DNA from: Prochlorococcus sp. AG-347-K18
GTDB taxonomy: Bacteria; Cyanobacteriota; Cyanobacteriia; PCC-6307; Cyanobiaceae
Assembly: GCA_003281365.1 (NCBI GenBank)
Contig: QCCF01000003.1
Location: 1-64,000, forward strand
Direction of reading: 5' to 3'
Length of the DNA stretch: 64,000 nt
A program made the translations under genes and the position numbers. Positions within the stretch are counted from its first letter, which is position 1. The number at the start of each line of letters is the position of its first letter. Shown here one piece after another: positions 1 through 64,000 of the stretch. Under the pieces are notes generated by a model. The model saw only the letters and a list, made by a program, of their open reading frames with translations. It made no database searches and was not told the origin of the DNA.

Positions 1-554
1 CAAGAATCCACATTTTGGAAAAAATGAAAGAGGCTATTGAAAAGCCTGAGGAGTCATTATCCCCTCATGCTCCAAGGCTTTTAAGCTTCAGAATTGACCC
101 AGAACTTATTGGAACTGTTATTGGGCCTGGAGGAAGAACTATCAAGGGAATCACAGAAAGAACAAATACAAAAATAGACATCGAGGATGGAGGTATTGTT
201 ACAATTGCATCCCATGATGGAGCTGCCGCTGAAGAAGCTCAAAAAATAATAGAGGGATTAACAAGAAAAGTTCACGAAGGAGAAATCTTCTCTGGGGTAG
301 TAACTAGAATTATTCCGATTGGCGCATTTGTTGAAATACTTCCTGGGAAGGAGGGTATGGTTCATATATCACAATTATCTGAAGCGCGAGTTGAGAGAGT
401 AGAAGATGTTGTTAGACAAGGCGATGAAGTTACAGTTAGGGTTAGGGAAATTGATAGCAGAGGTAGAATTAATCTTACTCTCAGAGGAGTTGCTCAGAAT
501 GGAGGAATGTCTTATCCAGAACCAACTCCAACGCCTGTAGCGCCTCTAAACTGA
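1..554 (+). CDS. pnp: Polyribonucleotide nucleotidyltransferase (PNPase), C-terminal part
   Basis: The gene enters from the left edge: the frame is open from base 3 and reads RIHILEKM, a typical PNPase segment, so the first ATG seen is not the start. Visible are the KH domain with its GxxG loop ([12 protein letters not shown]) and then an S1 RNA-binding domain ([20 protein letters not shown] through [10 protein letters not shown]), followed by a short proline-rich tail. PNPase is the trimeric phosphorolytic 3'-5' exoribonuclease of mRNA decay; its two RNase PH-like domains lie outside the window. It ends one base before the stop of the convergent cysQ. Confidence 0.95.
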
Positions 555-555
555 G

Positions 556-1458
556 CTAAATAGGATATAAATTGTTTTCTTTTATTATTTTTTTAATTTC
601 TAAACATAATCCCTTGTGTGTATCTTTATTATTGGATGCTACAATCACACCTCTTTGCTCAAAATTTAATTTTCCATAATTTAAATCTTCATTATCTAAA
701 GTTGTTATAGATCCTCCACTTCCCTTTAATATTGCTTCGGGGGCTGCAAAATCCCAATCTTTTGGGGCACTTTTACCGGGAAGGCTCAAGCATATGTATA
801 TATCACTTTCACCTCGAATAATAGATGCAATTTTACAACCTATGCTTCCCATTATTATGACTTCATCAAAATTAATTTTTTTAATTAAATCTTTTAAGAC
901 GCTATTTCCATGATTCTTGCTAGTTACTAGTTTCATCTCAGAAAGATTCTTTTTTGTTGTTAAATTAGGTGTAATTTTAGATCCAGATCTATTCTCGCAC
1001 CACGTATTTTTCCCATCTGAAATCCATAATTCGTCTTTCTCGGGAATCAAAACAACACCAATATATGGTCTCTTTTTATAATTTAAACCCAAATGCATAG
1101 CATAATCAGATGTTCCTTGTATAAAATCTTTAGTGCCATCTAAAGGATCAAGTACCCAAATCCAATCTGTACTTGACTCGAAATTATATGATGTGAACTT
1201 TACGTTTTCCTCACTAAGAATTTCCCAATTAATACCTCTGTATTTTTTATTAATTTTATTAATTATTATCTCATTAACTTTCAAATCAGCCGATGTAACT
1301 GGATCATCAATATTAGTATTACTTAAAAAGTTTTTTTTATTTTTAGATTCTTTAAGTAATCTTGCGAAATAAAGTAATGTTTCGGAAGCTTCCCAACTGA
1401 AAATTCTCAAATCATTGATAAGATCTTTGATATCTATACCAGAGGGTAATTTAATCAC
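556..1458 (-). CDS. cysQ: 3'(2'),5'-bisphosphate nucleotidase, CysQ-like (inositol monophosphatase superfamily)
   Basis: A 300-residue member of the Mg-dependent FIG/inositol monophosphatase superfamily. Metal-site motifs are all present: DPVTSAD (52-58), SEE (82-84), DPLDGTKDF (104-112) and WDFAAPEAIL (235-244). The expected reaction is hydrolysis of 3'-phosphoadenosine 5'-phosphate (PAP) to AMP, which removes the by-product of PAPS-dependent sulfotransfer; 3'-phosphatase activity on PAPS or an inositol phosphate is the alternative. It is convergent with pnp and divergent from rsmI, with only 3 bp between the two start codons. The PAPS-type sulfotransferase at 23.3 kb gives a plausible source of PAP. 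Confidence 0.88.
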   Translation of the reverse strand: MIKLPSGIDIKDLINDLRIFSWEASETLLYFARLLKESKNKKNFLSNTNIDDPVTSADLKVNEIIINKINKKYRGINWEILSEENVKFTSYNFESSTDWIWVLDPLDGTKDFIQGTSDYAMHLGLNYKKRPYIGVVLIPEKDELWISDGKNTWCENRSGSKITPNLTTKKNLSEMKLVTSKNHGNSVLKDLIKKINFDEVIIMGSIGCKIASIIRGESDIYICLSLPGKSAPKDWDFAAPEAILKGSGGSITTLDNEDLNYGKLNFEQRGVIVASNNKDTHKGLCLEIKKIIKENNLYPI

Positions 1459-1461
1459 TAA

Positions 1462-2328
1462 ATGAATATTAAATACTCATCATCTCATAAAAGCCAAGAA
1501 CCTGAAAGTAATGTTTTATATATTGTTGGTACTCCGATAGGGAATTTAAACGATATTTCTTCAAGAGCGTTAAATATTCTCATGAATACTGCACTAATTG
1601 CCTGTGAAGATACGAGGCAAACAAAAAAAATAATGAACAAATATAACTTCTCAAATAAATTAATAAGTTTCACTGAACATAATTCGCAAAAAAAAATACC
1701 TTTCTTAATAAATGAGCTTAATAACGGCAAGTCATTGGCATTAGTAAGTGACGCGGGTATGCCAAGTATCTGCGATCCTGGAGAAATACTTATAAAGGAA
1801 GCGATTGCAAATGGAATAAAAACTATTTGCATACCTGGAGCATGTGCTGCAATTACTGCTCTTGTATCAAGTGGTCTACCTTCTTCAAAATTCATTTTTG
1901 AAGGTTTTCTTCCCAAGAAGAAATCTGAAAGAGAAAAGATTATTTTAGAGATTAGTAAAAATGAAAAGACTACAATTATATTTGAATCCCCACACCGTCT
2001 AAAAAGATTATTAACAGAATTAAAACTATATTTAGGTGGAGATAGAGAAATTAAAGTATCAAGAGAATTAACTAAAAAATTTGAAGAGCAAATTGGGAAT
2101 AATATTAGTGAAGTAATTGACTATTTTGAAGAAAAAGAAGTACTAGGTGAAATCACAATAGTTATTAAGGGTCAGAATAATGTAAAACAAAGTTTAGCTT
2201 TTGATAAAATTGAATTAAGAAATGAACTTATCGAATTAATTAATGCAGGCCTAAGCTTGTCACAAGCATCAAAATACCTAGCCAAAAAAAATAATTTAGC
2301 CAAAAGCATAATTTATAATTTGTATTAA
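1462..2328 (+). CDS. rsmI: 16S rRNA (cytidine-1402-2'-O)-methyltransferase
   Basis: 288 residues, the usual RsmI length. The N-terminal tetrapyrrole-methylase-like fold shows YIVGTPIGNLNDIS (about 20-33), CEDTR (about 49-53) and SDAGMPSICDPG, and the central FEGFLPKKK motif is diagnostic for RsmI. It uses SAM to 2'-O-methylate C1402 in the ribosomal decoding centre together with RsmH. It is divergent from cysQ. A small LapA-like gene follows 20 bp downstream on the same strand and may be co-transcribed. Confidence 0.95.
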   Translation: MNIKYSSSHKSQEPESNVLYIVGTPIGNLNDISSRALNILMNTALIACEDTRQTKKIMNKYNFSNKLISFTEHNSQKKIPFLINELNNGKSLALVSDAGMPSICDPGEILIKEAIANGIKTICIPGACAAITALVSSGLPSSKFIFEGFLPKKKSEREKIILEISKNEKTTIIFESPHRLKRLLTELKLYLGGDREIKVSRELTKKFEEQIGNNISEVIDYFEEKEVLGEITIVIKGQNNVKQSLAFDKIELRNELIELINAGLSLSQASKYLAKKNNLAKSIIYNLY

Positions 2329-2347
2329 AATTTAAATAAAGTTTAAA

Positions 2348-2569
2348 ATGACAATAAGATTTAAAAAATTATTTTTTTTATTAACTTTTAATATTTCACT
2401 TTTCCTACTTTTAATGATTGGCATACAAAATAGTACAAATAGCAAAAAAGTGAATTTTATAATGTTTGAAACAATTTCACTTCCAATAGGCTTTATTGCA
2501 GGCGTTAGTTTTATAAGCGGATCTTTAACTAGCAGTCTTTTAAATATAAATTTTGATAATAAAGAATAA
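2348..2569 (+). CDS. Small membrane protein, LapA/DUF1049-like
   Basis: 73 residues with two hydrophobic segments (about 8-25 and 44-64) separated by a short polar loop. The layout, with IQNSTNSKKVNF leading into a SLPIGFIAGVSF membrane segment, matches the DUF1049/LapA pattern in which an asparagine-rich loop is followed by a leucine/glycine-rich second helix. LapA-domain proteins are inner-membrane proteins linked to envelope assembly in proteobacteria; the role in cyanobacteria is unknown. It ends 5 bp before the convergent HTH gene. The family call rests on pattern only. Confidence 0.6.
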   Translation: MTIRFKKLFFLLTFNISLFLLLMIGIQNSTNSKKVNFIMFETISLPIGFIAGVSFISGSLTSSLLNINFDNKE

Positions 2570-2574
2570 ATTCT

Positions 2575-3249
2575 TTACAAAGCTATTAATTTATCAGAAC
2601 TTACTATTCTTGAAATGCCTTTATCAAGAAGTATAGGTGCAACAATTTTAAACACTTCAGTATTTGGCACCTTGATAACTTTTTGTTCTTTACTACAAAT
2701 TCTTTTTGCAATTTTCAAATCATCATATATTGCTATTGTTTTTCTATTCAACTCATCCTCAGCCAGGAAATGCCACTCTGGATACTCTTTTAAGAGTTTA
2801 GTTTCTAGCTCAATTTTTTTATCCACAACCAAATAAACAATCTTTGGGAAATCAATCTCTGAAATAGGTATAGAAGATAAATCTTTTTGAGGTACATTTT
2901 CTATTTCGCAATCTAATGGAGTTAGCTCCATAAAAGGAGATAAAGAAAAGTATTCTTCTTCAACATTCTCTAATTCTTCTTTATTAGGGTTATTGTTTCT
3001 CTTTTCTCTTAAATAATCCTCATTTGCAGAGGGAACAAATTCATCACCTCCAACATACAATCTTTTTTCTTTCCTATTCTTATTTACTGCATTATATTTT
3101 TCTTCACCAAGAATTTTTTTTAAATTCCTTGTAATTGTTAATTTAGTACATTTGAATTCTTCACATAAATCTTCTATTGTTTTTCCTAATTCAAAAAGTC
3201 TTGCTATTTCGTCTTTTTGTATTTCAGTAAGCCTTTTAGTCAAAATCAA
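2575..3249 (-). CDS. Helix-turn-helix protein of unknown function
   Basis: 224 residues. The first 50 or so (LTEIQKDEIARLFELGKTI, then DLCEEFKCTKLTITRNLKKIL) read as a resolvase/transposase-type helix-turn-helix of the kind seen in cyanobacterial regulators. A charged linker follows (about 60-110), then a C-terminal alpha/beta domain (about 130-224) with PKIVYLVVDKKIELETKLL and IVSSDKLIAL that I cannot place. No transposase catalytic motif is visible, so I read it as a DNA-binding core-genome protein rather than a mobile-element gene. It is convergent with the LapA-like gene. Confidence 0.6.
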   Translation of the reverse strand: MILTKRLTEIQKDEIARLFELGKTIEDLCEEFKCTKLTITRNLKKILGEEKYNAVNKNRKEKRLYVGGDEFVPSANEDYLREKRNNNPNKEELENVEEEYFSLSPFMELTPLDCEIENVPQKDLSSIPISEIDFPKIVYLVVDKKIELETKLLKEYPEWHFLAEDELNRKTIAIYDDLKIAKRICSKEQKVIKVPNTEVFKIVAPILLDKGISRIVSSDKLIAL

Positions 3250-3344
3250 AAATCTTCCTCTTTATATTCTATTGAAAAAACTAAAGAAATAAATTTTTAG
3301 AGAATTTTCTTTGCATACATTATATTTTGAAAGATCTTTTTTTA

Positions 3345-3373
3345 TTGTTTGCAATATACCTTTCAGATATAAT
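3345..3373 (+). promoter_or_regulatory. Sigma70-type promoter of tRNA-Arg
   Basis: TTGTTT at 3345-3350 and a perfect TATAAT at 3368-3373 are separated by 17 bp. The -10 box ends 8 bp before the mature tRNA 5' end, so transcription should begin almost at the tRNA. Confidence 0.55.
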
Positions 3374-3381
3374 AATAAAGT

Positions 3382-3455
<74 letters not shown>

Positions 3456-3534
3456 CTTTGAATCTCCCTAATAGAACTCAAAATTTGATGTTTATTTTAA
3501 TTAACTTCTTCTATTAGAAAAGAATTCTTGCAAG

Positions 3535-4875
3535 ATGAATTTATTAAAACATTGTTTGTACAGAATTTTAACCATAAAGAAAAGGGGTGAGTTTTTTTTC
3601 AAAGCAGGTGTATTTTTTTTGGTATCAATCCCAAATTTATCAGGATTACTTTTTCTAATTAGCCTATTCTTTAGCTTCTTTAAAAAACGCACTAACTATT
3701 TCAAATGTATTTGGAATAAAATTTTTTTTACTGCAGGTATATTACTTCTAACTTCATCAATAATTCATAATGTCCCTATAAATTCTCCAAATAATAGTGA
3801 ATTTATCAATAACAACAGTTTTATTGGACTATTCAATTGGATACCTTATTTTCTTTGTTTTTGGTTGTTTCAACCATACTTAAAACTTACAAAAGATCGT
3901 AAAAAAATTTCGCAAATTTTTTTGTATGGGTCTTTTCCTTTTCTTATTTCTTGTATTGGTCAATATTTTTTCAACTGGTATGGACCAATGGAGTTTTTAA
4001 ATGGATTTATTATTTGGTTCCAAAGGCCTATTGATTTTGAATATGGTGGAGGTTTAACTGGATTATTTAATAATGCAAATTATGCAGGATCATGGCTTCT
4101 TTTCATGTGGCCATTTTGTTTAGCTCATTTATATGAATTAAAGCAAAGTAAAAAGGTTAAAGCTTTTATTGCAATCTTATCATCAATAATAATTTTATTA
4201 TTATTTTTTACAAAATCCAGGAATGCGTGGCTTGGATCCATCCTAACTATCCCATTTATAAATAGTACCGAAAATATAAAGTTACTAATACCATTAATAA
4301 TTTTATTTATTTTACTTGTCTCTATTGTATCTTTTCCTATATTTCCAGATTATTTGAAGAGACTAGCTGGATACATAGTCCCTGATCAAATTTCTAGGAC
4401 TACTCAATTCGGAAGCTTAGCGACACTAGGAGAAATCATTCCTAGGATAAAAATTTTTGAATTCTCACTTAAATTAATAAAAGAAAAACCATTTTTTGGT
4501 TGGGGTTCTGCAACTTTCCCCTTTCTTTTTGAAGCTGAAAATAAATCTCTCTGGTATTGGCACTCTCATAATATTTATATCGAAACAGCGCAAAGTTATG
4601 GCCTTATTTGCGCCTTTGCAATTTTTTTACCTATCTTTGTAATACTATTCAAGTCATTTAGAAAAATATTTCTTAGTTTTAAAAATAATGATTATTTAAA
4701 ATCAAATTCTTTTGAAAAAGCTTGGTGGACTGCTTCATTCACGTTCTTAATATCACAACTATTCGATATTCAATACTTTGATTTCAGAATAAGCATGATA
4801 TTCTGGATATTTTTATCTGGATTAGCTTGTGTTTTAAAAGATAATCATTATAAATTTAATGAAAACAAAAGTTAA
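3535..4875 (+). CDS. O-antigen ligase/polymerase-like membrane protein
   Basis: 446 residues, about ten or more hydrophobic segments. The pattern of the Wzy_C/O-antigen ligase family is visible: NNANYAG and KSRNAWLG in the middle, and a large periplasmic loop with GWGSATFP and WHSHNIYIETAQSYG. Cyanobacterial IctB belongs to the same superfamily. Members move glycan from a polyprenyl-diphosphate carrier to an acceptor such as lipid A core. The ATG at 3535 places the first transmembrane helix correctly. It is the first gene of the island after tRNA-Arg, which supports a surface-glycan role, but ligase, polymerase and IctB-like cannot be separated here. Confidence 0.72.
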   Translation: MNLLKHCLYRILTIKKRGEFFFKAGVFFLVSIPNLSGLLFLISLFFSFFKKRTNYFKCIWNKIFFTAGILLLTSSIIHNVPINSPNNSEFINNNSFIGLFNWIPYFLCFWLFQPYLKLTKDRKKISQIFLYGSFPFLISCIGQYFFNWYGPMEFLNGFIIWFQRPIDFEYGGGLTGLFNNANYAGSWLLFMWPFCLAHLYELKQSKKVKAFIAILSSIIILLLFFTKSRNAWLGSILTIPFINSTENIKLLIPLIILFILLVSIVSFPIFPDYLKRLAGYIVPDQISRTTQFGSLATLGEIIPRIKIFEFSLKLIKEKPFFGWGSATFPFLFEAENKSLWYWHSHNIYIETAQSYGLICAFAIFLPIFVILFKSFRKIFLSFKNNDYLKSNSFEKAWWTASFTFLISQLFDIQYFDFRISMIFWIFLSGLACVLKDNHYKFNENKS

Positions 4876-4921
4876 TTTATTAATATTAAAAATCTAAAAA
4901 TATGAAATCAACATCTTTAAA

Positions 4922-5572
4922 ATGATTAAATACATAGATAAAAAAGTTTATAGAAAAGATTCTAAGAACTATAAAGATTTTGGTGTCTTTTTTGATAGAG
5001 ATGGTGTTCTCATAGAAGATAAACATTACATTAAGGATCAAGATAAAGTTGCATTAGAGAGCAATTCAAAATTAATTGTTCGCGAATTTTTCAATAGAGG
5101 TTGGAAAAATATAATAGTAACAAATCAATCAGGGATTTCTAGAGGTTATTCAAGCTGGGAAGACTATGATTTAGTTACTGAAAAAATGCTTGAGTTATTT
5201 GAAGAACCGAATCCTTTTTTTGGAATTTATGCAAATTCTTTTTTAGAACATAAAAATAATGAAAACTGGAGGAAACCAAATCCAAATATGATTCTTGATG
5301 CAGCAAAAGAATTTAATATAAATCTTGAAAAATCTATTTTAATTGGAGATAGGTTATCTGATATGGAAGCAGGAGCTAATGCTGGAATAAAATTATTAAT
5401 TCATGTCGAAACTGGACATGGAATAAAAGAAAAAAAAACAATCAAAACTCGATGTGATAAATTAGGTTACTTTAATTCAAAAGTTTTTAAATCTAAAATC
5501 ATGTTTATTCAATCACTAAAATTTTTGAAAGTAAGAGATTTAATTTCTTCAACAGAGTTATTAATCGATTAA
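4922..5572 (+). CDS. HAD-family phosphatase, GmhB/HisB-N-like
   Basis: 216 residues. HAD motifs are in order: nucleophile FFDRDG (D25, acid/base D27), motif II TNQS (67-70), KPNP (118-121) and motif IV GDRLSDMEA (142-150). The closest family is D-glycero-D-manno-heptose-1,7-bisphosphate 7-phosphatase (GmhB), or histidinol-phosphatase. The usual Cys/His zinc-binding loop just before KPNP is replaced by FLEHKNNENWR, so structural zinc is probably absent. Its stop overlaps the next ATG (TAATG). With the GmhA-like isomerase (25.6 kb), the kinase/nucleotidyltransferase (9.3 kb) and the nucleotidyltransferase (6.8 kb), it suggests an activated-heptose or related pathway. Confidence 0.75.
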   Translation: MIKYIDKKVYRKDSKNYKDFGVFFDRDGVLIEDKHYIKDQDKVALESNSKLIVREFFNRGWKNIIVTNQSGISRGYSSWEDYDLVTEKMLELFEEPNPFFGIYANSFLEHKNNENWRKPNPNMILDAAKEFNINLEKSILIGDRLSDMEAGANAGIKLLIHVETGHGIKEKKTIKTRCDKLGYFNSKVFKSKIMFIQSLKFLKVRDLISSTELLID

Positions 5573-6798
5573 TGATAATAAAAGAAGAAAGAAATTTTGA
5601 TATTTGTATAGTTGGGGCTGGAATGGTTGGTTTATCACTCGCGTATCAATTATGCAAAAGGAATATCACAAAGAAAATTATAATTATCGAAAAAGAGATT
5701 GATATTGGCTTACATACCTCTGGAAGAAATAGTGGTGTTTTGCATTCTGGTATCTATTACAAACCAAATTCACTTAAAGCAAAAGTTTGCGTTTCAGGTG
5801 CTAAAAGATTGAAGGAATGGATTGAAGAGAGAAAACTGCCTATCAACAAATGTGGCAAATTAATTATTCCTAATAAAGAAGAATTAGATTCTCAATTAGA
5901 CGTTTTATTAAAAAGAGGACTTGCAAATGGTGCGAAAGTGGAAATTCTCAAAGAATCTGATATTAGAAAAATTCAGCCAGAAGTTAATTGCATTACAGGC
6001 AGAGGAATTTGGAGTCCCAATACATGTGTAGTGGATCCCATTAAGGTCTTAAAAACTATTGAAGAAGAATTAAAAGTTTTTGGAGTCCAAGTAATAAAGA
6101 ATATTTCTGATTTTGATTTCAAAAAAAATACTTCAAGTATTTCTCTAAGTAATGGGGAAAAAATTAATTATGCAACCTTAATAAACTGTAGTGGTCTCCA
6201 TGCAGATGAAATAGCAAAAAAATTTGATGCTGGGAAAGATTATATTCTTCTTCCTTTCAAAGGCATGTATTGGGAGTTAAAAAGAACATGCAGAATTAAT
6301 ATAAAAACAAATGTATACCCTGTCCCAGATCTAAATGTTCCATTCTTAGGTGTTCATTTTACCCCAAATGCGAAAAGTGAATATGTTTATATTGGTCCTA
6401 CAGCTACTCCAGCTTGGGGGAGAGAAAATTATGAAGGCTTTAATAATATAGATTTCAAATTATCTTTGAACAATCTGAAGATTATGTCTAACCAATACTT
6501 GCAAAATAGAGGAGGCTTCAGGAAATATGTTCATGAACAAGCCTTTTTATCTAATCCTTTTAATTTAATCAATGCAGCTAAGGAACTAGTACCTCAGATT
6601 ACCCTAAATAATATTCAAAAAAGTAAAAAAGTAGGAATAAGAGCTCAACTATTTAATATCGAGAAGAAAGAACTTATAAATGATTTTATTTATGAAAAAA
6701 AAGAAAATAGCATTCATATACTTAATGCAATTTCTCCTGCTTTCACATCTAGTTTCTCGTTGGCAGATTATATTATTGACAACGTTATGAACACTTAG
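5572..6798 (+). CDS. FAD-dependent oxidoreductase, L-2-hydroxyglutarate oxidase (LhgO)-like
   Basis: 408 residues of the DAO family. The N-terminus has the dinucleotide-binding fold DICIVGAGMVGLSLAYQL, then SGRNSGVLHSGIYYKPNSL, the signature of LhgO/L-2-hydroxyglutarate dehydrogenases. Such enzymes oxidise L-2-hydroxyglutarate to 2-oxoglutarate and pass electrons to quinone or oxygen. It is translationally coupled to the upstream phosphatase and 2 bp from the next gene, so it sits inside a sugar-nucleotide operon, which is unexpected for central metabolism. A hydroxyacid or sugar-acid substrate used in glycan synthesis is an equally good reading. Confidence 0.72.
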   Translation: MIIKEERNFDICIVGAGMVGLSLAYQLCKRNITKKIIIIEKEIDIGLHTSGRNSGVLHSGIYYKPNSLKAKVCVSGAKRLKEWIEERKLPINKCGKLIIPNKEELDSQLDVLLKRGLANGAKVEILKESDIRKIQPEVNCITGRGIWSPNTCVVDPIKVLKTIEEELKVFGVQVIKNISDFDFKKNTSSISLSNGEKINYATLINCSGLHADEIAKKFDAGKDYILLPFKGMYWELKRTCRINIKTNVYPVPDLNVPFLGVHFTPNAKSEYVYIGPTATPAWGRENYEGFNNIDFKLSLNNLKIMSNQYLQNRGGFRKYVHEQAFLSNPFNLINAAKELVPQITLNNIQKSKKVGIRAQLFNIEKKELINDFIYEKKENSIHILNAISPAFTSSFSLADYIIDNVMNT

Positions 6799-6800
6799 AT

Positions 6801-7526
6801 ATGAGTAAAGGCAAAATTGTCCTTATTCTTGCTGCTGGTTATGGTAAGAGATTAAAGCCACTAACCTTGAGCAAGCCAAAATGCTTGGTTGAAGTAGGAA
6901 ACAAGCCAATACTATTACATTGGTTAAAAATTATTAATTCTCTTGAATTTAGTGATGTCATAATAAATACTCATTATCTTCATAAACAGGTAAGTGAATT
7001 TATTTCAACCCAAAATAATTCAGGCTTAAATATTATTGAAGTATATGAAGAAAATCTTCTAGGAACAGCTGGCACAATAATGAAAAATTACGAACTTTTA
7101 AAAAATAAAGATGTCTTAATGATTCACGCTGATAATTATACTACTTGTGATTTAGGTGATCTAGTTAAAAGCTACCGTAACATGCCAAAAAATTGTTTAT
7201 TAACTATGCTCACATTCAATTCAAAAACCCCTCATACGTGTGGTGTCGTAAAAATAAATAAAAAAAATATTGTCACTGAATTTCATGAAAAGGTTAACAA
7301 GCCGCCATCAAATATTGCTAATGGAGCGGTTTATTTATTTAATCAAAACTTACTTAATTGGATTAAAAGGAACGAACCAAATGCTAAAGATTTTAGTTTA
7401 GATATCATTCCAAAATTAATAAATAAAATATACACTTGGCATCATAAAGAACCATTTATAGATATAGGTACACTCAAATCTCTGAAAGAGGCTAACGAAA
7501 TTCATAAAAAAGTTTCAATTGATTGA
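6801..7526 (+). CDS. Sugar-1-phosphate nucleotidyltransferase (HddC/RmlA-like)
   Basis: 241 residues. The N-terminal LILAAGYGKRLKPLTLSKPK carries the G-x-G-x-R nucleotide-binding loop and the catalytic KPK lysine. MIHADNYTT has the metal-binding aspartate, and EFHEK and FIDIGT are typical of the GT-A-like nucleotidyltransferase fold. It activates a sugar 1-phosphate with NTP; the heptose-related neighbours make D-glycero-D-manno-heptose-1-P guanylyl transfer (HddC-like) a candidate, but base and sugar cannot be read from the sequence. It lies 2 bp after the LhgO-like gene. Confidence 0.78.
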   Translation: MSKGKIVLILAAGYGKRLKPLTLSKPKCLVEVGNKPILLHWLKIINSLEFSDVIINTHYLHKQVSEFISTQNNSGLNIIEVYEENLLGTAGTIMKNYELLKNKDVLMIHADNYTTCDLGDLVKSYRNMPKNCLLTMLTFNSKTPHTCGVVKINKKNIVTEFHEKVNKPPSNIANGAVYLFNQNLLNWIKRNEPNAKDFSLDIIPKLINKIYTWHHKEPFIDIGTLKSLKEANEIHKKVSID

Positions 7527-7593
7527 ATTTTTTACTTGAAAATTTATATCTTTAATACTCTCGTTTAAATTTTAATTACCAATCTATTTATAA

Positions 7594-8268
7594 ATGGGAT
7601 CGGAAATTGATTTTATGAGTGCGTTGCATAAAAGCACATCTAGAGATTATTTAGCAAGGGTAAATGATAAAGAATACCCTAAACATAAAGCAGCAAAATT
7701 AGCAAAGAAATTTGATTTTGAATATTGGGATGGTAACAGAAAGATATGTTATGGAGGTTACAACTACATAGAGGGTAGATGGGAAAAAGTGGGTAAAAAG
7801 ATTATCTCTCACTACAATCTTCCCAAAAATCCCAAAATTCTAGATATTGGCTGCGGTAAAGGTTATTTACTTTATGATTTATTGAAATTGATCCCTGATG
7901 CAGAAATATATGGGATTGATATCTCATCGTATGCCATTGAAAACAGTAAAGAAGAAGTAAAAGAAAATCTTATACATGGAAATTCTAATAATTTGCCATG
8001 GGAAGATAATTACTTTGATTTAGTAATTTCTATTAATACACTACATTGTTTGCATTGCTACGATCTCGAGGAATCCTTAAAAGAGATGGAAAGAGTTGGT
8101 AAAAAAAATAAATATCTTTGTGTAGAGAGTTATAGAAACGAATCAGAAAAAGCTAACCTGCTATATTGGCAAGTAACTTGCGAGTCTTTTAATACACCGG
8201 AGGAGTGGTTATGGTGGTTTAAACTATGTAAATATAATGGAGATTATTCTTTTATTTATTTTGAATGA
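7594..8268 (+). CDS. Class I SAM-dependent methyltransferase
   Basis: 224 residues. SAM motif I is ILDIGCGKGYLLYDL, the acidic loop is YGIDIS, and motif IV is FDLVISINTLHCL. It has a 75-residue N-terminal extension rich in lysine and tyrosine. A second ATG at 7615 is an alternative start; neither has a clear Shine-Dalgarno. The island context suggests O- or C-methylation of a sugar nucleotide or glycan. The nearest products that could be methylated are those of the adjacent alcohol dehydrogenase and epimerases. Confidence 0.75.
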   Translation: MGSEIDFMSALHKSTSRDYLARVNDKEYPKHKAAKLAKKFDFEYWDGNRKICYGGYNYIEGRWEKVGKKIISHYNLPKNPKILDIGCGKGYLLYDLLKLIPDAEIYGIDISSYAIENSKEEVKENLIHGNSNNLPWEDNYFDLVISINTLHCLHCYDLEESLKEMERVGKKNKYLCVESYRNESEKANLLYWQVTCESFNTPEEWLWWFKLCKYNGDYSFIYFE

Positions 8269-8286
8269 TATAAAAATACTAAACCT

Positions 8287-9318
8287 ATGTTAGCCGCAAT
8301 ATTAACCTCCCAAAATAAACCTTTGTTAGTTGATGATGTTGAAATGCCCCAAGATTTAAAACTTGGACAAGTTTTAGTAAAAGTTCATTTAAGTGGAATA
8401 TGCGGATCTCAATTAGGAGAAATAACCGGTGCCAAAGGTCAAGATAAATTTCTGCCTCATTTAATGGGTCATGAAGGATGCGGAACAGTTCTTGATGTAG
8501 GACCAGGAGTAAAGACCGTTAAAAAAAATGACTTAGTTGTTCTGCATTGGAAAAAGGGGGATGGATTACAATCAGAAGTACCTGTTTATAAATGGAATGG
8601 AGGGAAATTAAATGCTGGATGGGTAACTACCTTTAATAGTCATGCAATAATAAGCGAAAATAGATGTACTTCAATACCAAAAAATACAGATAGGGAATTA
8701 GCAACTTTATTTGGTTGTGCAATAACAACAGGATTTGGAGTTATTGAAAATAATGCAAAATTAAAAATGGGGGAATCTGTAGTTATCTATGGGTCTGGCG
8801 GTATTGGTTTAAATATTATTCAAGCAGCGAACTTACTTTCAGCATATCCTATAATAGCAGTTGATATTCACAACAATAGATTAAATTTAGCCAAGCGAAT
8901 TGGTGCAACTCATATAATTAATAGTTCTTCAGAAGATCCAGCAAAAAGAATTAAAGAAATTTTAAAAGAAAGGAAATTAGACGTATTTATTGATAATACT
9001 GGGTTCCCTAAATTCATAGAATTAGGATATTCGTTAGTAAATGATGAGGGAAGAGTTGTTTTAGTTGGCGTTCCAAGATTAGGCAATAATATCAATATAT
9101 ATAGCTTACCTTTGCATTTTGGTAAATCTCTGATTGGTAGTCATGGAGGTGATGTTAAACCTGAGTTAGATATTCCAAGATATTTAAATTTAATACAAAA
9201 GAAAAAAATCAAATTAAAAGAAATAATTTCCGATAGATATAAACTTAAAAATATAAATGAGGCTATTCAAGCAATGAGAGAGGGGAAAACCTCTGGTAGG
9301 ATTTTGATAGAACCATGA
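8287..9318 (+). CDS. Medium-chain alcohol/polyol dehydrogenase
   Basis: 343 residues of the MDR family. The catalytic zinc ligands appear in SGICGSQLGE (Cys) and GHEG (His); the Rossmann motif is VVIYGSGGIGLNIIQAA. I do not see the four-cysteine structural zinc loop. It would oxidise or reduce a polyol or sugar alcohol with NAD(P). Its stop overlaps the next start by 4 bp (ATGA), placing it in a translationally coupled run that continues to the E1-alpha gene. Confidence 0.75.
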   Translation: MLAAILTSQNKPLLVDDVEMPQDLKLGQVLVKVHLSGICGSQLGEITGAKGQDKFLPHLMGHEGCGTVLDVGPGVKTVKKNDLVVLHWKKGDGLQSEVPVYKWNGGKLNAGWVTTFNSHAIISENRCTSIPKNTDRELATLFGCAITTGFGVIENNAKLKMGESVVIYGSGGIGLNIIQAANLLSAYPIIAVDIHNNRLNLAKRIGATHIINSSSEDPAKRIKEILKERKLDVFIDNTGFPKFIELGYSLVNDEGRVVLVGVPRLGNNINIYSLPLHFGKSLIGSHGGDVKPELDIPRYLNLIQKKKIKLKEIISDRYKLKNINEAIQAMREGKTSGRILIEP

Positions 9319-10820
9319 GCATCCTTAGCATAAATAATAACCTTACTCAATTAAGAGGATGTGTACTTACTTATGGCCACTTTAGTACAATTCACCCTGG
9401 TCATATTAGGTATCTTAATTACGCAAGATCAAAAGGAACTAATCTAGTAGTAGCACTTAAGGGAGATAAAATAGAAAATAATAAGAACATTTATAATTAC
9501 AACCAAAAAGAAAGATCTGAAGCTTTAAATTCATTAAATATAATAGATGATATTATTTGTCTTAAAAAAAATGAAATTGATGAATTAACTAAGATTCTTG
9601 AGCCTGCTTTTCTCGCTTTTGGGAAAGAATTTGAAAATCCTGAAGAGGAGACTATTAAAAAAGCAATTAAATTACAACGATTAAATAATAGAAAAGTTAT
9701 TTTTCATGCTGGTGAAATAATATACTCCACCTCAGAGCTTTTAAAGGGATCTCAAAACGAACTCTCTCAAAAAAGAAATAATCAGTTTTTAAGTTCAGCA
9801 AAAAGGCAAAATTTAAGCCTCAGTACTCTTCAAAAATCATTAAAAGCCTGGAAATCAGCAAAACTTTTAGTAATTGGCGATACGATCGTAGACCAATATG
9901 CTGCCTGTGAAGCACTAGGGTTGAGCGCAGAAGCTCCTGTCTTGGTTGTAAAGGAATTAGAAAAGAAAAACTATATTGGAGGTGCAGCTGTTGTTGCATC
10001 GCATATTAAAGCATTAGGAGCCTCTTGTGAATTTATTTCGATAGTAGGTGATGATGATACATCTAAATATGTAAAGGATACCTTGTTAGAAAGAGGAATA
10101 AAACCAGTACTTATATCAGATCAAACAAGGCCAACAACTCTAAAAAAAAGATATGTTGTAGAGAATCAAAAGTTGTTTAGAGTTAGTAAATTAGAAGATC
10201 ATAACTTGAATAAAGAAATAGAGGATAAATTAATATATGAAATTGAAGAAAAAGCCCCTTTTGTAAATGGTATTGTAATTTCTGATTTTGTTTATGGCGT
10301 CATTACAAAAAACGTTCTGGAATCCATAAAAAAATTATCAAATAAGTATGGCTTGTTGGTATTTGGAGATCTGCAATGCAGTAGTCAAGTTGGATCAATA
10401 ATAAAATTTAAAGATTTTTCATTGATATGTCCTAATGAAAAAGAAGCTCGTATAGCTATGCAAGATAAAGATTCAGGTTTAGAAAATCTAAGTAGAAAAT
10501 TGATAAAAATAACAAATTCAGAGAATCTTATTATGAAACTTGGAGCTCAAGGTTTTATTGCATATTCTAAAGATAAAAAGGGCGGGTTTAATAGTCAGTC
10601 TTTCCCAGCATTATCAGTAAATCCGATTGATGTAGCTGGGGCTGGTGACTCTCTTTTAGCAGTAATGGCAGTAGGTTTAAGCAGTGGGGAAGAAGTTATG
10701 CCTACTGCAACATTAGGTTGTATTGCAGCTTCTTTAGCTGTAGAATCTATGGGCAATATTCCAATAGAAAGAAACGATCTGGAATTAAAACTTCAATCTA
10801 CTTTTAAGAAAAATAAATGA
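9315..10820 (+). CDS. Bifunctional sugar nucleotidyltransferase / PfkB kinase, HldE-like with reversed domain order
   Basis: 501 residues. The N-terminal domain (about 14-145) is a cytidylyltransferase-like fold with HPGH at 27-30. The C-terminal domain (about 178-500) is a ribokinase-type (PfkB) kinase related to heptose-7-phosphate kinase: LLVIGDTIVDQY, IGGAAVVASHIKALG and the GAGD motif (442-445, catalytic D445). Canonical HldE has the kinase first and the nucleotidyltransferase second, so here the order is inverted. By family, it would phosphorylate a heptose-phosphate at C1 and transfer a nucleotide. It overlaps both neighbours by 4 bp. Confidence 0.82.
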   Translation: MSILSINNNLTQLRGCVLTYGHFSTIHPGHIRYLNYARSKGTNLVVALKGDKIENNKNIYNYNQKERSEALNSLNIIDDIICLKKNEIDELTKILEPAFLAFGKEFENPEEETIKKAIKLQRLNNRKVIFHAGEIIYSTSELLKGSQNELSQKRNNQFLSSAKRQNLSLSTLQKSLKAWKSAKLLVIGDTIVDQYAACEALGLSAEAPVLVVKELEKKNYIGGAAVVASHIKALGASCEFISIVGDDDTSKYVKDTLLERGIKPVLISDQTRPTTLKKRYVVENQKLFRVSKLEDHNLNKEIEDKLIYEIEEKAPFVNGIVISDFVYGVITKNVLESIKKLSNKYGLLVFGDLQCSSQVGSIIKFKDFSLICPNEKEARIAMQDKDSGLENLSRKLIKITNSENLIMKLGAQGFIAYSKDKKGGFNSQSFPALSVNPIDVAGAGDSLLAVMAVGLSSGEEVMPTATLGCIAASLAVESMGNIPIERNDLELKLQSTFKKNK

Positions 10821-11815
10821 GTTTTCTAATAATTGGAAGTAATAGTTTTAGCGGCTCAAATTTTGTAAAATATTTAATTGATTTAGGTCATATAGTTTAT
10901 GGTGTAAGTAGATCTACAGAACCAAATTCAGTTTTCCTACCTTACAAGTGGAATAATAGTAAGAATCAGGTTCATAATTTCGAGTTTAAGGAAATAAATT
11001 TAAATCATGATCTTGATAAATTGATGCAATATATAGATGAAAAAAAACCAAAATATATTATTAATTTTGCAGCTCAAGGAATGGTTGCTGAAAGCTGGAA
11101 TGACCCCTTACATTGGTACAAAACTAATTTAATTTCACAAGTTGCTTTTCACAATGAATTGAAAAATTGTAAATACTTAGAAAAATATTTACATGTAACA
11201 ACTCCAGAAGTTTATGGGACAACAGATAATGGATGGATTAAAGAGAACATTAATTTCAACCCTAGTACTCCCTACGCCGTAAGCAGAGCGGCTTGTGATA
11301 TGCATCTAAAAAGTTTTTTTGACGCATACAGCTTTCCTGTTGTTTTTACGAGAGCAGCAAATGTTTATGGTCCTGGGCAACAACTTTACAGAATAATTCC
11401 GAGAACAATTTTGAGCTGCCTCACGGGAAAAGCATTATACCTTCATGGAGGAGGGACTTCAGTAAGAGCATTTGTTCATATTAAGGATGTTGCAAAAGCT
11501 TCTTTATCAATACTCCATCATGCACCAATAGGCACTTCATGGCATATTTCCTCTAATAAAGGATACACGATAAGAAAAATCGTTGAAAAAATATGTGATT
11601 TAACAAATGTCAATTTTTCAAAAATAGTAAAAATGGATAATGAAAGATTAGGCAAAGATCAAACTTATCTTCTTGATAGTACCTCTCTTAGAAAAGAATT
11701 CGATTGGAGTGAAGAATATTCACTTGAAAAAGGTCTTATTGATACAATAAAGTGGGTCTCAGACAATCTAGATTTATTTAAAACTTTGGATTGGAATTAT
11801 ATTCATAAAATATGA
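10817..11815 (+). CDS. NAD-dependent nucleotide-sugar 4,6-dehydratase-like protein (extended SDR)
   Basis: 332 residues. The NAD motif is a degenerate IIGSNSFSGSNFV. The active-site segment TPEVYG (129-134) has the T-x-E of 4,6-dehydratases, and RAANVYGPGQQLYRIIPR is typical of RmlB/GMD-like proteins. The catalytic Y-x3-K is YAVSR (Y153, R157), lysine replaced by arginine; I recall this as shared by a subfamily, so it need not mean inactivity. Probable reaction: formation of a 4-keto-6-deoxy sugar nucleotide. Starts on ATGA inside the previous stop. Confidence 0.78.
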   Translation: MSFLIIGSNSFSGSNFVKYLIDLGHIVYGVSRSTEPNSVFLPYKWNNSKNQVHNFEFKEINLNHDLDKLMQYIDEKKPKYIINFAAQGMVAESWNDPLHWYKTNLISQVAFHNELKNCKYLEKYLHVTTPEVYGTTDNGWIKENINFNPSTPYAVSRAACDMHLKSFFDAYSFPVVFTRAANVYGPGQQLYRIIPRTILSCLTGKALYLHGGGTSVRAFVHIKDVAKASLSILHHAPIGTSWHISSNKGYTIRKIVEKICDLTNVNFSKIVKMDNERLGKDQTYLLDSTSLRKEFDWSEEYSLEKGLIDTIKWVSDNLDLFKTLDWNYIHKI

Positions 11816-12750
11816 AAATACTTGTTACTGGTGGGTGTGGTTATAAAGGAAGTGTTCTTATCCCAAAACTTGTTGAAGCCGGCCATGAAATTATAAATGT
11901 TGACACACAGTGGTTTGGCAACTATTTAGATGAAGACCCCAATATACAAAACATTAAAGCTGACATAAGAGATATTGATAAAATTCCATTAGAGGATGTT
12001 GAAGCAATTATTCACTTAGCTAACATCGCTAACGACCCAGCTGTAGATCTCAATCCGAATCTTAGCTGGGAAGTTAATGTATTAGCTGGACAACAATTGG
12101 TTGCTAAGGCTTCAAGGAGTGGTCTGAAACATTTTATATTTGCCAGCTCAGGTAGTGTATATGGAATAAAAGAGGAAGAAAAAGTTACTGAGGATCTTCC
12201 GCTTGTTCCTATATCTACTTATAACAAGACCAAAATGGTTGCGGAGAGAGTATTCCTCTCGTACTCTGATCGAATGCAAGTCCATTGTATAAGACCAGCT
12301 ACAGTATGTGGCCTATCTCCTAGAATGAGATTAGATGTAAGTGTAAATATGTTTACATACCAAGCTCTTAAGAATCAGAAAATAACCGTTTTCGGAGGAA
12401 ATCAAACAAGACCAAACATTCACATATCAGACATGTGTAATATATACTTGCATTTTATTAACAATAGAGAACTTCCTAGTGGTTGTTACAACGCAGGTTT
12501 TGAAAATATCTCAATTTTAGATATCGCCAAATCAATACAAAAAATTATTCCTTCTGAAATTATTATTACTCCATCTAATGATCCAAGATCTTATAGACAA
12601 AACTCTGACAAATTAATCCAAACAGGATTTGTTAGGGAATTCTCAATAACTAATGCGATCCAAGATATTGCAAAAGCTTTCAAAGAAAATAATCTCAATG
12701 AATCTGAAAATTGTTATACAGTTAAGTGGATGAAACATTTGGATTTATGA
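11812..12750 (+). CDS. NAD-dependent sugar-nucleotide epimerase (extended SDR)
   Basis: 312 residues. NAD-binding VTGGCGYKGSVLIPKL, catalytic serine in FASSGSVYG and Y-x3-K as YNKTK. The absence of a T-D/S-E triad favours an epimerase or reductase over a dehydratase. It overlaps the upstream dehydratase-like gene and the downstream E1-alpha gene by 4 bp each. The pairing suggests successive steps on one sugar nucleotide, with the keto sugar possibly then meeting the ThDP enzyme encoded next. Confidence 0.78.
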   Translation: MKILVTGGCGYKGSVLIPKLVEAGHEIINVDTQWFGNYLDEDPNIQNIKADIRDIDKIPLEDVEAIIHLANIANDPAVDLNPNLSWEVNVLAGQQLVAKASRSGLKHFIFASSGSVYGIKEEEKVTEDLPLVPISTYNKTKMVAERVFLSYSDRMQVHCIRPATVCGLSPRMRLDVSVNMFTYQALKNQKITVFGGNQTRPNIHISDMCNIYLHFINNRELPSGCYNAGFENISILDIAKSIQKIIPSEIIITPSNDPRSYRQNSDKLIQTGFVREFSITNAIQDIAKAFKENNLNESENCYTVKWMKHLDL

Positions 12751-13751
12751 ATCCAGTAAAAAATTGCAAAAAAGATTCAAAGTTTTTTTCAGAAAAATTA
12801 TTAATGAATTTACTTTTCACAATGAAAAGGATAAGAAAAGTTGAGGAAAGAATCGCAAAAGAGTACCCATCAAATGAGATAAGATGTCCTACTCATCTTT
12901 CAATAGGTCAGGAAGCAGTAGCTGCAGCAATTTCACAATTAGTCCATCATTCAGATTATGCAGTAAGTACTCACAGAGGCCATGCACACTATCTAGCAAA
13001 GGGGGGAGATTTATTTTCGATGATAAGTGAAATATATGGTAAAAGTACTGGGTGTTCAAAAGGTAAAGGTGGTTCTATGCACTTAATTGATCTTGATTGT
13101 GGTTTTATGGGCACATCAGCAATTGTAGGGAATAGCATCCCAACAGGGGTGGGTCTTTCTCTAGCTTGCCAATTAAAAAACAATAGACAAATTTCTACTA
13201 TATTCCTTGGAGATGGTGCTACTGAGGAGGGGGCTTTTTATGAATCTCTAAATTTTTCTGTACTAAAGAATTTACCATCCCTTTTTATCTGTGAAAATAA
13301 TCTTTATTCCGTTTATAGTCCATTAAGTGTTAGACAACCTCTTAATAGATCAATTGAATCTTTAGCAAAATCCATCGGAGCGAAAACAGCCTATTGCGAT
13401 GGAAATGATGCTATCAAAGCTTATTCAACATTAAGCGAAATTATTCAAGATATTAGAGATGGTGGTGGAACATGGTTTGTAGAATTTCCTACATATCGAT
13501 GGAGAGAACACTGTGGTTATCAATTCGATAATAATATTGGATATAGAACTGAATTAGAATTTATCAAATGGAAAAAAAATGATCCAATAAAGAAATTAGA
13601 AAATAACATAAAAAAATATTATCCCCTTGAGGAAAAATCCTTAAATGATATGGATATTAAAATTGAGAATGAAATAAATTCAATATTTGAAAAAGTATCT
13701 GAAGCACCATTCCCTTCTCAGAAGGAAGCATATGAAGATATTTATGCCTAA
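12747..13751 (+). CDS. ThDP-dependent 2-oxoacid dehydrogenase E1 component, alpha subunit-like
   Basis: 334 residues from the ATG at 12747, preferred over an upstream GTG at 12726 because it gives the same ATGA overlap used by the preceding genes. Motifs: THLSIGQEAVAAA, STHRGHAHYLAKG, GKGGSMH, and the ThDP site GDGATEEG (155-162) to NN (184-185). The regulatory loop reads TYRWREHCGY rather than the PDH-type RGHSMSDP. No E2 or E3 gene is in the window, so it probably decarboxylates a 2-oxoacid and transfers the two-carbon unit elsewhere, likely to a sugar given the operon. Confidence 0.85.
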   Translation: MNPVKNCKKDSKFFSEKLLMNLLFTMKRIRKVEERIAKEYPSNEIRCPTHLSIGQEAVAAAISQLVHHSDYAVSTHRGHAHYLAKGGDLFSMISEIYGKSTGCSKGKGGSMHLIDLDCGFMGTSAIVGNSIPTGVGLSLACQLKNNRQISTIFLGDGATEEGAFYESLNFSVLKNLPSLFICENNLYSVYSPLSVRQPLNRSIESLAKSIGAKTAYCDGNDAIKAYSTLSEIIQDIRDGGGTWFVEFPTYRWREHCGYQFDNNIGYRTELEFIKWKKNDPIKKLENNIKKYYPLEEKSLNDMDIKIENEINSIFEKVSEAPFPSQKEAYEDIYA

Positions 13752-13772
13752 CTTGAAATTTAAAAAAACATT

Positions 13773-14825
13773 TTGAAAAACGTTAAATTCTACGAAGCAA
13801 TTAATTTGGCCATCACCAAAGCAATGAGTGATGATAATTCTGTTATTTGTTTTGGTTTAGGAGCTACTGATCCAAAAGGAATATTTGGAACAACTTCTGG
13901 CCTAGAGGAAAAATTTGGTCATAAAAGAGTGTTTGATATACCTACATCCGAAAATGCAATGACTGGAATAGGTATTGGAGCTTCAATGACAGGAATCAAA
14001 ACTATAATGACACATCAAAGATTAGATTTTTTTCTATTGGCAGTTGATCAATTAGTTAATAGTGCAGCAAAAATGCATTATATGTTTGGTGGGAAAATTA
14101 ATATCCCAATAACAATTAGGCTTATTATTGGCAGGGGATGGGGGCAAGGACCCACACATTCTCAAAATCTACATGCATGGTTTGCGCATATCCCAGGACT
14201 CAAAGTAGTAATGCCTTCAAATGCTAATGATGCATATCACCTTCTTTTAAAATCAATTTCTGATCCTAATCCTGTTATTTTCCTTGAACATCGTTGGTTA
14301 CATAACACCACTTCAAACTTAGAAAAAAATTCAATCTTAAAAATAGGGGAAGCAAATATTATTCGAAGAGGCTCAGACTTTACTGTCGTAGCAATGTCTT
14401 ATTTAACGATCGAAGCTCAGATTGCTTCGAAATATTTGAAAAAGCATAATATCAATATTGAGATAATAGATTTATGTTCTATTAAACCGCTTGATCTTGA
14501 TCTAATAAAAAAATCTATATTAAAAACAAAAAGACTGCTAGTTTTAGATACAGGAAATCGCCTCTGCTCAGTGGCATCAGAAATAATTGCAAACGTAGCT
14601 ATTGATAAATCAATTAAAATTGTTGGTAATCCTTTGAGATTAGCAATGCCAGATGTTCCAGAACCAACAAGTCATGCTCTCACAAAAGGTTTTTACATAA
14701 GAGCTGCTGATATAGCAGCTAGTATAATTAATGAATTGAACATTTCAAATATTGATCCTTTCGAAGATATTCCTGAACCAGAAAAACATGATATCCCAGG
14801 AGAATGGTTTAAAGGGCCTTTTTAA
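13773..14825 (+). CDS. ThDP-dependent 2-oxoacid dehydrogenase E1 component, beta subunit-like
   Basis: 350 residues, TTG start 21 bp after the alpha gene. The transketolase pyrimidine-binding domain is in the first half (TSENAMTGIGIGASMTGIKT; GPTHSQNLHAWFAHIPGLKV) and the C-terminal transketolase domain in the second (DFTVVAMSYLTIEAQIA, IEIIDLCSIKPLD). Together with the alpha subunit it should form an alpha2beta2 E1 with ThDP at the interface. Last gene of the coupled operon that starts near 4.9 kb. Confidence 0.85.
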   Translation: MKNVKFYEAINLAITKAMSDDNSVICFGLGATDPKGIFGTTSGLEEKFGHKRVFDIPTSENAMTGIGIGASMTGIKTIMTHQRLDFFLLAVDQLVNSAAKMHYMFGGKINIPITIRLIIGRGWGQGPTHSQNLHAWFAHIPGLKVVMPSNANDAYHLLLKSISDPNPVIFLEHRWLHNTTSNLEKNSILKIGEANIIRRGSDFTVVAMSYLTIEAQIASKYLKKHNINIEIIDLCSIKPLDLDLIKKSILKTKRLLVLDTGNRLCSVASEIIANVAIDKSIKIVGNPLRLAMPDVPEPTSHALTKGFYIRAADIAASIINELNISNIDPFEDIPEPEKHDIPGEWFKGPF

Positions 14826-14889
14826 GAGAGTTTATTCAACTTTCAATCTGAAACCTTTGGTAATATAAATTACAGAAAAGATACTTAAT

Positions 14890-16128
14890 TTGATTTTTAA
14901 AAATAGATTAAAAGAATACCTCGAAAAAGGTAATAAAAATTCTAGGATTAATTATTTTATTGAATTAATAATAAAAATATACAGTGTAGGTATTACCCTC
15001 AAAAAAATAATTTTCAAGGTAGTTGATTTTATTTTAACCCCTTTTTCAATTTATATGGGAAATAAGGGTTACTTCGTATTTAAGGTTAAAACATCTTCCT
15101 TTGGTCATCACCTTCAAGAACCTGTAGCTATTGCATTAGAAAAGAAATCCTTGAAAAATAAAAAAATAATCTTACTTGCCAGTAAAAAAAAAGCAGTCGT
15201 TCAATTTACAAACACCTTACTAAAACAAAAATTCAATGTTATTGAAGAATATAATTGCTTCAATTATCTTTTTTGGTTAGCACGAAGTAAGCACTGCGGA
15301 TTATCAAGCGAAAATCTTTCACATATAGAGACTACAAATAAAATTTATCATAAGAATAGAAATAATCTGAATATATTTGATATGGATTTTATTGAAAATG
15401 AAAGAGAAAATTCCTACTTATTGAATAAGCTTAATCCTGAAAATAGATTTATCGTTGTTTGGAAGCCAAGATGTTATTCAGGAACAAAATCTGGCAAGTA
15501 TGAGAGAAATAGTTCCTTAGAATCATGTTTACCGCTGTTTGAAAAAATAGTTAATGAAGGGGGTATTATTTTTGGATTATTTAACAAAGAAGCAAAAATT
15601 AAAAATAAATATTTGATAAATATGAATGATATAAATAACAGGGAGCAAAGGGAAAAATTTATTTTCCTTGCTGACTACAAATGTAAATTTGCAATCTCAG
15701 GACAAACTGGCGGAATTACTCCACTCACAATCTTCATGAAACCTATAATGGTTTACGATGTTGCATATCCTTATACATTAAGTTTTTTAGGCTCTAGGAC
15801 AATAATTTATCTTCAAAAAGCAACCTATAAAGATGGAGAACCTGTTGATTTAAAAACACTTGTAGAATTAAAGAACAAAAAGGAAATTTATAAATTAGGA
15901 ATCAATTTTATAAGAAATAATCCTAAAGATCTTATTAATTTATATGCAGAACTAAAGAGAAGAATAAAAACCCAGCCAAAAGAATTTACAATGGATAGTT
16001 TTATCATTAATAGAAAATGGAAGAGTCAGATTCCAAGAAATATTTATAATATGCACACACATGCTCAAATTGCAGATTGTTGTTATCTTAATCAAATTAA
16101 GTCCTTAGAACCTAAATTTAAAAATTAA
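14890..16128 (+). CDS. Putative glycosyltransferase, TIGR04372-like
   Basis: 412 residues from a TTG. After an N-terminal basic, moderately hydrophobic stretch (about 15-60), FGHHLQEPVAIALEKKSLK and KKIILLASKK look like a GT-B N-terminal domain. The C-terminal half has NREQREKFIFLADYKCKFAI followed by SGQTGGITPLTIFMKPIMVY, resembling the donor-site region of TIGR04372-type putative glycosyltransferases found in surface clusters. The assignment is by pattern and position only. Confidence 0.45.
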   Translation: MIFKNRLKEYLEKGNKNSRINYFIELIIKIYSVGITLKKIIFKVVDFILTPFSIYMGNKGYFVFKVKTSSFGHHLQEPVAIALEKKSLKNKKIILLASKKKAVVQFTNTLLKQKFNVIEEYNCFNYLFWLARSKHCGLSSENLSHIETTNKIYHKNRNNLNIFDMDFIENERENSYLLNKLNPENRFIVVWKPRCYSGTKSGKYERNSSLESCLPLFEKIVNEGGIIFGLFNKEAKIKNKYLINMNDINNREQREKFIFLADYKCKFAISGQTGGITPLTIFMKPIMVYDVAYPYTLSFLGSRTIIYLQKATYKDGEPVDLKTLVELKNKKEIYKLGINFIRNNPKDLINLYAELKRRIKTQPKEFTMDSFIINRKWKSQIPRNIYNMHTHAQIADCCYLNQIKSLEPKFKN

Positions 16129-16135
16129 TTTTTTT

Positions 16136-16927
16136 ATGATTAGAAAAAATATTTCAATTACTATAGTTATGCCTATTAAAAATAAACATGACTTTGTATT
16201 CAGAACACTAAATTCTATATTCCAACAAAAAAATGAGTTCTCTGAAATTATTGTAATAAGTGATAAAGCTAACAAAATACATTTAAAGAATATAACTAAT
16301 AAACTTGAAAAAAATTTAAATCCTAGTAAGTATCAAATAGTTCTCAATAATACTATATTTGATGGGCCAGGAGTAGCTAGAGACATAGGTATAAAAAAAG
16401 CAAGATCTGAGTATATTGCGTTTATTGATGATGATGATTTATGGCCTAATAATTACTTAAAAATCAGAAAGAATTTTATTTTGAGAAACAATTCAGAATT
16501 TAGCGCTTCGCCTTATTCATATGTAGATGAAAATTATAAAGATCTGAGGTTAATTAATTTCCCAAAAAAAAATATCAGAAAGAATGATTTATTGTGGAGG
16601 AATCCAATTGGAAACTCAACTGTAATTGTAAGTAGATCACTCATTCTAAAAGCTGGAGGATATTCAACCTTAAAAAAGAGAAATGATTATGCTACTTGGA
16701 TGCGAATATTAAAACTACATAAATGTCATTATTGCAAAAACATTAAAAATGTAAAAATTTTAAGAAGAAAATCATCATTGACATCAAAAAAATATTCTCT
16801 AATTATCTATCAATACCTTGCTTATAGAGAGTCTGGGAAAAATAGAATAGTTTCAATTTTGCTTACTATATATTCAGTTATTAACGGTATGAAAAATGTA
16901 ATTACAAAATATATAACTTTTAAATAA
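16136..16927 (+). CDS. Family 2 glycosyltransferase
   Basis: 263 residues. GT-A fold: ISITIVMPIKNKHDFVFRTL at the N-terminus, GPGVARDIGIKKA, and the metal-binding FIDDDDLW. It would transfer a sugar from a nucleotide donor to a lipid-linked acceptor on the cytoplasmic face. Basic C-terminus (LRRKSSLTSKKYS) with a short hydrophobic stretch may touch the membrane. It follows the previous gene by 7 bp. Confidence 0.85.
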   Translation: MIRKNISITIVMPIKNKHDFVFRTLNSIFQQKNEFSEIIVISDKANKIHLKNITNKLEKNLNPSKYQIVLNNTIFDGPGVARDIGIKKARSEYIAFIDDDDLWPNNYLKIRKNFILRNNSEFSASPYSYVDENYKDLRLINFPKKNIRKNDLLWRNPIGNSTVIVSRSLILKAGGYSTLKKRNDYATWMRILKLHKCHYCKNIKNVKILRRKSSLTSKKYSLIIYQYLAYRESGKNRIVSILLTIYSVINGMKNVITKYITFK

Positions 16928-16990
16928 GATCTATATTTTATAAAAACTGACCTATAAAATAATTAGTGAATTAAGCCATAATTTTACAAG

Positions 16991-18718
16991 ATGAGTAATT
17001 TATATTTAATAAAAAAGCTATGGAAAGAATTACCGAGAAAAAGGAAAAAACATTTATTTTTAACGCTCATTTTAATGATAATTAGTGGTATCACAGAAAT
17101 TATATCAATAAGTTCAGCTGTGCCATTTTTATCTATATTAAGTAAAAGTAAGGAAGAGCTAAATAGTAATTTCATTAATAATTTATCTACAATATTTAAT
17201 ATTTCTAATTATGAAAATTTAATTATTATAATTACCATAATATTCATTTTGATTGGAATATTATCTGGATTATTAAGGATTCTAAATGTCTGGATAAATC
17301 AAAGAATGTCAGCCTTAATAGGTAATGAGTTAAGTTATAAAGCTTTCAAGAATGTCATAAACCAAAATTACGAGATACATATTCAAAGAAATTCTAGCGA
17401 AATTATTTCTACTCTTACTTCTGAAACTCAGAGAACAATATCTGCATTAAACCTAATTCTCAAACTTCTTACAAACTTAATTTTAGTAATATCTATTATC
17501 TCAGGATTACTCATTATTGAACCTGTAATCATAATTACAGTAGGATTTTTATTTTGTTTTTTCTATTATTTAGTTTTTATAATTACGAGAAATAGATTAA
17601 AAATAAATAGTAAGAACGCTTCAATAGCTTATAAAAATCATATACAAGCAATTCAAGAAGGGTTAGGAGATATAAGAAATGTTCTAATTGATAATAAGCA
17701 GGAATTTCATCTTTTAAGATTTAACAAATGGGATTTGAAATTAAGAAATGCCAGTGCAATTAGTAAGTTTATTTCTCAGTTCCCAAAGTATGTTATGGAA
17801 ACCACTGGAATTGTTCTAATCGCGATAATTGCAATCTTAAGTAGTAAATATCAAAATAATTTAAGCATAAATGTAATCCCAATTATTGGCTTAACAGCAA
17901 TTTCTGCTCAAAAACTATTACCATCATTTCAATCTATCTATCATAGTTGGTCTAATATTAAAGATTCTTCTCAATCAATTATTAATTTTTTAAAGTTGCT
18001 AGAAATTAAGAATAAAACAGTACAAACAACCTCTAAGAAGCTAGAGTTCAAAAGATCTATTACACTCAATAATTTAAGCTACAAATATCCAGGGGCAAAA
18101 TATAATTCTATTTCAAATATAAATATCAAGATTAAAAAAGGTGAAAAAATTGGAATTACAGGAGAAACTGGAAGCGGGAAAAGTACCCTAATAGATATCC
18201 TACTAGGTTTATTAGATCCATTAACCGGTACTATTGAAGTAGATGGAATAAATATAAATAAAAGTTTTAAATACAAAAGACAATGGCAAAATAATATATC
18301 TCATGTTCCCCAAAACATTTTTTTAGCAGATACATCAATAACGCAGAATATTGCTTTAGGAGTAGAGGAAAAGCTTATTGATTTAGATAGAGTTTATAAT
18401 GCTGCAAAATTAGCAAATATTAATGAATTCATTAAAACACTCCCAGAAGGATACACATCCATGGTGGGTGAAAGAGGAGTAAAACTTAGTGGAGGGCAAG
18501 TTCAACGTTTGGGTATTGCTAGAGCACTATACAAAGATTCAAATTTATTAATTCTTGATGAGGCAACCAGTGCTCTTGATTATGAAACTGAAAAAAATAT
18601 TATGAGATCAATAGAAAACCTCCCAAAATCAATAACCTTAATAATGATTGCTCATAGATTATCTACTCTTAAATCATGTGATAGAGTTTTCAATATAGAC
18701 AAAGGCAAAATCAAATAA
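16991..18718 (+). CDS. ABC transporter, fused permease and ATPase (PglK/MsbA-like flippase)
   Basis: 575 residues, close to PglK length. About six transmembrane helices fill 1-330, with the exporter-type permease region. The ATPase has Walker A GETGSGKST (about 391-399), signature LSGGQVQRLGIARALY (about 500) and Walker B LLILDEATSALD. As a half-transporter it would dimerise. No Wzx is visible in the window, while Wzy-like and WecA-like proteins are, so this is the best candidate for flipping lipid-linked oligosaccharide. Lipid A export (MsbA) is an alternative. Confidence 0.85.
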   Translation: MSNLYLIKKLWKELPRKRKKHLFLTLILMIISGITEIISISSAVPFLSILSKSKEELNSNFINNLSTIFNISNYENLIIIITIIFILIGILSGLLRILNVWINQRMSALIGNELSYKAFKNVINQNYEIHIQRNSSEIISTLTSETQRTISALNLILKLLTNLILVISIISGLLIIEPVIIITVGFLFCFFYYLVFIITRNRLKINSKNASIAYKNHIQAIQEGLGDIRNVLIDNKQEFHLLRFNKWDLKLRNASAISKFISQFPKYVMETTGIVLIAIIAILSSKYQNNLSINVIPIIGLTAISAQKLLPSFQSIYHSWSNIKDSSQSIINFLKLLEIKNKTVQTTSKKLEFKRSITLNNLSYKYPGAKYNSISNINIKIKKGEKIGITGETGSGKSTLIDILLGLLDPLTGTIEVDGININKSFKYKRQWQNNISHVPQNIFLADTSITQNIALGVEEKLIDLDRVYNAAKLANINEFIKTLPEGYTSMVGERGVKLSGGQVQRLGIARALYKDSNLLILDEATSALDYETEKNIMRSIENLPKSITLIMIAHRLSTLKSCDRVFNIDKGKIK

Positions 18719-18773
18719 AATTAGCAAAATAATTTTAATTTATAATTGTAGTAATATATAAAAAAATGAATCA

Positions 18774-19778
18774 ATGGAATTCCTTGTTATTGGCAATGGA
18801 TCAATTGGCAATAGGCACTCGAATAACTTAAGAGAACTTAACCATAACGTTTATTCATATAGCTATAGAAAAAGATCGTTATTAAATAAAAATTATAGAC
18901 AAAAACTTAAATTAAAAGGTTGGGAGGAATTTCTTAATAAAGATATAGATGCAGTCATTATTGCTAATACCACCAACTTACATTTAGATGTAGCAATTGA
19001 GGCGGCAAAAAAAGGTAAGCATATATACATAGAAAAACCACTTTCAACATCTTTTAAGGATATCTCAATACTTGAGGAATTAGTTAATCAAGAAAATATT
19101 AAGGTTGATACCGGATTTATGCTTCGTTCACATCCAAATTTAATTTGGCTAAAACGATTCATACAAGATAATGATTTTGGAGATTTAATATATTTGAAAG
19201 CCCAAGTAGGACAAGATCTTAGGGATTGGAGGGAAAATTATAATTACAAACAAAGATATTGTAATGACAAAAATCTTGGAGGCGGGGTTGTTTTTGACCT
19301 GATACATGAACTAGATTTAATTCAATGGATAGGGGGAGAAGTAGAAGAATTATCTAGCATCTTGTTTTCTCATCCTTCATTAGGAATTAAAACAGAAACT
19401 GTTGCACAAATATCAATGAAATTAAAAAATAATGGGTTAGCCCAAGTACATATGGACTATCATAGGCCTACATTTGCAAGAAAACTTGAAATATGCTTTG
19501 AGAAATTAGTTTTAAGATGGGACTTTAAAGCCGGCGAAATTTATTCAGAAGATAAAGATGGATTCATTAAATTAGAAAATAAAGTACCAAAATGTTTCAC
19601 AAGAAACGACTTATTTAAAGATCATATGATTCACTTTATAAGTACTATTAAAGACCGCAGCAAAAAGCCAAGGTCTTCACTTAATGCTGGTATAAATGCC
19701 TTAAAATTAGCATTGGCAACACATGCTTCATCTAATCTAAAAAAGCATATCAATCTAAATCAATTTAAATATCATTAA
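18774..19778 (+). CDS. Gfo/Idh/MocA-family oxidoreductase
   Basis: 334 residues. The NAD-binding loop is FLVIGNGSIGNRHSNNL and the catalytic lysine lies in IEKPLS, followed by the alpha/beta substrate domain with GGGVVFDLIHELDLIQWIGG, where the histidine is typically catalytic. It likely oxidises a hydroxyl of a sugar or sugar nucleotide. It follows the ABC flippase by about 55 bp and precedes a glycosyltransferase. Confidence 0.82.
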   Translation: MEFLVIGNGSIGNRHSNNLRELNHNVYSYSYRKRSLLNKNYRQKLKLKGWEEFLNKDIDAVIIANTTNLHLDVAIEAAKKGKHIYIEKPLSTSFKDISILEELVNQENIKVDTGFMLRSHPNLIWLKRFIQDNDFGDLIYLKAQVGQDLRDWRENYNYKQRYCNDKNLGGGVVFDLIHELDLIQWIGGEVEELSSILFSHPSLGIKTETVAQISMKLKNNGLAQVHMDYHRPTFARKLEICFEKLVLRWDFKAGEIYSEDKDGFIKLENKVPKCFTRNDLFKDHMIHFISTIKDRSKKPRSSLNAGINALKLALATHASSNLKKHINLNQFKYH

Positions 19779-19799
19779 TTGATAATAAAAGCTTAGAAA

Positions 19800-20993
19800 A
19801 TGAGAAAAGAAATCTACAAAGTATCTTATTTTTATGTAAATCCTATGTCTTATAATAATTTATCTTTGTATGATGATCAATTTTTAAAAACATTAATCAA
19901 ACAAACAGAATGTATAGAGATTACTTATGTTTGCTCTATTTTAAAAAATAGCAATGTTGATTTAAAAAAGAAAATAATAAATTTATATAATTATAATTTA
20001 TTAAAAAATAGTTTTTTTAAGTCTTTATCCTATACAAATTCAAGTTTAAAATTGGCATTGATTTTGTTGAAAAGTAATCCTGAATTTATACACTTTCAAT
20101 GGTTCAAACTAAGTATTATAGATTTAATTCTTTTAACAATAATAAAGCGATTTTCTAAGGCAAAGATAATTCTTACAGTACACAATGCTAGAAAAAGAAA
20201 TTCAAATCCTTTTTTAAAAAGAATAGATAAATTAATATACTCTAAAATAGATTGGTTAATTTTTCATACCAAAGCATGCAAAGAGTTTTTTATTAAGGAA
20301 AATGGTTTAATTCCTTTCCAGAAATACTTTATATTAAGGCACGGAATATTAAACTATAAAAGAATAAATTTTAGTTCATTTAAAAATGATAATAAAAAAT
20401 TAAATAATCTTGCATATAATCTAAAAAAGTACGATAAAAAATATTTATTTATTGGTAATGGTAGCCATTACAAAGGAATCGATATTCTTCTAGATGCATG
20501 GAATTTATCTAATAATAAAAATAAAAGTGGGAAAGGATGCTTAATTATTGCAGGTAAAATTGAGCACAAAATAAACTTAAAATATATTGAACTTTTAGAA
20601 AATAGAGAGAGTAATATTATAATATTCAATGAAAAATTATCAGACTATTTCCTTTCAAAAATTGTGGATTTATGTGACTTTATTTTATTAACACACAGAT
20701 ATATTTCACATAGTGGAGTCTACTCATCTTTTCTTGAATATAGAAAACCTTTTATTTATAATTCTTCTGATAATAATCATATGAATACGTTCAAAACCTT
20801 TAGAGAAACTGGATTTAGTTATAACAAAACTAGTAGAAATTTATTTAATCTAATTAATCAAATAAATTTAAAAAAAGAAGACTACAAAATAGATAATAAA
20901 AAATGGGGGAAAGCAATTAAATTCTTCAGTTGGGAAGAGTCATTTAAAGATAGTAAATTGGTAGAGGCAATATTTGAGTGTATTGATAAATAA
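19800..20993 (+). CDS. GT-B glycosyltransferase (GT4/GT1-like)
   Basis: 397 residues. HFQWFKLSIIDLILL and KIILTVHNARKR resemble the N-terminal domain of GT-B enzymes; YLFIGNGSHYKGIDILLDAW and HRYISHSGVYSSFLEYRKPF are in the positions of the nucleotide-sugar-binding half. The classical E-x7-E is not clean (EYRKPF only), so donor and family are uncertain. Probably cytoplasmic, assembling the repeat unit. Confidence 0.65.
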   Translation: MRKEIYKVSYFYVNPMSYNNLSLYDDQFLKTLIKQTECIEITYVCSILKNSNVDLKKKIINLYNYNLLKNSFFKSLSYTNSSLKLALILLKSNPEFIHFQWFKLSIIDLILLTIIKRFSKAKIILTVHNARKRNSNPFLKRIDKLIYSKIDWLIFHTKACKEFFIKENGLIPFQKYFILRHGILNYKRINFSSFKNDNKKLNNLAYNLKKYDKKYLFIGNGSHYKGIDILLDAWNLSNNKNKSGKGCLIIAGKIEHKINLKYIELLENRESNIIIFNEKLSDYFLSKIVDLCDFILLTHRYISHSGVYSSFLEYRKPFIYNSSDNNHMNTFKTFRETGFSYNKTSRNLFNLINQINLKKEDYKIDNKKWGKAIKFFSWEESFKDSKLVEAIFECIDK

Positions 20994-21085
20994 AAATTTT
21001 ACAAAATAGTACTATATAAAATATTTATATTAAAACACCCTAAATGACTTAATCAAACAATGATAGAATTTAAAAAAATAAAAGG

Positions 21086-22321
21086 ATGAAAAATTTCAAA
21101 CCCACAGGATTGGATTTTTACATATTTTTAATTTCTTTGGAATCAATAAGTTATAAAACTTCCTTCGGGCTACTTTCCTTAGCAAATTTAGTTATGTACT
21201 TTTCTTCTTTATATTTCTTACTTTTCAAAAGGATTGTAGATATTAAAATTTCTATACCTCTATTTTTACTTTCCACTTGGTATACGTTATTAAGTACTTT
21301 TCAAGGATCTTCGCTAATTGGGAATCTATCAAGATGTTGGGCTTTAATAATAGTAGCGGTAGTTTTACCAAGGTTAATTAAAAATAAAGATAAATTTATA
21401 TCTGCACTAAGAAAGATTTTATATTTTCATTGTGGAGTCATGATATTGGATTTCTATTTTAATTTACCTTGGAGATGGAATGATAATGCTTTAATTTTGG
21501 GCCCCACTAGTATCCCAAATACAAGACCTTCGGGTCTATTCGCAGAACCAAGCTTCTTCAGTATATGTATTTGTTGCATACTTCTTTTAATTGTAATATC
21601 TAGAAAAATTAAACCACTCGATTTCTTAATTGCAGGAATTGCTTGCTTCATGACTAATAGCGTAACTGGAGTATTAGGCTTCATTAGCATTTATTTAATA
21701 AATATTTTTGAAAACAGATCATTAATTTTTAATTTTATAAAAAGCAGTTTTTCCAAAAAAAAGTTACTGCAGTTATCTATCCCTTTTCTAATGGTAATTG
21801 GTTTAATTGCAAGCTATGATAAAGGTCAAAATTTTGTTTTAAGTAAATTAGTAAACTATAAATATAGCAATTCGGTAATGGCTAGAACGCACGGAGTATA
21901 TCATACATTTAGATACACAATTCAGAGATCTCCATTTATTGGTTTTGGATTAGGTAGTGCCACACTTGAGAATACATTAGAAAGTTTTGAACCACAATTC
22001 ATAGAAGAAGTTCCAAATTCTATTACTCGTGCAGATTGGCATGCTTCAAATATCGATAGTTTTAGCAAGCCACTCTGGATGCGAAATCTTGTACCTTTAC
22101 ATACAGCCGCAATAATGCTTTCCGTAACAAATAGCTTTGTATACCTATTACTTAGTGGTGGGATAATTGCCTTAGGTCTATTTATTCTTTATATTGTTCG
22201 TGGATTTGGAATAAATATTTTCTTAGTTCCATATATTTTTTTACTTTTCTGTACTGGGACTTTATGGTTCTCAATATTATTTCTAACACCCTCTTTTGCT
22301 AAAATAATGAGGGAAAATTAA
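21086..22321 (+). CDS. Wzy-like O-antigen polymerase
   Basis: 411 residues with ten to twelve hydrophobic segments and one large periplasmic loop (about 260-345) containing RTHGVYHTFRYTIQRSPFIG followed by FGLGSATLENTL. The fold and length match Wzy-type polymerases, whose sequences are otherwise highly variable. It would join flipped repeat units in the periplasm. AAAAGG directly precedes the ATG. A ligase function cannot be excluded, but the second O-antigen-ligase-like protein at 3.5 kb makes a ligase plus polymerase pair attractive. Confidence 0.68.
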   Translation: MKNFKPTGLDFYIFLISLESISYKTSFGLLSLANLVMYFSSLYFLLFKRIVDIKISIPLFLLSTWYTLLSTFQGSSLIGNLSRCWALIIVAVVLPRLIKNKDKFISALRKILYFHCGVMILDFYFNLPWRWNDNALILGPTSIPNTRPSGLFAEPSFFSICICCILLLIVISRKIKPLDFLIAGIACFMTNSVTGVLGFISIYLINIFENRSLIFNFIKSSFSKKKLLQLSIPFLMVIGLIASYDKGQNFVLSKLVNYKYSNSVMARTHGVYHTFRYTIQRSPFIGFGLGSATLENTLESFEPQFIEEVPNSITRADWHASNIDSFSKPLWMRNLVPLHTAAIMLSVTNSFVYLLLSGGIIALGLFILYIVRGFGINIFLVPYIFLLFCTGTLWFSILFLTPSFAKIMREN

Positions 22322-22357
22322 AACTATTATCAAAAACAAGAAAAAAACATAAAACTT

Positions 22358-23263
22358 ATGGAGAAATTATTTATATATATTGACAGAATATATTATATTT
22401 TCTCAAGTTTTAAAGCAAAAGCTTTTTTAAAATTTTTAAAAATATTTTCAATAAAAAGAACTCACATTTCTTTGCATAATAAATTATTTGTAGATAAAAA
22501 AATTAGTGAATTGAATAAAAATGGATATTGTGTTTTAGATATTGAGAATATTTTCAATTCAAAAAAAATTGAGGAGCTTTATCAAAATATTGAAGAATTA
22601 AAGAAAAATAAATCAAAAATATATAAAAAACAATACCTTATTAATTTTATTGGAGGAGATTTTCTTAAAGGTAAAAAACAAAAATTTGATATAAGATCTA
22701 GATTATATCAATTATCAATAAATCCAACTTTATTAAATATTGTAGAGGGATATTTTAAATATTACTGTCATATAGCAGATATACAACTTGCTGAAACAAG
22801 GACATTAAAAAATGAACCAAAAAGCAAAAGAATTTACTCTCAACGTTGGCATAGAGATCCTTCAGTTAATGGGGTATTAAAAATATTTACCTATTTTTCT
22901 GATGTTCATGAAACTTCAGGACCATTTGAATATCTACAAAATACACATTCTAAGTTTCCTGAGTTTGATCAAAAACTAATTAAAAGCAGAAGATTATTTG
23001 GAGGATCTTTTTATCCAGATCAAGAAAAAATTGATTTATTTATTAAGGATCATAAGAATTATAAAAAATCTTTTATCGGGAAAAAGGGAACCATTATAAT
23101 AGCCGATACGGATGGTCTTCACAGGGGAGGATATATACAAAATGGAACAAGATTAATGTCTACTTTTGTTTACTATCCCTACTACGACCCTATCAAAACT
23201 AGATTCACCTTGAATAGAAATCTAAAGTCAAAGTTATCAGGAATTCAAAAAGACTTTTTTTAG
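22358..23263 (+). CDS. Phytanoyl-CoA dioxygenase (PhyH)-family protein
   Basis: 301 residues. A non-haem iron/2-oxoglutarate oxygenase with the facial triad in order: H165 and D167 in RWHRDPS, and H255 in DTDGLHRGGY, with a downstream arginine for 2-oxoglutarate. The first 45 residues are basic and hydrophobic. Members in surface clusters are thought to hydroxylate small molecules or glycan substituents. It is 3 bp upstream of the sulfotransferase, which may act on a hydroxyl made here (inference). Confidence 0.8.
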   Translation: MEKLFIYIDRIYYIFSSFKAKAFLKFLKIFSIKRTHISLHNKLFVDKKISELNKNGYCVLDIENIFNSKKIEELYQNIEELKKNKSKIYKKQYLINFIGGDFLKGKKQKFDIRSRLYQLSINPTLLNIVEGYFKYYCHIADIQLAETRTLKNEPKSKRIYSQRWHRDPSVNGVLKIFTYFSDVHETSGPFEYLQNTHSKFPEFDQKLIKSRRLFGGSFYPDQEKIDLFIKDHKNYKKSFIGKKGTIIIADTDGLHRGGYIQNGTRLMSTFVYYPYYDPIKTRFTLNRNLKSKLSGIQKDFF

Positions 23264-23266
23264 TTT

Positions 23267-24124
23267 ATGACAACATCAATTATTTATATTGCTGGACTCT
23301 ACCATTCAGGATCAACTTTGTTAGATAGGCTCCTTACTACGTCAAAGGATACAATTGGCTTAGGCGAAATTTATAAATTAATCACTGATGGTCGTGAAAA
23401 ATATTGCTCTTGCGGAGAACAGATTGATAATTGTGATTTCTGGACAAAATTCAATCCTAAAGTAATTGGGAGAAATGCAAGTGAGGATGAAATTGAAGAA
23501 CTTTATGAAGATGTAATGAATTTAGCTCATGAATATTTCCCTGAAGCAAAATATATAGTTGACAGTTCCAAGTGTCACCCAATATCAAATGAATATATCT
23601 ATAAAAATTTTAAAGGCTTAATTTACCATACAAAAAAAGATGCCACTAATCTTAAAGTTATAAATTTATATAGAGATCCAAGAGGATGGGTTGGTTCAAT
23701 TCAAAAAAGAGAAAAAAGATTTAAAAGAAATTTTATAAAAAAAATTATTCATAGATCTAATTTAATGCGATTAGTAAGATGGATGCAATGGTATTTAATG
23801 CATAAAAGAATAAGACACTTCTTGAAAGAAAATAATATTCAACATATTAATATTTCATATGAAGGTATTTGTTTTCAAACTGAGAAAACGTTAAAGAAAA
23901 TCAAAGAATTTACTGGAATTGAATATGAAATAAATAGAGATTTGGAATTAAAGACTTTCAATAGTCATATTTCAGTAGGTAATCCCTCTAGGTTAGAGCC
24001 CGGCAGTAATTCCCATATTAGATATGATTCAAAATGGCTATCTAATAGATTTAACATTGTAGATAACTTGATGTTTATTTTATTTAATAAGCAAATAAAA
24101 GCTTTTGTATACAAAGATTTTTAG
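23267..24124 (+). CDS. Sulfotransferase-family protein
   Basis: 285 residues. The PAPS 5'-phosphosulfate-binding loop is IAGLYHSGSTLLDRLL (H13-T17), and the 3'-phosphate-binding segment is INLYRDPRGWVGS. Two CxC-type cysteine pairs (YCSCGEQIDNC) lie near residue 47. It would transfer sulfate from PAPS to a sugar hydroxyl, releasing PAP, which the CysQ-like enzyme at 0.6 kb can hydrolyse. Between a PhyH dioxygenase (3 bp upstream) and a putative glycosyltransferase. Confidence 0.82.
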   Translation: MTTSIIYIAGLYHSGSTLLDRLLTTSKDTIGLGEIYKLITDGREKYCSCGEQIDNCDFWTKFNPKVIGRNASEDEIEELYEDVMNLAHEYFPEAKYIVDSSKCHPISNEYIYKNFKGLIYHTKKDATNLKVINLYRDPRGWVGSIQKREKRFKRNFIKKIIHRSNLMRLVRWMQWYLMHKRIRHFLKENNIQHINISYEGICFQTEKTLKKIKEFTGIEYEINRDLELKTFNSHISVGNPSRLEPGSNSHIRYDSKWLSNRFNIVDNLMFILFNKQIKAFVYKDF

Positions 24125-24131
24125 TAATGAG

Positions 24132-25478
24132 ATGAAAAGAAATATTCTACTAACTGCTAGTCAAGGAATTTCAATAAGGAATTTTTTTTGCGAGACAAAT
24201 AAAGAATGCATACTTAAATTACAAAAAAAATATAATATTTATTTTGTTACTGAGAAAAATTTCTTAGATCAATACAAATCTAAATTTAAATATAATATTA
24301 ATTTTATAGATATAAAATCATTTAAGATAAGTAAGTTTGAGAAAGTAATTTATTGGATTTTGTCTTTAGCTTTTTATAAAAAGTTCAAAACTAGAACCCA
24401 TTATATTTTATTAAAAAAACCTATTTTTCCTCATAAATTTGATTTTCTAAAATATATTTTTTATCTATTTACTCCTAACTCTAGCTTTTTGTTGAATATT
24501 TGTAGAAGGTTATCCTTAAAAATTACTTTAAGTAGACATAATAATATTAAAAAATTAATCAATAATTTAAATCCATTAGAGATTATATCGTTAAACCCAC
24601 TTTCACAAAAAGAAGGGCTTTTTATCGCCTTTGGTAATAGATATTCATCGACAGCAGGAGTAATTAAAAGTTTTGATAATATAACTAGTAATGGGTTTAT
24701 GCCTTTCATTCCCCAAAAACTTTTTGTTTGGAATTCATTAATGAAAGAAGATGCTTCTAAGGCCTATGATATTAGAAAAAAAAATATTTTTTGTGTCGGT
24801 TCTTCTCAATATGATTTTTTGTCAGAAAATAATTTGAATCTTAAGAAAACAAAACGCGTTGTCAAAAATAGAAAAATTTTATACTGCTCAAATTCAGTTG
24901 AAATATATCCAGGAGATCAATCAAATATCAGTTTTTTATTAAAGTATGCCAAAAAATTTAATTACAAAGTAAGACTAAGATTCCATCAATGCGACATAAT
25001 TTCTAGGTGGTTGGAATTGCCTAATAGCGAATATCTGGAAATTTCAAATTACGAGATATTTGATTCTTTAAGTCCTGACAAAAGAGTCTCGTCTAAAGAA
25101 CATTTAAATAAATTATATGAAGATATTGATGAATCACTAATAACAATTTCTTCTTATTCAACATTGATATATGATTCAATCGCGAGGGCTACTCCAGTAA
25201 TTAATCTTGGTTTTGATCCTAAAGATATTATTAAAAAATACTCCATAGAGAGATTTGAAGAATTTGAACATTTAAAGCCAATAATAGGAAATGATTTTGT
25301 GATGAACGTCAAATCCCAACAAGAAATGATTAAAAAAGTATCTAATACATTAGAAAATTATGAGATTTTTAATGAATCTTTTATGAAATCAAGAGAAAAA
25401 TTTATTGAGATGTTTCTTAAAGATAATATTAAACATAAAACACTAAATAACATTTTCACAAAATTAAAATTAGTTTAA
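24132..25478 (+). CDS. Putative surface-carbohydrate GT-B-like protein
   Basis: I start this at the ATG 24132 (448 residues), 7 bp after the sulfotransferase stop; a longer frame from 24105 would overlap it. The N-terminal ILLTASQGISIRNFFCETN and C-terminal KILYCSNSVEIYPGDQ, VRLRFHQCDIIS and ISSYSTLIYDSIARATPVIN resemble GT-B / CDP-glycerol glycerophosphotransferase-like surface-carbohydrate proteins. I cannot assign donor or product. Confidence 0.5.
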   Translation: MKRNILLTASQGISIRNFFCETNKECILKLQKKYNIYFVTEKNFLDQYKSKFKYNINFIDIKSFKISKFEKVIYWILSLAFYKKFKTRTHYILLKKPIFPHKFDFLKYIFYLFTPNSSFLLNICRRLSLKITLSRHNNIKKLINNLNPLEIISLNPLSQKEGLFIAFGNRYSSTAGVIKSFDNITSNGFMPFIPQKLFVWNSLMKEDASKAYDIRKKNIFCVGSSQYDFLSENNLNLKKTKRVVKNRKILYCSNSVEIYPGDQSNISFLLKYAKKFNYKVRLRFHQCDIISRWLELPNSEYLEISNYEIFDSLSPDKRVSSKEHLNKLYEDIDESLITISSYSTLIYDSIARATPVINLGFDPKDIIKKYSIERFEEFEHLKPIIGNDFVMNVKSQQEMIKKVSNTLENYEIFNESFMKSREKFIEMFLKDNIKHKTLNNIFTKLKLV

Positions 25479-25591
25479 TTAATATCAAAATTTTTATATA
25501 AACACTTTCCATTTAGATGATTTTTGAAATAATAAATTTATTAAAACTCAATAATAAATTAAAATTTCAATTATATAGGTAATATAAGAAT

Positions 25592-26215
25592 ATGACTCTA
25601 AAAAACTACGCAGATAAATTACAAAAAGTTTTAAATGGAATTGAAGAGAATAAAATTAAAAGTCTTGAAAGTCTTTTGGCTAAGACTATAAAAAGCCAGG
25701 GAATTATTATTTTCTGTGGGAACGGAGGATCCTATGCAAATGGGAGTCATATTGCAGGTGATTTCCAAAAAGTTTTTTCACACTATAATTCACTTTTTGC
25801 TGCTATTGGAGATAATTTCTGCTCCTTAAGCGCGGTTGCGAATGATATAAATTATGAAAATACATTAAAAATTTTAATTCAACCTTACCTAAAAAAAAAT
25901 ATTTCTACATTAGTTATTTTTTTATCAGGTAGTGGAAATTCATCAAATCTAGTTTACGCTGCAGAGTCATTAAAATTTATCGATAAAAACGTTTTTCCGG
26001 TAACTAGTATATCTATTTCAGGATACGGAGGCGGCAAAATAAAATCATTAACTGATTTGCCAATATTTTTTGATCTTAAAGATATGGAAATTTCTGAAGA
26101 TTTACAAACTATAATTTTTCATTACCTAAAGCAAATGTTAATAAATAAATTAGAGAAAAATCCTGAAAATTCAAATAAATATAATCAAAGGACAAAACTT
26201 AATGTAGTATCTTAG
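25592..26215 (+). CDS. SIS-domain sugar isomerase, GmhA-like
   Basis: 207 residues. FCGNGGSYANGSHIAGDFQK is the phosphosugar-binding loop of sedoheptulose-7-phosphate isomerases, with ALSGSGNSSNLVYA-type FLSGSGNSSN as the second SIS signature and a helical N-terminus for the tetramer. GmhA converts sedoheptulose 7-P to D-glycero-D-manno-heptose 7-P. It lies 20 kb from the GmhB-like and HldE-like genes, yet completes most of that route within the window. Confidence 0.75.
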   Translation: MTLKNYADKLQKVLNGIEENKIKSLESLLAKTIKSQGIIIFCGNGGSYANGSHIAGDFQKVFSHYNSLFAAIGDNFCSLSAVANDINYENTLKILIQPYLKKNISTLVIFLSGSGNSSNLVYAAESLKFIDKNVFPVTSISISGYGGGKIKSLTDLPIFFDLKDMEISEDLQTIIFHYLKQMLINKLEKNPENSNKYNQRTKLNVVS

Positions 26216-26228
26216 CTAAGCATAAATA

Positions 26229-27179
26229 ATGATTAAATACATTTTCTTAACAGGCTTAGTAGCTTTTTTTAGTTGGTTTCTAACACTCTTATTTTTAATA
26301 AAGTTTAAGGATATTTTTGTAGATATTCCTAATGAACGAAGTTCACACTCAGAAAAGACCCCAAATAGTGGTGGAATAATAATAGTTTTATTGACTATTC
26401 TTGGTTCTTTATTTTCAGGAAATTACTCGATAATACTTTGCTTGCCACTTGCAATAATTGGTTTTTTAGATGATCATTTTAAAATATCTTCATTTAAAAG
26501 ATTTTCAGTACAATTTTTTACTGTTAATTTTTTGTTATTGAACTCAAAAAATTTTATTAATTATTTTTTAACAGGGGGTTTAATAATTAATATATTTATT
26601 TATTCATTTATTTTGTTAATAGGTTTATCTATTATTAACTTTTCAAATTTCATTGATGGTATTGATGGCCTACTAGCGGGTTGTATGCTAATTGGATTTA
26701 TATTTTGCTCGATAATTATTGACTCTTCTTATCTTTATTTAGTTGGGTCAATTACAGGATTTTTGATATGGAATTGGAATCCAGCAAGAATTTTTATGGG
26801 CGATATTGGTAGTACTTTTTTGGGTGCAGTTTTTTTTAATTCACTTATAAACGCTAACAATTATTATGAGGCTTTAAGTCTTCTCTTTTTAATAAATCCA
26901 ATTTTAATGGATAGTATTTCATGCCTAATAAGAAGATTTATAAATAAAGAAAACATTTTTACAGCGCACAAAAAACATCTATATCAAAGACTTCATCAAG
27001 CTGGCTGGAAACATAGCAAAGTAAGTTTGCTTTATATAATTGGAACGTTAATAATGAGTTTTTGTATATTCCATAAGAATATTTACTTTTTAGGATTACT
27101 TATACTTACAGAATTTATTATTGGCTATTTACTTGATAAAAATATTGCAGTATCCTTTAAAACTGAAGGAACTTACTAG
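26229..27179 (+). CDS. Polyprenyl-phosphate sugar-1-phosphate transferase (WecA/WbpL-like)
   Basis: 316 residues, nine to ten transmembrane helices. Glycosyltransferase-4 (MraY/WecA) signatures: DIPNERSSHSEKTPNSGG, the DD of GFLDDHF, NFIDGIDGL, and NWNPARIFMGDIGST. It starts glycan assembly by moving GlcNAc-1-P or a 6-deoxy-HexNAc-1-P onto undecaprenyl phosphate. The adjacent CapD-type dehydratase suggests the WbpL-like use of a 6-deoxy amino sugar. Confidence 0.85.
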   Translation: MIKYIFLTGLVAFFSWFLTLLFLIKFKDIFVDIPNERSSHSEKTPNSGGIIIVLLTILGSLFSGNYSIILCLPLAIIGFLDDHFKISSFKRFSVQFFTVNFLLLNSKNFINYFLTGGLIINIFIYSFILLIGLSIINFSNFIDGIDGLLAGCMLIGFIFCSIIIDSSYLYLVGSITGFLIWNWNPARIFMGDIGSTFLGAVFFNSLINANNYYEALSLLFLINPILMDSISCLIRRFINKENIFTAHKKHLYQRLHQAGWKHSKVSLLYIIGTLIMSFCIFHKNIYFLGLLILTEFIIGYLLDKNIAVSFKTEGTY

Positions 27180-27192
27180 ATGATATTTTAAT

Positions 27193-27198
27193 AAGGAG
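27193..27198 (+). promoter_or_regulatory. Strong ribosome binding site
   Basis: AAGGAG seven bases upstream of the TTG at 27206. In a region where most genes lack a recognisable Shine-Dalgarno, this fixes TTG as the start of the dehydratase. Confidence 0.7.
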
Positions 27199-27205
27199 AA
27201 AAAAT

Positions 27206-29113
27206 TTGATAAAAGTTTCATCTATTCAAAAATACGCCCGGAATCTTAATCAAAGTACCAGATTATTAATGCTTATTTTTGCAGATGCCTTTTTAATTAT
27301 TTTTTCAATATGGTTTAGTTTTTATCTTCAAAATGGATTAATAGCAAGTAAATATTTTCTAAATTCCATTTGGTCTATACCTGTTGCACTATCGGTTGGT
27401 ATTCCACTATATATTTTTACAAATCAGTATAAAAGTCTTACAAGATCTTTTTCAAGTTTTTATTTATTCAAAATAGTTCTAAGAAATATTTACTTAATCA
27501 CAATACTATCAATATTCGAAGAATTCTCTAATGTAAATACAATAAACATTAATACATGGATAACAATATGGATTATATTAACTTCTCTTGAATGTTTATT
27601 GAGAGTAATAATAAGAGATTCAATATTCAAAATTATAAAACCTAAAAATAGTTCTCAACCTAGGGTATGTATCTATGGCGCTGGAGAAGCAGGAGTTCAA
27701 CTTGCTAAGGCCATTAATATGGAAAAAAGTCATGATATAAAAGCCTTTATTGATGATTCAAGTGATCTTTGGGGCCTTGAATTAAATGGAATTTCTATTC
27801 AACCTCCATATTATTTAGATCAGAATAAAGAGCAGATAGAGCAAATACTTTTAGCCTTGCCCTCAAATAGCAAATATAAAAATATTCAAATAGCTAAAAA
27901 ACTTACTGGCAAGGGTTTTAAAGTGCTGCAAATACCAACTCTTGCTGATATCGCCTCAGGTAAATCAAGTATTTCTAGTTTAAGAAGTATTGCTATTGAG
28001 GAAATTCTTGGTAGAGATATAGTTGAGGCTGATTCAAAGCTGATAAGTTCGTCAATTTTAAACTCAGTAGTTTTAGTTACTGGTGCAGGGGGTTCAATAG
28101 GCTCTGAACTTTGTAAAAAGATAATTTTTCAAAAACCATCACATCTGATCTTACTTGAAATAAGTGAACCAAGTTTATATCAAATTATTAATACACTAGA
28201 GGATATCAAAAATAATGATTTAAAGATTACATACATACTCGGATCAGCTAATGACAAAAATTTAATGCGTCAAATTTTTAAGAAATATAAATTAGATCTA
28301 ATTTTTCATGCTGCAGCTTACAAACATGTTCCTATTGTTGAAAATAATCCAATTGAAGGAATAAAAAATAATATTATTTCTACAAGAATAATTTGTGAAG
28401 AAGCAGAAAAAAATGATGTTAAAAAAGTTGTTCTAATTTCTACAGATAAAGCTGTAAGACCTACCAATGTAATGGGTTGTTCAAAAAGATTAGCAGAATT
28501 AATATTTAGTTCTTTTTCTGTTAAGGGATTCAAAAAAGAATTTAATGAAAATAATGAAAAACCCAAATTTATAATTGTAAGGTTTGGTAATGTACTTGAA
28601 TCCTCTGGATCTGTTATACCTCTATTTAAGAATCAAATATCAAAAGGAGGTCCTGTTACAGTAACTGACAAAAATATAATAAGATATTTCATGACTAAAA
28701 GTGAAGCAGCCGAACTAGTTATTCAAGCTGCTTTTATAGCAGAAGATGGTGACATTTGCCTTCTTGAAATGGGTGAGCCAGTTAGAATTTTTGATTTAGC
28801 TAAGCAAATGATTCAATTGAGCGGACTTACAATTAAAGATAAAAAAAATCCAGATGGAGATATCGAAATTATAACTACAGGACTGAGACCGGGCGAGAAA
28901 CTATATGAAGAATTACTTATAGATGCTTCCTCCAAAAAAACTATTCATCCATTAATTTATACCGCTAGTGAAAATTGTATCCCAAAAGATGAACTTATTC
29001 CTGAATTAAATAAATTAGAGAAACTATTAAAAAAGAAAGATCGTTCAAATTCGCTAAAGCTACTTTCGAAATTAATACCAGAATGGGAAATAGATAAAAT
29101 TCATGAATTATAA
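27206..29113 (+). CDS. UDP-HexNAc 4,6-dehydratase, membrane-anchored CapD/PglF/WbpM type
   Basis: 635 residues. Four or five N-terminal membrane helices (about 15-135), a first Rossmann domain (YGAGEAGVQLAKAI, about 155), then the catalytic SDR domain with VTGAGGSIGSELCKKI (about 290) and STDKAVRPTNVMGCSKRLAE near 412-431. As in PglF/WbpM the usual Tyr is Met (NVMGxxK). It converts UDP-GlcNAc to UDP-4-keto-6-deoxy-GlcNAc at the membrane, a precursor of bacillosamine, FucNAc or QuiNAc. TTG start with AAGGAG. Confidence 0.88.
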   Translation: MIKVSSIQKYARNLNQSTRLLMLIFADAFLIIFSIWFSFYLQNGLIASKYFLNSIWSIPVALSVGIPLYIFTNQYKSLTRSFSSFYLFKIVLRNIYLITILSIFEEFSNVNTININTWITIWIILTSLECLLRVIIRDSIFKIIKPKNSSQPRVCIYGAGEAGVQLAKAINMEKSHDIKAFIDDSSDLWGLELNGISIQPPYYLDQNKEQIEQILLALPSNSKYKNIQIAKKLTGKGFKVLQIPTLADIASGKSSISSLRSIAIEEILGRDIVEADSKLISSSILNSVVLVTGAGGSIGSELCKKIIFQKPSHLILLEISEPSLYQIINTLEDIKNNDLKITYILGSANDKNLMRQIFKKYKLDLIFHAAAYKHVPIVENNPIEGIKNNIISTRIICEEAEKNDVKKVVLISTDKAVRPTNVMGCSKRLAELIFSSFSVKGFKKEFNENNEKPKFIIVRFGNVLESSGSVIPLFKNQISKGGPVTVTDKNIIRYFMTKSEAAELVIQAAFIAEDGDICLLEMGEPVRIFDLAKQMIQLSGLTIKDKKNPDGDIEIITTGLRPGEKLYEELLIDASSKKTIHPLIYTASENCIPKDELIPELNKLEKLLKKKDRSNSLKLLSKLIPEWEIDKIHEL

Positions 29114-29438
29114 ACGGATTCAAATAATTTTATTGGATTAATTTTTAGTTCAAATTATTTATTATCAAAAGTTTCTATATGATTAAATTTATTACCACCA
29201 AAATAGGGAGTTAATGAAATCAATTTATAATAATTAAAATCGTATATTTAGAATTACGAATACAACATTTAATATCATTTTTATTTTTTTGATACTAAAT
29301 TTAAATTAATAAAAAATATAAATTAATAATTATCAATTAAAAGTATTTAAGAACTATTTTATTAATTATTGTTTATGAAATAAGATACTATATCCTCTAA
29401 CAATGATAATTTAAAATATAGAAAGCAGCTAATTTATA
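29114..29438 (+). other. 325-bp AT-rich intergenic gap
   Basis: Very AT-rich sequence without an ORF of note, a tRNA or a clear hairpin. A GATAAT at 29405-29410 could be a -10 element for galE, but no matching -35 is convincing. Confidence 0.4.
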
Positions 29439-30488
29439 ATGGAAACGATCTTAACTACGGGAGGTCTTGGTTACATAGGCAGTCACACCGCAATTTCTCT
29501 AATAAAAAATGGATTTAATGTTCTAATAATTGATTCCCTAAAAAATAGTAAGCAAAATACACTTAAGAATATAGAGAAGATTATCAAAAATGAAAAGGCT
29601 GAAAAAAAAGGGAAATTATTTTTCAGAAAGGGCGATTTAAGAAATGAATCTTGGCTAGAAAAAATATTTCAAGAATTTAAGGATGAAAATCATCCAATAA
29701 AATCAGTTATTCATTTTGCAGGCTTAAAATCAATCGGAGAATCTATAATTAAACCTTTGGAATATTGGGATAATAATATTAATTCAACCTTATGCCTTCT
29801 CTCAGTAATGTCTAAATTTAGTTGTTATAAATTGATATTTAGTAGTAGTGCAACAGTTTACAAAACGAATATTAAAAATAAAATTACTGAAAAAGATTTA
29901 TTAGATCCAATTAACCCATATGGTAATACTAAATTTTGCATCGAGAAAATCCTTGAAGACATTTTTAAAAGTGACAAAAAAAAATGGAAAATAGCATGCT
30001 TAAGATACTTTAATCCATGTGGAGCGCATCATTCTGGCCTAATAGGCGAAGATCCTTTAATAAATCATCTAAATATATTTCCTACACTTTTAAAAGTAAT
30101 TGAAAAAGAAATTGATAAATTACCCATTTATGGATCTGATTGGCCAACAAAGGATGGTACATGTATTAGAGATTATATTCATGTAATGGATCTCGCAGAA
30201 TCACATTTAGCATCACTAATATATATCTCACGCAATAAGCCCAACTTTATCCATCTGAATATTGGAACAGGAAAAGGAGTTAGTGTTTTAGAACTTATTA
30301 AAACCTTTAGTAAAGTTAATAAATGTATTGTTCCTTATTACTTTACTAATAGAAGACAAGGAGATGCTGCAATCGTTGTGGCTGATAATAAATTAGCTAT
30401 TAAAATTATCCCCTGGAAGCCTCAAAGAGATTTAAATGATATATGCCGAGACACTTGGTCTTGGTTTATAAATAATAATAAATCCTAA
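29439..30488 (+). CDS. galE: UDP-glucose/UDP-GlcNAc 4-epimerase
   Basis: 349 residues. TTGGLGYIGSHTAISL (NAD site), VIHFAGLKSIGES, SSSATVY with catalytic serine, YGNTKFCIE (Y-x3-K), LRYFNPCGAHHSGLIGEDP and DGTCIRDYIHVMDLA are all classic GalE signatures. It interconverts UDP-glucose and UDP-galactose (or the N-acetyl forms), supplying galactose-type donors for the glycan. Stands alone with AT-rich gaps on both sides. Confidence 0.93.
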   Translation: METILTTGGLGYIGSHTAISLIKNGFNVLIIDSLKNSKQNTLKNIEKIIKNEKAEKKGKLFFRKGDLRNESWLEKIFQEFKDENHPIKSVIHFAGLKSIGESIIKPLEYWDNNINSTLCLLSVMSKFSCYKLIFSSSATVYKTNIKNKITEKDLLDPINPYGNTKFCIEKILEDIFKSDKKKWKIACLRYFNPCGAHHSGLIGEDPLINHLNIFPTLLKVIEKEIDKLPIYGSDWPTKDGTCIRDYIHVMDLAESHLASLIYISRNKPNFIHLNIGTGKGVSVLELIKTFSKVNKCIVPYYFTNRRQGDAAIVVADNKLAIKIIPWKPQRDLNDICRDTWSWFINNNKS

Positions 30489-30750
30489 TAAGGACATTTT
30501 CTTAATTATGAAATCAAAAATATTTTTTGTTTGAAAAGTTTATAAAGGTTAACTTTATATATAATCTTTAGGATAAAAAATTTGTTAAAAAAATATTGCT
30601 TATATCTTTTTAAAACTTTTTGACCAATAATCAAAAAGTTGTGGAACATTTCTACTTTTGATACTATTGATTTTATTTTAAAAAATAACTTGCTTTTTTA
30701 TTCAAGAGAAAATTTAGACTCTAATTAATAATTTAAATTAGCGAGATATT

Positions 30751-31971
30751 TTAGTTTCTTAAATTAACCTTAATAGATTTTTTATATAAAAAATCTATTA
30801 AAGTAAAAGTCATTATTGGAGAGACAAGAATTGAATATCTTGGATCGCCAGCAAAAATTGAAGTTATTAATAAATAAAAAATTACGCTAGCTAGTATCGT
30901 TGCCTTAAATTGATTATTAAAAATAGACAAGAAAATACATAAATAAAAACTTGGTTTAAGTATTAACCAGTAATATAAGTTACTAATGAAATATGCAATA
31001 TGTAATTTTGTATCTGTGAAATAATTAAGTAAGAATCCATCACCTAAAGAAGCTTGTAATTTCTGTAACCAATTAATAAAAAAAGTAAAAGGTAATTTTG
31101 AAAAAAAGATTTTGAATATCTCTAGATAACTAAATTCAGATTGAAAGTTGATCTCCCTACCTAAAATTTTACTTAGTAATGCTAATGACTTTTGATCTCT
31201 TATTTCCGTAGGTAAACCTTGGACATAAGGAAATATTGCTTGCTTCCAAATAGGAAGAGGCCAACTTTTTATATATATAAAATAAGAAATTAGGTATACA
31301 AAAATAAATAAAGGTAAATATTTAAAATATTTATATAAATGTTTATTTCTTTTTAAAAATATGGATAAATAAAATGCTGCAATAACAAAAATTGCAGCAG
31401 GTCTTACAAGAAATGATAGAGACCATAATAAAGTGTTTAAAAATTTATTTTTAAAATTAACACAAAGACACAAGCAAATCCAAAATAGTAAAACTGAATT
31501 ACTCGAGACAGATAAAACGTCTTTTATAAAATAAATATTTAAAGAAAATAGGCATAATGTAATATCAACTAAAAAAGCATTTTCATATTTGCAAATATTA
31601 AATTTTATTGCAGCTTTTCTTAAAAAAATAAATATGAAAATTCCTATTAAATAACCTTCAAAAACTAAAAATAAATTTGATCTAATTACAAAATATGGAG
31701 CCAGGAAAATATATGTATAAATAGGTGGCGATTTCCATAAATTATATAAATCATTGATATAAATATTTTCTGATAAAAAATCCCTACAAAAACCCTCTTT
31801 TAAAAAATTAAATATTTCGGGAGTAAAATTACAAAAGCTTCTTGCATACCACTCATAATCAGCGATTTGATAACCTGCTTTTGCACCATATGAAAAAAAA
31901 TATAATAATGCCAAAGAAGTGAAAATAAAAAATGGCAGTATCCTTATGATCCTAAAATAATTGATTTTCAA
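30751..31971 (-). CDS. Polytopic membrane protein, GT-C-like
   Basis: 406 residues with about ten hydrophobic segments. A first periplasmic loop after helix 1 carries acidic residues (QIADYEWYARSF), the position of the catalytic D/E in GT-C glycosyltransferases, which use polyprenyl-phosphate sugars. The nearby DPM1-like GT2 (33.6 kb), which makes such donors, supports this. I cannot name a family; an unrelated membrane protein remains possible. It is on the opposite strand to galE and the PIG-L operon. Confidence 0.5.
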   Translation of the reverse strand: MKINYFRIIRILPFFIFTSLALLYFFSYGAKAGYQIADYEWYARSFCNFTPEIFNFLKEGFCRDFLSENIYINDLYNLWKSPPIYTYIFLAPYFVIRSNLFLVFEGYLIGIFIFIFLRKAAIKFNICKYENAFLVDITLCLFSLNIYFIKDVLSVSSNSVLLFWICLCLCVNFKNKFLNTLLWSLSFLVRPAAIFVIAAFYLSIFLKRNKHLYKYFKYLPLFIFVYLISYFIYIKSWPLPIWKQAIFPYVQGLPTEIRDQKSLALLSKILGREINFQSEFSYLEIFKIFFSKLPFTFFINWLQKLQASLGDGFLLNYFTDTKLHIAYFISNLYYWLILKPSFYLCIFLSIFNNQFKATILASVIFYLLITSIFAGDPRYSILVSPIMTFTLIDFLYKKSIKVNLRN

Positions 31972-32159
31972 GTCTTAAATTTAATTATTTGTTAATCTAT
32001 CATATATTTTAAATTTTATTAAAAATAGATTGTCAATCTACATTAACTATTAATCTATGATCTAACTAATAAATTTTATTTTTTATTTAATTAATAAATT
32101 CGGTAAAAAAATAATTTCGGAACCTAATATTTAGATAAGCTATAAAGTAATATAACTAA

Positions 32160-32894
32160 ATGAATATATTTAGTAAGAAAATATGTGTTATTTTACCGCA
32201 CTTAGATGATGAATTTGCCATAGCACCCTTAATAAAGAAATTAGTTAAGTTTAATGATTTTAAAGTTATATTTTGCACCGAGAGAAGACAAACCCCTTTA
32301 ATTAATCAGAACCGAAGAAGAAAAGAAAGTGAGTCTTCACTAAATTACCTTGGAATAAAATACAAAGATATTTTTTACCTAAATGATCACTTTTTAGTAG
32401 ATGACATGACTATTCATTTATCGAAAGCAATTATTTATGATTATTTATCTAAAATGAATAATTTCTTTAAGTTTGATATTATCTTCACCTTGAATCTGGA
32501 AGGAGGGCATCCAGATCATGATAGTTTATCTTTATTAGTAAATAAATTTTCTGAAAAAGAAAAAATTAAAGCTTATTATTTCCCCGCTTATAATTCTCGC
32601 AGAAACTTGATAATTTTTCCTTTTAGTATTTTAAGACCATTGCAATCACAAGAATATTTTTTTCAAAAAGAAATTATTAAACCTTTCTGCTGGATGGATT
32701 CAATATTTGTAGCATTTAATTATGTATCTGAATGGAAAGCAATGATAAAAATAATTCCTTTTATTATTTTAAAAATTTTAACTTCAAATTTTATTTTTTT
32801 CACTGAAAAGATTGAATTTGAATCAATTAATTGGGATAAATCCTTAACTTGCTCTAGATATAAGGTTGCTCCTGATTTAATTTTATTTAAGTAG
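32160..32894 (+). CDS. PIG-L (LmbE-like) family deacetylase
   Basis: 244 residues. The zinc-binding signature PHLDDE (13-18) and HPDHD (117-121) define the PIG-L/LmbE family, whose members remove N-acetyl groups from GlcNAc-containing substrates. First gene of a compact operon with a formyltransferase (5 bp downstream), GT2 and DUF2304 genes. The expected product is a free amino sugar, which the neighbouring formyltransferase could then modify. Confidence 0.82.
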   Translation: MNIFSKKICVILPHLDDEFAIAPLIKKLVKFNDFKVIFCTERRQTPLINQNRRRKESESSLNYLGIKYKDIFYLNDHFLVDDMTIHLSKAIIYDYLSKMNNFFKFDIIFTLNLEGGHPDHDSLSLLVNKFSEKEKIKAYYFPAYNSRRNLIIFPFSILRPLQSQEYFFQKEIIKPFCWMDSIFVAFNYVSEWKAMIKIIPFIILKILTSNFIFFTEKIEFESINWDKSLTCSRYKVAPDLILFK

Positions 32895-32899
32895 ATAAA

Positions 32900-33577
32900 A
32901 TGAAATTAAAGATTTTATATATTACCCAAAATAGTTTTTATTTTGTTCATAGGTTTTTTATTAAGTTTTTAGAAAAATCAGATGCAAAAGTCATTTTTGT
33001 TAAAGAAAAAAAAAGGGGTAAAATAAAAAAATACCGCGAAATAATTTATATCTTTGGATTAATAGACACTTTTAAGATCTTAGTTTATGAAATATTATGG
33101 CTGATTAAATTTTATAAAAGAAAGAGTAAATTAAACTTCATAAATTTGGATGATGATGTTTTAAATAAATTTCTTGAAAAAAAAGTTGATATCGATAGAT
33201 ATGATTTTGTCATTTCAATAGGTTGTCCTTGTAAAATCAATAATTTAATCCAGAAAAAATTTGGTGATAAATTATTAAACATCCATGGAGGGATTATTCC
33301 TTTTCAAACAGGTAGATTTTCTCCTCTAAAAGCAATCTTGAATAAAGATAAATTCATAGGAGCTACGATTCACAAGATTTCAGCAAATTTTGATGATGGT
33401 GAAATATTAAGCCAAGGTTTTAGTGAATTAGATTTTTCTACAAGCAAGTTATTAATTTATGATAAAGTTTTAATTATCTCATCTTCAATCCTTAACGATT
33501 TTTTATTAGGAAAATATCAAAAAATTCCCAATAAAATAAAAAATTATTTTATAAAAAAGTATTTAACAAGAAAATGA
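32900..33577 (+). CDS. Formyltransferase-family protein (sugar N-formyltransferase candidate)
   Basis: 225 residues. The catalytic triad of the formyl_trans_N fold is intact: N127 and H129 in NIHGG, and an aspartate (D165 or D166) in FDDGEILSQG. IPFQTGRFSPLKAI and FIGATIHKI match the loop around it. It should use 10-formyltetrahydrofolate to formylate an amine. It lacks the C-terminal domain of Met-tRNA formyltransferase, so a sugar substrate is likely. Its stop overlaps the GT2 start by 4 bp. Confidence 0.78.
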   Translation: MKLKILYITQNSFYFVHRFFIKFLEKSDAKVIFVKEKKRGKIKKYREIIYIFGLIDTFKILVYEILWLIKFYKRKSKLNFINLDDDVLNKFLEKKVDIDRYDFVISIGCPCKINNLIQKKFGDKLLNIHGGIIPFQTGRFSPLKAILNKDKFIGATIHKISANFDDGEILSQGFSELDFSTSKLLIYDKVLIISSSILNDFLLGKYQKIPNKIKNYFIKKYLTRK

Positions 33578-34266
33578 AACCCAATAAGAATCTTAATGAT
33601 GATGTTTTAATTTTAATCCCAGTATTAAATGAGGCCAAAAGTATTATTCCACTTATTCAGGATCTTAAAAATTTCTTCAACAATATACTAGTCGTAGATG
33701 ATGGCAGCTCCGATGGAACATCATTATTACTAAAAGAAAATAAAATAAATTCCATAACACATATTATTAATCTTGGTCAGGGGGCTGCCCTAGAAACTGG
33801 ATTAAATTATTTTATAAATTATAGTGATTTTAAATATGTAATTACCTTTGATGGAGATGGTCAGCATCAGGCGATCGATGCTCATAAATTAAACTTAGAA
33901 ATAAATAAGGGAAAACATAATGCCGTATTAGGATCAAGATTTATTTCAGAAGAATCTATTAAAAAAATACCTTTTTTAAAAAGAATAACTCTATATCTAG
34001 CAAGAATTTATGAAAGAGTTTTCTATGGTGTTAATTTATCAGATGCACATAATGGACTAAGAATATTGGAAAGAGACCTTGTTAAAAATATAATTTTACC
34101 AATCAAAAATTATGGAATGGATCATGCAACGGAATTATCAGCTAAAGTTTTTCATTCTAATTTAAAATTTATTGAATATCCCGTATTTATAAACTATAAA
34201 GGCAAAAAGTCCCAAAGCCCTATAAATGCTATAAATATCGTAATCAATAAAATTTTTTATCATTAA
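33574..34266 (+). CDS. Family 2 glycosyltransferase, DPM1/polyprenyl-phosphate type
   Basis: 230 residues. LILIPVLNEAKSIIPLIQDL, LVVDDGSSDGTSLLL, INLGQGAALETGLNY and ITFDGDGQHQ are the signatures of dolichol-phosphate-mannose-synthase-like GT2 enzymes. It would make a polyprenyl-phosphate sugar for a GT-C enzyme. There is no C-terminal membrane domain; DUF2304 (1-bp overlap) and GtrA next door may anchor it or flip its product. Confidence 0.85.
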   Translation: MKPNKNLNDDVLILIPVLNEAKSIIPLIQDLKNFFNNILVVDDGSSDGTSLLLKENKINSITHIINLGQGAALETGLNYFINYSDFKYVITFDGDGQHQAIDAHKLNLEINKGKHNAVLGSRFISEESIKKIPFLKRITLYLARIYERVFYGVNLSDAHNGLRILERDLVKNIILPIKNYGMDHATELSAKVFHSNLKFIEYPVFINYKGKKSQSPINAINIVINKIFYH

Positions 34267-34604
34267 TGTATCTTTACACAAAATTTATTTTTATTATCTT
34301 GATATGTTTTTCATATTCAGTTACTTACCTAATTTCAAATAATCGAAATCTTAAAGCTTTAAATAAAATATTTGTAATATTTTTGACTTCTCTGCTATTA
34401 CTAGCAATACTTTTTCAAGGTACAATTATGAGCACTATTGCTACATTAGTAGGAGTAGGCAGAGGTCCAGATGCAGTTTTATATTTATTTATTTATTTAA
34501 GTTTATCCATAAATTTTTTATTGGCTAAGAAAATAATAAATTTAGAGGAAAATATGAAGAAAGTGGTTCAAAAAATTTCATTTATAGATTATGAAAAAAT
34601 GTAG
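34266..34604 (+). CDS. DUF2304-family small membrane protein
   Basis: 112 residues, three transmembrane segments (about 4-24, 35-55, 70-90). The GVGRGPDAVLYLFIYLSL stretch is characteristic of DUF2304, a family commonly found beside polyprenyl-phosphate GT2 genes. Biochemical function unknown. It begins within the previous stop codon (TAATG) and its 3' end overlaps the convergent GtrA gene by 23 bp. Confidence 0.75.
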   Translation: MYLYTKFIFIILICFSYSVTYLISNNRNLKALNKIFVIFLTSLLLLAILFQGTIMSTIATLVGVGRGPDAVLYLFIYLSLSINFLLAKKIINLEENMKKVVQKISFIDYEKM

Positions 34605-35046
34605 TTTTTTTATCTTTCCATATAAGTTTTCTACATATACAAAAATTAAAAAAGAAACCAGATACTACCCCAAATAGAATTGAGAAAATTTTTTGGTTTG
34701 AAAAATTGAAAAAGACTGTAGATGCGAAAATATTTATAAATATAGTGATTGAGGAAACTATTAAAAATTTGATCATGCCTTTTATAAAATTGATACCTCT
34801 TAAGTTTTTATTTTTAAAAGTCAAAAGATTATTAAAGTAATAACCCCATAATGTACCTAATAAAATAGAGATCAAATTATTCAACGTAAAATTGAAATTG
34901 AGGAAATTATCTAACAAGAAAAATAAGAGAAATTGAAATAAAACTCCACTTAAGCCAACTAATCCAAATGAAATAAATTCTTTAGAACATAATTTAAAAC
35001 AGGCTAAATAAAATAATCTATTAATTTTTTCCCAAATGTAAAACAA
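34582..35046 (-). CDS. GtrA-family membrane protein
   Basis: 154 residues, four transmembrane helices. FISFGLVGLSGVLFQFLLFF and LGTLWGYYFNNLLTFKNK match GtrA, a family proposed to flip polyprenyl-phosphate-linked sugars for O-antigen or cell-wall decoration. The partner GT2 gene is on the opposite strand and convergent, overlapping through DUF2304. Confidence 0.82.
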   Translation of the reverse strand: MFYIWEKINRLFYLACFKLCSKEFISFGLVGLSGVLFQFLLFFLLDNFLNFNFTLNNLISILLGTLWGYYFNNLLTFKNKNLRGINFIKGMIKFLIVSSITIFINIFASTVFFNFSNQKIFSILFGVVSGFFFNFCICRKLIWKDKKTTFFHNL

Positions 35047-35213
35047 ATTTATAATAAGAAGCTGTCTAAATTTTAGATTATTTTTTAATAATATTCGATT
35101 CTGGAGTTGAAAAGATTAAATTAATCGAGAGTATAAAATATCATAATTCTTAAAAAATAGATATAACTTCATAGTTAATAATTGGAGTTTGCTTTAAAAA
35201 GCTAGTTCAAATT

Positions 35214-35528
35214 TTAACTTAACTTTGATTTTCCATAAATCCTCGCTTTTTCAATTCCTTTCTTAGCTAATATTGGAGTAATTACGTAACCAAGAGTTCT
35301 GGCATAGTCTTTTAATCTTGGCTCAAGATAATCAGGATTTAACGTTTTATAAATATATCCAAAAGAAAACCCTATCAAGAGATTACCAATAATTGCATAC
35401 ATCAAAGGAGTAATTGTTCTTCGAGTAATTGAATAGTAGATAAAGACAAAAGGAATAATGTGAGCAACTGCATATCCCCAGCCAGTATCTTTTTGTCTTT
35501 TTTTAAAGGCATCTTGTTTAGGAATCAT
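35214..35528 (-). CDS. Hypothetical membrane protein
   Basis: 104 residues from the ATG at 35528 (MIPKQDAFKKRQKDTGWGYA). A longer frame from a GTG at 35624 is rejected: it runs through the att-like duplication and repeat array and encodes low-quality sequence. Two or three hydrophobic segments (about 19-36 and 42-58) precede a basic tail. I do not recognise the family. It sits 19 bp outside the proposed left end of the mobile element. Confidence 0.5.
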   Translation of the reverse strand: MIPKQDAFKKRQKDTGWGYAVAHIIPFVFIYYSITRRTITPLMYAIIGNLLIGFSFGYIYKTLNPDYLEPRLKDYARTLGYVITPILAKKGIEKARIYGKSKLS

Positions 35529-35547
35529 AAGAAAAAATATTTTATTG

Positions 35548-35568
35548 ACGGAGAGGGTGTTAGTTGAG
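35548..35568. repeat. Left att-like site of cassette 1
   Basis: ACGGAGAGGGTG at 35548-35559 is identical over 12 bp to the tRNA-Ser 3' end at 39420-39431. It is followed by AGTTGAG at 35562-35568, which recurs at the same offset (+14) in the internal site at 36746. Confidence 0.6.
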
Positions 35569-35577
35569 ATGATTTCA

Positions 35578-35596
35578 TTAGACACTCTCAGACACT
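35578..35596. repeat. TCAGACACT-type repeat pair, left side of cassette 1
   Basis: TTAGACACTCTCAGACACT: two related octamers 10 bp apart. The same 19-bp unit recurs at 36613-36631 and 36705-36723, on the other side of the EcsC gene. Confidence 0.6.
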
Positions 35597-35625
35597 TGCT
35601 GGCACTAGTATTTTTGTAAATCACT

Positions 35626-35657
35626 AAAATTCCCCCAACATTTCCCCCAACACTTTT
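35626..35657. repeat. Double TCCCCCAACA repeat, left side of cassette 1
   Basis: TCCCCCAACA at 35631-35640 and 35643-35652 (12-bp period), inside a 32-bp stretch that is exactly repeated at 36549-36580. The first unit begins 83 bp from the att-like core at 35548. Confidence 0.75.
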
Positions 35658-35747
35658 TAGGCACTAATTTAGAAATATAGTAAGTTGTAATATAAGAGCA
35701 AAAAAGGTATCTTCCTGATTTCTCAAAATTTTTTTTAGAAATAAACG

Positions 35748-36464
35748 ATGAATTACTTCAAAGTAAATCAAAATTCGATGCCAAACGACAATGGAAATAT
35801 TAATTCGAATTTCAACGAAAATATTAATGACTTCTTTGATGTTATAGTTTCCAGAGCAGTTGAAGGATGGAATGCAGGTGCCTTTAAGTTTGAGTCGGCA
35901 GAGGTTTTATCAAAACATTATTTAAAAAAGTATAGAAAATATAATTATGATGAATTAATCGAAAAAGTTATTCAAAGTCAAGCAACTAGAAATTTTGGAG
36001 TTGGTTTTGCAACTAGTGTTGGAGGGTTTATAACATTACCACTACAACTCAGTGCAGGCATTGCAGGCAACTTGATAATTCAATCACGATTAGTTGCAAT
36101 TATTGCTTTGATAAGTGGTTTGGATGTGAATACTTATCAAACAAAAACTTTAATAAAACTATTAGTTATAGGATTACCAATAGAGCAAAGTCTAAGGAAT
36201 GTTGGATTAAAGTTTGGGAAAAAGATGCTTCTAAATCAACTAAATAAAATTCCTGCAAAAACACTTAGAGCAATAAATAAATTTTTGGGAGCAAAGATAA
36301 TTACAAAAGCAGGAAAAAAATCACTGACCTCGTTCGTTAAATTAGTTCCGATAATCGGAGCTATAATAGGTGGAATTATAGATTATATAGTTTGCATTAA
36401 TTTTGGCAAATACGCAGCAAGAGAATTAAAAAAGTGTATTCAAGAACAAAAGTTGCTTGCATAA
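35748..36464 (+). CDS. EcsC-family protein
   Basis: 238 residues. An N-terminal asparagine-rich segment is followed by a helical region with FGVGFATSVGGFITLPLQLS, then AGIAGNLIIQSRLVAIIALI (about 86-125), the glycine-rich core of the EcsC family, and a second hydrophobic hairpin VPIIGAIIGGIIDYIVCINF (about 205-225). EcsC proteins are membrane-associated; their biochemical role is unknown. It is the only gene of mobile cassette 1, bracketed by TCCCCCAACA and TCAGACACT repeats, which suggests it is cargo. Confidence 0.7.
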   Translation: MNYFKVNQNSMPNDNGNINSNFNENINDFFDVIVSRAVEGWNAGAFKFESAEVLSKHYLKKYRKYNYDELIEKVIQSQATRNFGVGFATSVGGFITLPLQLSAGIAGNLIIQSRLVAIIALISGLDVNTYQTKTLIKLLVIGLPIEQSLRNVGLKFGKKMLLNQLNKIPAKTLRAINKFLGAKIITKAGKKSLTSFVKLVPIIGAIIGGIIDYIVCINFGKYAARELKKCIQEQKLLA

Positions 36465-36533
36465 AATCATAAAATATAATCAAACTTTTTTATTTAAAAC
36501 TCGATAATATTAGTTACTAATCTTCTAACCCAT

Positions 36534-36580
36534 TCCCCCAACACTTTCAAAATTCCCCCAACATTTCCCCCAACACTTTT
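36534..36580. repeat. Triple TCCCCCAACA repeat, right side of cassette 1
   Basis: TCCCCCAACA at 36534, 36554 and 36566 (steps of 20 and 12 bp). Positions 36549-36580 are identical to 35626-35657 over 32 bp, 923 bp away, in direct orientation. Confidence 0.75.
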
Positions 36581-36592
36581 AGAGAAAAAAGG

Positions 36593-36723
36593 TCTGACAT
36601 TGTCTGAATTAACCTGACATTATCAGACACTGTTTTTAAGAAGAAAATACAATAATTATTGCGATAGCAGGAATTTACAAAAATTTTGACTCTAACAGAA
36701 TGCCTCTGACACAGTCAGACACT
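36593..36723. repeat. TCTGACA/TCAGACACT repeat cluster between the cassettes
   Basis: Degenerate TCTGACAT at 36593, a 19-bp pair at 36613-36631 (CCTGACATTATCAGACACT) and another at 36705-36723 (TCTGACACAGTCAGACACT), related to the pair at 35578. Units are 10 bp apart, one helical turn. The wider 36465-36862 gap has no credible gene. Confidence 0.6.
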
Positions 36724-36731
36724 AAAAAAAT

Positions 36732-36752
36732 CCGGAGAGTCTAGAAGTTGAG
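36732..36752. repeat. Internal att-like site (cassette 1/2 junction)
   Basis: CGGAGAG at 36733-36739 matches the core of the tRNA-Ser duplication (8 of 12 positions overall), and AGTTGAG follows at 36746-36752 with the same +14 offset as at 35562. The next repeat array starts at +83, again as in cassette 1. Confidence 0.45.
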
Positions 36753-36814
36753 TTCAGACCTTATCTGCTTATATGGGAACGATAGGGAATAGTAAACCAA
36801 CTCATAGTTAATAA

Positions 36815-36836
36815 TCCCACAACACATCCCACAACA
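36815..36836. repeat. Double TCCCACAACA repeat, left side of cassette 2
   Basis: TCCCACAACA at 36815 and 36827 (12-bp period), starting exactly 83 bp from the internal att-like core. It differs from the cassette 1 repeat by one base (A for C at position 5). Confidence 0.7.
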
Positions 36837-36862
36837 CAGAAGCCAGACTTAGTTTTTGAGAA

Positions 36863-39193
36863 CTATGAATTATGACTCCTAAAAAAAGAAATTAATTTAT
36901 TGAAGCCTGCACTATACATACTTTTACCTCTAACGTCTAAAGCTTTGTTCTCAGGCACAGATAACCATTCATTTTTTAATTCTTCTAAATCCTCATTTCT
37001 TACTAATTCATCAACAGTTGAATATTGAGGTTTCATTTTTAAAATCTCATTGGTAATTTTATAAACCGCACTGACATATTTCCCAACAGTACTCTCACTC
37101 AAATTTGTTTCTTTTCTCATCCAATCTGAAAATGGAGCATCATACATAAAGGTTTTTGCAAAACTCAACCTATTCCATATTTTTAAGTCAATATTTGAAT
37201 AAAACTCTTTTAGATTAATTGAACTAAATACTTCCTCATCTTCAATGAATTTAAAAATTCTTTCTTTTGGAACTTTTCCTTGTGCGATTTGTTGAAACTC
37301 AGCAATAATTCTCTCATCACTCATTCCTAAGGCAGATAACACTGTAATTATTTGTTTGAAAGCATTCTCCTGAACGGAACTATTATCTTCCCCCTCAAGT
37401 ACTATCGGCAAAATAATATATCCAAATTCTTTATTTTGGGAAACTCTCATTGCCCTTCCAGCTGCCTGCACTATATCTACCTTGCTATGCTTTGGATCCG
37501 CAAAAAGTACTGCATCAACTTCTGGGATATCAACCCCCTCAGTAAGGCATCTTGCATTAGTTATTAAACTTGGATCTTCATAAATAAATCTATTAAGTAC
37601 TTCTGATCTTTTCCCGGTACTATCTTTTCCAGAAATATGAAAAGAATGAACATATCCAAATTCTCCTCCTAATTTATTTACTTCCTCATTTAATTCTCTA
37701 AATTCCTTAGCCCTTTTTATATTCCTATGAAATGAGATTATGTGTTTTACTTTATGTTCTTTGATAATCTTCCTTAAAGTAATTAATGCTGCGAATGTAG
37801 AGGCATCAGCTTCAAAAGACCACAACTTATTACCAGCAGTAAGAAATTCATTATTATCAATTAATTCTTTTATCTGATCTTTATAAATCACTGTGGAGAA
37901 AATTTTATAATCGGAAAGAATTGGAGGTTTTTGTTCTAGAGCAGATTTAAATGAGAATTGATCAACAACTTTTCCATAAATTTGCTCATCATCCATTGAG
38001 ACAATCTCCTCAGAATCTCCTTTAAAAACTCTTTCAGTAGCTGTCATAAATAATCTTTTTGTAATTTGAATATTTTCATCGTAAAGAAGTTGTGCGAAAG
38101 GTTTTTTCTTATTACCTACAGTTTTATGTGCCTCGTCAAATATTCCAATATCGAAAATTAAACCTGAATCTTTCCCAGCTTCTATTATTTTTTTTCCACT
38201 TTGATAAGTAGTAATTACAATTTTTATTTTGTCAGAATCTTTTTCTAAGAACGAGGAAATTATTTGATTATCAGTATTAACCTCGATACCAATTTCAAAA
38301 GTATTTAAAGCTGGATCATCAAGATTTTTGACATCATCATCACTACAAACGGCAATCCAATCAATTTCTATCCCTTCACATAGAAATTCTCTAGCCCAAG
38401 TTTTAAGAGTTTGTTTTACAAGCTGTAAGCTAGGAACAATGATTATCGCATTTCGACCATTCATATATCTGAAAAACCAGTACCCAGTTAAACTTTTTCC
38501 AGAACCACAAGGATGTATTAGTTTGCCTCTAGATTCTCTAGAGAAATAATCAAGACAATTTCTCAGGGCTATCTTTTGATGTTCCCTTGGCTCATATTTA
38601 CTAAGTATTATTTTTTGATTATCTAAAATTGAATGAAAATTTTTAAAATCTTCATTATTGAGTTGGGAAAAATCTGAATATGTTAAAAAACCTAATTTTT
38701 CTCTATGAACATTTGAAATTTTCTTACTAACTTCTAACGCTGATGAACTTATAATCCGATGTCTTATTTTGCTATAAGTTATTTCTCTTTCGGTAATCCC
38801 AAAAAAAGTACTGACCTCATCATAAGAAACGTTTTTGTTTATATCCTCGTGATATTTGCATTGAATTGCCCAAAGATTCCCATCATTTGATTCAGCTATA
38901 AGATCTACACCAACTTCTGGTTTCTGCAAATCTAAACAATCAAATATTTGATTTGGAACATTGGTATGGTGCCAAAGATTTACTAATTTACTAGAAAAAA
39001 TAGGATTATTTACGAAATAAAGGGAAGTTAATAATTCGAATACATCCCCCTTTTTTTTATTATTTTCTGGACTTGATCCAAGTTGAGTTATATTTTTGGA
39101 AAACTCATCCCAATTATTTGAGGCAAAAACTAAATTTTTTGTTTCTGGTTTCTTAAAAAGATCTATAACTTGAATTGATCTTTCTGAAAGCAT
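36863..39193 (-). CDS. PD-(D/E)xK nuclease fused to a superfamily 2 helicase (restriction-like)
   Basis: 776 residues. The N-terminal Mrr-like nuclease shows D97 in GVDLIAES and QCK (111-113) in AIQCKYH. The helicase follows: Q-motif-like EPREHQ (201-206), Walker A GSGKS (230-234), DEAH (352-355), motif III TAT in MTATE, TEGVDIP (550-556) and motif VI QAAGRAMR (575-582). This matches the nuclease-translocase half of type ISP-like restriction enzymes, but no methyltransferase or specificity domain is encoded. Only gene of mobile cassette 2; a phage-defence role is likely but inferred. Confidence 0.85.
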   Translation of the reverse strand: MLSERSIQVIDLFKKPETKNLVFASNNWDEFSKNITQLGSSPENNKKKGDVFELLTSLYFVNNPIFSSKLVNLWHHTNVPNQIFDCLDLQKPEVGVDLIAESNDGNLWAIQCKYHEDINKNVSYDEVSTFFGITEREITYSKIRHRIISSSALEVSKKISNVHREKLGFLTYSDFSQLNNEDFKNFHSILDNQKIILSKYEPREHQKIALRNCLDYFSRESRGKLIHPCGSGKSLTGYWFFRYMNGRNAIIIVPSLQLVKQTLKTWAREFLCEGIEIDWIAVCSDDDVKNLDDPALNTFEIGIEVNTDNQIISSFLEKDSDKIKIVITTYQSGKKIIEAGKDSGLIFDIGIFDEAHKTVGNKKKPFAQLLYDENIQITKRLFMTATERVFKGDSEEIVSMDDEQIYGKVVDQFSFKSALEQKPPILSDYKIFSTVIYKDQIKELIDNNEFLTAGNKLWSFEADASTFAALITLRKIIKEHKVKHIISFHRNIKRAKEFRELNEEVNKLGGEFGYVHSFHISGKDSTGKRSEVLNRFIYEDPSLITNARCLTEGVDIPEVDAVLFADPKHSKVDIVQAAGRAMRVSQNKEFGYIILPIVLEGEDNSSVQENAFKQIITVLSALGMSDERIIAEFQQIAQGKVPKERIFKFIEDEEVFSSINLKEFYSNIDLKIWNRLSFAKTFMYDAPFSDWMRKETNLSESTVGKYVSAVYKITNEILKMKPQYSTVDELVRNEDLEELKNEWLSVPENKALDVRGKSMYSAGFNKLISFFRSHNS

Positions 39194-39280
39194 TTTTAAA
39201 AAAAAGTTAAAACAAATATACTCCCAACAAAATTATAAAACTAAATCGAAATTTACAACTTTAATAAAAAGTGAGCTCAA

Positions 39281-39323
39281 TCCCACAACACCGCACTCAA
39301 ATACCACAACAAATCCCACAACA
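39281..39323. repeat. Triple TCCCACAACA repeat, right side of cassette 2
   Basis: TCCCACAACA at 39281 and 39314, with the variant TACCACAACA at 39302 (steps of 21 and 12 bp). This copies the 20/12 layout of the right array of cassette 1, using the cassette 2 sequence variant. It lies about 100 bp inside the tRNA-Ser 3' end. Confidence 0.7.
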
Positions 39324-39419
39324 CAAAATAAGAAATTGAAAAGTTAAGACCAAATTTCTGGAAAATCTTCAAGTCTATGACTAATACCTAAGTTAAAATT
39401 TTCGGCTAAAAAATATTTT

Positions 39420-39431
39420 ACGGAGAGGGTG
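39420..39431. repeat. tRNA-end att-like site
   Basis: ACGGAGAGGGTG: the last 11 bases of tRNA-Ser (minus strand) plus one downstream base, repeated exactly at 35548-35559. Confidence 0.6.
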
Positions 39432-39505
39432 GGATTCGAACCCACGAACACCTTAATGTTAAACGATTTCGAGTCGCTCGCTTTCGACCACTCAGCCACC
39501 TCTCC
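39421..39505 (-). tRNA. tRNA-Ser (anticodon CGA)
   Basis: 85 nt on the minus strand. Acceptor GGAGAGG pairs with CCTCTCC, discriminator G at 39421. The anticodon loop CTCGAAA gives CGA, reading UCG. A long variable arm between anticodon and T-arm marks a class II serine tRNA. Its 3' end is the apparent integration target of the cassettes to the left. An AATATA on the plus strand at 39516-39521 (TATATT on the minus strand) may be its -10 box. Confidence 0.95.
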
Positions 39506-40019
39506 GTAATTAAATAATATAAAAAATCTTTATTCAGATCATATTTTTTTATAAATTAATCTCAACCTAGTTATTTCATTATCTTTATTACTTCCTATAT
39601 AGAAGAATTATTATCTATATTTTGTGAGATTAGTATGATAATTAACGCAATAACTTTTTAGAGATAAGTTTTTTTCTTCATTAAATGATTTAGTTGCCCC
39701 ATAACTGTTATAGTTTTTTAGCGAACCAAGTTGAGTTCATATTTACAGCATTCCAGTATATGTTATCTATTTATAGGGAAATTACTTGAGATAGTATTTA
39801 CCTTTGGATTCCTTCCACTTAAAATATAAACCTGTGACATAAAATTTTTTTTTAATATGGCACAGATTCGTTATTCATCTTTCTATAAAACTGAAACATT
39901 ATAAAGCACCCTTGGCGAAATTCTTTCACGGAACTGGTTATTGAGTCACTTTCAAGCAAATTAAAGATTTAATTAAAGACAGATACTATATAATTGTTAT
40001 GACTGCTATTAAGCAATTT
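39506..40019. other. 514-bp gap between two tRNA genes
   Basis: Divergent tRNA-Ser and tRNA-Ala flank it. I see no ORF beyond about 20 codons, no strong hairpin and no recognised small RNA; the G+C is slightly higher around 39900-39960 (GCACCCTTGGCGAAATTC region). A small RNA cannot be excluded. Confidence 0.35.
39989..39994 (+). promoter_or_regulatory. Possible -10 box for tRNA-Ala
   Basis: TATAAT 25 bp upstream of the mature tRNA-Ala 5' end. The -35 region at 17-bp spacing is weak (GATTTA). Confidence 0.35.
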
Positions 40020-40092
40020 GGGGCCATAGCTCAGCTGGTAGAGCACCTGCATGGCATGCAGGGGGTCAGGAGTTCGAATCTCCTTGGCTCCA
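40020..40092 (+). tRNA. tRNA-Ala (anticodon GGC)
   Basis: 73 nt. Acceptor GGGGCCA pairs with TGGCTCC, discriminator A. Anticodon stem CCTGC/GCAGG encloses ATGGCAT with anticodon GGC, reading GCC. T-arm AGGAG-TTCGAAT-CTCCT is perfect. No CCA encoded. No duplicated 3' end was seen. Confidence 0.95.
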
Positions 40093-40307
40093 TTGAAATA
40101 AAGTATTTCAACATTTTTTAGAAAATTTAATAATAATACCTGAAAAAGTTTGATCTAATCTTTTTATTATTTTAATGAATCAGAGTTTTCAGCACGATAA
40201 ATTAAAATCCATTTTTAAATAATGTATTTTCTAAAAAATGTATTAATTTAAAAATCCATTTTTTATGTAATTTTAAAAGTTATTATATAGTGAGAAATTT
40301 TCGAATT

Positions 40308-41375
40308 ATGAAAGGACGAATAAATTTCATATTTCCCTACAATACATGGGGTGGAGCTTTTAGATCTACTTATGTTTTAAGTAATTATCTTATAAATAAT
40401 GGCTGGTCTGTAACTATTACATTCCCTATAATTCCCCCACGTAATGGTTATAAAGTCTTCTCTAGAAAATGGATCTCTATAAAATTTACTGGGATTATTA
40501 GAAGTCTGGTAAGAAGAAATAAAATAAGAATGAATTGTAAAGCAGATATAAAGTGCGTACCATGGATAAGTTCTTTATGGCTTAAAGATGCTGATTTTGT
40601 CATCGCTAATCATTGGAATACAATTCATGATGTTTACAATTTAAATCAAAATTGCGGGAAAAAAATTATTTATATTAGAGACATTGAAGAATGGGCACAT
40701 TATTTTCAAGAAGAATTGGAGGCCTTTAGACTTCCAATCTATAAACTAGCCACTACTAAGTGGATAAAGAAACATTTATATGAAAATTACTCTATTAAAG
40801 TCAATAAAATAATAAGTAATGGAACTCATACAGATCCATTTATCCTTAAGTCGCCAAAGCCTTCATTAGAAGAAATTAATATTGGGATGTGTTGTGCTAA
40901 ACATCCTATGAAAGGGATTGAATATGGTTTAGAAGCAATTAAAATAATTAAGAAAGAAAATCCAAAGGTTAATATAATTTTATATGGATACTATAAACCC
41001 GAAAAATTTGACGTAGAGTATGAATGGGTTCAAAGTCCAGTTGGTGAAAAATTAAGAGAAACATATAGGAAAATTCACATTTTTATTTCCTCTTCTTTAC
41101 AAGAGGGTTGTCACAATCCGCCGAGGGAAGCTATGGCTGCTGAATGTGCGTTAGTAGCAACAAATGTTGGGTGCATTCCCGATATCGCAAAAAACAATAT
41201 TAATGCTTTAATAGTTAAACCTGGATCAACCAATGAAATAGTAAATGCTGTAACGGAATTGATCAATTGTCCTGAAAAAATTAAAAATCTTGCTTCTAAT
41301 GCTAAACAAAGAATCCTATTGGATACCTGGGACAGCAAAGTCTATGAATTTGAGTCTGTTCTAAATAATTTGTAA
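40308..41375 (+). CDS. Family 4 glycosyltransferase
   Basis: 355 residues from the ATG at 40308 (MKGRINFIFPYNTWGGAFRS), chosen over a GTG six codons upstream because the fold begins here. GT-B features: IANHWNTIHD, ISNGTHTDPF, MKGIEYGLEAI, then the donor-site motif ISSSLQEGCHNPPREAMAAE (E-x7-E). Transfers a sugar to a lipid-linked glycan in the cytoplasm. Just after tRNA-Ala, 5 bp from a convergent FAD enzyme, with 215 bp of AT-rich DNA upstream. Confidence 0.85.
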   Translation: MKGRINFIFPYNTWGGAFRSTYVLSNYLINNGWSVTITFPIIPPRNGYKVFSRKWISIKFTGIIRSLVRRNKIRMNCKADIKCVPWISSLWLKDADFVIANHWNTIHDVYNLNQNCGKKIIYIRDIEEWAHYFQEELEAFRLPIYKLATTKWIKKHLYENYSIKVNKIISNGTHTDPFILKSPKPSLEEINIGMCCAKHPMKGIEYGLEAIKIIKKENPKVNIILYGYYKPEKFDVEYEWVQSPVGEKLRETYRKIHIFISSSLQEGCHNPPREAMAAECALVATNVGCIPDIAKNNINALIVKPGSTNEIVNAVTELINCPEKIKNLASNAKQRILLDTWDSKVYEFESVLNNL

Positions 41376-41380
41376 TTAAA

Positions 41381-42442
41381 CTATAAGCTCTGAATTTTTT
41401 CTAATACTTGATCTGCAACCCAACTGCATGAATCAATCTTACCGGATAATATTTCTATATATTTATCATATTGTCTTAAGATACTTATCCTTTCATCGGT
41501 CTTTTCAACATTAATTGGAATAACTCTATAACCTCTCATAGAATAATCGAATTTACAGTCTTTAAATTCTGAAATAAATTCTGAACCATGGTTGATAAAA
41601 TCTTGAAATCTTGTATTTTTCTCTTCATATTCATCTATCCATGCAGAGGGAATATTTTGAAATTTTGATATTTCTGGCTCTAAGCCATATGAAGTTTCAT
41701 ATATGGCTTTTTTGACATTTCCCAAAACTGAATAATTTGTATCAGGGATAGGATCAATACACATAAATGGGCCATCAATTATAACAATACTTGAATTAGA
41801 TAAAGAAGGAGGTGGAGTTACTACAAGTTTCTCAACTAACTGATATTTATAATTTTTTTGCAATTGTACTGGCATAAGTTTAGAAGTTAAACCATAGCCA
41901 CAATAAATAATTAAATCATAATTATTAGCATCATCTTTTTTAAATTTTGTATTTAATTTTAAATTAATTAAGGTATTACTTTTTAATCTTTCTTCAACTA
42001 TTTTTTTTAACTTTTTATAATTTATTAAATGTTCATCTGCTTTAACTATCAGAGCAAATTTTTTATTTATCAAATTAGGATGTGAATCAATAATTTCATA
42101 TTTCAATGAATGTCTATTCAAAAAAGAAAGATACTCTTCTTTATCTACAAGTGACTTTTCCTTAGCTATAGCGTATAAATGAGTATATTTTTTTTCTATA
42201 GCATCAAAATATTCATCAACAAATCTTGGATATGAAGTAAGTAATTGATTTATAGTTTTATCTGATCTTGGGTAATGATAACCTTTATGAAGTCTATATT
42301 GATTTACTCTAGACGCGCGACTCATTATTGACTCATTTACCTCAAATAAGCTGCAACTATAACCTTTATTTGCAAGTCTTAATGTAATAGTACATCCAAA
42401 TATTCCTGCACCAATTACAGCGATTCTTTTCTGACTAATCAT
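41381..42442 (-). CDS. FAD-dependent amino-acid-oxidase-type oxidoreductase (DAO family)
   Basis: 353 residues. N-terminal FAD-binding RIAVIGAGIFGCTITLRLA, then RVNQYRLHKGYHYPRS, a motif of DAO-like enzymes in surface clusters. The substrate is unknown; an amine or hydroxy group on a sugar is plausible. It overlaps the upstream Gfo/Idh gene by 4 bp, and the two form a divergent pair with the nonulosonic acid operon. Confidence 0.72.
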   Translation of the reverse strand: MISQKRIAVIGAGIFGCTITLRLANKGYSCSLFEVNESIMSRASRVNQYRLHKGYHYPRSDKTINQLLTSYPRFVDEYFDAIEKKYTHLYAIAKEKSLVDKEEYLSFLNRHSLKYEIIDSHPNLINKKFALIVKADEHLINYKKLKKIVEERLKSNTLINLKLNTKFKKDDANNYDLIIYCGYGLTSKLMPVQLQKNYKYQLVEKLVVTPPPSLSNSSIVIIDGPFMCIDPIPDTNYSVLGNVKKAIYETSYGLEPEISKFQNIPSAWIDEYEEKNTRFQDFINHGSEFISEFKDCKFDYSMRGYRVIPINVEKTDERISILRQYDKYIEILSGKIDSCSWVADQVLEKIQSL

Positions 42443-43299
42443 TTAATTTCATCTAAAATTTTTAGGACTTTACAAGATATAAGATTATTTTCTTTAAAAA
42501 TATTATTATCTGAATAATTAAACATATCAATAATCTTTTCCAGAGTAGGAACTGAATTTTTTACTAAATATTTATCATCATCCATGAGTTTTTCTCTATT
42601 TTTAACCAGACTACTTCCATTTTTATAAGTTATTGATGTTACATGGTTTAAAAAGTTGGAATCATTAATTTTTATTGAGAAGGGTACTTTACCAAAAACA
42701 CCAACTAAAGTTAACTTTTTATCTTCTTTGTGAAATTCATTTAAAACTAAATTTATTGGTTTAATGAAAAATAATTCGGCAAGCATGTGAGGCAATAATC
42801 TCCATTCAAGACCTCCACCCTCTAACATAGGTTTTTCCCAAATTAACTCTATTAATCTTATCTCATCAAATGAATTGATGATTTTTTCTTTTAGCATTTT
42901 TGTTGTTTCACAATAATTAAATTCGTAATTTACAAATATAAGTTTTTTTTCATATTCTGCATTTAGGAGGATCTTATTAAATTCTTCTAATGTAGCTGCT
43001 CCAGGCTTTTCTATTAAAAATTTATCAGAAAAACTTTTATATTTTTCCCAAGCCGAATACATATCAACAGGTCTAACACATATTGAAACCAAATCGAATT
43101 TTAAATTTTCTTTTGTATTAATATTTTTTAATTTTTGAGATGAAAAATATTTTTCAAATTGTAAATTTATTTTCCCATCTCTTGTTGTATAGAATACATT
43201 CCAATCTTTTTTTAGGAATACCTTGGTCATTGTCTTAGCCCAATTACCAACTCCTGCAATTAAGACATTTTTTTCTTTAAATCTCTCTTTTAAGTCCAT
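42439..43299 (-). CDS. Gfo/Idh/MocA-like oxidoreductase
   Basis: 286 residues, shorter than usual (about 330). NVLIAGVGNWAKTMTKVFLK is the NAD-binding loop and EKPGAATLEEF holds the catalytic EKP lysine. The substrate domain is reduced, and its GGGLEWRLLPHMLAELFF carries a histidine where a catalytic one is common. Divergent from neuA with a 166-bp gap that probably contains both promoters. Confidence 0.72.
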   Translation of the reverse strand: MDLKERFKEKNVLIAGVGNWAKTMTKVFLKKDWNVFYTTRDGKINLQFEKYFSSQKLKNINTKENLKFDLVSICVRPVDMYSAWEKYKSFSDKFLIEKPGAATLEEFNKILLNAEYEKKLIFVNYEFNYCETTKMLKEKIINSFDEIRLIELIWEKPMLEGGGLEWRLLPHMLAELFFIKPINLVLNEFHKEDKKLTLVGVFGKVPFSIKINDSNFLNHVTSITYKNGSSLVKNREKLMDDDKYLVKNSVPTLEKIIDMFNYSDNNIFKENNLISCKVLKILDEIK

Positions 43300-43465
43300 A
43301 AATTTTAGACCCCAGAAAATTTAAATAATTATTAGATATTATCATTCAATGAATTAGGTTAAAAATTCAAACTTATATTTATTATAAATTTCTATTTTTC
43401 TTTTATAAATAAACTTAATTTTAAAAAAGCTTAAATTAGCACTAAAAATATGATTGAATTGAATA

Positions 43466-44176
43466 ATGAATATTATTTGCGTTATAGGAGCCAGAGGAGG
43501 ATCCAAGGGTGTCGCTGGCAAAAACATAAGACCTCTTTTAGGTAAACCTCTTATTGGTTGGTCTATTGAACAAGCACAAAGTTGCTCCCTTGTTAATAGA
43601 GTAGTAGTCTCTACAGATAGCTTAGAAATTGCAAATGTTGCTCGAAATTTTAATGCTGATGTACCTTTCATAAGGCCAAATTATTTAGCAACAGATGAAG
43701 CTGGAAAATGGCAGGTATGGCAACATGCTTTAAAACAATGTGAAAATATTTATAAAGAAAATTATGACATTTATTTAGATTTAGATTGTACTTCTCCAAT
43801 TAGGGACATAGAAGACATTTATAAAGCTATAGAGCTTTTTCAAAAATCAAATGTAGATGCTATTTTCTCAATTTGTGAGTCCAGAAAAAATCCATATTTT
43901 AATATGGTCGAATATAACGAAGAAAAAAAATTAAAAATTGTCAAATCTTTAGGTGAATCAATTGTAAGAAGGCAGGATGCTCCAAAAGTTTATGATCATG
44001 TGGCATCAATTTATGTTTTGAATCCTAATTATTTGCGTAAAGGCAAAAATCTTTTATCTGGGAAAGTAGAAGGTTATGATATTGGTATAGATAAAAGTTT
44101 AGATTTAGATTCGGAATTTGACTTTGAATTGATAGAATATCTTATGAAGAAGAAATTTAAAAAAAATAATATTTGA
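43466..44176 (+). CDS. CMP-nonulosonic acid synthetase (NeuA/LegF-like cytidylyltransferase)
   Basis: 236 residues. ICVIGARGGSKGVAGKNIRP is the CTP-binding signature of acylneuraminate cytidylyltransferases, followed by VVSTDSLEIANVA, DCTSPIRD and an aspartate-rich end (GIDKSLDLDSEFDF) that binds metal. It couples CTP to a nonulosonic acid, the last cytosolic step of the pathway. First gene of the nonulosonic acid operon. Confidence 0.87.
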   Translation: MNIICVIGARGGSKGVAGKNIRPLLGKPLIGWSIEQAQSCSLVNRVVVSTDSLEIANVARNFNADVPFIRPNYLATDEAGKWQVWQHALKQCENIYKENYDIYLDLDCTSPIRDIEDIYKAIELFQKSNVDAIFSICESRKNPYFNMVEYNEEKKLKIVKSLGESIVRRQDAPKVYDHVASIYVLNPNYLRKGKNLLSGKVEGYDIGIDKSLDLDSEFDFELIEYLMKKKFKKNNI

Positions 44177-44196
44177 TTTTTTGATTAATTAAAAAA

Positions 44197-45237
44197 ATGA
44201 AAGATATTTCTAAAATTTGCTTAAATGTCGAAAAGACTGGATTAGATGCGTTAAAAACTATTGAATCTGGGGGTTGTCAAATTGCTTTAATTACAGACAA
44301 AGATTCAAAATTATTAGGGACAATTTCAGATGGAGATATTAGAAGATTTCTTATCCATGGAAATTCATTAGATGAAAAAGTTTCAACGATTATGAATAAA
44401 AAATTTATTTTCCTAGAAGAGGGGGAAAAACATAAAGGTTTTGAACTTATGCGGCGCGAACGTATTAACCAAATACCAATATTGGATAGTACAGGAGTAA
44501 TATTAGAAATACTTTTACTAAAAGATCTTATAAAAATTCCGAATCAATTAGAAAATCCTGTAATCATTATGGCAGGCGGAATTGGTTCAAGGTTAAGACC
44601 TTTTACGGAAAATTGTCCTAAACCTATGTTAAAAATAGGTGACAAACCAATTATTGAAATACTTCTTGAGAGAATTGCTGAAAGTGGCTTTAAAAATTTC
44701 TTTTTTTCAGTTAATTATCTCAAAGAGCAAATAATGAATCATTTTGAAGATGGCTCTAAGTGGAATGTAAAAATAAACTATCTAATTGAAGAAAAACCTT
44801 TGGGTACTGCAGGTTCTTTGGCTCTTTTGCCTAGATCAATTAACAAACCTTTTATTGTTATCAATGGAGATATACTTACTAAGTTTAATATTAATCAGCT
44901 AATTGAGTTCCATAATAAAAATAATTCTATCGCTACAATTTGCGTTAGGGAGCACGAAATAAAGATTCCATATGGAGTAATTGATTCTAATGGAATAGAA
45001 TTTAAACAAATACTAGAAAAACCAACCTACAGAAAATATGTAAATGCTGGGGTCTATACTTTTGATCCATTTGTTCTAGGATGCATTGGCAAAAATATGC
45101 AAATGGATATGCCTGAATTAATTAAAAAAATTAAAGAAATGGGCAAGAAAGTTACTGTATGTCCAATCCATGAATATTGGATTGATATAGGAAGACATGA
45201 AACATTAAAAGAGGCCGATAAAACATGGTTGGAATAA
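44197..45237 (+). CDS. CBS-domain sugar-1-phosphate nucleotidyltransferase (PtmE-like)
   Basis: 346 residues. Two CBS repeats occupy about 1-115 (ALITDKDSKLLGTISDGDIR and NQIPILDSTGVILEILLLKD); a nucleotidyltransferase domain follows with IIMAGGIGSRLRPFTENCPK and FIVINGDILT. The same fusion in Campylobacter, PtmE, makes GDP-glucosamine for legionaminic acid, so the pathway here probably uses a GDP-linked amino sugar. CBS domains may sense adenine nucleotides. Confidence 0.83.
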   Translation: MKDISKICLNVEKTGLDALKTIESGGCQIALITDKDSKLLGTISDGDIRRFLIHGNSLDEKVSTIMNKKFIFLEEGEKHKGFELMRRERINQIPILDSTGVILEILLLKDLIKIPNQLENPVIIMAGGIGSRLRPFTENCPKPMLKIGDKPIIEILLERIAESGFKNFFFSVNYLKEQIMNHFEDGSKWNVKINYLIEEKPLGTAGSLALLPRSINKPFIVINGDILTKFNINQLIEFHNKNNSIATICVREHEIKIPYGVIDSNGIEFKQILEKPTYRKYVNAGVYTFDPFVLGCIGKNMQMDMPELIKKIKEMGKKVTVCPIHEYWIDIGRHETLKEADKTWLE

Positions 45238-45359
45238 ATATAGTTAAGGTTTATATTTAAAAATTATCTTATTCTGTAATATTGATTCAACTTAAAAAAT
45301 AACAATAAATTTTTCTTACTAATTTAACATATGTTAGATTTAAAGAAATTATTAAAAAA

Positions 45360-46358
45360 TTGAAGAAGATACTTGTTACTGGTGCTGATGGTTTTATTGG
45401 TTCTCACCTAGTTGAGTTGCTTGTTAGAAAAGGATATGATGTTTCAGCATTTTGTATGTATAATTCTTTCGGCAATACTGGATGGTTAGATAATTTAGAT
45501 AATTCAATAAGAGAAAGTTTTGAATGCATATTAGGTGATATTAGAGATCCCATTTCTGTCAATAATGCAGTTAAGAATTGCAGCGAAATTTATCACTTAG
45601 CAGCTCTTATAGCGATCCCTTACAGTTATAAATCACCGACAAGTTATGTAGAAACAAATATAAACGGTACTTTGAATATAATACAAGCTGCAAGGGACTT
45701 CGGAATCACAAAAGTTGTTCATACATCAACATCAGAAACATATGGTACCGCCCAATATGTACCAATTGACGAGTCCCATCCTTTAGTGGGTCAATCACCT
45801 TACGCGGCAAGTAAAATTGGCGCTGACCAAATGGCCTTGAGTTATTGGAGAACTTTTAGTACTCCAATATCAGTAATCAGGCCATTTAATACTTATGGAC
45901 CAAGACAAAGTGCAAGGGCTGTGATTCCTACAATTATTTCTCAAATTGCCAAAGGTGAAAATTCGATAAAGTTAGGTTCACTTTCTCCAACAAGAGACTT
46001 TAATTATGTTGAAGATATTTGTTCTGCATTTCATGCTGTTGGAGAAAGTTCTTTCTCAATTGGTAAAGTAATCAATGCCGCAAGTAACTTCGAAATTTCT
46101 ATTGGAGATACAGCAGATCTTGTGAAAGAGTTAATGAATTCAGATTTGCAAATAATTAACGAAGAAGAGAGACTTAGACCACCTAAATCGGAAGTAAATA
46201 GATTATTTGGAGATAATAAACTTATATTTAAACTTACCAATTGGAAGCCAAAATACATTGGTATTGATGGATTTAAAAAAGGTCTTAAAAAAACAATTAA
46301 TTGGTTCTTAGATAACGACAATATAAAGAACTATAAAACGAATAAATACGTAATATAA
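45360..46358 (+). CDS. Nucleotide-sugar 4,6-dehydratase, LegB-like
   Basis: 332 residues, TTG start. VTGADGFIGSHLVELL (NAD site), the dehydratase-type active site TSTSETYG (about 123-130, with Ser/Glu), Y-x3-K as YAASK, and RPFNTYGPRQSARAVIP. LegB converts GDP-GlcNAc to its 4-keto-6-deoxy form. Matches the operon's GDP-sugar route; the LegC aminotransferase that normally follows is absent. Confidence 0.83.
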   Translation: MKKILVTGADGFIGSHLVELLVRKGYDVSAFCMYNSFGNTGWLDNLDNSIRESFECILGDIRDPISVNNAVKNCSEIYHLAALIAIPYSYKSPTSYVETNINGTLNIIQAARDFGITKVVHTSTSETYGTAQYVPIDESHPLVGQSPYAASKIGADQMALSYWRTFSTPISVIRPFNTYGPRQSARAVIPTIISQIAKGENSIKLGSLSPTRDFNYVEDICSAFHAVGESSFSIGKVINAASNFEISIGDTADLVKELMNSDLQIINEEERLRPPKSEVNRLFGDNKLIFKLTNWKPKYIGIDGFKKGLKKTINWFLDNDNIKNYKTNKYVI

Positions 46359-46382
46359 TTATTGCATCAGATAATTTATTTA

Positions 46383-47429
46383 ATGATAGAAATTGGGTCT
46401 CTAAAAATAGGTAATGATTTCTCTCCCAAAATAATTGCAGAGATTGGAATTAATCATAATGGCTCTCTAGAAGAAGCCAAAAAATTAGCCGAGAAAGCGG
46501 CATCAGCTGGTGCAGATATTATTAAAAGTCAATTCCACATTGCTGAAGAAGAAATGTCTAAAGCAGCTAAAAGTGTAATACCTCCTCATACCCAAGAATC
46601 TATATATGAGATAATTGACAGTTGCAGTCTTAATATTGATGAAGAATTTGAGTATAAAGAATTTATTGAGGATCTCGGAGTCGAATACTTGTGTACTCCA
46701 TTTTCTACTAAAGCAGCACATTTACTTGGCGAAATGCAAGTTAATTCATTCAAAATAGGATCTGGTGAATGTAATAACTTCGCGGTACTTGATGCTGCAG
46801 CTAAATATAAAAAACCAATGATTATAAGCACGGGTATGAATACACTTGAATCTTGCGCTAAAACTTACGAACATGTAAAAAAACAAATTGGAGAAAATAT
46901 AATTATGTTACATACAACAAATCTATATCCAACACCTTTTCATCTGGTTAGGCTTGGGGGATTAGAAGAATTAAAACAGATTTCAGGAGAATATGTTGGA
47001 TTATCTGACCATACTACGAGTAATCTAGCCTCATTCGGTGCAATAGCCCTTGGAGCGGTTATTATCGAACGCCATTTTACTGACTCCAAGGACAGAGAAG
47101 GGCCAGACATAATTAATTCAATGACTCCAAAGGAACTTAAAGAACTTAAAGAATCAAGTATGTTGATGCATCAAATGAGAGGAGGATCGAAATTAAACCA
47201 AATTCCAGAAGAAGATGCAATCAGAGATTTTGCATTTGCTACAGTAGTGGCAACTAAAAACATCAAAGAAGGCGAACTTATTACAAAAGAAAATACTTGG
47301 CCTAAAAGACCAGGAATTGGTGAGATCTCAGCAAAAGATCACGATCTTATTATTGGTAAAAAAGTTAATAAAAAAATCTCAAAAGATTCACATCTTTCTT
47401 TTAAAGATATAATTTTAAATACAAATTAA
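46383..47429 (+). CDS. N-acetylneuraminate/legionaminate synthase (NeuB family)
   Basis: 348 residues from the ATG at 46383, chosen over a TTG seven codons earlier because KIIAEIGINHNG then falls at the normal position. It has the NeuB TIM barrel (GADIIKSQFH, STGMNTLESC, GLSDHT, IERHFT) and a C-terminal antifreeze-like SAF domain (NIKEGELITKENTWPKRPG). It condenses PEP with an N-acyl-mannosamine-type sugar to a nine-carbon keto acid. Confidence 0.9.
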   Translation: MIEIGSLKIGNDFSPKIIAEIGINHNGSLEEAKKLAEKAASAGADIIKSQFHIAEEEMSKAAKSVIPPHTQESIYEIIDSCSLNIDEEFEYKEFIEDLGVEYLCTPFSTKAAHLLGEMQVNSFKIGSGECNNFAVLDAAAKYKKPMIISTGMNTLESCAKTYEHVKKQIGENIIMLHTTNLYPTPFHLVRLGGLEELKQISGEYVGLSDHTTSNLASFGAIALGAVIIERHFTDSKDREGPDIINSMTPKELKELKESSMLMHQMRGGSKLNQIPEEDAIRDFAFATVVATKNIKEGELITKENTWPKRPGIGEISAKDHDLIIGKKVNKKISKDSHLSFKDIILNTN

Positions 47430-47430
47430 A

Positions 47431-48195
47431 TTGAATATATTAATTTGCGGATCAGGAATTTTAGGCAAAGCACTATATACTCAGCTTAATTCTCATAAAA
47501 ATATATTTGTAGAACTGCTTTCCTTAAGACAATGTGAATTTTCATTTTTCAAGCAAAAATTTAATAATTTGGGAGAAAAAGACATTTTTATTGATTCAAT
47601 GGATCCTAATGATATTAATGAGAGCTTTAACAAAAGTATCTATGAAAAAGCCTTAATGTTTAGGGAATATGCTTTAAGAAATTCATATGAACCTAGTTTC
47701 TATTATCTTTCAACCTCCAATTTATATAAGCCAAGTTTAGGATTTATAAACGAGCTATCTGAAATTAATAGTGCCAAATCACCATATTTAACGATGAAAT
47801 TTAATAATGAACAATTAATTAAAGATTACTGTAAATCAAATTTTGCACTTCTTCGCCTTGTAAATGTTTGGCAAAGCGAAGCATCAAACTCATTTTTTGG
47901 AGATATCTTTTATGCAAAATCTAATAATTTATTCATTAAGTCAAGGCCAAAAGACGAACTTGTGATATCTTATGCTCATGTTTCTGATGTTTGCAAAATA
48001 ATAGAATACGTAATTACAAAAAAAGTTTTCGGAATAATCAACATTACTACAAATAGCTTTAATTCAAGAGAGAATATTAAAGCGCAAGTAAATGGCAGAA
48101 GTATAAAATCAATTATAAAAAATATTGGCTATCGAATATATTCAAATGTTATAAATTATGAAAAAGTAATTTATAAAAAAAAGGAGTTATTTTGA
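47431..48195 (+). CDS. NAD(P)-dependent sugar reductase/epimerase (RmlD-like SDR)
   Basis: 254 residues, TTG start 1 bp after neuB. ILICGSGILGKALYTQL is the cofactor loop and catalytic Y-x3-K is YLTMK, with STSNLYKP upstream; SYAHVSDVCKIIEYV is typical of RmlD-like reductases. It occupies the operon slot where an aminotransferase or acetyltransferase would be expected, so reduction of the LegB 4-keto product is a specific possibility. Overlaps neuC by 4 bp. Confidence 0.68.
   Translation: MNILICGSGILGKALYTQLNSHKNIFVELLSLRQCEFSFFKQKFNNLGEKDIFIDSMDPNDINESFNKSIYEKALMFREYALRNSYEPSFYYLSTSNLYKPSLGFINELSEINSAKSPYLTMKFNNEQLIKDYCKSNFALLRLVNVWQSEASNSFFGDIFYAKSNNLFIKSRPKDELVISYAHVSDVCKIIEYVITKKVFGIINITTNSFNSRENIKAQVNGRSIKSIIKNIGYRIYSNVINYEKVIYKKKELF
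48181..48186 (+). promoter_or_regulatory. Ribosome binding site of neuC
   Basis: AAGGAG five bases before the TTG at 48192, lying inside the upstream gene; it supports TTG as the start and a TTGA translational coupling. Confidence 0.65.
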
Positions 48196-49346
48196 AAATT
48201 ATTTGTTTTACGGGAAGTAGAGCAGAATATTACCTTTTGAAGCCTTTATTTCTTGAGCTGCAAAATACTAAGAAGTTTGAAATTTTTTTAATAGTCTCTG
48301 GAGGTATTCTTACTGAAAGCAATTCTCAAACATTAAGAGATATAGAAAAAGATGGAATTAAAATCTTCGGAAGAATTAATCTTGAAAGGAAATCGAATCA
48401 TGCAATCGCAATTGGAAAATTATGCATTGAAGTCACATCTATAATTGAGGAGATTAAGCCAAATTTGGGAATAGTTTATGCAGATCGATTTGAAAGTTTT
48501 GGATTTGCTATTGCAGTATCACATTCAAATATTCCTCTAATTCATTTAGAAGCGGGAGACATTACAGAGGGAGGGACTTATGATGATCAAATACGACACT
48601 GTATAAGTAAACTATCCCATCTTTATTGCACCTCGACTTTGAAAGGATGTGAAACTATAAAGAGACTTGGAGAGGAAAAATGGCGTTATATGCACTCAGG
48701 GCTTATAAGTTATGATGATATGAGAGAGATATCTGAAGTTGATCGGGTAAATATTATTAAAAATCTGAAAATAGATAAAAATGAACCAATAGTAGTTGGT
48801 ACTTTTCACCCAATCCCAAGAGATTTAGAATTAACAAAAAAAGAAACAACTGAATTTATAGAGGGTTTAAAATTATTTTCAAATATAAGAAAATCTAAAA
48901 TAATACTAACAGCACCCAATAATGATAGTGGTAAAGAAGTTATTTCTAATTTAATAACTAAGAATTTATCATTAATCAGAAATGCTATTTATATCGAATC
49001 ATTAGGCGGCAATAACTATCATTCAATTATGAGCTTAGCTGATGAAATGAAAGTTATAATTTGTGGAAATTCTAGTTCAGTAATTAAAGAGGCTCCTTAT
49101 TATGGCGCACACTCTTTAAACATAGGAATAAGACAGCTTGGAAGGGAATCAGCAAGTACTCAAATTAATTGTGATGCTAATAGATCTAAAATTGAAGAAG
49201 CCTTAACTTATCTAGCCGAAAAAAATTGTAGTGTAGGAATAAATCCATATTATAAAGAAAACCCATCAAAAGAAATTATTTCTTTTATTCAAAATGTTTT
49301 TTTAGAGAAATCTATTAAAGAAATAATGTTTAAAAAATGGAGTTAA
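48192..49346 (+). CDS. Hydrolysing nucleotide-sugar 2-epimerase (NeuC/LegG-like)
   Basis: 384 residues. ICFTGSRAEYYLLKPLFLEL, YADRFESFGFAIA, LIHLEAGDITEGGTYDDQIR and ICGNSSSVIKEAPYYGAHSL are the signatures of the NeuC subfamily of UDP-GlcNAc 2-epimerases, which release the 2-epimerised sugar from its nucleotide. It gives the ManNAc-type substrate for NeuB. TTG start with AAGGAG. Confidence 0.88.
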   Translation: MKIICFTGSRAEYYLLKPLFLELQNTKKFEIFLIVSGGILTESNSQTLRDIEKDGIKIFGRINLERKSNHAIAIGKLCIEVTSIIEEIKPNLGIVYADRFESFGFAIAVSHSNIPLIHLEAGDITEGGTYDDQIRHCISKLSHLYCTSTLKGCETIKRLGEEKWRYMHSGLISYDDMREISEVDRVNIIKNLKIDKNEPIVVGTFHPIPRDLELTKKETTEFIEGLKLFSNIRKSKIILTAPNNDSGKEVISNLITKNLSLIRNAIYIESLGGNNYHSIMSLADEMKVIICGNSSSVIKEAPYYGAHSLNIGIRQLGRESASTQINCDANRSKIEEALTYLAEKNCSVGINPYYKENPSKEIISFIQNVFLEKSIKEIMFKKWS

Positions 49347-49393
49347 AAAAACACCTCATATAATTTTGATTGCATTTTAGTGATAGAAATTCC

Positions 49394-50200
49394 CTAAGAA
49401 ATACCCCATCCTCCATCGACCTTTATAGTTTGACCAGTTATGTACAAAGACATATCAGTTGCTAAAAAAATAAATGCACCCATTAAATCTTGCTCTTTTG
49501 CCATCCTCTGTAAAGGTACTTTAGAAGAATATTTAACTATAAAATCCTTACTTTGATTTCTAAGTATTCCCCCTGGGGAAATAGCATTTACTCTAATTTT
49601 AGGAGCTAATGTAGTTGAAAGCCATTTTGTCATTTGAATAAGCCCACCTTTTGAACCAGCATAAGCGGCAATATTATTTATTTCTGTCCCTTCATATAGG
49701 TTCCAATCTGGTGCATAATGTCCATATATAGAACCAACATTAATAATTGTAGGGTTTTTAGCTTTAGACATTATTGGAGTGAGACTTTGTGAGAGATGGA
49801 AAGGAGTAGTCAAATTAACTTCAAAGCATCTTCTCCAAGTTTTAATACTCTGCTCCTCGAAAGGAACATTCCATCCATCGAGATTTCTTGTTCCCACAAA
49901 TGCTGCATTATTTATTAAACAATTAATCTCAGAGTATTTTCTCTTGATATTTAAAATTAATTGATCCCTTTCTGATTCGATTTCTAAATCACAAAAAAAA
50001 TATTCGATTTCAACTTCACTCTGACTTTTAATTTCTTCTATTAATTTATAAAATTCTTCACTCTCAAAATCCACAAGTATAAGTTCATATCCAATGCTTG
50101 CTAGTGTTTTTGAGATCAATCGTCCCAAGTTACCAGCTGCTCCAGTGATTAAAACTTTTCTTTCTTTAGAAGAAATTAAATCATCTATATTGCTGTACAT
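49394..50200 (-). CDS. Short-chain dehydrogenase, PtmA-like
   Basis: 268 residues. VLITGAAGNLGRLISKTLAS, NNAAFVG, serine in VGSIYG, YAGSK (Y-x3-K) and SPGGILRNQ are complete classical SDR motifs; KVDGGWGIS is the usual C-terminus. PtmA proteins of this type accompany PtmE and LegB in nonulosonic acid loci and are implicated in precursor supply. Convergent with neuC. Confidence 0.78.
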   Translation of the reverse strand: MYSNIDDLISSKERKVLITGAAGNLGRLISKTLASIGYELILVDFESEEFYKLIEEIKSQSEVEIEYFFCDLEIESERDQLILNIKRKYSEINCLINNAAFVGTRNLDGWNVPFEEQSIKTWRRCFEVNLTTPFHLSQSLTPIMSKAKNPTIINVGSIYGHYAPDWNLYEGTEINNIAAYAGSKGGLIQMTKWLSTTLAPKIRVNAISPGGILRNQSKDFIVKYSSKVPLQRMAKEQDLMGAFIFLATDMSLYITGQTIKVDGGWGIS

Positions 50201-50323
50201 CTGAAAATTTATTTTTTAAGTTTTTAATTTATCCAAGTTTATTAAAAAAAAAAGGATATTCTATAAAAAATAATTACTTTGAAATATCTTCATATTCGTT
50301 CTTATTATTATAAAATTAAAAAT

Positions 50324-51202
50324 TTATTTTCTTTTATAAAGTGAATATATGCCTCCAATATTTAAACCAATTAACGAAGCAACGAAAACCCAATCCCTTA
50401 ACTTTAAAATATTTAATGGGAGCATTGGAAATAAAAATTTTCTGAAATTATGTCCTTTCATAAAAAGTCCTAAAGAATTATTATTAAAATTATTTACATG
50501 TTGAACTGGCCAATCAAATTCCTTTTTTTTAAGTAAATTCAAAATCGAATTTCGATTAGGTACTGATACATAACAATAATCTGCATTTACATATGAAAGT
50601 ATTTCAGATAATGCTTCGAAGTTTGGAACATGCTCAAGGACATTATCAATAACTATAATATGGGGTTTAAATTCCTTTAGATTTTCAATTTCAATACTTT
50701 TTTTTTCTAGAAGATTACCAAATACTAATTTTTCTGAAAGATACTTCTTTGGATAAACATCTAGTCTCATTTCTTGAATAAACTTATTTTTATATTTTTT
50801 ATTTGATTTAAATCTTGATTCAATAGATGAAGATCCTGCGCCTAGGCTTAAAATTCTAATTTTATCGTTAAATAATTTTATCAACAATTTATCAAGCATA
50901 AAATGCCTCCTTTTGTATTTCCTATTTTTTGATAGTCTTGATTCAAGGTCTTTCATGTAGTAATTAACTGCTGCCTTTCCAAAATTATTTACGCCTTTAA
51001 TTAAGTCAAAATATTCAATATCACATTTCTTACATTCTCTTTTAGAGCATTTCACTTTTACTCTTCCATCTTTGTGATTATTGCTTTCAAAAATATCAAA
51101 GCTATAACCTTTAATAGGAGAACTAGAATTACAAATAGGGCACTTTCTAAAGATATCTGAATTTACAACTTTCATTAAATCATTTTTAGTAAATATTACC
51201 AT
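50324..51202 (-). CDS. SAM-dependent methyltransferase with N-terminal zinc-ribbon-like segment
   Basis: 292 residues. Four cysteine positions near the N-terminus (CPICNS and CSKRECKKCD, about 18-60) suggest a zinc ribbon. SAM motif I is ILSLGAGSSSIESRF; IIVIDNVLEHVPN is the post-motif region typical of methyltransf_11/23 enzymes. A final hydrophobic stretch (about 266-286) may bring it to the membrane. Likely methylates a glycan or sugar nucleotide; the zinc-ribbon-plus-MTase layout resembles C-methyltransferases of deoxysugars, but that is only a similarity of layout. Confidence 0.7.
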   Translation of the reverse strand: MVIFTKNDLMKVVNSDIFRKCPICNSSSPIKGYSFDIFESNNHKDGRVKVKCSKRECKKCDIEYFDLIKGVNNFGKAAVNYYMKDLESRLSKNRKYKRRHFMLDKLLIKLFNDKIRILSLGAGSSSIESRFKSNKKYKNKFIQEMRLDVYPKKYLSEKLVFGNLLEKKSIEIENLKEFKPHIIVIDNVLEHVPNFEALSEILSYVNADYCYVSVPNRNSILNLLKKKEFDWPVQHVNNFNNNSLGLFMKGHNFRKFLFPMLPLNILKLRDWVFVASLIGLNIGGIYSLYKRK

Positions 51203-51395
51203 TTTTAATAGGGTAAATGGTTATTCTCATAAGAATATTTCCCTTAAATAGGATTAATAAATTTAATCAGTTAAAGTATAGAAATTTTAATTTTCTTTTA
51301 TAGTTGTAATAAGATACGTAAACTCCATTAAAGATGATTTACAATAAATTTATAAATTAAAGGTTCTTCATTCATATCTACTAAAATAATATCCC

Positions 51396-53201
51396 GTGAT
51401 AAAGAAAATTAAGTTATCTGATTTTGTAGCCAACTTCATTGCAAAAAAGAAAGTAAATTCGGTATTTGCTATTTCAGGTGGAGCTTCTTTGCATTTAATT
51501 CATTCTATAAATGATCATCCTGATATCAACTACATATGCACACATCATGAACAAGGAGCTGCAATGGCCGCCGATAGCTTTTCAAGAGTATCAGGAAATA
51601 TAGGGGTTACAGTAACAACTAGTGGCCCAGGTACCACAAATCTCATAACAGGAATCTGCTGTAGCTACTACGATTCAGTACCATTATTAGTAATTACTGG
51701 ACAAGTCAGCACATTTAGGATGTCTGGCCAAACTGGCGTACGCCAAATAGGTTTTCAGGAAACTCCTATTGTGGATATCGTAAAAAAAATAACTAAATAT
51801 TCAACATCTTTAACCCAAGCCAATGATATTAAATTTGAGCTAGAGAAAGCTTTTTATATTGCCAAAGAAGGCAGGCCAGGGCCAGTACTAATAGACATCC
51901 CAGATAATTTACAAAGAGAGATTATTGATGAAAATAAATTATACACTTTTAATGCTTCTAGTATTAAGAAGAAGAAATTGTTTCCTTCTTCAAATGAACT
52001 AATAGATGAATTTATAGATGCTATTAATAAATCAGTAAGACCCGTTGTTATAGCTGGTTGGGGTATTCATTTAAGTAAAACCGAAGATAAGTTTATAAAA
52101 TTTATAAAAAGGTTTAATTTACCAGTAGCTCTGACTTGGGGAGCTTCGGATTTGATAGAAAGTGAAAATAAATTTTATATAGGTACATTTGGGACACATG
52201 GTAGGAGACACGCAAACTTCGCTGTTCAGAATGCTGATCTCATTATTTCATTAGGTTCTAGGTTAGATACTAAGTCAACTGGTTCACCAATTACCACATT
52301 TGCAAGAGCAGCAAAAAAAATAATGATAGATATAGACCCACATGAACTTGCAAAATTTAGATCATTTGGCCTTGATTTTGATATCTTGATACAAGATGAC
52401 TTAAATCAATTTTTTATAAATATTGAAAATAAAAATCAAATTAAAGAAAAATTCATTTCTAGAGAGAATTGGTTGAAAACTATTAAAAATTGGGAACAAG
52501 AATTTAAAAATATAAATAAAATTAATAAGCAAAGAAATTCTATAGATCCTTACATATTTTTTAAATCTTTATCAGAAAATATTTCTCGGAACACATCATT
52601 ATTCATTGACACAGGGTGTTCCATTGCTTGGGCTATGCAAGCAATGAATATTAAACAGGGTGTCAGAGTATTCCATGATTTTAATAATACTGCCATGGGA
52701 TGGGCTTTGCCTGCATTAATTGGTGGACATTTCGCGGACACAAGTCGAGAAAAAATTTGTATTTGTGGAGATGGAAGTTTTATGATGACCATGCAAGAAT
52801 TAGCGACGATATTACATCACAAAATTAATCTTAAATTAATAATAGTTAATAACTCTGGCTATTCAATGATTAAACAAACTCAAGATCAATGGCTGAATTC
52901 TAATTATGTAGCCTCCTCTAAAGAAGGGGGATTGTCGTTCCCTGAATACAAAAAGATTTCGGAAGCTTTTAATTTAGACTACGTTGAATTATCCAAAACA
53001 GAGGATATAGAGACTAAATTAAGTAAATTTTTATTATCAAAGAAACCTATCTTAATGAATCTAAAAATACCCGATTCAGCGAGAGTAACCCCTCAGGTAA
53101 AATTTGGCAGACCTAATGAGGATATGGAACCACTGCTACCAAGAGAAGTTTTTATGAAGAATATGATAATTAAGCCCATGGAAACATCTTCAGAAGATTG
53201 A
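51396..53201 (+). CDS. ThDP-dependent acetolactate-synthase-like enzyme
   Basis: 601 residues, GTG start. All three ThDP-enzyme domains: N-terminal with catalytic E52 in HHEQGAAMAAD and TTSGPGTTNLITG, a central FAD/dinucleotide-like domain (ADLIISLGSRLDT), and C-terminal ThDP/Mg site GDGSFMMTMQEL to NNSG. RQIGFQE parallels the FQE of acetohydroxyacid synthases. No small regulatory subunit is nearby and the island context argues against branched-chain amino acid synthesis. It may add an acetyl (two-carbon) unit to a keto sugar, as YerE does. Confidence 0.82.
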   Translation: MIKKIKLSDFVANFIAKKKVNSVFAISGGASLHLIHSINDHPDINYICTHHEQGAAMAADSFSRVSGNIGVTVTTSGPGTTNLITGICCSYYDSVPLLVITGQVSTFRMSGQTGVRQIGFQETPIVDIVKKITKYSTSLTQANDIKFELEKAFYIAKEGRPGPVLIDIPDNLQREIIDENKLYTFNASSIKKKKLFPSSNELIDEFIDAINKSVRPVVIAGWGIHLSKTEDKFIKFIKRFNLPVALTWGASDLIESENKFYIGTFGTHGRRHANFAVQNADLIISLGSRLDTKSTGSPITTFARAAKKIMIDIDPHELAKFRSFGLDFDILIQDDLNQFFINIENKNQIKEKFISRENWLKTIKNWEQEFKNINKINKQRNSIDPYIFFKSLSENISRNTSLFIDTGCSIAWAMQAMNIKQGVRVFHDFNNTAMGWALPALIGGHFADTSREKICICGDGSFMMTMQELATILHHKINLKLIIVNNSGYSMIKQTQDQWLNSNYVASSKEGGLSFPEYKKISEAFNLDYVELSKTEDIETKLSKFLLSKKPILMNLKIPDSARVTPQVKFGRPNEDMEPLLPREVFMKNMIIKPMETSSED

Positions 53202-53268
53202 AATAATATCTAAAAAAAACCTAATTAAGTTAAAAAAATTACTTTATATTCAAATTCTTCTTAATCAT

Positions 53269-54150
53269 TCACCAAGGAACACTTTTTTTATTTGAAATAA
53301 AAAGAGAACCATCTTTATAAGATCTTGGCATATCGTGAATACCATCAACTTTATTCCAACTATTTTTTTGTGAAAAAAGATTTATTTTAATATCCTTAAA
53401 AAATTCATATATTAATTCGCTATTTTTTTGAGAACCAACTTCTATCATTGCATCAGTATTTTGCCAGTCATTATTATTAGTAGTTAGCAAAATATCAGCT
53501 TCATGTCCTTCAACATCAATTTTTAAGAAGTCATAATTACGTATAATATCTTTAAATGAATCAGTCCTAACCACTATTCTTTCAACTTCTCCGTAATAAT
53601 TTTCCTTTGCACCAGAAATGTGACTTCCAGTTGAATTACCCTTAAGCCTAATAAATTCAGTCTCCCCTGTTTCTGTAGAAACAGCTTTATTTATTACCTT
53701 TATTTTTTTTTGGGCACAATTAAGCGCAAAATTCTCTTTAATTTTGGCAACATGAATTTTATCAGGTTCGTAAGAAACAACATCAAAATCTAAATTGGTA
53801 AGAATTATTGAATGTAATCCAATATTGGCTCCTAAATCGGCAACCTTTTTATATTTCTTTTTATTTTTCAAATAAAAAGAAAATAATATTAACTCATCTA
53901 AACCAAATAAATGAGTTGAATTTATTGCCCCCATTGAAAAGAAAGGAAAATTTAATTTTCCATATTCTCCTAAGTCTATTGTTTTAGATTCTCCAGGCCC
54001 AAAGAGTTTAAAACTAACTTTTTTTGCTATTTCAGATAAAAAAATATAAATTGGCGAATTTGGGGCGTGATCTCTGGGGATTCGAGGTAATAACTTTAAT
54101 AAAGACTTGAGTATATCTTCATTCTCTTTCAATTGATCTAAAGATAACAA
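53269..54150 (-). CDS. FkbM-family methyltransferase
   Basis: 293 residues. KVADLGANIGLHSIIL (SAM motif I), VVSYEPDKIHVAKIKENFAL, FLKIDVEGHEADIL are the FkbM signatures. FkbM members O-methylate sugars or polyketides; here a glycan hydroxyl is likely. It is convergent with the ThDP enzyme and precedes a PhyH gene on the same strand. Confidence 0.85.
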   Translation of the reverse strand: MLSLDQLKENEDILKSLLKLLPRIPRDHAPNSPIYIFLSEIAKKVSFKLFGPGESKTIDLGEYGKLNFPFFSMGAINSTHLFGLDELILFSFYLKNKKKYKKVADLGANIGLHSIILTNLDFDVVSYEPDKIHVAKIKENFALNCAQKKIKVINKAVSTETGETEFIRLKGNSTGSHISGAKENYYGEVERIVVRTDSFKDIIRNYDFLKIDVEGHEADILLTTNNNDWQNTDAMIEVGSQKNSELIYEFFKDIKINLFSQKNSWNKVDGIHDMPRSYKDGSLFISNKKSVPW

Positions 54151-54239
54151 CTTGCTAAAGTAAAATTTAGGTTACTATAACATGTTCTAAAAAATAAGTT
54201 CAATAATAAATTTGCAATTTTTATTTTTAGAATTAGTAT

Positions 54240-55022
54240 CTATAATTTTTTATTGATATATTCCAAATCATCTTTAGATACTCCGTATTGATAACCCAAA
54301 ATTTTATTAACTTCCTCTATTCTATATTTATTTGAATTTATTTTATTTATTATTTCTTTCGATGTATAGTCAACAACTGGTTTAAGAACAGGGTTTGTAA
54401 ACATAAATAAATTGTATAAAACTGTTTTATTGGTGGCCAAGGTTCTATGTATTAAATTTGAATCAAATACCAATGTATCTCCAGGGTTGGGATTAAGACT
54501 TAATACTTCTGCTTGTTCAAAATCATAAAAAAAATCATTATGACTTTCTAACTTTATTTCAAGTTGTATTTGATCAGAGCTACTTAAGAAAGTTAAAAAA
54601 CTAATACTTAAGGGAAATTTTGATGGAGTATGAAGGTAAGGAATATCACGATGCCACTCTATGGTTGCAGCAGACTTTAATTTTTTATTCTCAACGCATC
54701 TACTTAAATGTAATTGATAATTAGTAGGAAAAATTTCTAGGAGAATATCATGAAATTTTGGAGATAACATCAAATCTCTATAACTTTCAAAAAATATAAA
54801 TGGACTCCTAAATACTCCTGCATAATTATTATTTTCCTCCATATGATATGGATACTTTCCTCTTAATAAATTTAAATCCCTTATCAATATTTGACATTCT
54901 TCTTCATCAATAGCATTTTCAAGAATAATATATCCATCTGATAATAATTTTTTTACTTTATTTGATTTAAGATTATATATAAAGTTAGTTGTTGTATTTA
55001 AGCCTGGATGTGTATTATCCAT
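54240..55022 (-). CDS. Phytanoyl-CoA dioxygenase (PhyH)-family protein
   Basis: 260 residues. Fe(II)/2-oxoglutarate facial triad: H124 and D126 in IEWHRDIPYLH, and H192 in NLIHRTLA, after the core strand GDTLVFDS. It probably hydroxylates a glycan or small-molecule substituent. Second of three such enzymes in the window; not closely similar to the 22.4-kb copy outside the motif. Divergent from the SDR at 55.1 kb. Confidence 0.8.
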   Translation of the reverse strand: MDNTHPGLNTTTNFIYNLKSNKVKKLLSDGYIILENAIDEEECQILIRDLNLLRGKYPYHMEENNNYAGVFRSPFIFFESYRDLMLSPKFHDILLEIFPTNYQLHLSRCVENKKLKSAATIEWHRDIPYLHTPSKFPLSISFLTFLSSSDQIQLEIKLESHNDFFYDFEQAEVLSLNPNPGDTLVFDSNLIHRTLATNKTVLYNLFMFTNPVLKPVVDYTSKEIINKINSNKYRIEEVNKILGYQYGVSKDDLEYINKKL

Positions 55023-55109
55023 CAGTCAATATTTTTTTTTAATATAACATTAATCATAAACTTGATTTAAATCTTTAAATTTGAGATAATTACAATTGTT
55101 TACTAACCG

Positions 55110-55889
55110 ATGAAAGCGATAATCTTATCAATTACTTCTGATATTGGTAAAATATTGGCAAAAAAATTAGGAGAATCTGGTTATGAAGTATTTGGAACTT
55201 ACAATAGGACATTACCCAGTGAAGAATATCAAAATATAGATACCTTTAAGCTCAACATTAAAGAATATAATTCTTCAGAATATAATAATTGGCTTAAAGC
55301 AATAGGAGAGTGGGATTTATTTGTATCATGCATTGGGACGCAGGAACCAGTTGGAAGATTTACTGATATTGATTTAGATAAATGGGTTGAAGGAATTGCT
55401 GAAAACTCAACCTATCAAATAGCAGCTTTAATTAATGCATTAAAATACAAATCCAGAAAAAATATTGCAAACGTAATTTTTTTTGCAGGCGGAGGAACTA
55501 ATTCTGCAACGCCATGTTATTCGGCACAGACTCTTGGTAAAATTTCACTGATAAAATCTATTGAGCTGCTTGATCATGAAATTAGTGATGTCAAATTTTC
55601 AATACTTGGCCCTGGATGGGTAAAAACCAAAATCCATAATGCTACATTAAATAAAAAAGAAGAATCTGGGGAAAATTATTATAAAACAGTTGAAATGATG
55701 AAATCTAAAAAAAATTTTAATTCAATTGAAAAAGTTATCGAGGATATTTTTAAAATAATTTCCTTACCAAAAGAACTTGTTGGTGGAAGAAATTTTTCTT
55801 CTGTTCATGATCAAATAACTGCTCAAAATTTAAAAAAATTAAAAAGTAAAGATATTGATTTTTATAAATTAAGAAGAAAATTAAATTAA
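55110..55889 (+). CDS. SDR-fold protein with altered catalytic residues
   Basis: 259 residues of classical SDR fold (AIILSITSDIGKILAKKL at the cofactor site; NVIFFAGGGTNSATPCYSAQ, then SILGPGWVKTKIH). Aligned with surface-cluster SDRs that read SAYxxxK, the tyrosine is Q140 (SAQTLGK, K144 retained) and the catalytic serine is A126. If Y137 is taken as the tyrosine instead, position +4 is Thr not Lys. The first glycine of the cofactor loop is also serine. It may be non-catalytic, or use another chemistry. Confidence 0.7.
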   Translation: MKAIILSITSDIGKILAKKLGESGYEVFGTYNRTLPSEEYQNIDTFKLNIKEYNSSEYNNWLKAIGEWDLFVSCIGTQEPVGRFTDIDLDKWVEGIAENSTYQIAALINALKYKSRKNIANVIFFAGGGTNSATPCYSAQTLGKISLIKSIELLDHEISDVKFSILGPGWVKTKIHNATLNKKEESGENYYKTVEMMKSKKNFNSIEKVIEDIFKIISLPKELVGGRNFSSVHDQITAQNLKKLKSKDIDFYKLRRKLN

Positions 55890-55906
55890 ATTAAAACCTT
55901 AGAAAT

Positions 55907-56683
55907 ATGATTAATTCAAGTAGATTAAAAATTTTATATCGAATAATAAGAAATCCAGATAAGAATACAATAAATAAATTGATTTTTTTTATTCATGAAT
56001 TTATAGTTTATTTATTTTACGGATCACCAAAAAAAATACATGAATTCAAAATATCAGAAAATTTACTAAAAAAACTGATATCTTGGGAAATTGAGACTAA
56101 AGACATCGAATTTGCAAATAATTTAAAAATTAAAAGTTTAATTTATAATCATGAGGACAACACTAAAAAGAATGAAAGAAAACTATATAAGAAAAAACTT
56201 TTAAAAATAAAACCACAAATGCCTCTCACACTTCAGAGACTATTACATAATGAAGTAAGAAAAAAGATTAAGTTAAAAGTTAAAAGTCCATTCTTCATAG
56301 TTAATACTAGATCATGGATTACTAACCCTTTAAAAGATTTTGAATATGGCCCAACAAAAATGCATAGAGATGGTTTTTGGCCTGGGCATTTAAAAGTAAT
56401 GATATACCTAACTCCATTAAATAATGAATACGGAAAATTAGAAATTAAAAATTATGGTGTTATTACAAATAGAGACATTGGTCATGCTATCCTTTTCTTA
56501 AATTCGGATCTTCTCCATAAAGCCATCCCTGGTAATTCAAAAGAGAGAATTTCGATAGAAATTACAATTATGCGTTCATTATTAAATCATAACCAAACTC
56601 ATATTGGTCATTCTGATGCTAGACATTTTTCAAATATTTTCTTTCCATATTTTGAAAAATTTAAAACCCTTTTTAACAAGTAA
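55907..56683 (+). CDS. 2-oxoglutarate/Fe(II) dioxygenase-like protein
   Basis: 258 residues. KMHRDGFWPGHLKVMIYL gives H153 and D155; H204 in LLHKAIPG and R214 in SKERISIEI complete a PhyH-like triad plus 2-oxoglutarate arginine, with GHAILFLNSDLLH as the core strand. The first 110 residues are basic and not recognised. Third dioxygenase of the window; 17 bp downstream of the SDR, probably co-transcribed. Glycan hydroxylation is inferred. Confidence 0.68.
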   Translation: MINSSRLKILYRIIRNPDKNTINKLIFFIHEFIVYLFYGSPKKIHEFKISENLLKKLISWEIETKDIEFANNLKIKSLIYNHEDNTKKNERKLYKKKLLKIKPQMPLTLQRLLHNEVRKKIKLKVKSPFFIVNTRSWITNPLKDFEYGPTKMHRDGFWPGHLKVMIYLTPLNNEYGKLEIKNYGVITNRDIGHAILFLNSDLLHKAIPGNSKERISIEITIMRSLLNHNQTHIGHSDARHFSNIFFPYFEKFKTLFNK

Positions 56684-56726
56684 AGTTAGATATTAAAAAA
56701 TCTTAAAAATGATCTTATAAATTAAA

Positions 56727-59609
56727 ATGTTTAAATCTGAATCTAAAAGTATTTTATTTAGTAAAGAAAATATTTTAATTTCACTATTCGTATCAACAAT
56801 TTTTTGTTTATTCATAATATCTGGTGAGAACAGTTTAGAAGGCCTTAGATTCACAAAGTCACATGATGGAGTGATGATTCAGAAAACTACTTTTGATTTA
56901 ATTAATCATTTTTCAGGAGGTAACAGTAGTTGGAGTATTTTTGATCTAGCTAGTAGATCTTTTATTTCTTTTGGGGGTCTATCCCACAATTTTGTAAGTA
57001 TTCCCACTGCATTTATTTACTCAATATTTCACAAATTTATGCCTTCAATTCCAGAAAATATTTTATACAGAAAAGTTTTTATATTTTCCTTTTTTCCTTT
57101 ACTTAATTTAATGATGACCTTTGGTTATAACATATGGCTTAAAATTCTTAAATTAAATAATTTGATTGTTTCGGTACTTCTAATACCATTCTTGATGACA
57201 TTATTTGGAAATGAGATTTGGGGTCTCTTATATACATCTCCAAGTATTGTTTTACTTCCTTATTTATTAATAGCAACTACATTTATTCTGCAAAAGAAAA
57301 TAAAAATTGGAATTTGTCTACTTATTCCCACTTTAGCCGTAAGCTTTTCTCAAATTCCTTTACTTTTTACAGCTTACATTCTGCCAATACCATGGATGTT
57401 ATTTGTGATTTCAGGAATATTGAATTATTTTAAAAGCAAAGAAGTAAAAAGTAATTTCTATTTAAATAAATACTTAGCTTTTAGAACAATAATAGTTTCT
57501 TTATTTCTATCTATAATTATATCAATTCCAAAAATAGCAAGTATTCCAAATTTTTTAAATAAAACACTAATAAAATATAAAATCCAAGAAGATTCACTTA
57601 ATATAAGTTTCATAGAAAAATTATTAGATATAATTTCTTTCCCATATGTGAAAGGTCCAAGTCAGTTAATAGACATCTTTTCAATATTTTTCTTTGGATT
57701 CGCTGCGTTTTGTATTTTCTATTTAGCCCTATTAGGTTTCATTAGAGAAGACTTGAAAATACAAAAACACCCCAAAATAATTAAAGGGTTTTTAAAAACT
57801 ATTAAAAGTATTAGTTTTAAAAATAAGACTATTTTGGTTTTAACAATCATTTCATGCTTAGTCCTTAGTATTGAAATTTTATACATTGTTATAGATCTCA
57901 AAGAGAACTATGTTACAGATACAAATAGACTTAATGATATTTTCAATATAAGCGAAATCCCAAGAAGGAATTTTACAAAAATTAACCCTTTAAAATTTTT
58001 GAACTATATTTTCAATTTTAAAGTTAACAGACTACTTAATGGAGGTGGCTTTGGGTATATAGGATTAATACCGTTTATTCTTTTTTTAATTGGTGTAAAA
58101 GAAACCTTTTTTAAGGTAAAGGAAGATTTAAGAAAAAATATATTGATCTCTTTGTTAACTTTATTATTAATATTATTTTTATTAGCAATAGTACATCCTG
58201 CAATTGGAATTATCGCATTTATTATTACCTCTCTTTTATATCCATTTTCATTTTTGCAAAATAATCTATCAATGTTAAATTACCAACTAGATTATTTGTT
58301 AATACCATTTATTTCACTTGGTTTTACAAGTTTACTAATAGAATTAGATAAATTCTTTAAGACAAACAAATCTAATTTATCTTTAGCTGGAAAAACAATT
58401 TCAATATTTTTGATTTCTTACATAATTTCTTTTTATGAACTTTTCAAAATTAAGAAGTTCATTAGTTATGGAAATGCTACTTATGAAAAATTAAAAATAG
58501 ACGAAGGTATAATTAACGGAAAAAATAAAAAATTTCTAATAGATCTTCAAAATCCTATTCTTATCACCTCCCCGGTTTTTAACTATAAAGGCAAATTGCC
58601 TACAGTTCCTAAAAAAGGATTTAATTATAAAAATCTCGAAGAATATTCTATGGATAATAACTGGAAAAACTTTAGGAGTAAAAATTTAAAAAATTTTGGA
58701 ACAAAATTTACGCATACAGGAGATTATTATAAAACTGTATTTTTATCAAGATATGAATCTAAACCTTTTATTTATGAAACAAGGCATAAATCCATAGAAG
58801 AAACAGAACTTAAAGAATGGCCTTTAAATTTTATTAGTATAAAAAACGATTTGAAAAACCAAGAGATTGAAAAAATAAGTAAAAAATATAATTATTCAGA
58901 TCTTCCAAATATAATTGATAATTGTACTCAAAATTATTCATATGATTGTTTATATATGAACAAAATTTCAATAAATATTACTTCAAATGATTTAATAAAA
59001 AATTACAAAAAAATTAACAATCAATTGGTAGCTTTAAAATTACCAAGATTTATTGATCATATTGCCACTAATATATTTTTAGATAAAAAAGAGGTTAAAT
59101 TGTATATTCTAAATGATCAAAAAAAATTATTTTTTGATACATCTCAGGGATATTTAGAAACAGATTCTTCATATGATATTGGAAATATTAAAAAAAATCA
59201 TATCGTATTTAAACAGTCAATTATTGATTACTTTAAGGCAAATAGTGCAAATAATTTAATACTTGAAATTAATTCACCTAATGGTGTTTCAATTATTCGA
59301 GAAGTCGATGCAAACAAATATACCTATTATTTAAATTCAAATTTTAATGATCGATTCTTAATAACTACTCCTTATTCTAAACAACTAAATATAAAGCAAA
59401 ATATGGTTGATATTGATTTTTATAAGTCAAATTCTCCAGTAAAAGGGTTAGTTGAATTCAATTCAAAATTTAACGGCATAACTAAATTAGATATTTCATA
59501 TAAAAACCATAAAAACTCTAACAAAAGCTTTTTATTAATTAATTCATTAATTACGTTGATAACTTTATTAATGATTATTGGAATAATAACAAACTATAAT
59601 CTTTTTTAA
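56727..59609 (+). CDS. Large polytopic membrane protein with periplasmic C-terminal domain
   Basis: 960 residues. About 12-14 transmembrane helices span 12-580, with an acidic first loop (GLRFTKSHDGVMIQK). Residues about 590-930 are hydrophilic, probably periplasmic, and a final helix (about 932-955) closes the protein. The architecture is that of GT-C enzymes (compare the layout of mycobacterial Emb arabinosyltransferases), and the first-loop SHDG resembles DUF6044-type proteins. Followed by a phosphoribosyl-decaprenol synthase homologue. No family call is secure. Confidence 0.55.
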   Translation: MFKSESKSILFSKENILISLFVSTIFCLFIISGENSLEGLRFTKSHDGVMIQKTTFDLINHFSGGNSSWSIFDLASRSFISFGGLSHNFVSIPTAFIYSIFHKFMPSIPENILYRKVFIFSFFPLLNLMMTFGYNIWLKILKLNNLIVSVLLIPFLMTLFGNEIWGLLYTSPSIVLLPYLLIATTFILQKKIKIGICLLIPTLAVSFSQIPLLFTAYILPIPWMLFVISGILNYFKSKEVKSNFYLNKYLAFRTIIVSLFLSIIISIPKIASIPNFLNKTLIKYKIQEDSLNISFIEKLLDIISFPYVKGPSQLIDIFSIFFFGFAAFCIFYLALLGFIREDLKIQKHPKIIKGFLKTIKSISFKNKTILVLTIISCLVLSIEILYIVIDLKENYVTDTNRLNDIFNISEIPRRNFTKINPLKFLNYIFNFKVNRLLNGGGFGYIGLIPFILFLIGVKETFFKVKEDLRKNILISLLTLLLILFLLAIVHPAIGIIAFIITSLLYPFSFLQNNLSMLNYQLDYLLIPFISLGFTSLLIELDKFFKTNKSNLSLAGKTISIFLISYIISFYELFKIKKFISYGNATYEKLKIDEGIINGKNKKFLIDLQNPILITSPVFNYKGKLPTVPKKGFNYKNLEEYSMDNNWKNFRSKNLKNFGTKFTHTGDYYKTVFLSRYESKPFIYETRHKSIEETELKEWPLNFISIKNDLKNQEIEKISKKYNYSDLPNIIDNCTQNYSYDCLYMNKISINITSNDLIKNYKKINNQLVALKLPRFIDHIATNIFLDKKEVKLYILNDQKKLFFDTSQGYLETDSSYDIGNIKKNHIVFKQSIIDYFKANSANNLILEINSPNGVSIIREVDANKYTYYLNSNFNDRFLITTPYSKQLNIKQNMVDIDFYKSNSPVKGLVEFNSKFNGITKLDISYKNHKNSNKSFLLINSLITLITLLMIIGIITNYNLF

Positions 59610-59653
59610 ATAATCCAATTTATGAAAAATTAATTTCTAAAATTTATTTACCA

Positions 59654-60559
59654 ATGAAAAAAATATTCCATAAAACTAATTTATATATAACTTGTTGTAG
59701 GCCTAGACAATGGATGAAAAACTTACTTTGTATATCTGCTTTTATAATAACTCCAGTATCGCTACAAGGAAATATCGAAACATTATTCTATACTACAATT
59801 AGTTTTATATTTGCTTCATCATTTATATATGTAATTAATGATTTACTAGATATTGAATCTGATAAAGAACATCCAATAAAAAAATTTAGACCAATAGCAT
59901 TTGGCTCCATCAAAATAACTGAGGCATTAATTCTATCCATCTTATTGTTATTTATTTCTATTGGATCAGCATTAAATGCAAATAATCAAGTACTGTACAC
60001 TATCATCACATACATAGCGTTACATCTAATTTATTGCTTTTGGGGCAAAAACAAATCCATAGCTGATATTTTTTTTATTGCTTCAGGTTTTATACTTAGA
60101 GCTTATGCAGGTGTAGTTTCTTTAAATGCATCTCCTTCTCCTTGGTTTTTAATTACCGCTGGCAGTTTAGCATTATTCTTGGCTATACAAAAAAGGAAAT
60201 CGGAACTTATAAGAGTATCTAAAAAAAATGTAGAAGTAAATTTAACTAGAAAAGTATTACTTTCTTACAATGAAAAATTTTTGGATAATATAGAAATGTT
60301 GTCTTTAAATTCTGGTTTTATTTCTTATATGCTTTGGGCAAGCGGGCCGCAATTAAATGGTGCAAATACTAGTAATATGTTAATCACCTGTCCAATATTG
60401 CTTATGGGTATTTTTCGTTATCAATTAATATCTCAAAAGAGCAAAGATGGGATTTTAATAGGTGAATCCCCAACGAGAATTTTGTTTAATGATAAAGGAA
60501 TCCAATTAATACTATTTACTTTAATAATTATGTCATGGTTTATAATACGCTTAACTTAA
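59654..60559 (+). CDS. Decaprenyl-phosphate phosphoribosyltransferase homologue (UbiA superfamily)
   Basis: 301 residues, about eight transmembrane helices. RPRQWMKN (16-23) and NDLLDIESDKEHPIKKFRPI carry the two aspartate-rich metal motifs as in mycobacterial DPPR synthase rather than in quinone prenyltransferases. It would join 5-phosphoribosyl 1-diphosphate to a polyprenyl phosphate. In actinobacteria this begins decaprenyl-phosphoarabinose synthesis; here it follows the 960-residue protein by 44 bp and precedes a flavin oxidoreductase. Confidence 0.78.
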   Translation: MKKIFHKTNLYITCCRPRQWMKNLLCISAFIITPVSLQGNIETLFYTTISFIFASSFIYVINDLLDIESDKEHPIKKFRPIAFGSIKITEALILSILLLFISIGSALNANNQVLYTIITYIALHLIYCFWGKNKSIADIFFIASGFILRAYAGVVSLNASPSPWFLITAGSLALFLAIQKRKSELIRVSKKNVEVNLTRKVLLSYNEKFLDNIEMLSLNSGFISYMLWASGPQLNGANTSNMLITCPILLMGIFRYQLISQKSKDGILIGESPTRILFNDKGIQLILFTLIIMSWFIIRLT

Positions 60560-60709
60560 ATTTTGATGATAGATGTTAAGAGTCTTAAAAAAATTAAAGA
60601 TTAATTTTTTTTTCAAAATTATTTTGTTTATAGATCATTTTTTTAACAGATTTTTAAATTCAAAATATAAATCCATTTTTGATAGATATATTATTTTAAA
60701 AAAATCTTC

Positions 60710-62098
60710 ATGAATAAACATTATGATTTTATAATAGTAGGCTCAGGTCCATGCGGGTTGCTATCGGCATCATTGCTAAGTTCAATAGGCAAATGTTTAG
60801 TTGTAGAACAAGGAAAAAAAATTAAACAAGAAGAAAATAATACTTATACTTATGATCATATTTATAATGCATATGTAGGTAATGGATTTAATTTAGCTTT
60901 TGGCTTGCCACCTGTAATACTTAGTGAAGGAAGAGTTATTGGAGGTGGTAGTACGGTAAATAGTTCATTGCACCATAGAGCTCCTAATCATATTTGGGAT
61001 CTTTGGAGGGAAAAATATTTACTTAAAGGTTTTAATAAAGATAAAGTTAATGAAGGTTATAAAAGAATAGAAGAAACTTTTTGCACAAATTTTGGGAATC
61101 TGGAACCATCTATTTTTTATAAAAGTGCAATAATTAATGGAGAAAAAGTTGAAAGAATTCCAAGATGGGGTAAAGAAAACAATAAAGGCATTTTAAATAG
61201 ATGTACAGCAGCAAAAATATTTATAAATAAAATCAAATCAAATAACGGATTTATAAATGAAAGTACAAAATTCTTAAAGGCCTACAGAGATAGAAATAAT
61301 AACTGGGTAGTTCTTTTAAAAAATATCCTTACCAAAGAAAAATATAGTGTATTTTGCAAAAACTTAGTTTTAGCATTAGGGGCTGGATATACGCCTTCTG
61401 CTTTATATGATTTAGGTTTAAGACATAAAAAATTAGGGAAATTTGAGATTCATCCAACTGCAAGAATTTCTTTATACTACCCCCAATATAAAAAGCCTAT
61501 TAGTGTAGTCGAACCTTTTCAGATTACTGGGCACTTCCCTTACTTAATGATAGGATCGTCCGCTAATAAAACATCATTATCAGAATCAAATTATCCCTTT
61601 AGAGAGAATAAACATAATATTGATTATTCAAAAGTTCAAAATTTCTATTCAATGTCACCAAGTAACAAGAAAGGGCGAATAGTTATGAGGGGGTTTCTAA
61701 AAAATACAAAATTTTATTTTTTAGATTATAAAACCAAATTATTCATTAAAAAAGGTCTAAAGATAATAATAAATATTGCACAAAAATCTAATTGCGAATA
61801 TATTTACCACGCAGGTATGATCATTAATAAGAAAAATCTAGAAAATAAAAAAATGGTAAATTCATTTATAAATAGTTGCATACAAAAAACTCTTTCTTCA
61901 GTTCACATAATGGCCTCATCTTCAATTGGAGAGAATAAATTACTTTGCCCATTAAATAGTTTAGGAAAAATAGATGGTATTGAAAATTTGCTTGTAATCG
62001 ATCAAAGTACTTTCCCTTCATGTCCAACTGTTAATCCACAAGCCACCGCTTCTTTATTATCAATGTTAAATACTAAAAACTATATGAAAAAATTGTAA
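60710..62098 (+). CDS. GMC-family flavin oxidoreductase
   Basis: 462 residues. FAD-binding FIIVGSGPCGLLSASLL, the substrate-domain signature EGRVIGGGSTVNSSLHHRAP, and the C-terminal GMC motif DQSTFPSCPTVNPQATASLL. It oxidises an alcohol (typically of a sugar) to a ketone or aldehyde. Placed between a phosphoribosyl-polyprenol synthase and an SDR, it is a candidate for the oxidation half of a 2-epimerisation, as DprE1 does, though it is from a different family (inference). Two bp before the next gene. Confidence 0.8.
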   Translation: MNKHYDFIIVGSGPCGLLSASLLSSIGKCLVVEQGKKIKQEENNTYTYDHIYNAYVGNGFNLAFGLPPVILSEGRVIGGGSTVNSSLHHRAPNHIWDLWREKYLLKGFNKDKVNEGYKRIEETFCTNFGNLEPSIFYKSAIINGEKVERIPRWGKENNKGILNRCTAAKIFINKIKSNNGFINESTKFLKAYRDRNNNWVVLLKNILTKEKYSVFCKNLVLALGAGYTPSALYDLGLRHKKLGKFEIHPTARISLYYPQYKKPISVVEPFQITGHFPYLMIGSSANKTSLSESNYPFRENKHNIDYSKVQNFYSMSPSNKKGRIVMRGFLKNTKFYFLDYKTKLFIKKGLKIIINIAQKSNCEYIYHAGMIINKKNLENKKMVNSFINSCIQKTLSSVHIMASSSIGENKLLCPLNSLGKIDGIENLLVIDQSTFPSCPTVNPQATASLLSMLNTKNYMKKL

Positions 62099-62100
62099 TT

Positions 62101-63150
62101 ATGAAAAAATCAATATTATTAATTACAGGAGCTGGCGGATGGCTAGGGAGTACTTTAATAGAAATGTTATCTAAGAATGGAATATCAAATACTTATGATT
62201 TAATTATTATTTCTTCTTTATCATCTTTTGATTATAAAGATATAGATTTGGGTTTAATTAAAAAAAATTTTTCAGAAAAAAATTTAATACTAAAGAATAT
62301 TGAAGGGGATTTAGCTGATAATAAATTCTATAAGAAGTTAGCACATTTAATAAATGATAATGATGAGTTATCGATAGTTTATACTTCATCTATTATTCAT
62401 GCAAAATCAGCAAAAGAATTTAGAAAAATTAACTTCGAGTCTTTAAAAATATTTGTGAATTTCATTAAAAGTTTTAAACTAGACAAATTCATTTATATAT
62501 CTTCTAATTCTCCTTTTGGTTTTAATAAAGGGAATGAAAAATTTAATGAATCGACTAGATATCACCCAATTGGAAATTATGGTAAAACAAAAATGCTTGC
62601 TGAACAATTTTTACTCAAAAACATATCTAAGAATTATTTAAAAATCCTTAGGCCTCCATGGTTTCATGGACCAAATATGCCAGAAAGACAAAAATTATTT
62701 TTTAAAAAAGTTTCACATGGATCTTTCCCTATTATTTATCCAGGAAATAATAAAAGATCAATAATAAGCACTATTGATTTATCAATTGCGATTATAAATT
62801 TCCTAAAAAATAATACACAACACAACATATATTGCCTAAGTGAACCAAATACAATATCAATGTTAGAATTTATCAAGATAATTCAAAGATCTGCTAAAGA
62901 ATTAAATATAATTAAAAAAACTAAGCCAGTTTTTTTTCTCCCTCCACTTACTTCAACTTTTTTATGTATGTTAGATATTTTCCTACAGAAATTAGGTTTC
63001 TATTCCAAAATAATACATGTAGTTTCAGAACTCGGGATGAATATAGAAATGGATTCCTCTAGATATAGAAAAGAATTTCCAAACCACAAATTTTCAACTA
63101 TAAAAGAAACTATTAAAAATGAATTAAGAGAAACATTTAAAGAAAATTAA
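62101..63150 (+). CDS. NAD-dependent sugar epimerase/dehydratase-like SDR
   Basis: 349 residues. LLITGAGGWLGSTLIEML, serine-containing YISSNSPFGF, Y-x3-K as YGKTK, and LRPPWFHGPNMPERQ. It resembles the extended SDR family; a 3-beta-HSD-like subgroup is possible. Starts 2 bp after the GMC gene and so is probably co-transcribed; it may reduce the keto product of the GMC enzyme. Confidence 0.75.
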   Translation: MKKSILLITGAGGWLGSTLIEMLSKNGISNTYDLIIISSLSSFDYKDIDLGLIKKNFSEKNLILKNIEGDLADNKFYKKLAHLINDNDELSIVYTSSIIHAKSAKEFRKINFESLKIFVNFIKSFKLDKFIYISSNSPFGFNKGNEKFNESTRYHPIGNYGKTKMLAEQFLLKNISKNYLKILRPPWFHGPNMPERQKLFFKKVSHGSFPIIYPGNNKRSIISTIDLSIAIINFLKNNTQHNIYCLSEPNTISMLEFIKIIQRSAKELNIIKKTKPVFFLPPLTSTFLCMLDIFLQKLGFYSKIIHVVSELGMNIEMDSSRYRKEFPNHKFSTIKETIKNELRETFKEN

Positions 63151-63190
63151 ATAGATAATTTGTAAGATATGATTAAAAAAAAACATTAAA

Positions 63191-64000
63191 ATGTACAAAA
63201 ATGCATTAGTCACGGGCGGATCGGGATATTTTGGAACACTTTTATGTAAGCAGCTCGCAATTGAAGGTTGGAATGTAAGAAATCTTGATATAAATCCTCC
63301 AGAAGAAAATTTAGAAAATGTAGATTTTTATAAATATGATGTAAGAGATCTATCGCAAGCCAAATTAATTTTTAAAGACGTAGATACCATTTTTCATAAT
63401 GTAGCCTTAGTTCCAATAACTAAATCTTCAAATTATTCAGAAACAAATCTTTTGGGTACAAAAAATACAATTGAAATGGCAATAAAATCTGGAGTAAAGT
63501 CTTTCATTTATACTTCAAGCAGTGCTGTTTTTGGCGTCCCGAAAAGTAATCCTGTAAAAATTCACGATGTCCCAATTCCAGCTGAAAAATACGGAAAATC
63601 AAAATTAGATGCTGAGTTTCTTACAAGCACCTATAGTTCAGAAATTGATGTAAGCATAATCAGACCAAGAACCATCCTAGGTCATGGGCGATTAGGTATA
63701 TTTCAAATATTATTTGATTGGATTTCAAAAGGTTGGAATATCCCTGTATTGGGTAATGGTGAAAATATTTATCAATTTGTTCATGCTGATGATCTTGCAA
63801 AAGCCTGCATATTAGCTTCAAGTTCCAAAGGACTAAATTATTATAATATTGGGGCTAAAAATTTTTGTAGTATGAGAGAAACACTTGAGGCTCTATGCAA
63901 TTATGCTGAAACAGGTTCTAAAGTTATATCCCTACCACAGAATATTTTTGAGTATTTTATGAATTCTGCTTCTTTTTTAAGACTTTCTCCATTGGGAGCA
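63191..64000 (+). CDS. NAD-dependent epimerase/3-beta-HSD-like SDR, partial at window end
   Basis: The ATG at 63191 opens a frame of exactly 270 codons that runs off the right edge without a stop. NALVTGGSGYFGTLLCKQL (NAD site), TIFHNVALVP, TSSSAVFG, Y-x3-K as YGKSK and IRPRTILGHGRLGIFQ match extended SDRs of the 3-beta-HSD/epimerase type. Starts about 40 bp after the previous SDR; the 3' part lies outside the window. Confidence 0.8.
   Translation, partial: MYKNALVTGGSGYFGTLLCKQLAIEGWNVRNLDINPPEENLENVDFYKYDVRDLSQAKLIFKDVDTIFHNVALVPITKSSNYSETNLLGTKNTIEMAIKSGVKSFIYTSSSAVFGVPKSNPVKIHDVPIPAEKYGKSKLDAEFLTSTYSSEIDVSIIRPRTILGHGRLGIFQILFDWISKGWNIPVLGNGENIYQFVHADDLAKACILASSSKGLNYYNIGAKNFCSMRETLEALCNYAETGSKVISLPQNIFEYFMNSASFLRLSPLGA

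Follow-up and report, generated by a model that had tools for sequence, protein, structure and literature searches.

The closest described relatives of the present locus are the tycheposons (Hackl et al. 2023, Cell), known to us through PMC10872708, PMC10187409 and PMC11389934 and summarised in PMC10872708 as large elements (4-200 kbp) with a tyrosine recombinase. Related categories are the cis-mobilizable elements (CIMEs; PMC5704250), the ssrA islands of Dehalococcoides, of which islands without an integration module are mentioned in PMC3146451, the cassettes of integrons and CALIN, and MITEs, given in PMC11389934 as about 300 nt without genes. Within the window (the whole stretch of 64,000 nucleotides of Prochlorococcus sp. 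AG-347-K18 that was analysed), two small cassettes lie in tandem at the 3' end of a tRNA-Ser(cga) gene. Like tycheposons as summarised there, they occur in Prochlorococcus, are integrated at a tRNA gene and carry cargo, a tyrosine recombinase being present only in integrase-bearing relatives. They differ in size (1,184 bp for the EcsC cassette and 2,688 bp for the helicase cassette, below the 4-200 kbp of PMC10872708) and in content, since each holds one gene and neither gene encodes a recombinase.

With CIMEs and the ssrA islands, as outlined in the two sources above, the cassettes share both attachment ends, the absence of integration genes, an accretion in tandem beside an RNA gene and the different histories of cargo and ends. 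Both cassettes retain their two attachment ends and contain no integration or transfer gene, such genes presumably having been lost. Compared with those elements as described, they are single-gene or gene-less, have arm repeats around the cargo and occur as near-identical copies in differing contexts. Integron cassettes and CALIN are similar in the combination of a gene with a recombination repeat, in arrays, in an empty platform and in a recombinase acting in trans, as far as PMC11389934 describes them. The present cassettes differ from them in their direct-repeat arm sites and tRNA anchor; an integron integrase was not identified, and the only PF00589 protein of their own genome is one of 389 aa. 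Integron attC sites fold as single strands. Gene-less members of the family, reduced to their ends, recall MITEs as characterised above, but these ends resemble the attachment arms of tyrosine integrases at a fixed tRNA site and not transposase inverted repeats. The titles and abstract openings listed by literature searches yielded no description of such cassettes, although one could be contained in Hackl et al. 2023. We consider it likely (probability roughly 0.75) that the cassettes are minimal satellites of tycheposon-like elements: an arm-binding tyrosine integrase would move the cassettes in trans, and their cargo would be swapped at the arm sites.

Layout of the tRNA-Ser(cga) array

The features of the array are as follows.

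35214..35528, minus strand: 104-aa gene outside the array, a homologue of which directly adjoins the tRNA gene in three relatives
35548..35559, plus strand: outer copy of the core from the tRNA 3' end, forming the left attachment core of the EcsC cassette (exact 12-mer)
35549..35631, plus strand: left arm of the EcsC cassette (LE-A), core and first repeat being 83 bp apart (profile E 5.5e-26 in the window, own sequence included in the profile)
35632..35652, plus strand: left tandem arm repeats of the EcsC cassette, two copies of CCCCCAACA with a period of 12 bp (motif matches other elements)
35748..36464, plus strand: EcsC-family cargo gene, 238 aa (Pfam EcsC 2.2e-9; PADLOC PDC-S29 4.5e-49)
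36535..36575, plus strand: right arm repeats of the EcsC cassette, three copies of CCCCCAACA at spacings of 20 and 12
36576..36732, plus strand: right arm of the EcsC cassette (RE-A; profile E 1.1e-53 in the window, own sequence included in the profile)
36733..36739, plus strand: junction of the two cassettes, CGGAGAG, the type-B left core
36733..36815, plus strand: left arm of the helicase cassette (LE-B), 83 bp to the first repeat (profile E 5.9e-27, own sequence included in the profile)
36816..36836, plus strand: left tandem arm repeats of the helicase cassette, two copies of CCCACAACA with a period of 12 bp
36863..39193, minus strand: 776-aa nuclease-helicase cargo (Pfam Mrr_cat_2, ResIII and Helicase_C; PADLOC REase_MTase_IIG 1.5e-82, residues 38-644)
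39282..39323, plus strand: right arm repeats of the helicase cassette, CCCACAACA at 39282, 39303 (one mismatch) and 39315
39324..39420, plus strand: right arm of the helicase cassette (RE-B), last repeat and core being 106 bp apart, as also in L086 and L089
39420..39431, plus strand: inner core, the 3' end of the tRNA gene
39420..39506, minus strand: target tRNA-Ser(cga) gene (ARAGORN)

The duplication of the tRNA 3' end proposed in the first-pass annotation proved exact: the 12-bp core ACGGAGAGGGTG occurs at both positions and nowhere else in the 1.57-Mb genome (two forward copies, none in reverse, none for the reversed control). AGTTGAG (35562 and 36746) and the tandem 10-mers (starting at 35631/35643 and 36815/36827) were likewise recovered where they had been placed, as was exactly one gene per interval, encoding an EcsC protein that belongs to the PADLOC candidate defence family PDC-S29 and a ResIII/Mrr_cat_2/Helicase_C protein. 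Both cassettes are closed on the left and on the right by repeats of their own, those on the right starting at 36535/36555/36567 and at 39282/39303/39315; these right-hand repeats had not been mentioned before. The pair motif CCCNCAACA-N3-CCCNCAACA (at most one mismatch) was found at the four cassette ends, always on the same strand, and nowhere else in the genome (control matches 0), and the arm repeats of both cassettes are direct repeats. These boundaries, like the cassette-free sites, the near-identical cassettes in other species, the breakpoints and the geometry common to integrase-bearing elements that are described below, are read directly from the sequence.

The CGGAGAG at 36733, reported earlier as a degenerate core copy, is present, but it is not a decayed core of the EcsC cassette, because other type-B elements (L086, L089 and L093) have an identical CGGAGAGTCTAGAAGTTG and because it lies 166 bp past the last right repeat, the distance from repeat to core that is also found at other type-A ends. 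These 7 bases are common to all three junctions and would suit the crossover region of a tyrosine recombinase.

A chance tRNA fragment and repeats beside two ordinary accessory genes would offer a trivial explanation, since 12-bp repeats can arise randomly in an A+T-rich genome (0.49 matches expected at up to two mismatches). The uniqueness of the repeats in the genome, the cassette-free sites and the conservation of the geometry in many species make such a coincidence scarcely credible.

A genus-wide family with a near-constant spacing

A search of genomes for the same layout with other contents, as suggested in the first-pass annotation, showed that 25 of 266 genomes of the genus, the one analysed here among them, contain the pair motif exactly (reversed control 0). 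At least one such element end was found in 23 of the 24 other genomes. The motif in L098 (G155) was dropped as a coding coincidence because it lies inside an open frame, within a coding repeat; G553 (L280), where the motif also falls inside open frames, was not taken as an element. In 19 of the 24 the repeats lie 3' of a tRNA-Ser gene (cga, gct or tga), with other element-like DNA intervening in L067, L089 and L100 and about 2 kb in L093. Three others (L068, L091 and L105) have no called tRNA in the stretch, and L069, near a tRNA-Ser gene of different orientation and with no left core found, was set apart.

Core and first left repeat are 82-83 bp apart in every one of the 29 left ends that have a core, some of these being near-copies. 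Starting from 126 distinct cores, tandem 11/12-bp repeats begin at each of the distances 80-82 in 33-34 cases, compared with 2 matches for all distances from 20 to 63 together; L214 and L215 fall off the usual spacing, at about 92-96 bp. In the element table underlying these comparisons, row E3 was left out since its right end belongs to a neighbouring type-A element, the right distance of E31 is 123 (not 200), with those of E32 and E34 likewise affected, and identical left ends are merged, so that no separate rows exist for the L068 type-A element or for the L099 and L102 cassettes.

Family members without a recombinase measure 0.2-2.7 kb, some having no gene at all. Eight gene-less versions (201-281 bp; a count that leaves out L095, with its degenerate left core) keep both arms. 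In L067 a gene-less element with the LE-A and RE-A arms is 261 bp long, and in G261 one of 227 bp lies between tRNA-Ser(cga) and a homologue of the 104-aa gene. One kind of element was found at both tRNA-Ser cga and tga, and elements sharing a tRNA have different repeat words.

Cassette-free sites, probable movement and module breakpoints

The comparison with other genomes at tRNA-Ser(cga) revealed cassette-free sites in the relatives G039, G070 and G024, where the tRNA end is followed directly by a homologue of the 104-aa flank gene, and in L067, L086 and L099 the element abuts the naive flank at the exact base. Of the two outcomes that had been named as speaking against a mobile element, relatives keeping the genes without the repeats and a lack of precise empty sites, neither was observed. 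Homologues of the 104-aa gene occur in 19 genomes, including its own; the adjacency to the tRNA gene rests on the four relatives with tRNA-Ser(cga) within the fetched flank (L234, L235, L236 and L241; ARAGORN), the other 14 being outside the comparison. Three of the four have direct contact between the two genes and the fourth is G261. Beyond the flank-gene homologue a degenerate LE-B was detected in G039 (E 1.6e-12) and G261 (E 6.8e-11), and in our own window the likeness to LE-B beyond the 104-aa gene showed no excess over shuffles (score 16.0, shuffled maximum 18.5). That the 104-aa gene might itself be the cargo of an older type-B element is therefore only a suggestion, and one that leaves the insertion point unaffected.

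Between G000 and G050, which belong to different species, the helicase cassette shows 98.8% identity over 2,700 bp, as against 86.7% for the core-gene region, and a second cassette shows at least 99.1% identity across four genomes. The left contexts of such near-identical copies differ, which argues for movement as separate units. Two of the pairs are chimeric: in the EcsC pair RE has 17 differences in 157 positions versus 11 in 1006 elsewhere (p 4e-9), and in the helicase pair LE has 8 in 83 versus 11 in 2584 (p 4e-8), so that RE (89.2%) and LE (90.4%) come near the host background (86.8% and 86.7%) and the remainder is about 99% identical. Judged from these breakpoints, modules change at the arm repeats, and the chimeric ends could come from ordinary homologous recombination.

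These chimeric pairs, with one arm near background divergence, and the fact that no matching integrase was found in the cassettes' own genome would also fit decayed, CIME-like remnants of larger elements, now immobile, that spread by homologous recombination between common arms and flanks after DNA uptake or transduction and not by an integrase in trans. We regard such an origin as improbable: the elements of L067, L086 and L099 meet the naive flank precisely, near-identical copies stand in differing left contexts, elements of the same kind occupy tRNA-Ser cga and tga, and the gene-less elements retain both arms, which neutral decay would not repeatedly preserve.

Integrase-bearing relatives and a possible mechanism

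The same end layout was found in integrase-bearing elements of 5-13 kb. The element in G483, of a sister genus, combines repeats of the EcsC type (CCCCCAACA) with a 433-aa integrase that has an arm-binding domain (Pfam, 4.7e-8); apart from core and repeats, its left arm shows no clear resemblance (72.6% across 73 aligned bases, 20 gap positions). The view of the first-pass annotation that these are integrase-less, single-gene, tRNA-anchored cassettes thus finds support in the cassette-free sites of relatives, in near-identical cassettes elsewhere in other species, in the genus-wide family of fixed geometry and in integrase-bearing elements with similar ends, one having the same repeat word. 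Among 19 integrases the repeat period follows phylogeny (2 changes versus a shuffled mean of about 4.5; 3-4 of 500 shuffles were as low), with the exception of L218, the integrase of which falls in the 11-bp clade and the repeats of which are of 12 bp.

No integrase was found inside a CCCCCAACA element in the 25 genomes examined; G171 has a weak integrase match near CCCCCAACA repeats, but the tRNA lies between the two. The sole Phage_integrase (PF00589) match of its own genome, the 389-aa protein, is on a different contig and is not favoured as a helper because no arm domain was detected in it (Pfam) and blastp did not relate it significantly to the integrases of the elements. A matching helper was therefore not found beside the cassettes.

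Iterated direct repeats also characterise iteron, cos or pac signals. The repeats could accordingly be replication or packaging signals of a helper phage instead of integrase-binding sites, a reading in line with the different repeat words of elements at one tRNA. It is very unlikely given the near-constant distance from repeat to core, the Pfam arm-binding domain in the integrase of similarly built elements and the agreement of repeat period with integrase phylogeny. Moreover, the cassettes had no DNA match in 50,697 phage records and the type-A repeat pattern gave 0 matches in viral contigs. No viral relative of the L175 integrase was confirmed, a single distant one (25%) was seen for the helicase, and the phage matches of the G483 integrase (270 of the 50,697 records) are distant only, all under 60%.

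Mobilisation in trans is, to our judgement, the best reading of these sequences. In each cassette a left arm and two tandem repeats precede the single cargo gene, which is followed by three matching repeats (the helicase cassette has one of them in imperfect form) and a right arm. A separate tycheposon-like element would supply a tyrosine integrase that has an arm-binding domain at its N-terminus. This enzyme would bind core and arms and cut the cassette out as a circle, which would then be inserted into a tRNA-Ser gene at its 3' end, with restoration of the tRNA. Newer insertions at the same tRNA end would shift older cassettes outward and build arrays, and recombination at the arm repeats may cause gain, loss or swap of cargo, with gene-less platforms and multi-gene arrays as the extremes. 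We infer excision as a circle, the order of insertion, a route from cell to cell and the recombination pathway of cargo swapping.

Tentatively, the satellites may go further and form a two-tier, integron-like system, in which gene-less, tRNA-anchored platforms (201-281 bp, consisting of the two arms alone) would gain, stack and lose single-gene modules precisely at the arm repeats of the integrase and the whole platform would move between tRNA-Ser genes and species by means of a helper integrase; the arm sites would then also be the cassette recombination sites. If cargo exchange at the arm sites is enzymatic, this would be a second natural gene-cassette system beside integrons.

Prochlorococcus, one of the most abundant phototrophs, has very small genomes. 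The rule core, 83 bp, repeat pair, cargo, repeat pair or trio, core detects elements by sequence alone, even those without genes, and connects the cassettes with a class of helper integrases that is open to testing, the minimal recombination substrates being of about 260 bp. Several of the cargo genes observed here are restriction-like or candidate defence genes.

Two one-gene cassettes beside tRNA-Ser(cga)

As the first-pass annotation had it, the 12-mer ACGGAGAGGGTG occurs exactly both at the end of tRNA-Ser(cga) (39420) and as an outer copy (35548), and a whole-genome search found no other copy in the own genome. The claim of one gene per interval, of the EcsC family and a nuclease-helicase, was likewise borne out. 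The features are:

35548-36732: EcsC cassette (type A), whose sole gene encodes a 238-aa EcsC protein
36535, 36555 and 36567: right repeats of the EcsC cassette, CCCCCAACA
36733-39419: helicase cassette (type B), whose sole gene encodes a 776-aa nuclease-helicase
39282, 39303 and 39315: right repeats of the helicase cassette, CCCACAACA, with one mismatch at 39303
39420-39506, minus strand: tRNA-Ser(cga)

PADLOC assigns the EcsC protein to PDC-S29, a candidate defence family (4.5e-49); for the nuclease-helicase its best match is REase_MTase_IIG (1.5e-82). The repeats described earlier for the left ends are present there, but the same repeats also close the right ends: the pair motif (two tandem repeat words near a cassette end, at most 1 mismatch) is confined genome-wide to the four cassette ends, in a single orientation, with 0 matches for the reversed control. 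The CGGAGAG site at 36733 holds as a boundary, but it is not a degenerate copy of the 12-mer, being instead the type-B core (core: the tRNA 3'-end sequence at an element boundary) found in stretches L086, L089 and L093 of other genomes. Because of this common core and its position 166 bp past the last EcsC repeat, the 36733 junction is a genuine boundary between the cassettes.

The cassette-free sites that had been proposed to be looked for in relatives are present in genomes G039, G070 and G024. There the tRNA-Ser(cga) 3' end has as its immediate neighbour a homologue of the 104-aa gene lying outside 35548; this gene has homologues in 18 genomes besides the own. Past the core, the bases (CAATAAAATATTT in the own genome, CAATATAATATTT in G039 and CAATATTTAATTT in G070) match as would be expected if 35548-39419 was inserted; the spacer in G024 is less similar. 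In G261 a gene-less element of 227 bp, with repeats of 11-bp period 84 bp from the core, lies between the tRNA and the homologue. Other relatives have a second naive flank (a site without inserted element), and the elements of L067, L086 and L099 are inserted at exactly that base. Degenerate type-B left arms (an arm being the DNA between core and repeats) were observed beyond the 104-aa gene in G039 (L235, 1840-1925) and G261 (L236, 1853-1933), so this gene may be old cargo; in the own window, the likeness of ~35100-35215 to a type-B left arm was not significant. Directly beyond tRNA-Ser, 40019-45237 holds tRNA-Ala(ggc) together with genes whose translations resemble the products of glycosyltransferase and sugar-nucleotide genes; at several other tRNA-Ser(cga) loci (e.g. 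L086, L088, L095 and L097) frames of 340 and 221 aa occupy that position instead.

Distribution, geometry and cargo of the family

The search for the same layout with other cargo was successful: elements with a fixed core-repeat geometry were found in further genomes of the genus. The exact pair motif occurs in 25 of 266 genus genomes, the own one included (control matches 0), and all 24 others were fetched and examined. In 19 of these the repeats are located 3' of a tRNA-Ser, mainly the cga kind (gct in L066 and L094, tga in L092, L100 and L103), with the right arm adjoining the tRNA at most loci; other element-like DNA separates repeats and tRNA in L067, L089 and L100, and ~2 kb in L093. No tRNA was called in the fetched stretches L068, L091 and L105, and L069 has a nearby, differently oriented tRNA-Ser. 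L098 was rejected as an element, its pair motif being a coding coincidence. Both ends were not always seen, since L091 is truncated by the contig end and one end or the core was unrecognised in L069, L093, L095, L100 and L104. A left-end pattern (at most 1 mismatch) matched 26 of 266 genomes and yielded further elements, and a 22-base form of the motif found 17 stretches among 84,980 species genomes, every one from a record with Prochlorococcus, Synechococcus or Synechococcaceae in its title.

The core CGGAG (or CGGAA) lies 82 or 83 bp from the first repeat in each of the 29 left ends with a core, some of them near-copies of one another. On the right side, last repeat and core are 165-168 bp apart in the CCCCCAACA/CCACCAACA kind at tRNA-Ser(cga) (164 at tga), 106 in type B and 122 in the gct kind; the distance is 121 and 123 at two right ends belonging to other CCACCAACA elements, and 141 in L095. 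In a word-free scan of 126 distinct cores, at loci mostly picked for holding elements so that the figures measure geometry and not frequency, tandem 11/12-bp repeats began 80-82 bp away in 33-34 cases at each distance, against 2 matches summed over distances 20-63.

Cargo other than the window genes includes HSDR_N, DUF4379 with a weak REase match, C5 methylase, YgjP metallopeptidase, DUF805, TPR and trypsin-like proteins and several short proteins without family; restriction-like and candidate defence genes turn up repeatedly without being the rule. One CCACCAACA-bounded stretch near tRNA-Ser(cga) (L284, 7044-9293) carries a C5 DNA methylase next to a 297-aa protein; together these may form a complete restriction-modification pair. 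Eight elements in seven genomes (L067, L086, L097, L103, two in L164, L165 and L236) are gene-less: with a total length of 201-281 bp, they have only the two arms and, between these, a single repeat cluster. The longest inner ATG frame is 14-41 codons in the six checked. Such elements are what would remain if cargo were lost between the repeats.

Near-identical copies and exchange of modules

Over 2,700 bp, the own helicase cassette and that of G050 share 98.8% identity, compared with 86.7% in a 3.4-kb region around a shared conserved gene; in G050 ~7 kb of other DNA, starting with another left end, lies between cassette and tRNA. Similarly, an HSDR_N-gene cassette is at least 99.1% identical among four genomes (L091, truncated by a contig end, L099, L101 and L102) whose core-gene region shows 91.6-92.8% identity; their left contexts are unlike each other, and two resemble right arms of other elements.

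Identity is unevenly spread within some pairs. Between the own EcsC cassette and that of G253 (L068) it is 100% in the left arm, 98.8% in the cargo, 100% in the repeat trio and 89.2% in the right arm (p 4e-9 for arm versus rest), and L068 has an additional 442-bp module (a 96-aa gene and a repeat trio) exactly after the EcsC trio. For the helicase cassettes of the own genome and G050 the values are 90.4% (left arm), 99.6% (cargo) and 100% (right repeats and right arm; p 4e-8). The 96-aa module is 92.8% identical between L068 and L100, with right arms (cga versus tga kind) at 74.6%. In contrast, the HSDR_N copies of L099, L101 and L102 are uniform (98.8-100% per segment), as whole-element transfer would give. 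From these chimeric and uniform cases, it follows that ends and cargo can be separated at the repeats, yet can also travel together; exchange of modules could have occurred either via the integrase or by homologous recombination.

Integrase-bearing relatives and known systems

At tRNA-Ser(gct) of G025 (L175) we found a 5.4-kb element with the same layout (repeat word CCAACAACA), encoding an AlpA-like regulator, a 426-aa tyrosine integrase, a serine resolvase and a possible Rep (sub-threshold match only). Relatives of this integrase occur in 22 of 266 genomes, G025 counted. A word-free repeat search of 24 integrase loci found, in 11 of them (L175, L207, L208, L210, L214, L215, L216, L219, L220, L222 and L223), a left pair together with a right pair or trio that precedes a tRNA-Ser or tRNA-Asn; in the others the tRNA was absent from the stretch, or the pattern was absent or different. 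The core-repeat distance in 12 integrase elements is 82-84 bp in nine and ~92-96 bp in L214 and L215, L292 giving none. Among 27 two-ended elements (row E3 left out), the 21 without integrase measure 201-2,700 bp and the six with integrase 5.3-9.7 kb. At one tRNA-Ser(gct), a 1-kb integrase-less element (L209, 8273-9279) with a different repeat word, TTATCCCCT, directly adjoins an integrase-bearing one of 9.7 kb.

In tRNA-Ser(cga) elements of sister genera, an integrase of 421-427 aa is encoded next to the right repeats (L290, L291, L292, L298 and L299; at 0.4 kb in L299), with a left pair seen in L290, L291 and L292. The sister-genus genome G483 carries the EcsC-type word: core, 83 bp, then CCCCCAACATTTCCCCCAACAC, and, 12.9 kb away at the right end, CCCCCAACAC copies 124 bp before tRNA-Ser(cga). 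Its 433-aa integrase has Arm-DNA-bind_3 (4.7e-8) and Phage_integrase (1.6e-13) domains and clusters with other tRNA-Ser(cga) CAACA integrases (support 97/92), and translations within the element look like type I restriction-modification subunits. For the 19 integrases with a readable repeat period, 11 or 12 bp, this period changes twice on the integrase tree, with L218 as exception, versus a shuffled mean of ~4.5 (3-4 of 500 shuffles equally low); no other observation speaks as strongly for the repeats being integrase arm sites.

The cassettes seem to work like CIMEs, as defined in the relevant part of PMC5704250, and like the ssrA islands of Dehalococcoides without integration module, as outlined in PMC3146451. 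They resemble cut-down tycheposons, but lie outside the size and recombinase criteria quoted for these in PMC10872708. The 'cryptic elements' that a passage of PMC10187409 attributes to the original tycheposon paper may include some of them.

Other integrase arrangements were also observed. The integrase gene is on the 5' side of tRNA-Ser(cga) in L225 and L226, where ACACATGTAA repeats adjoin the tRNA, and of tRNA-Ser(tga) in L181, which is a different arrangement of integrase and tRNA. G050 has two integrase genes (G050:C1:1090800 and 1290988) that lie 200 kb from each other on opposite strands, with equal scores and equal frames of 433 aa; tandem CAACA repeats were absent from the stretches read there. 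At G000:C4:48516-48977 (L116:868-2037) the own genome encodes a protein of 389 aa in which a Phage_integrase domain but no arm domain was detected; of the 25 genomes searched, 17 are listed with a match in an equally long frame.
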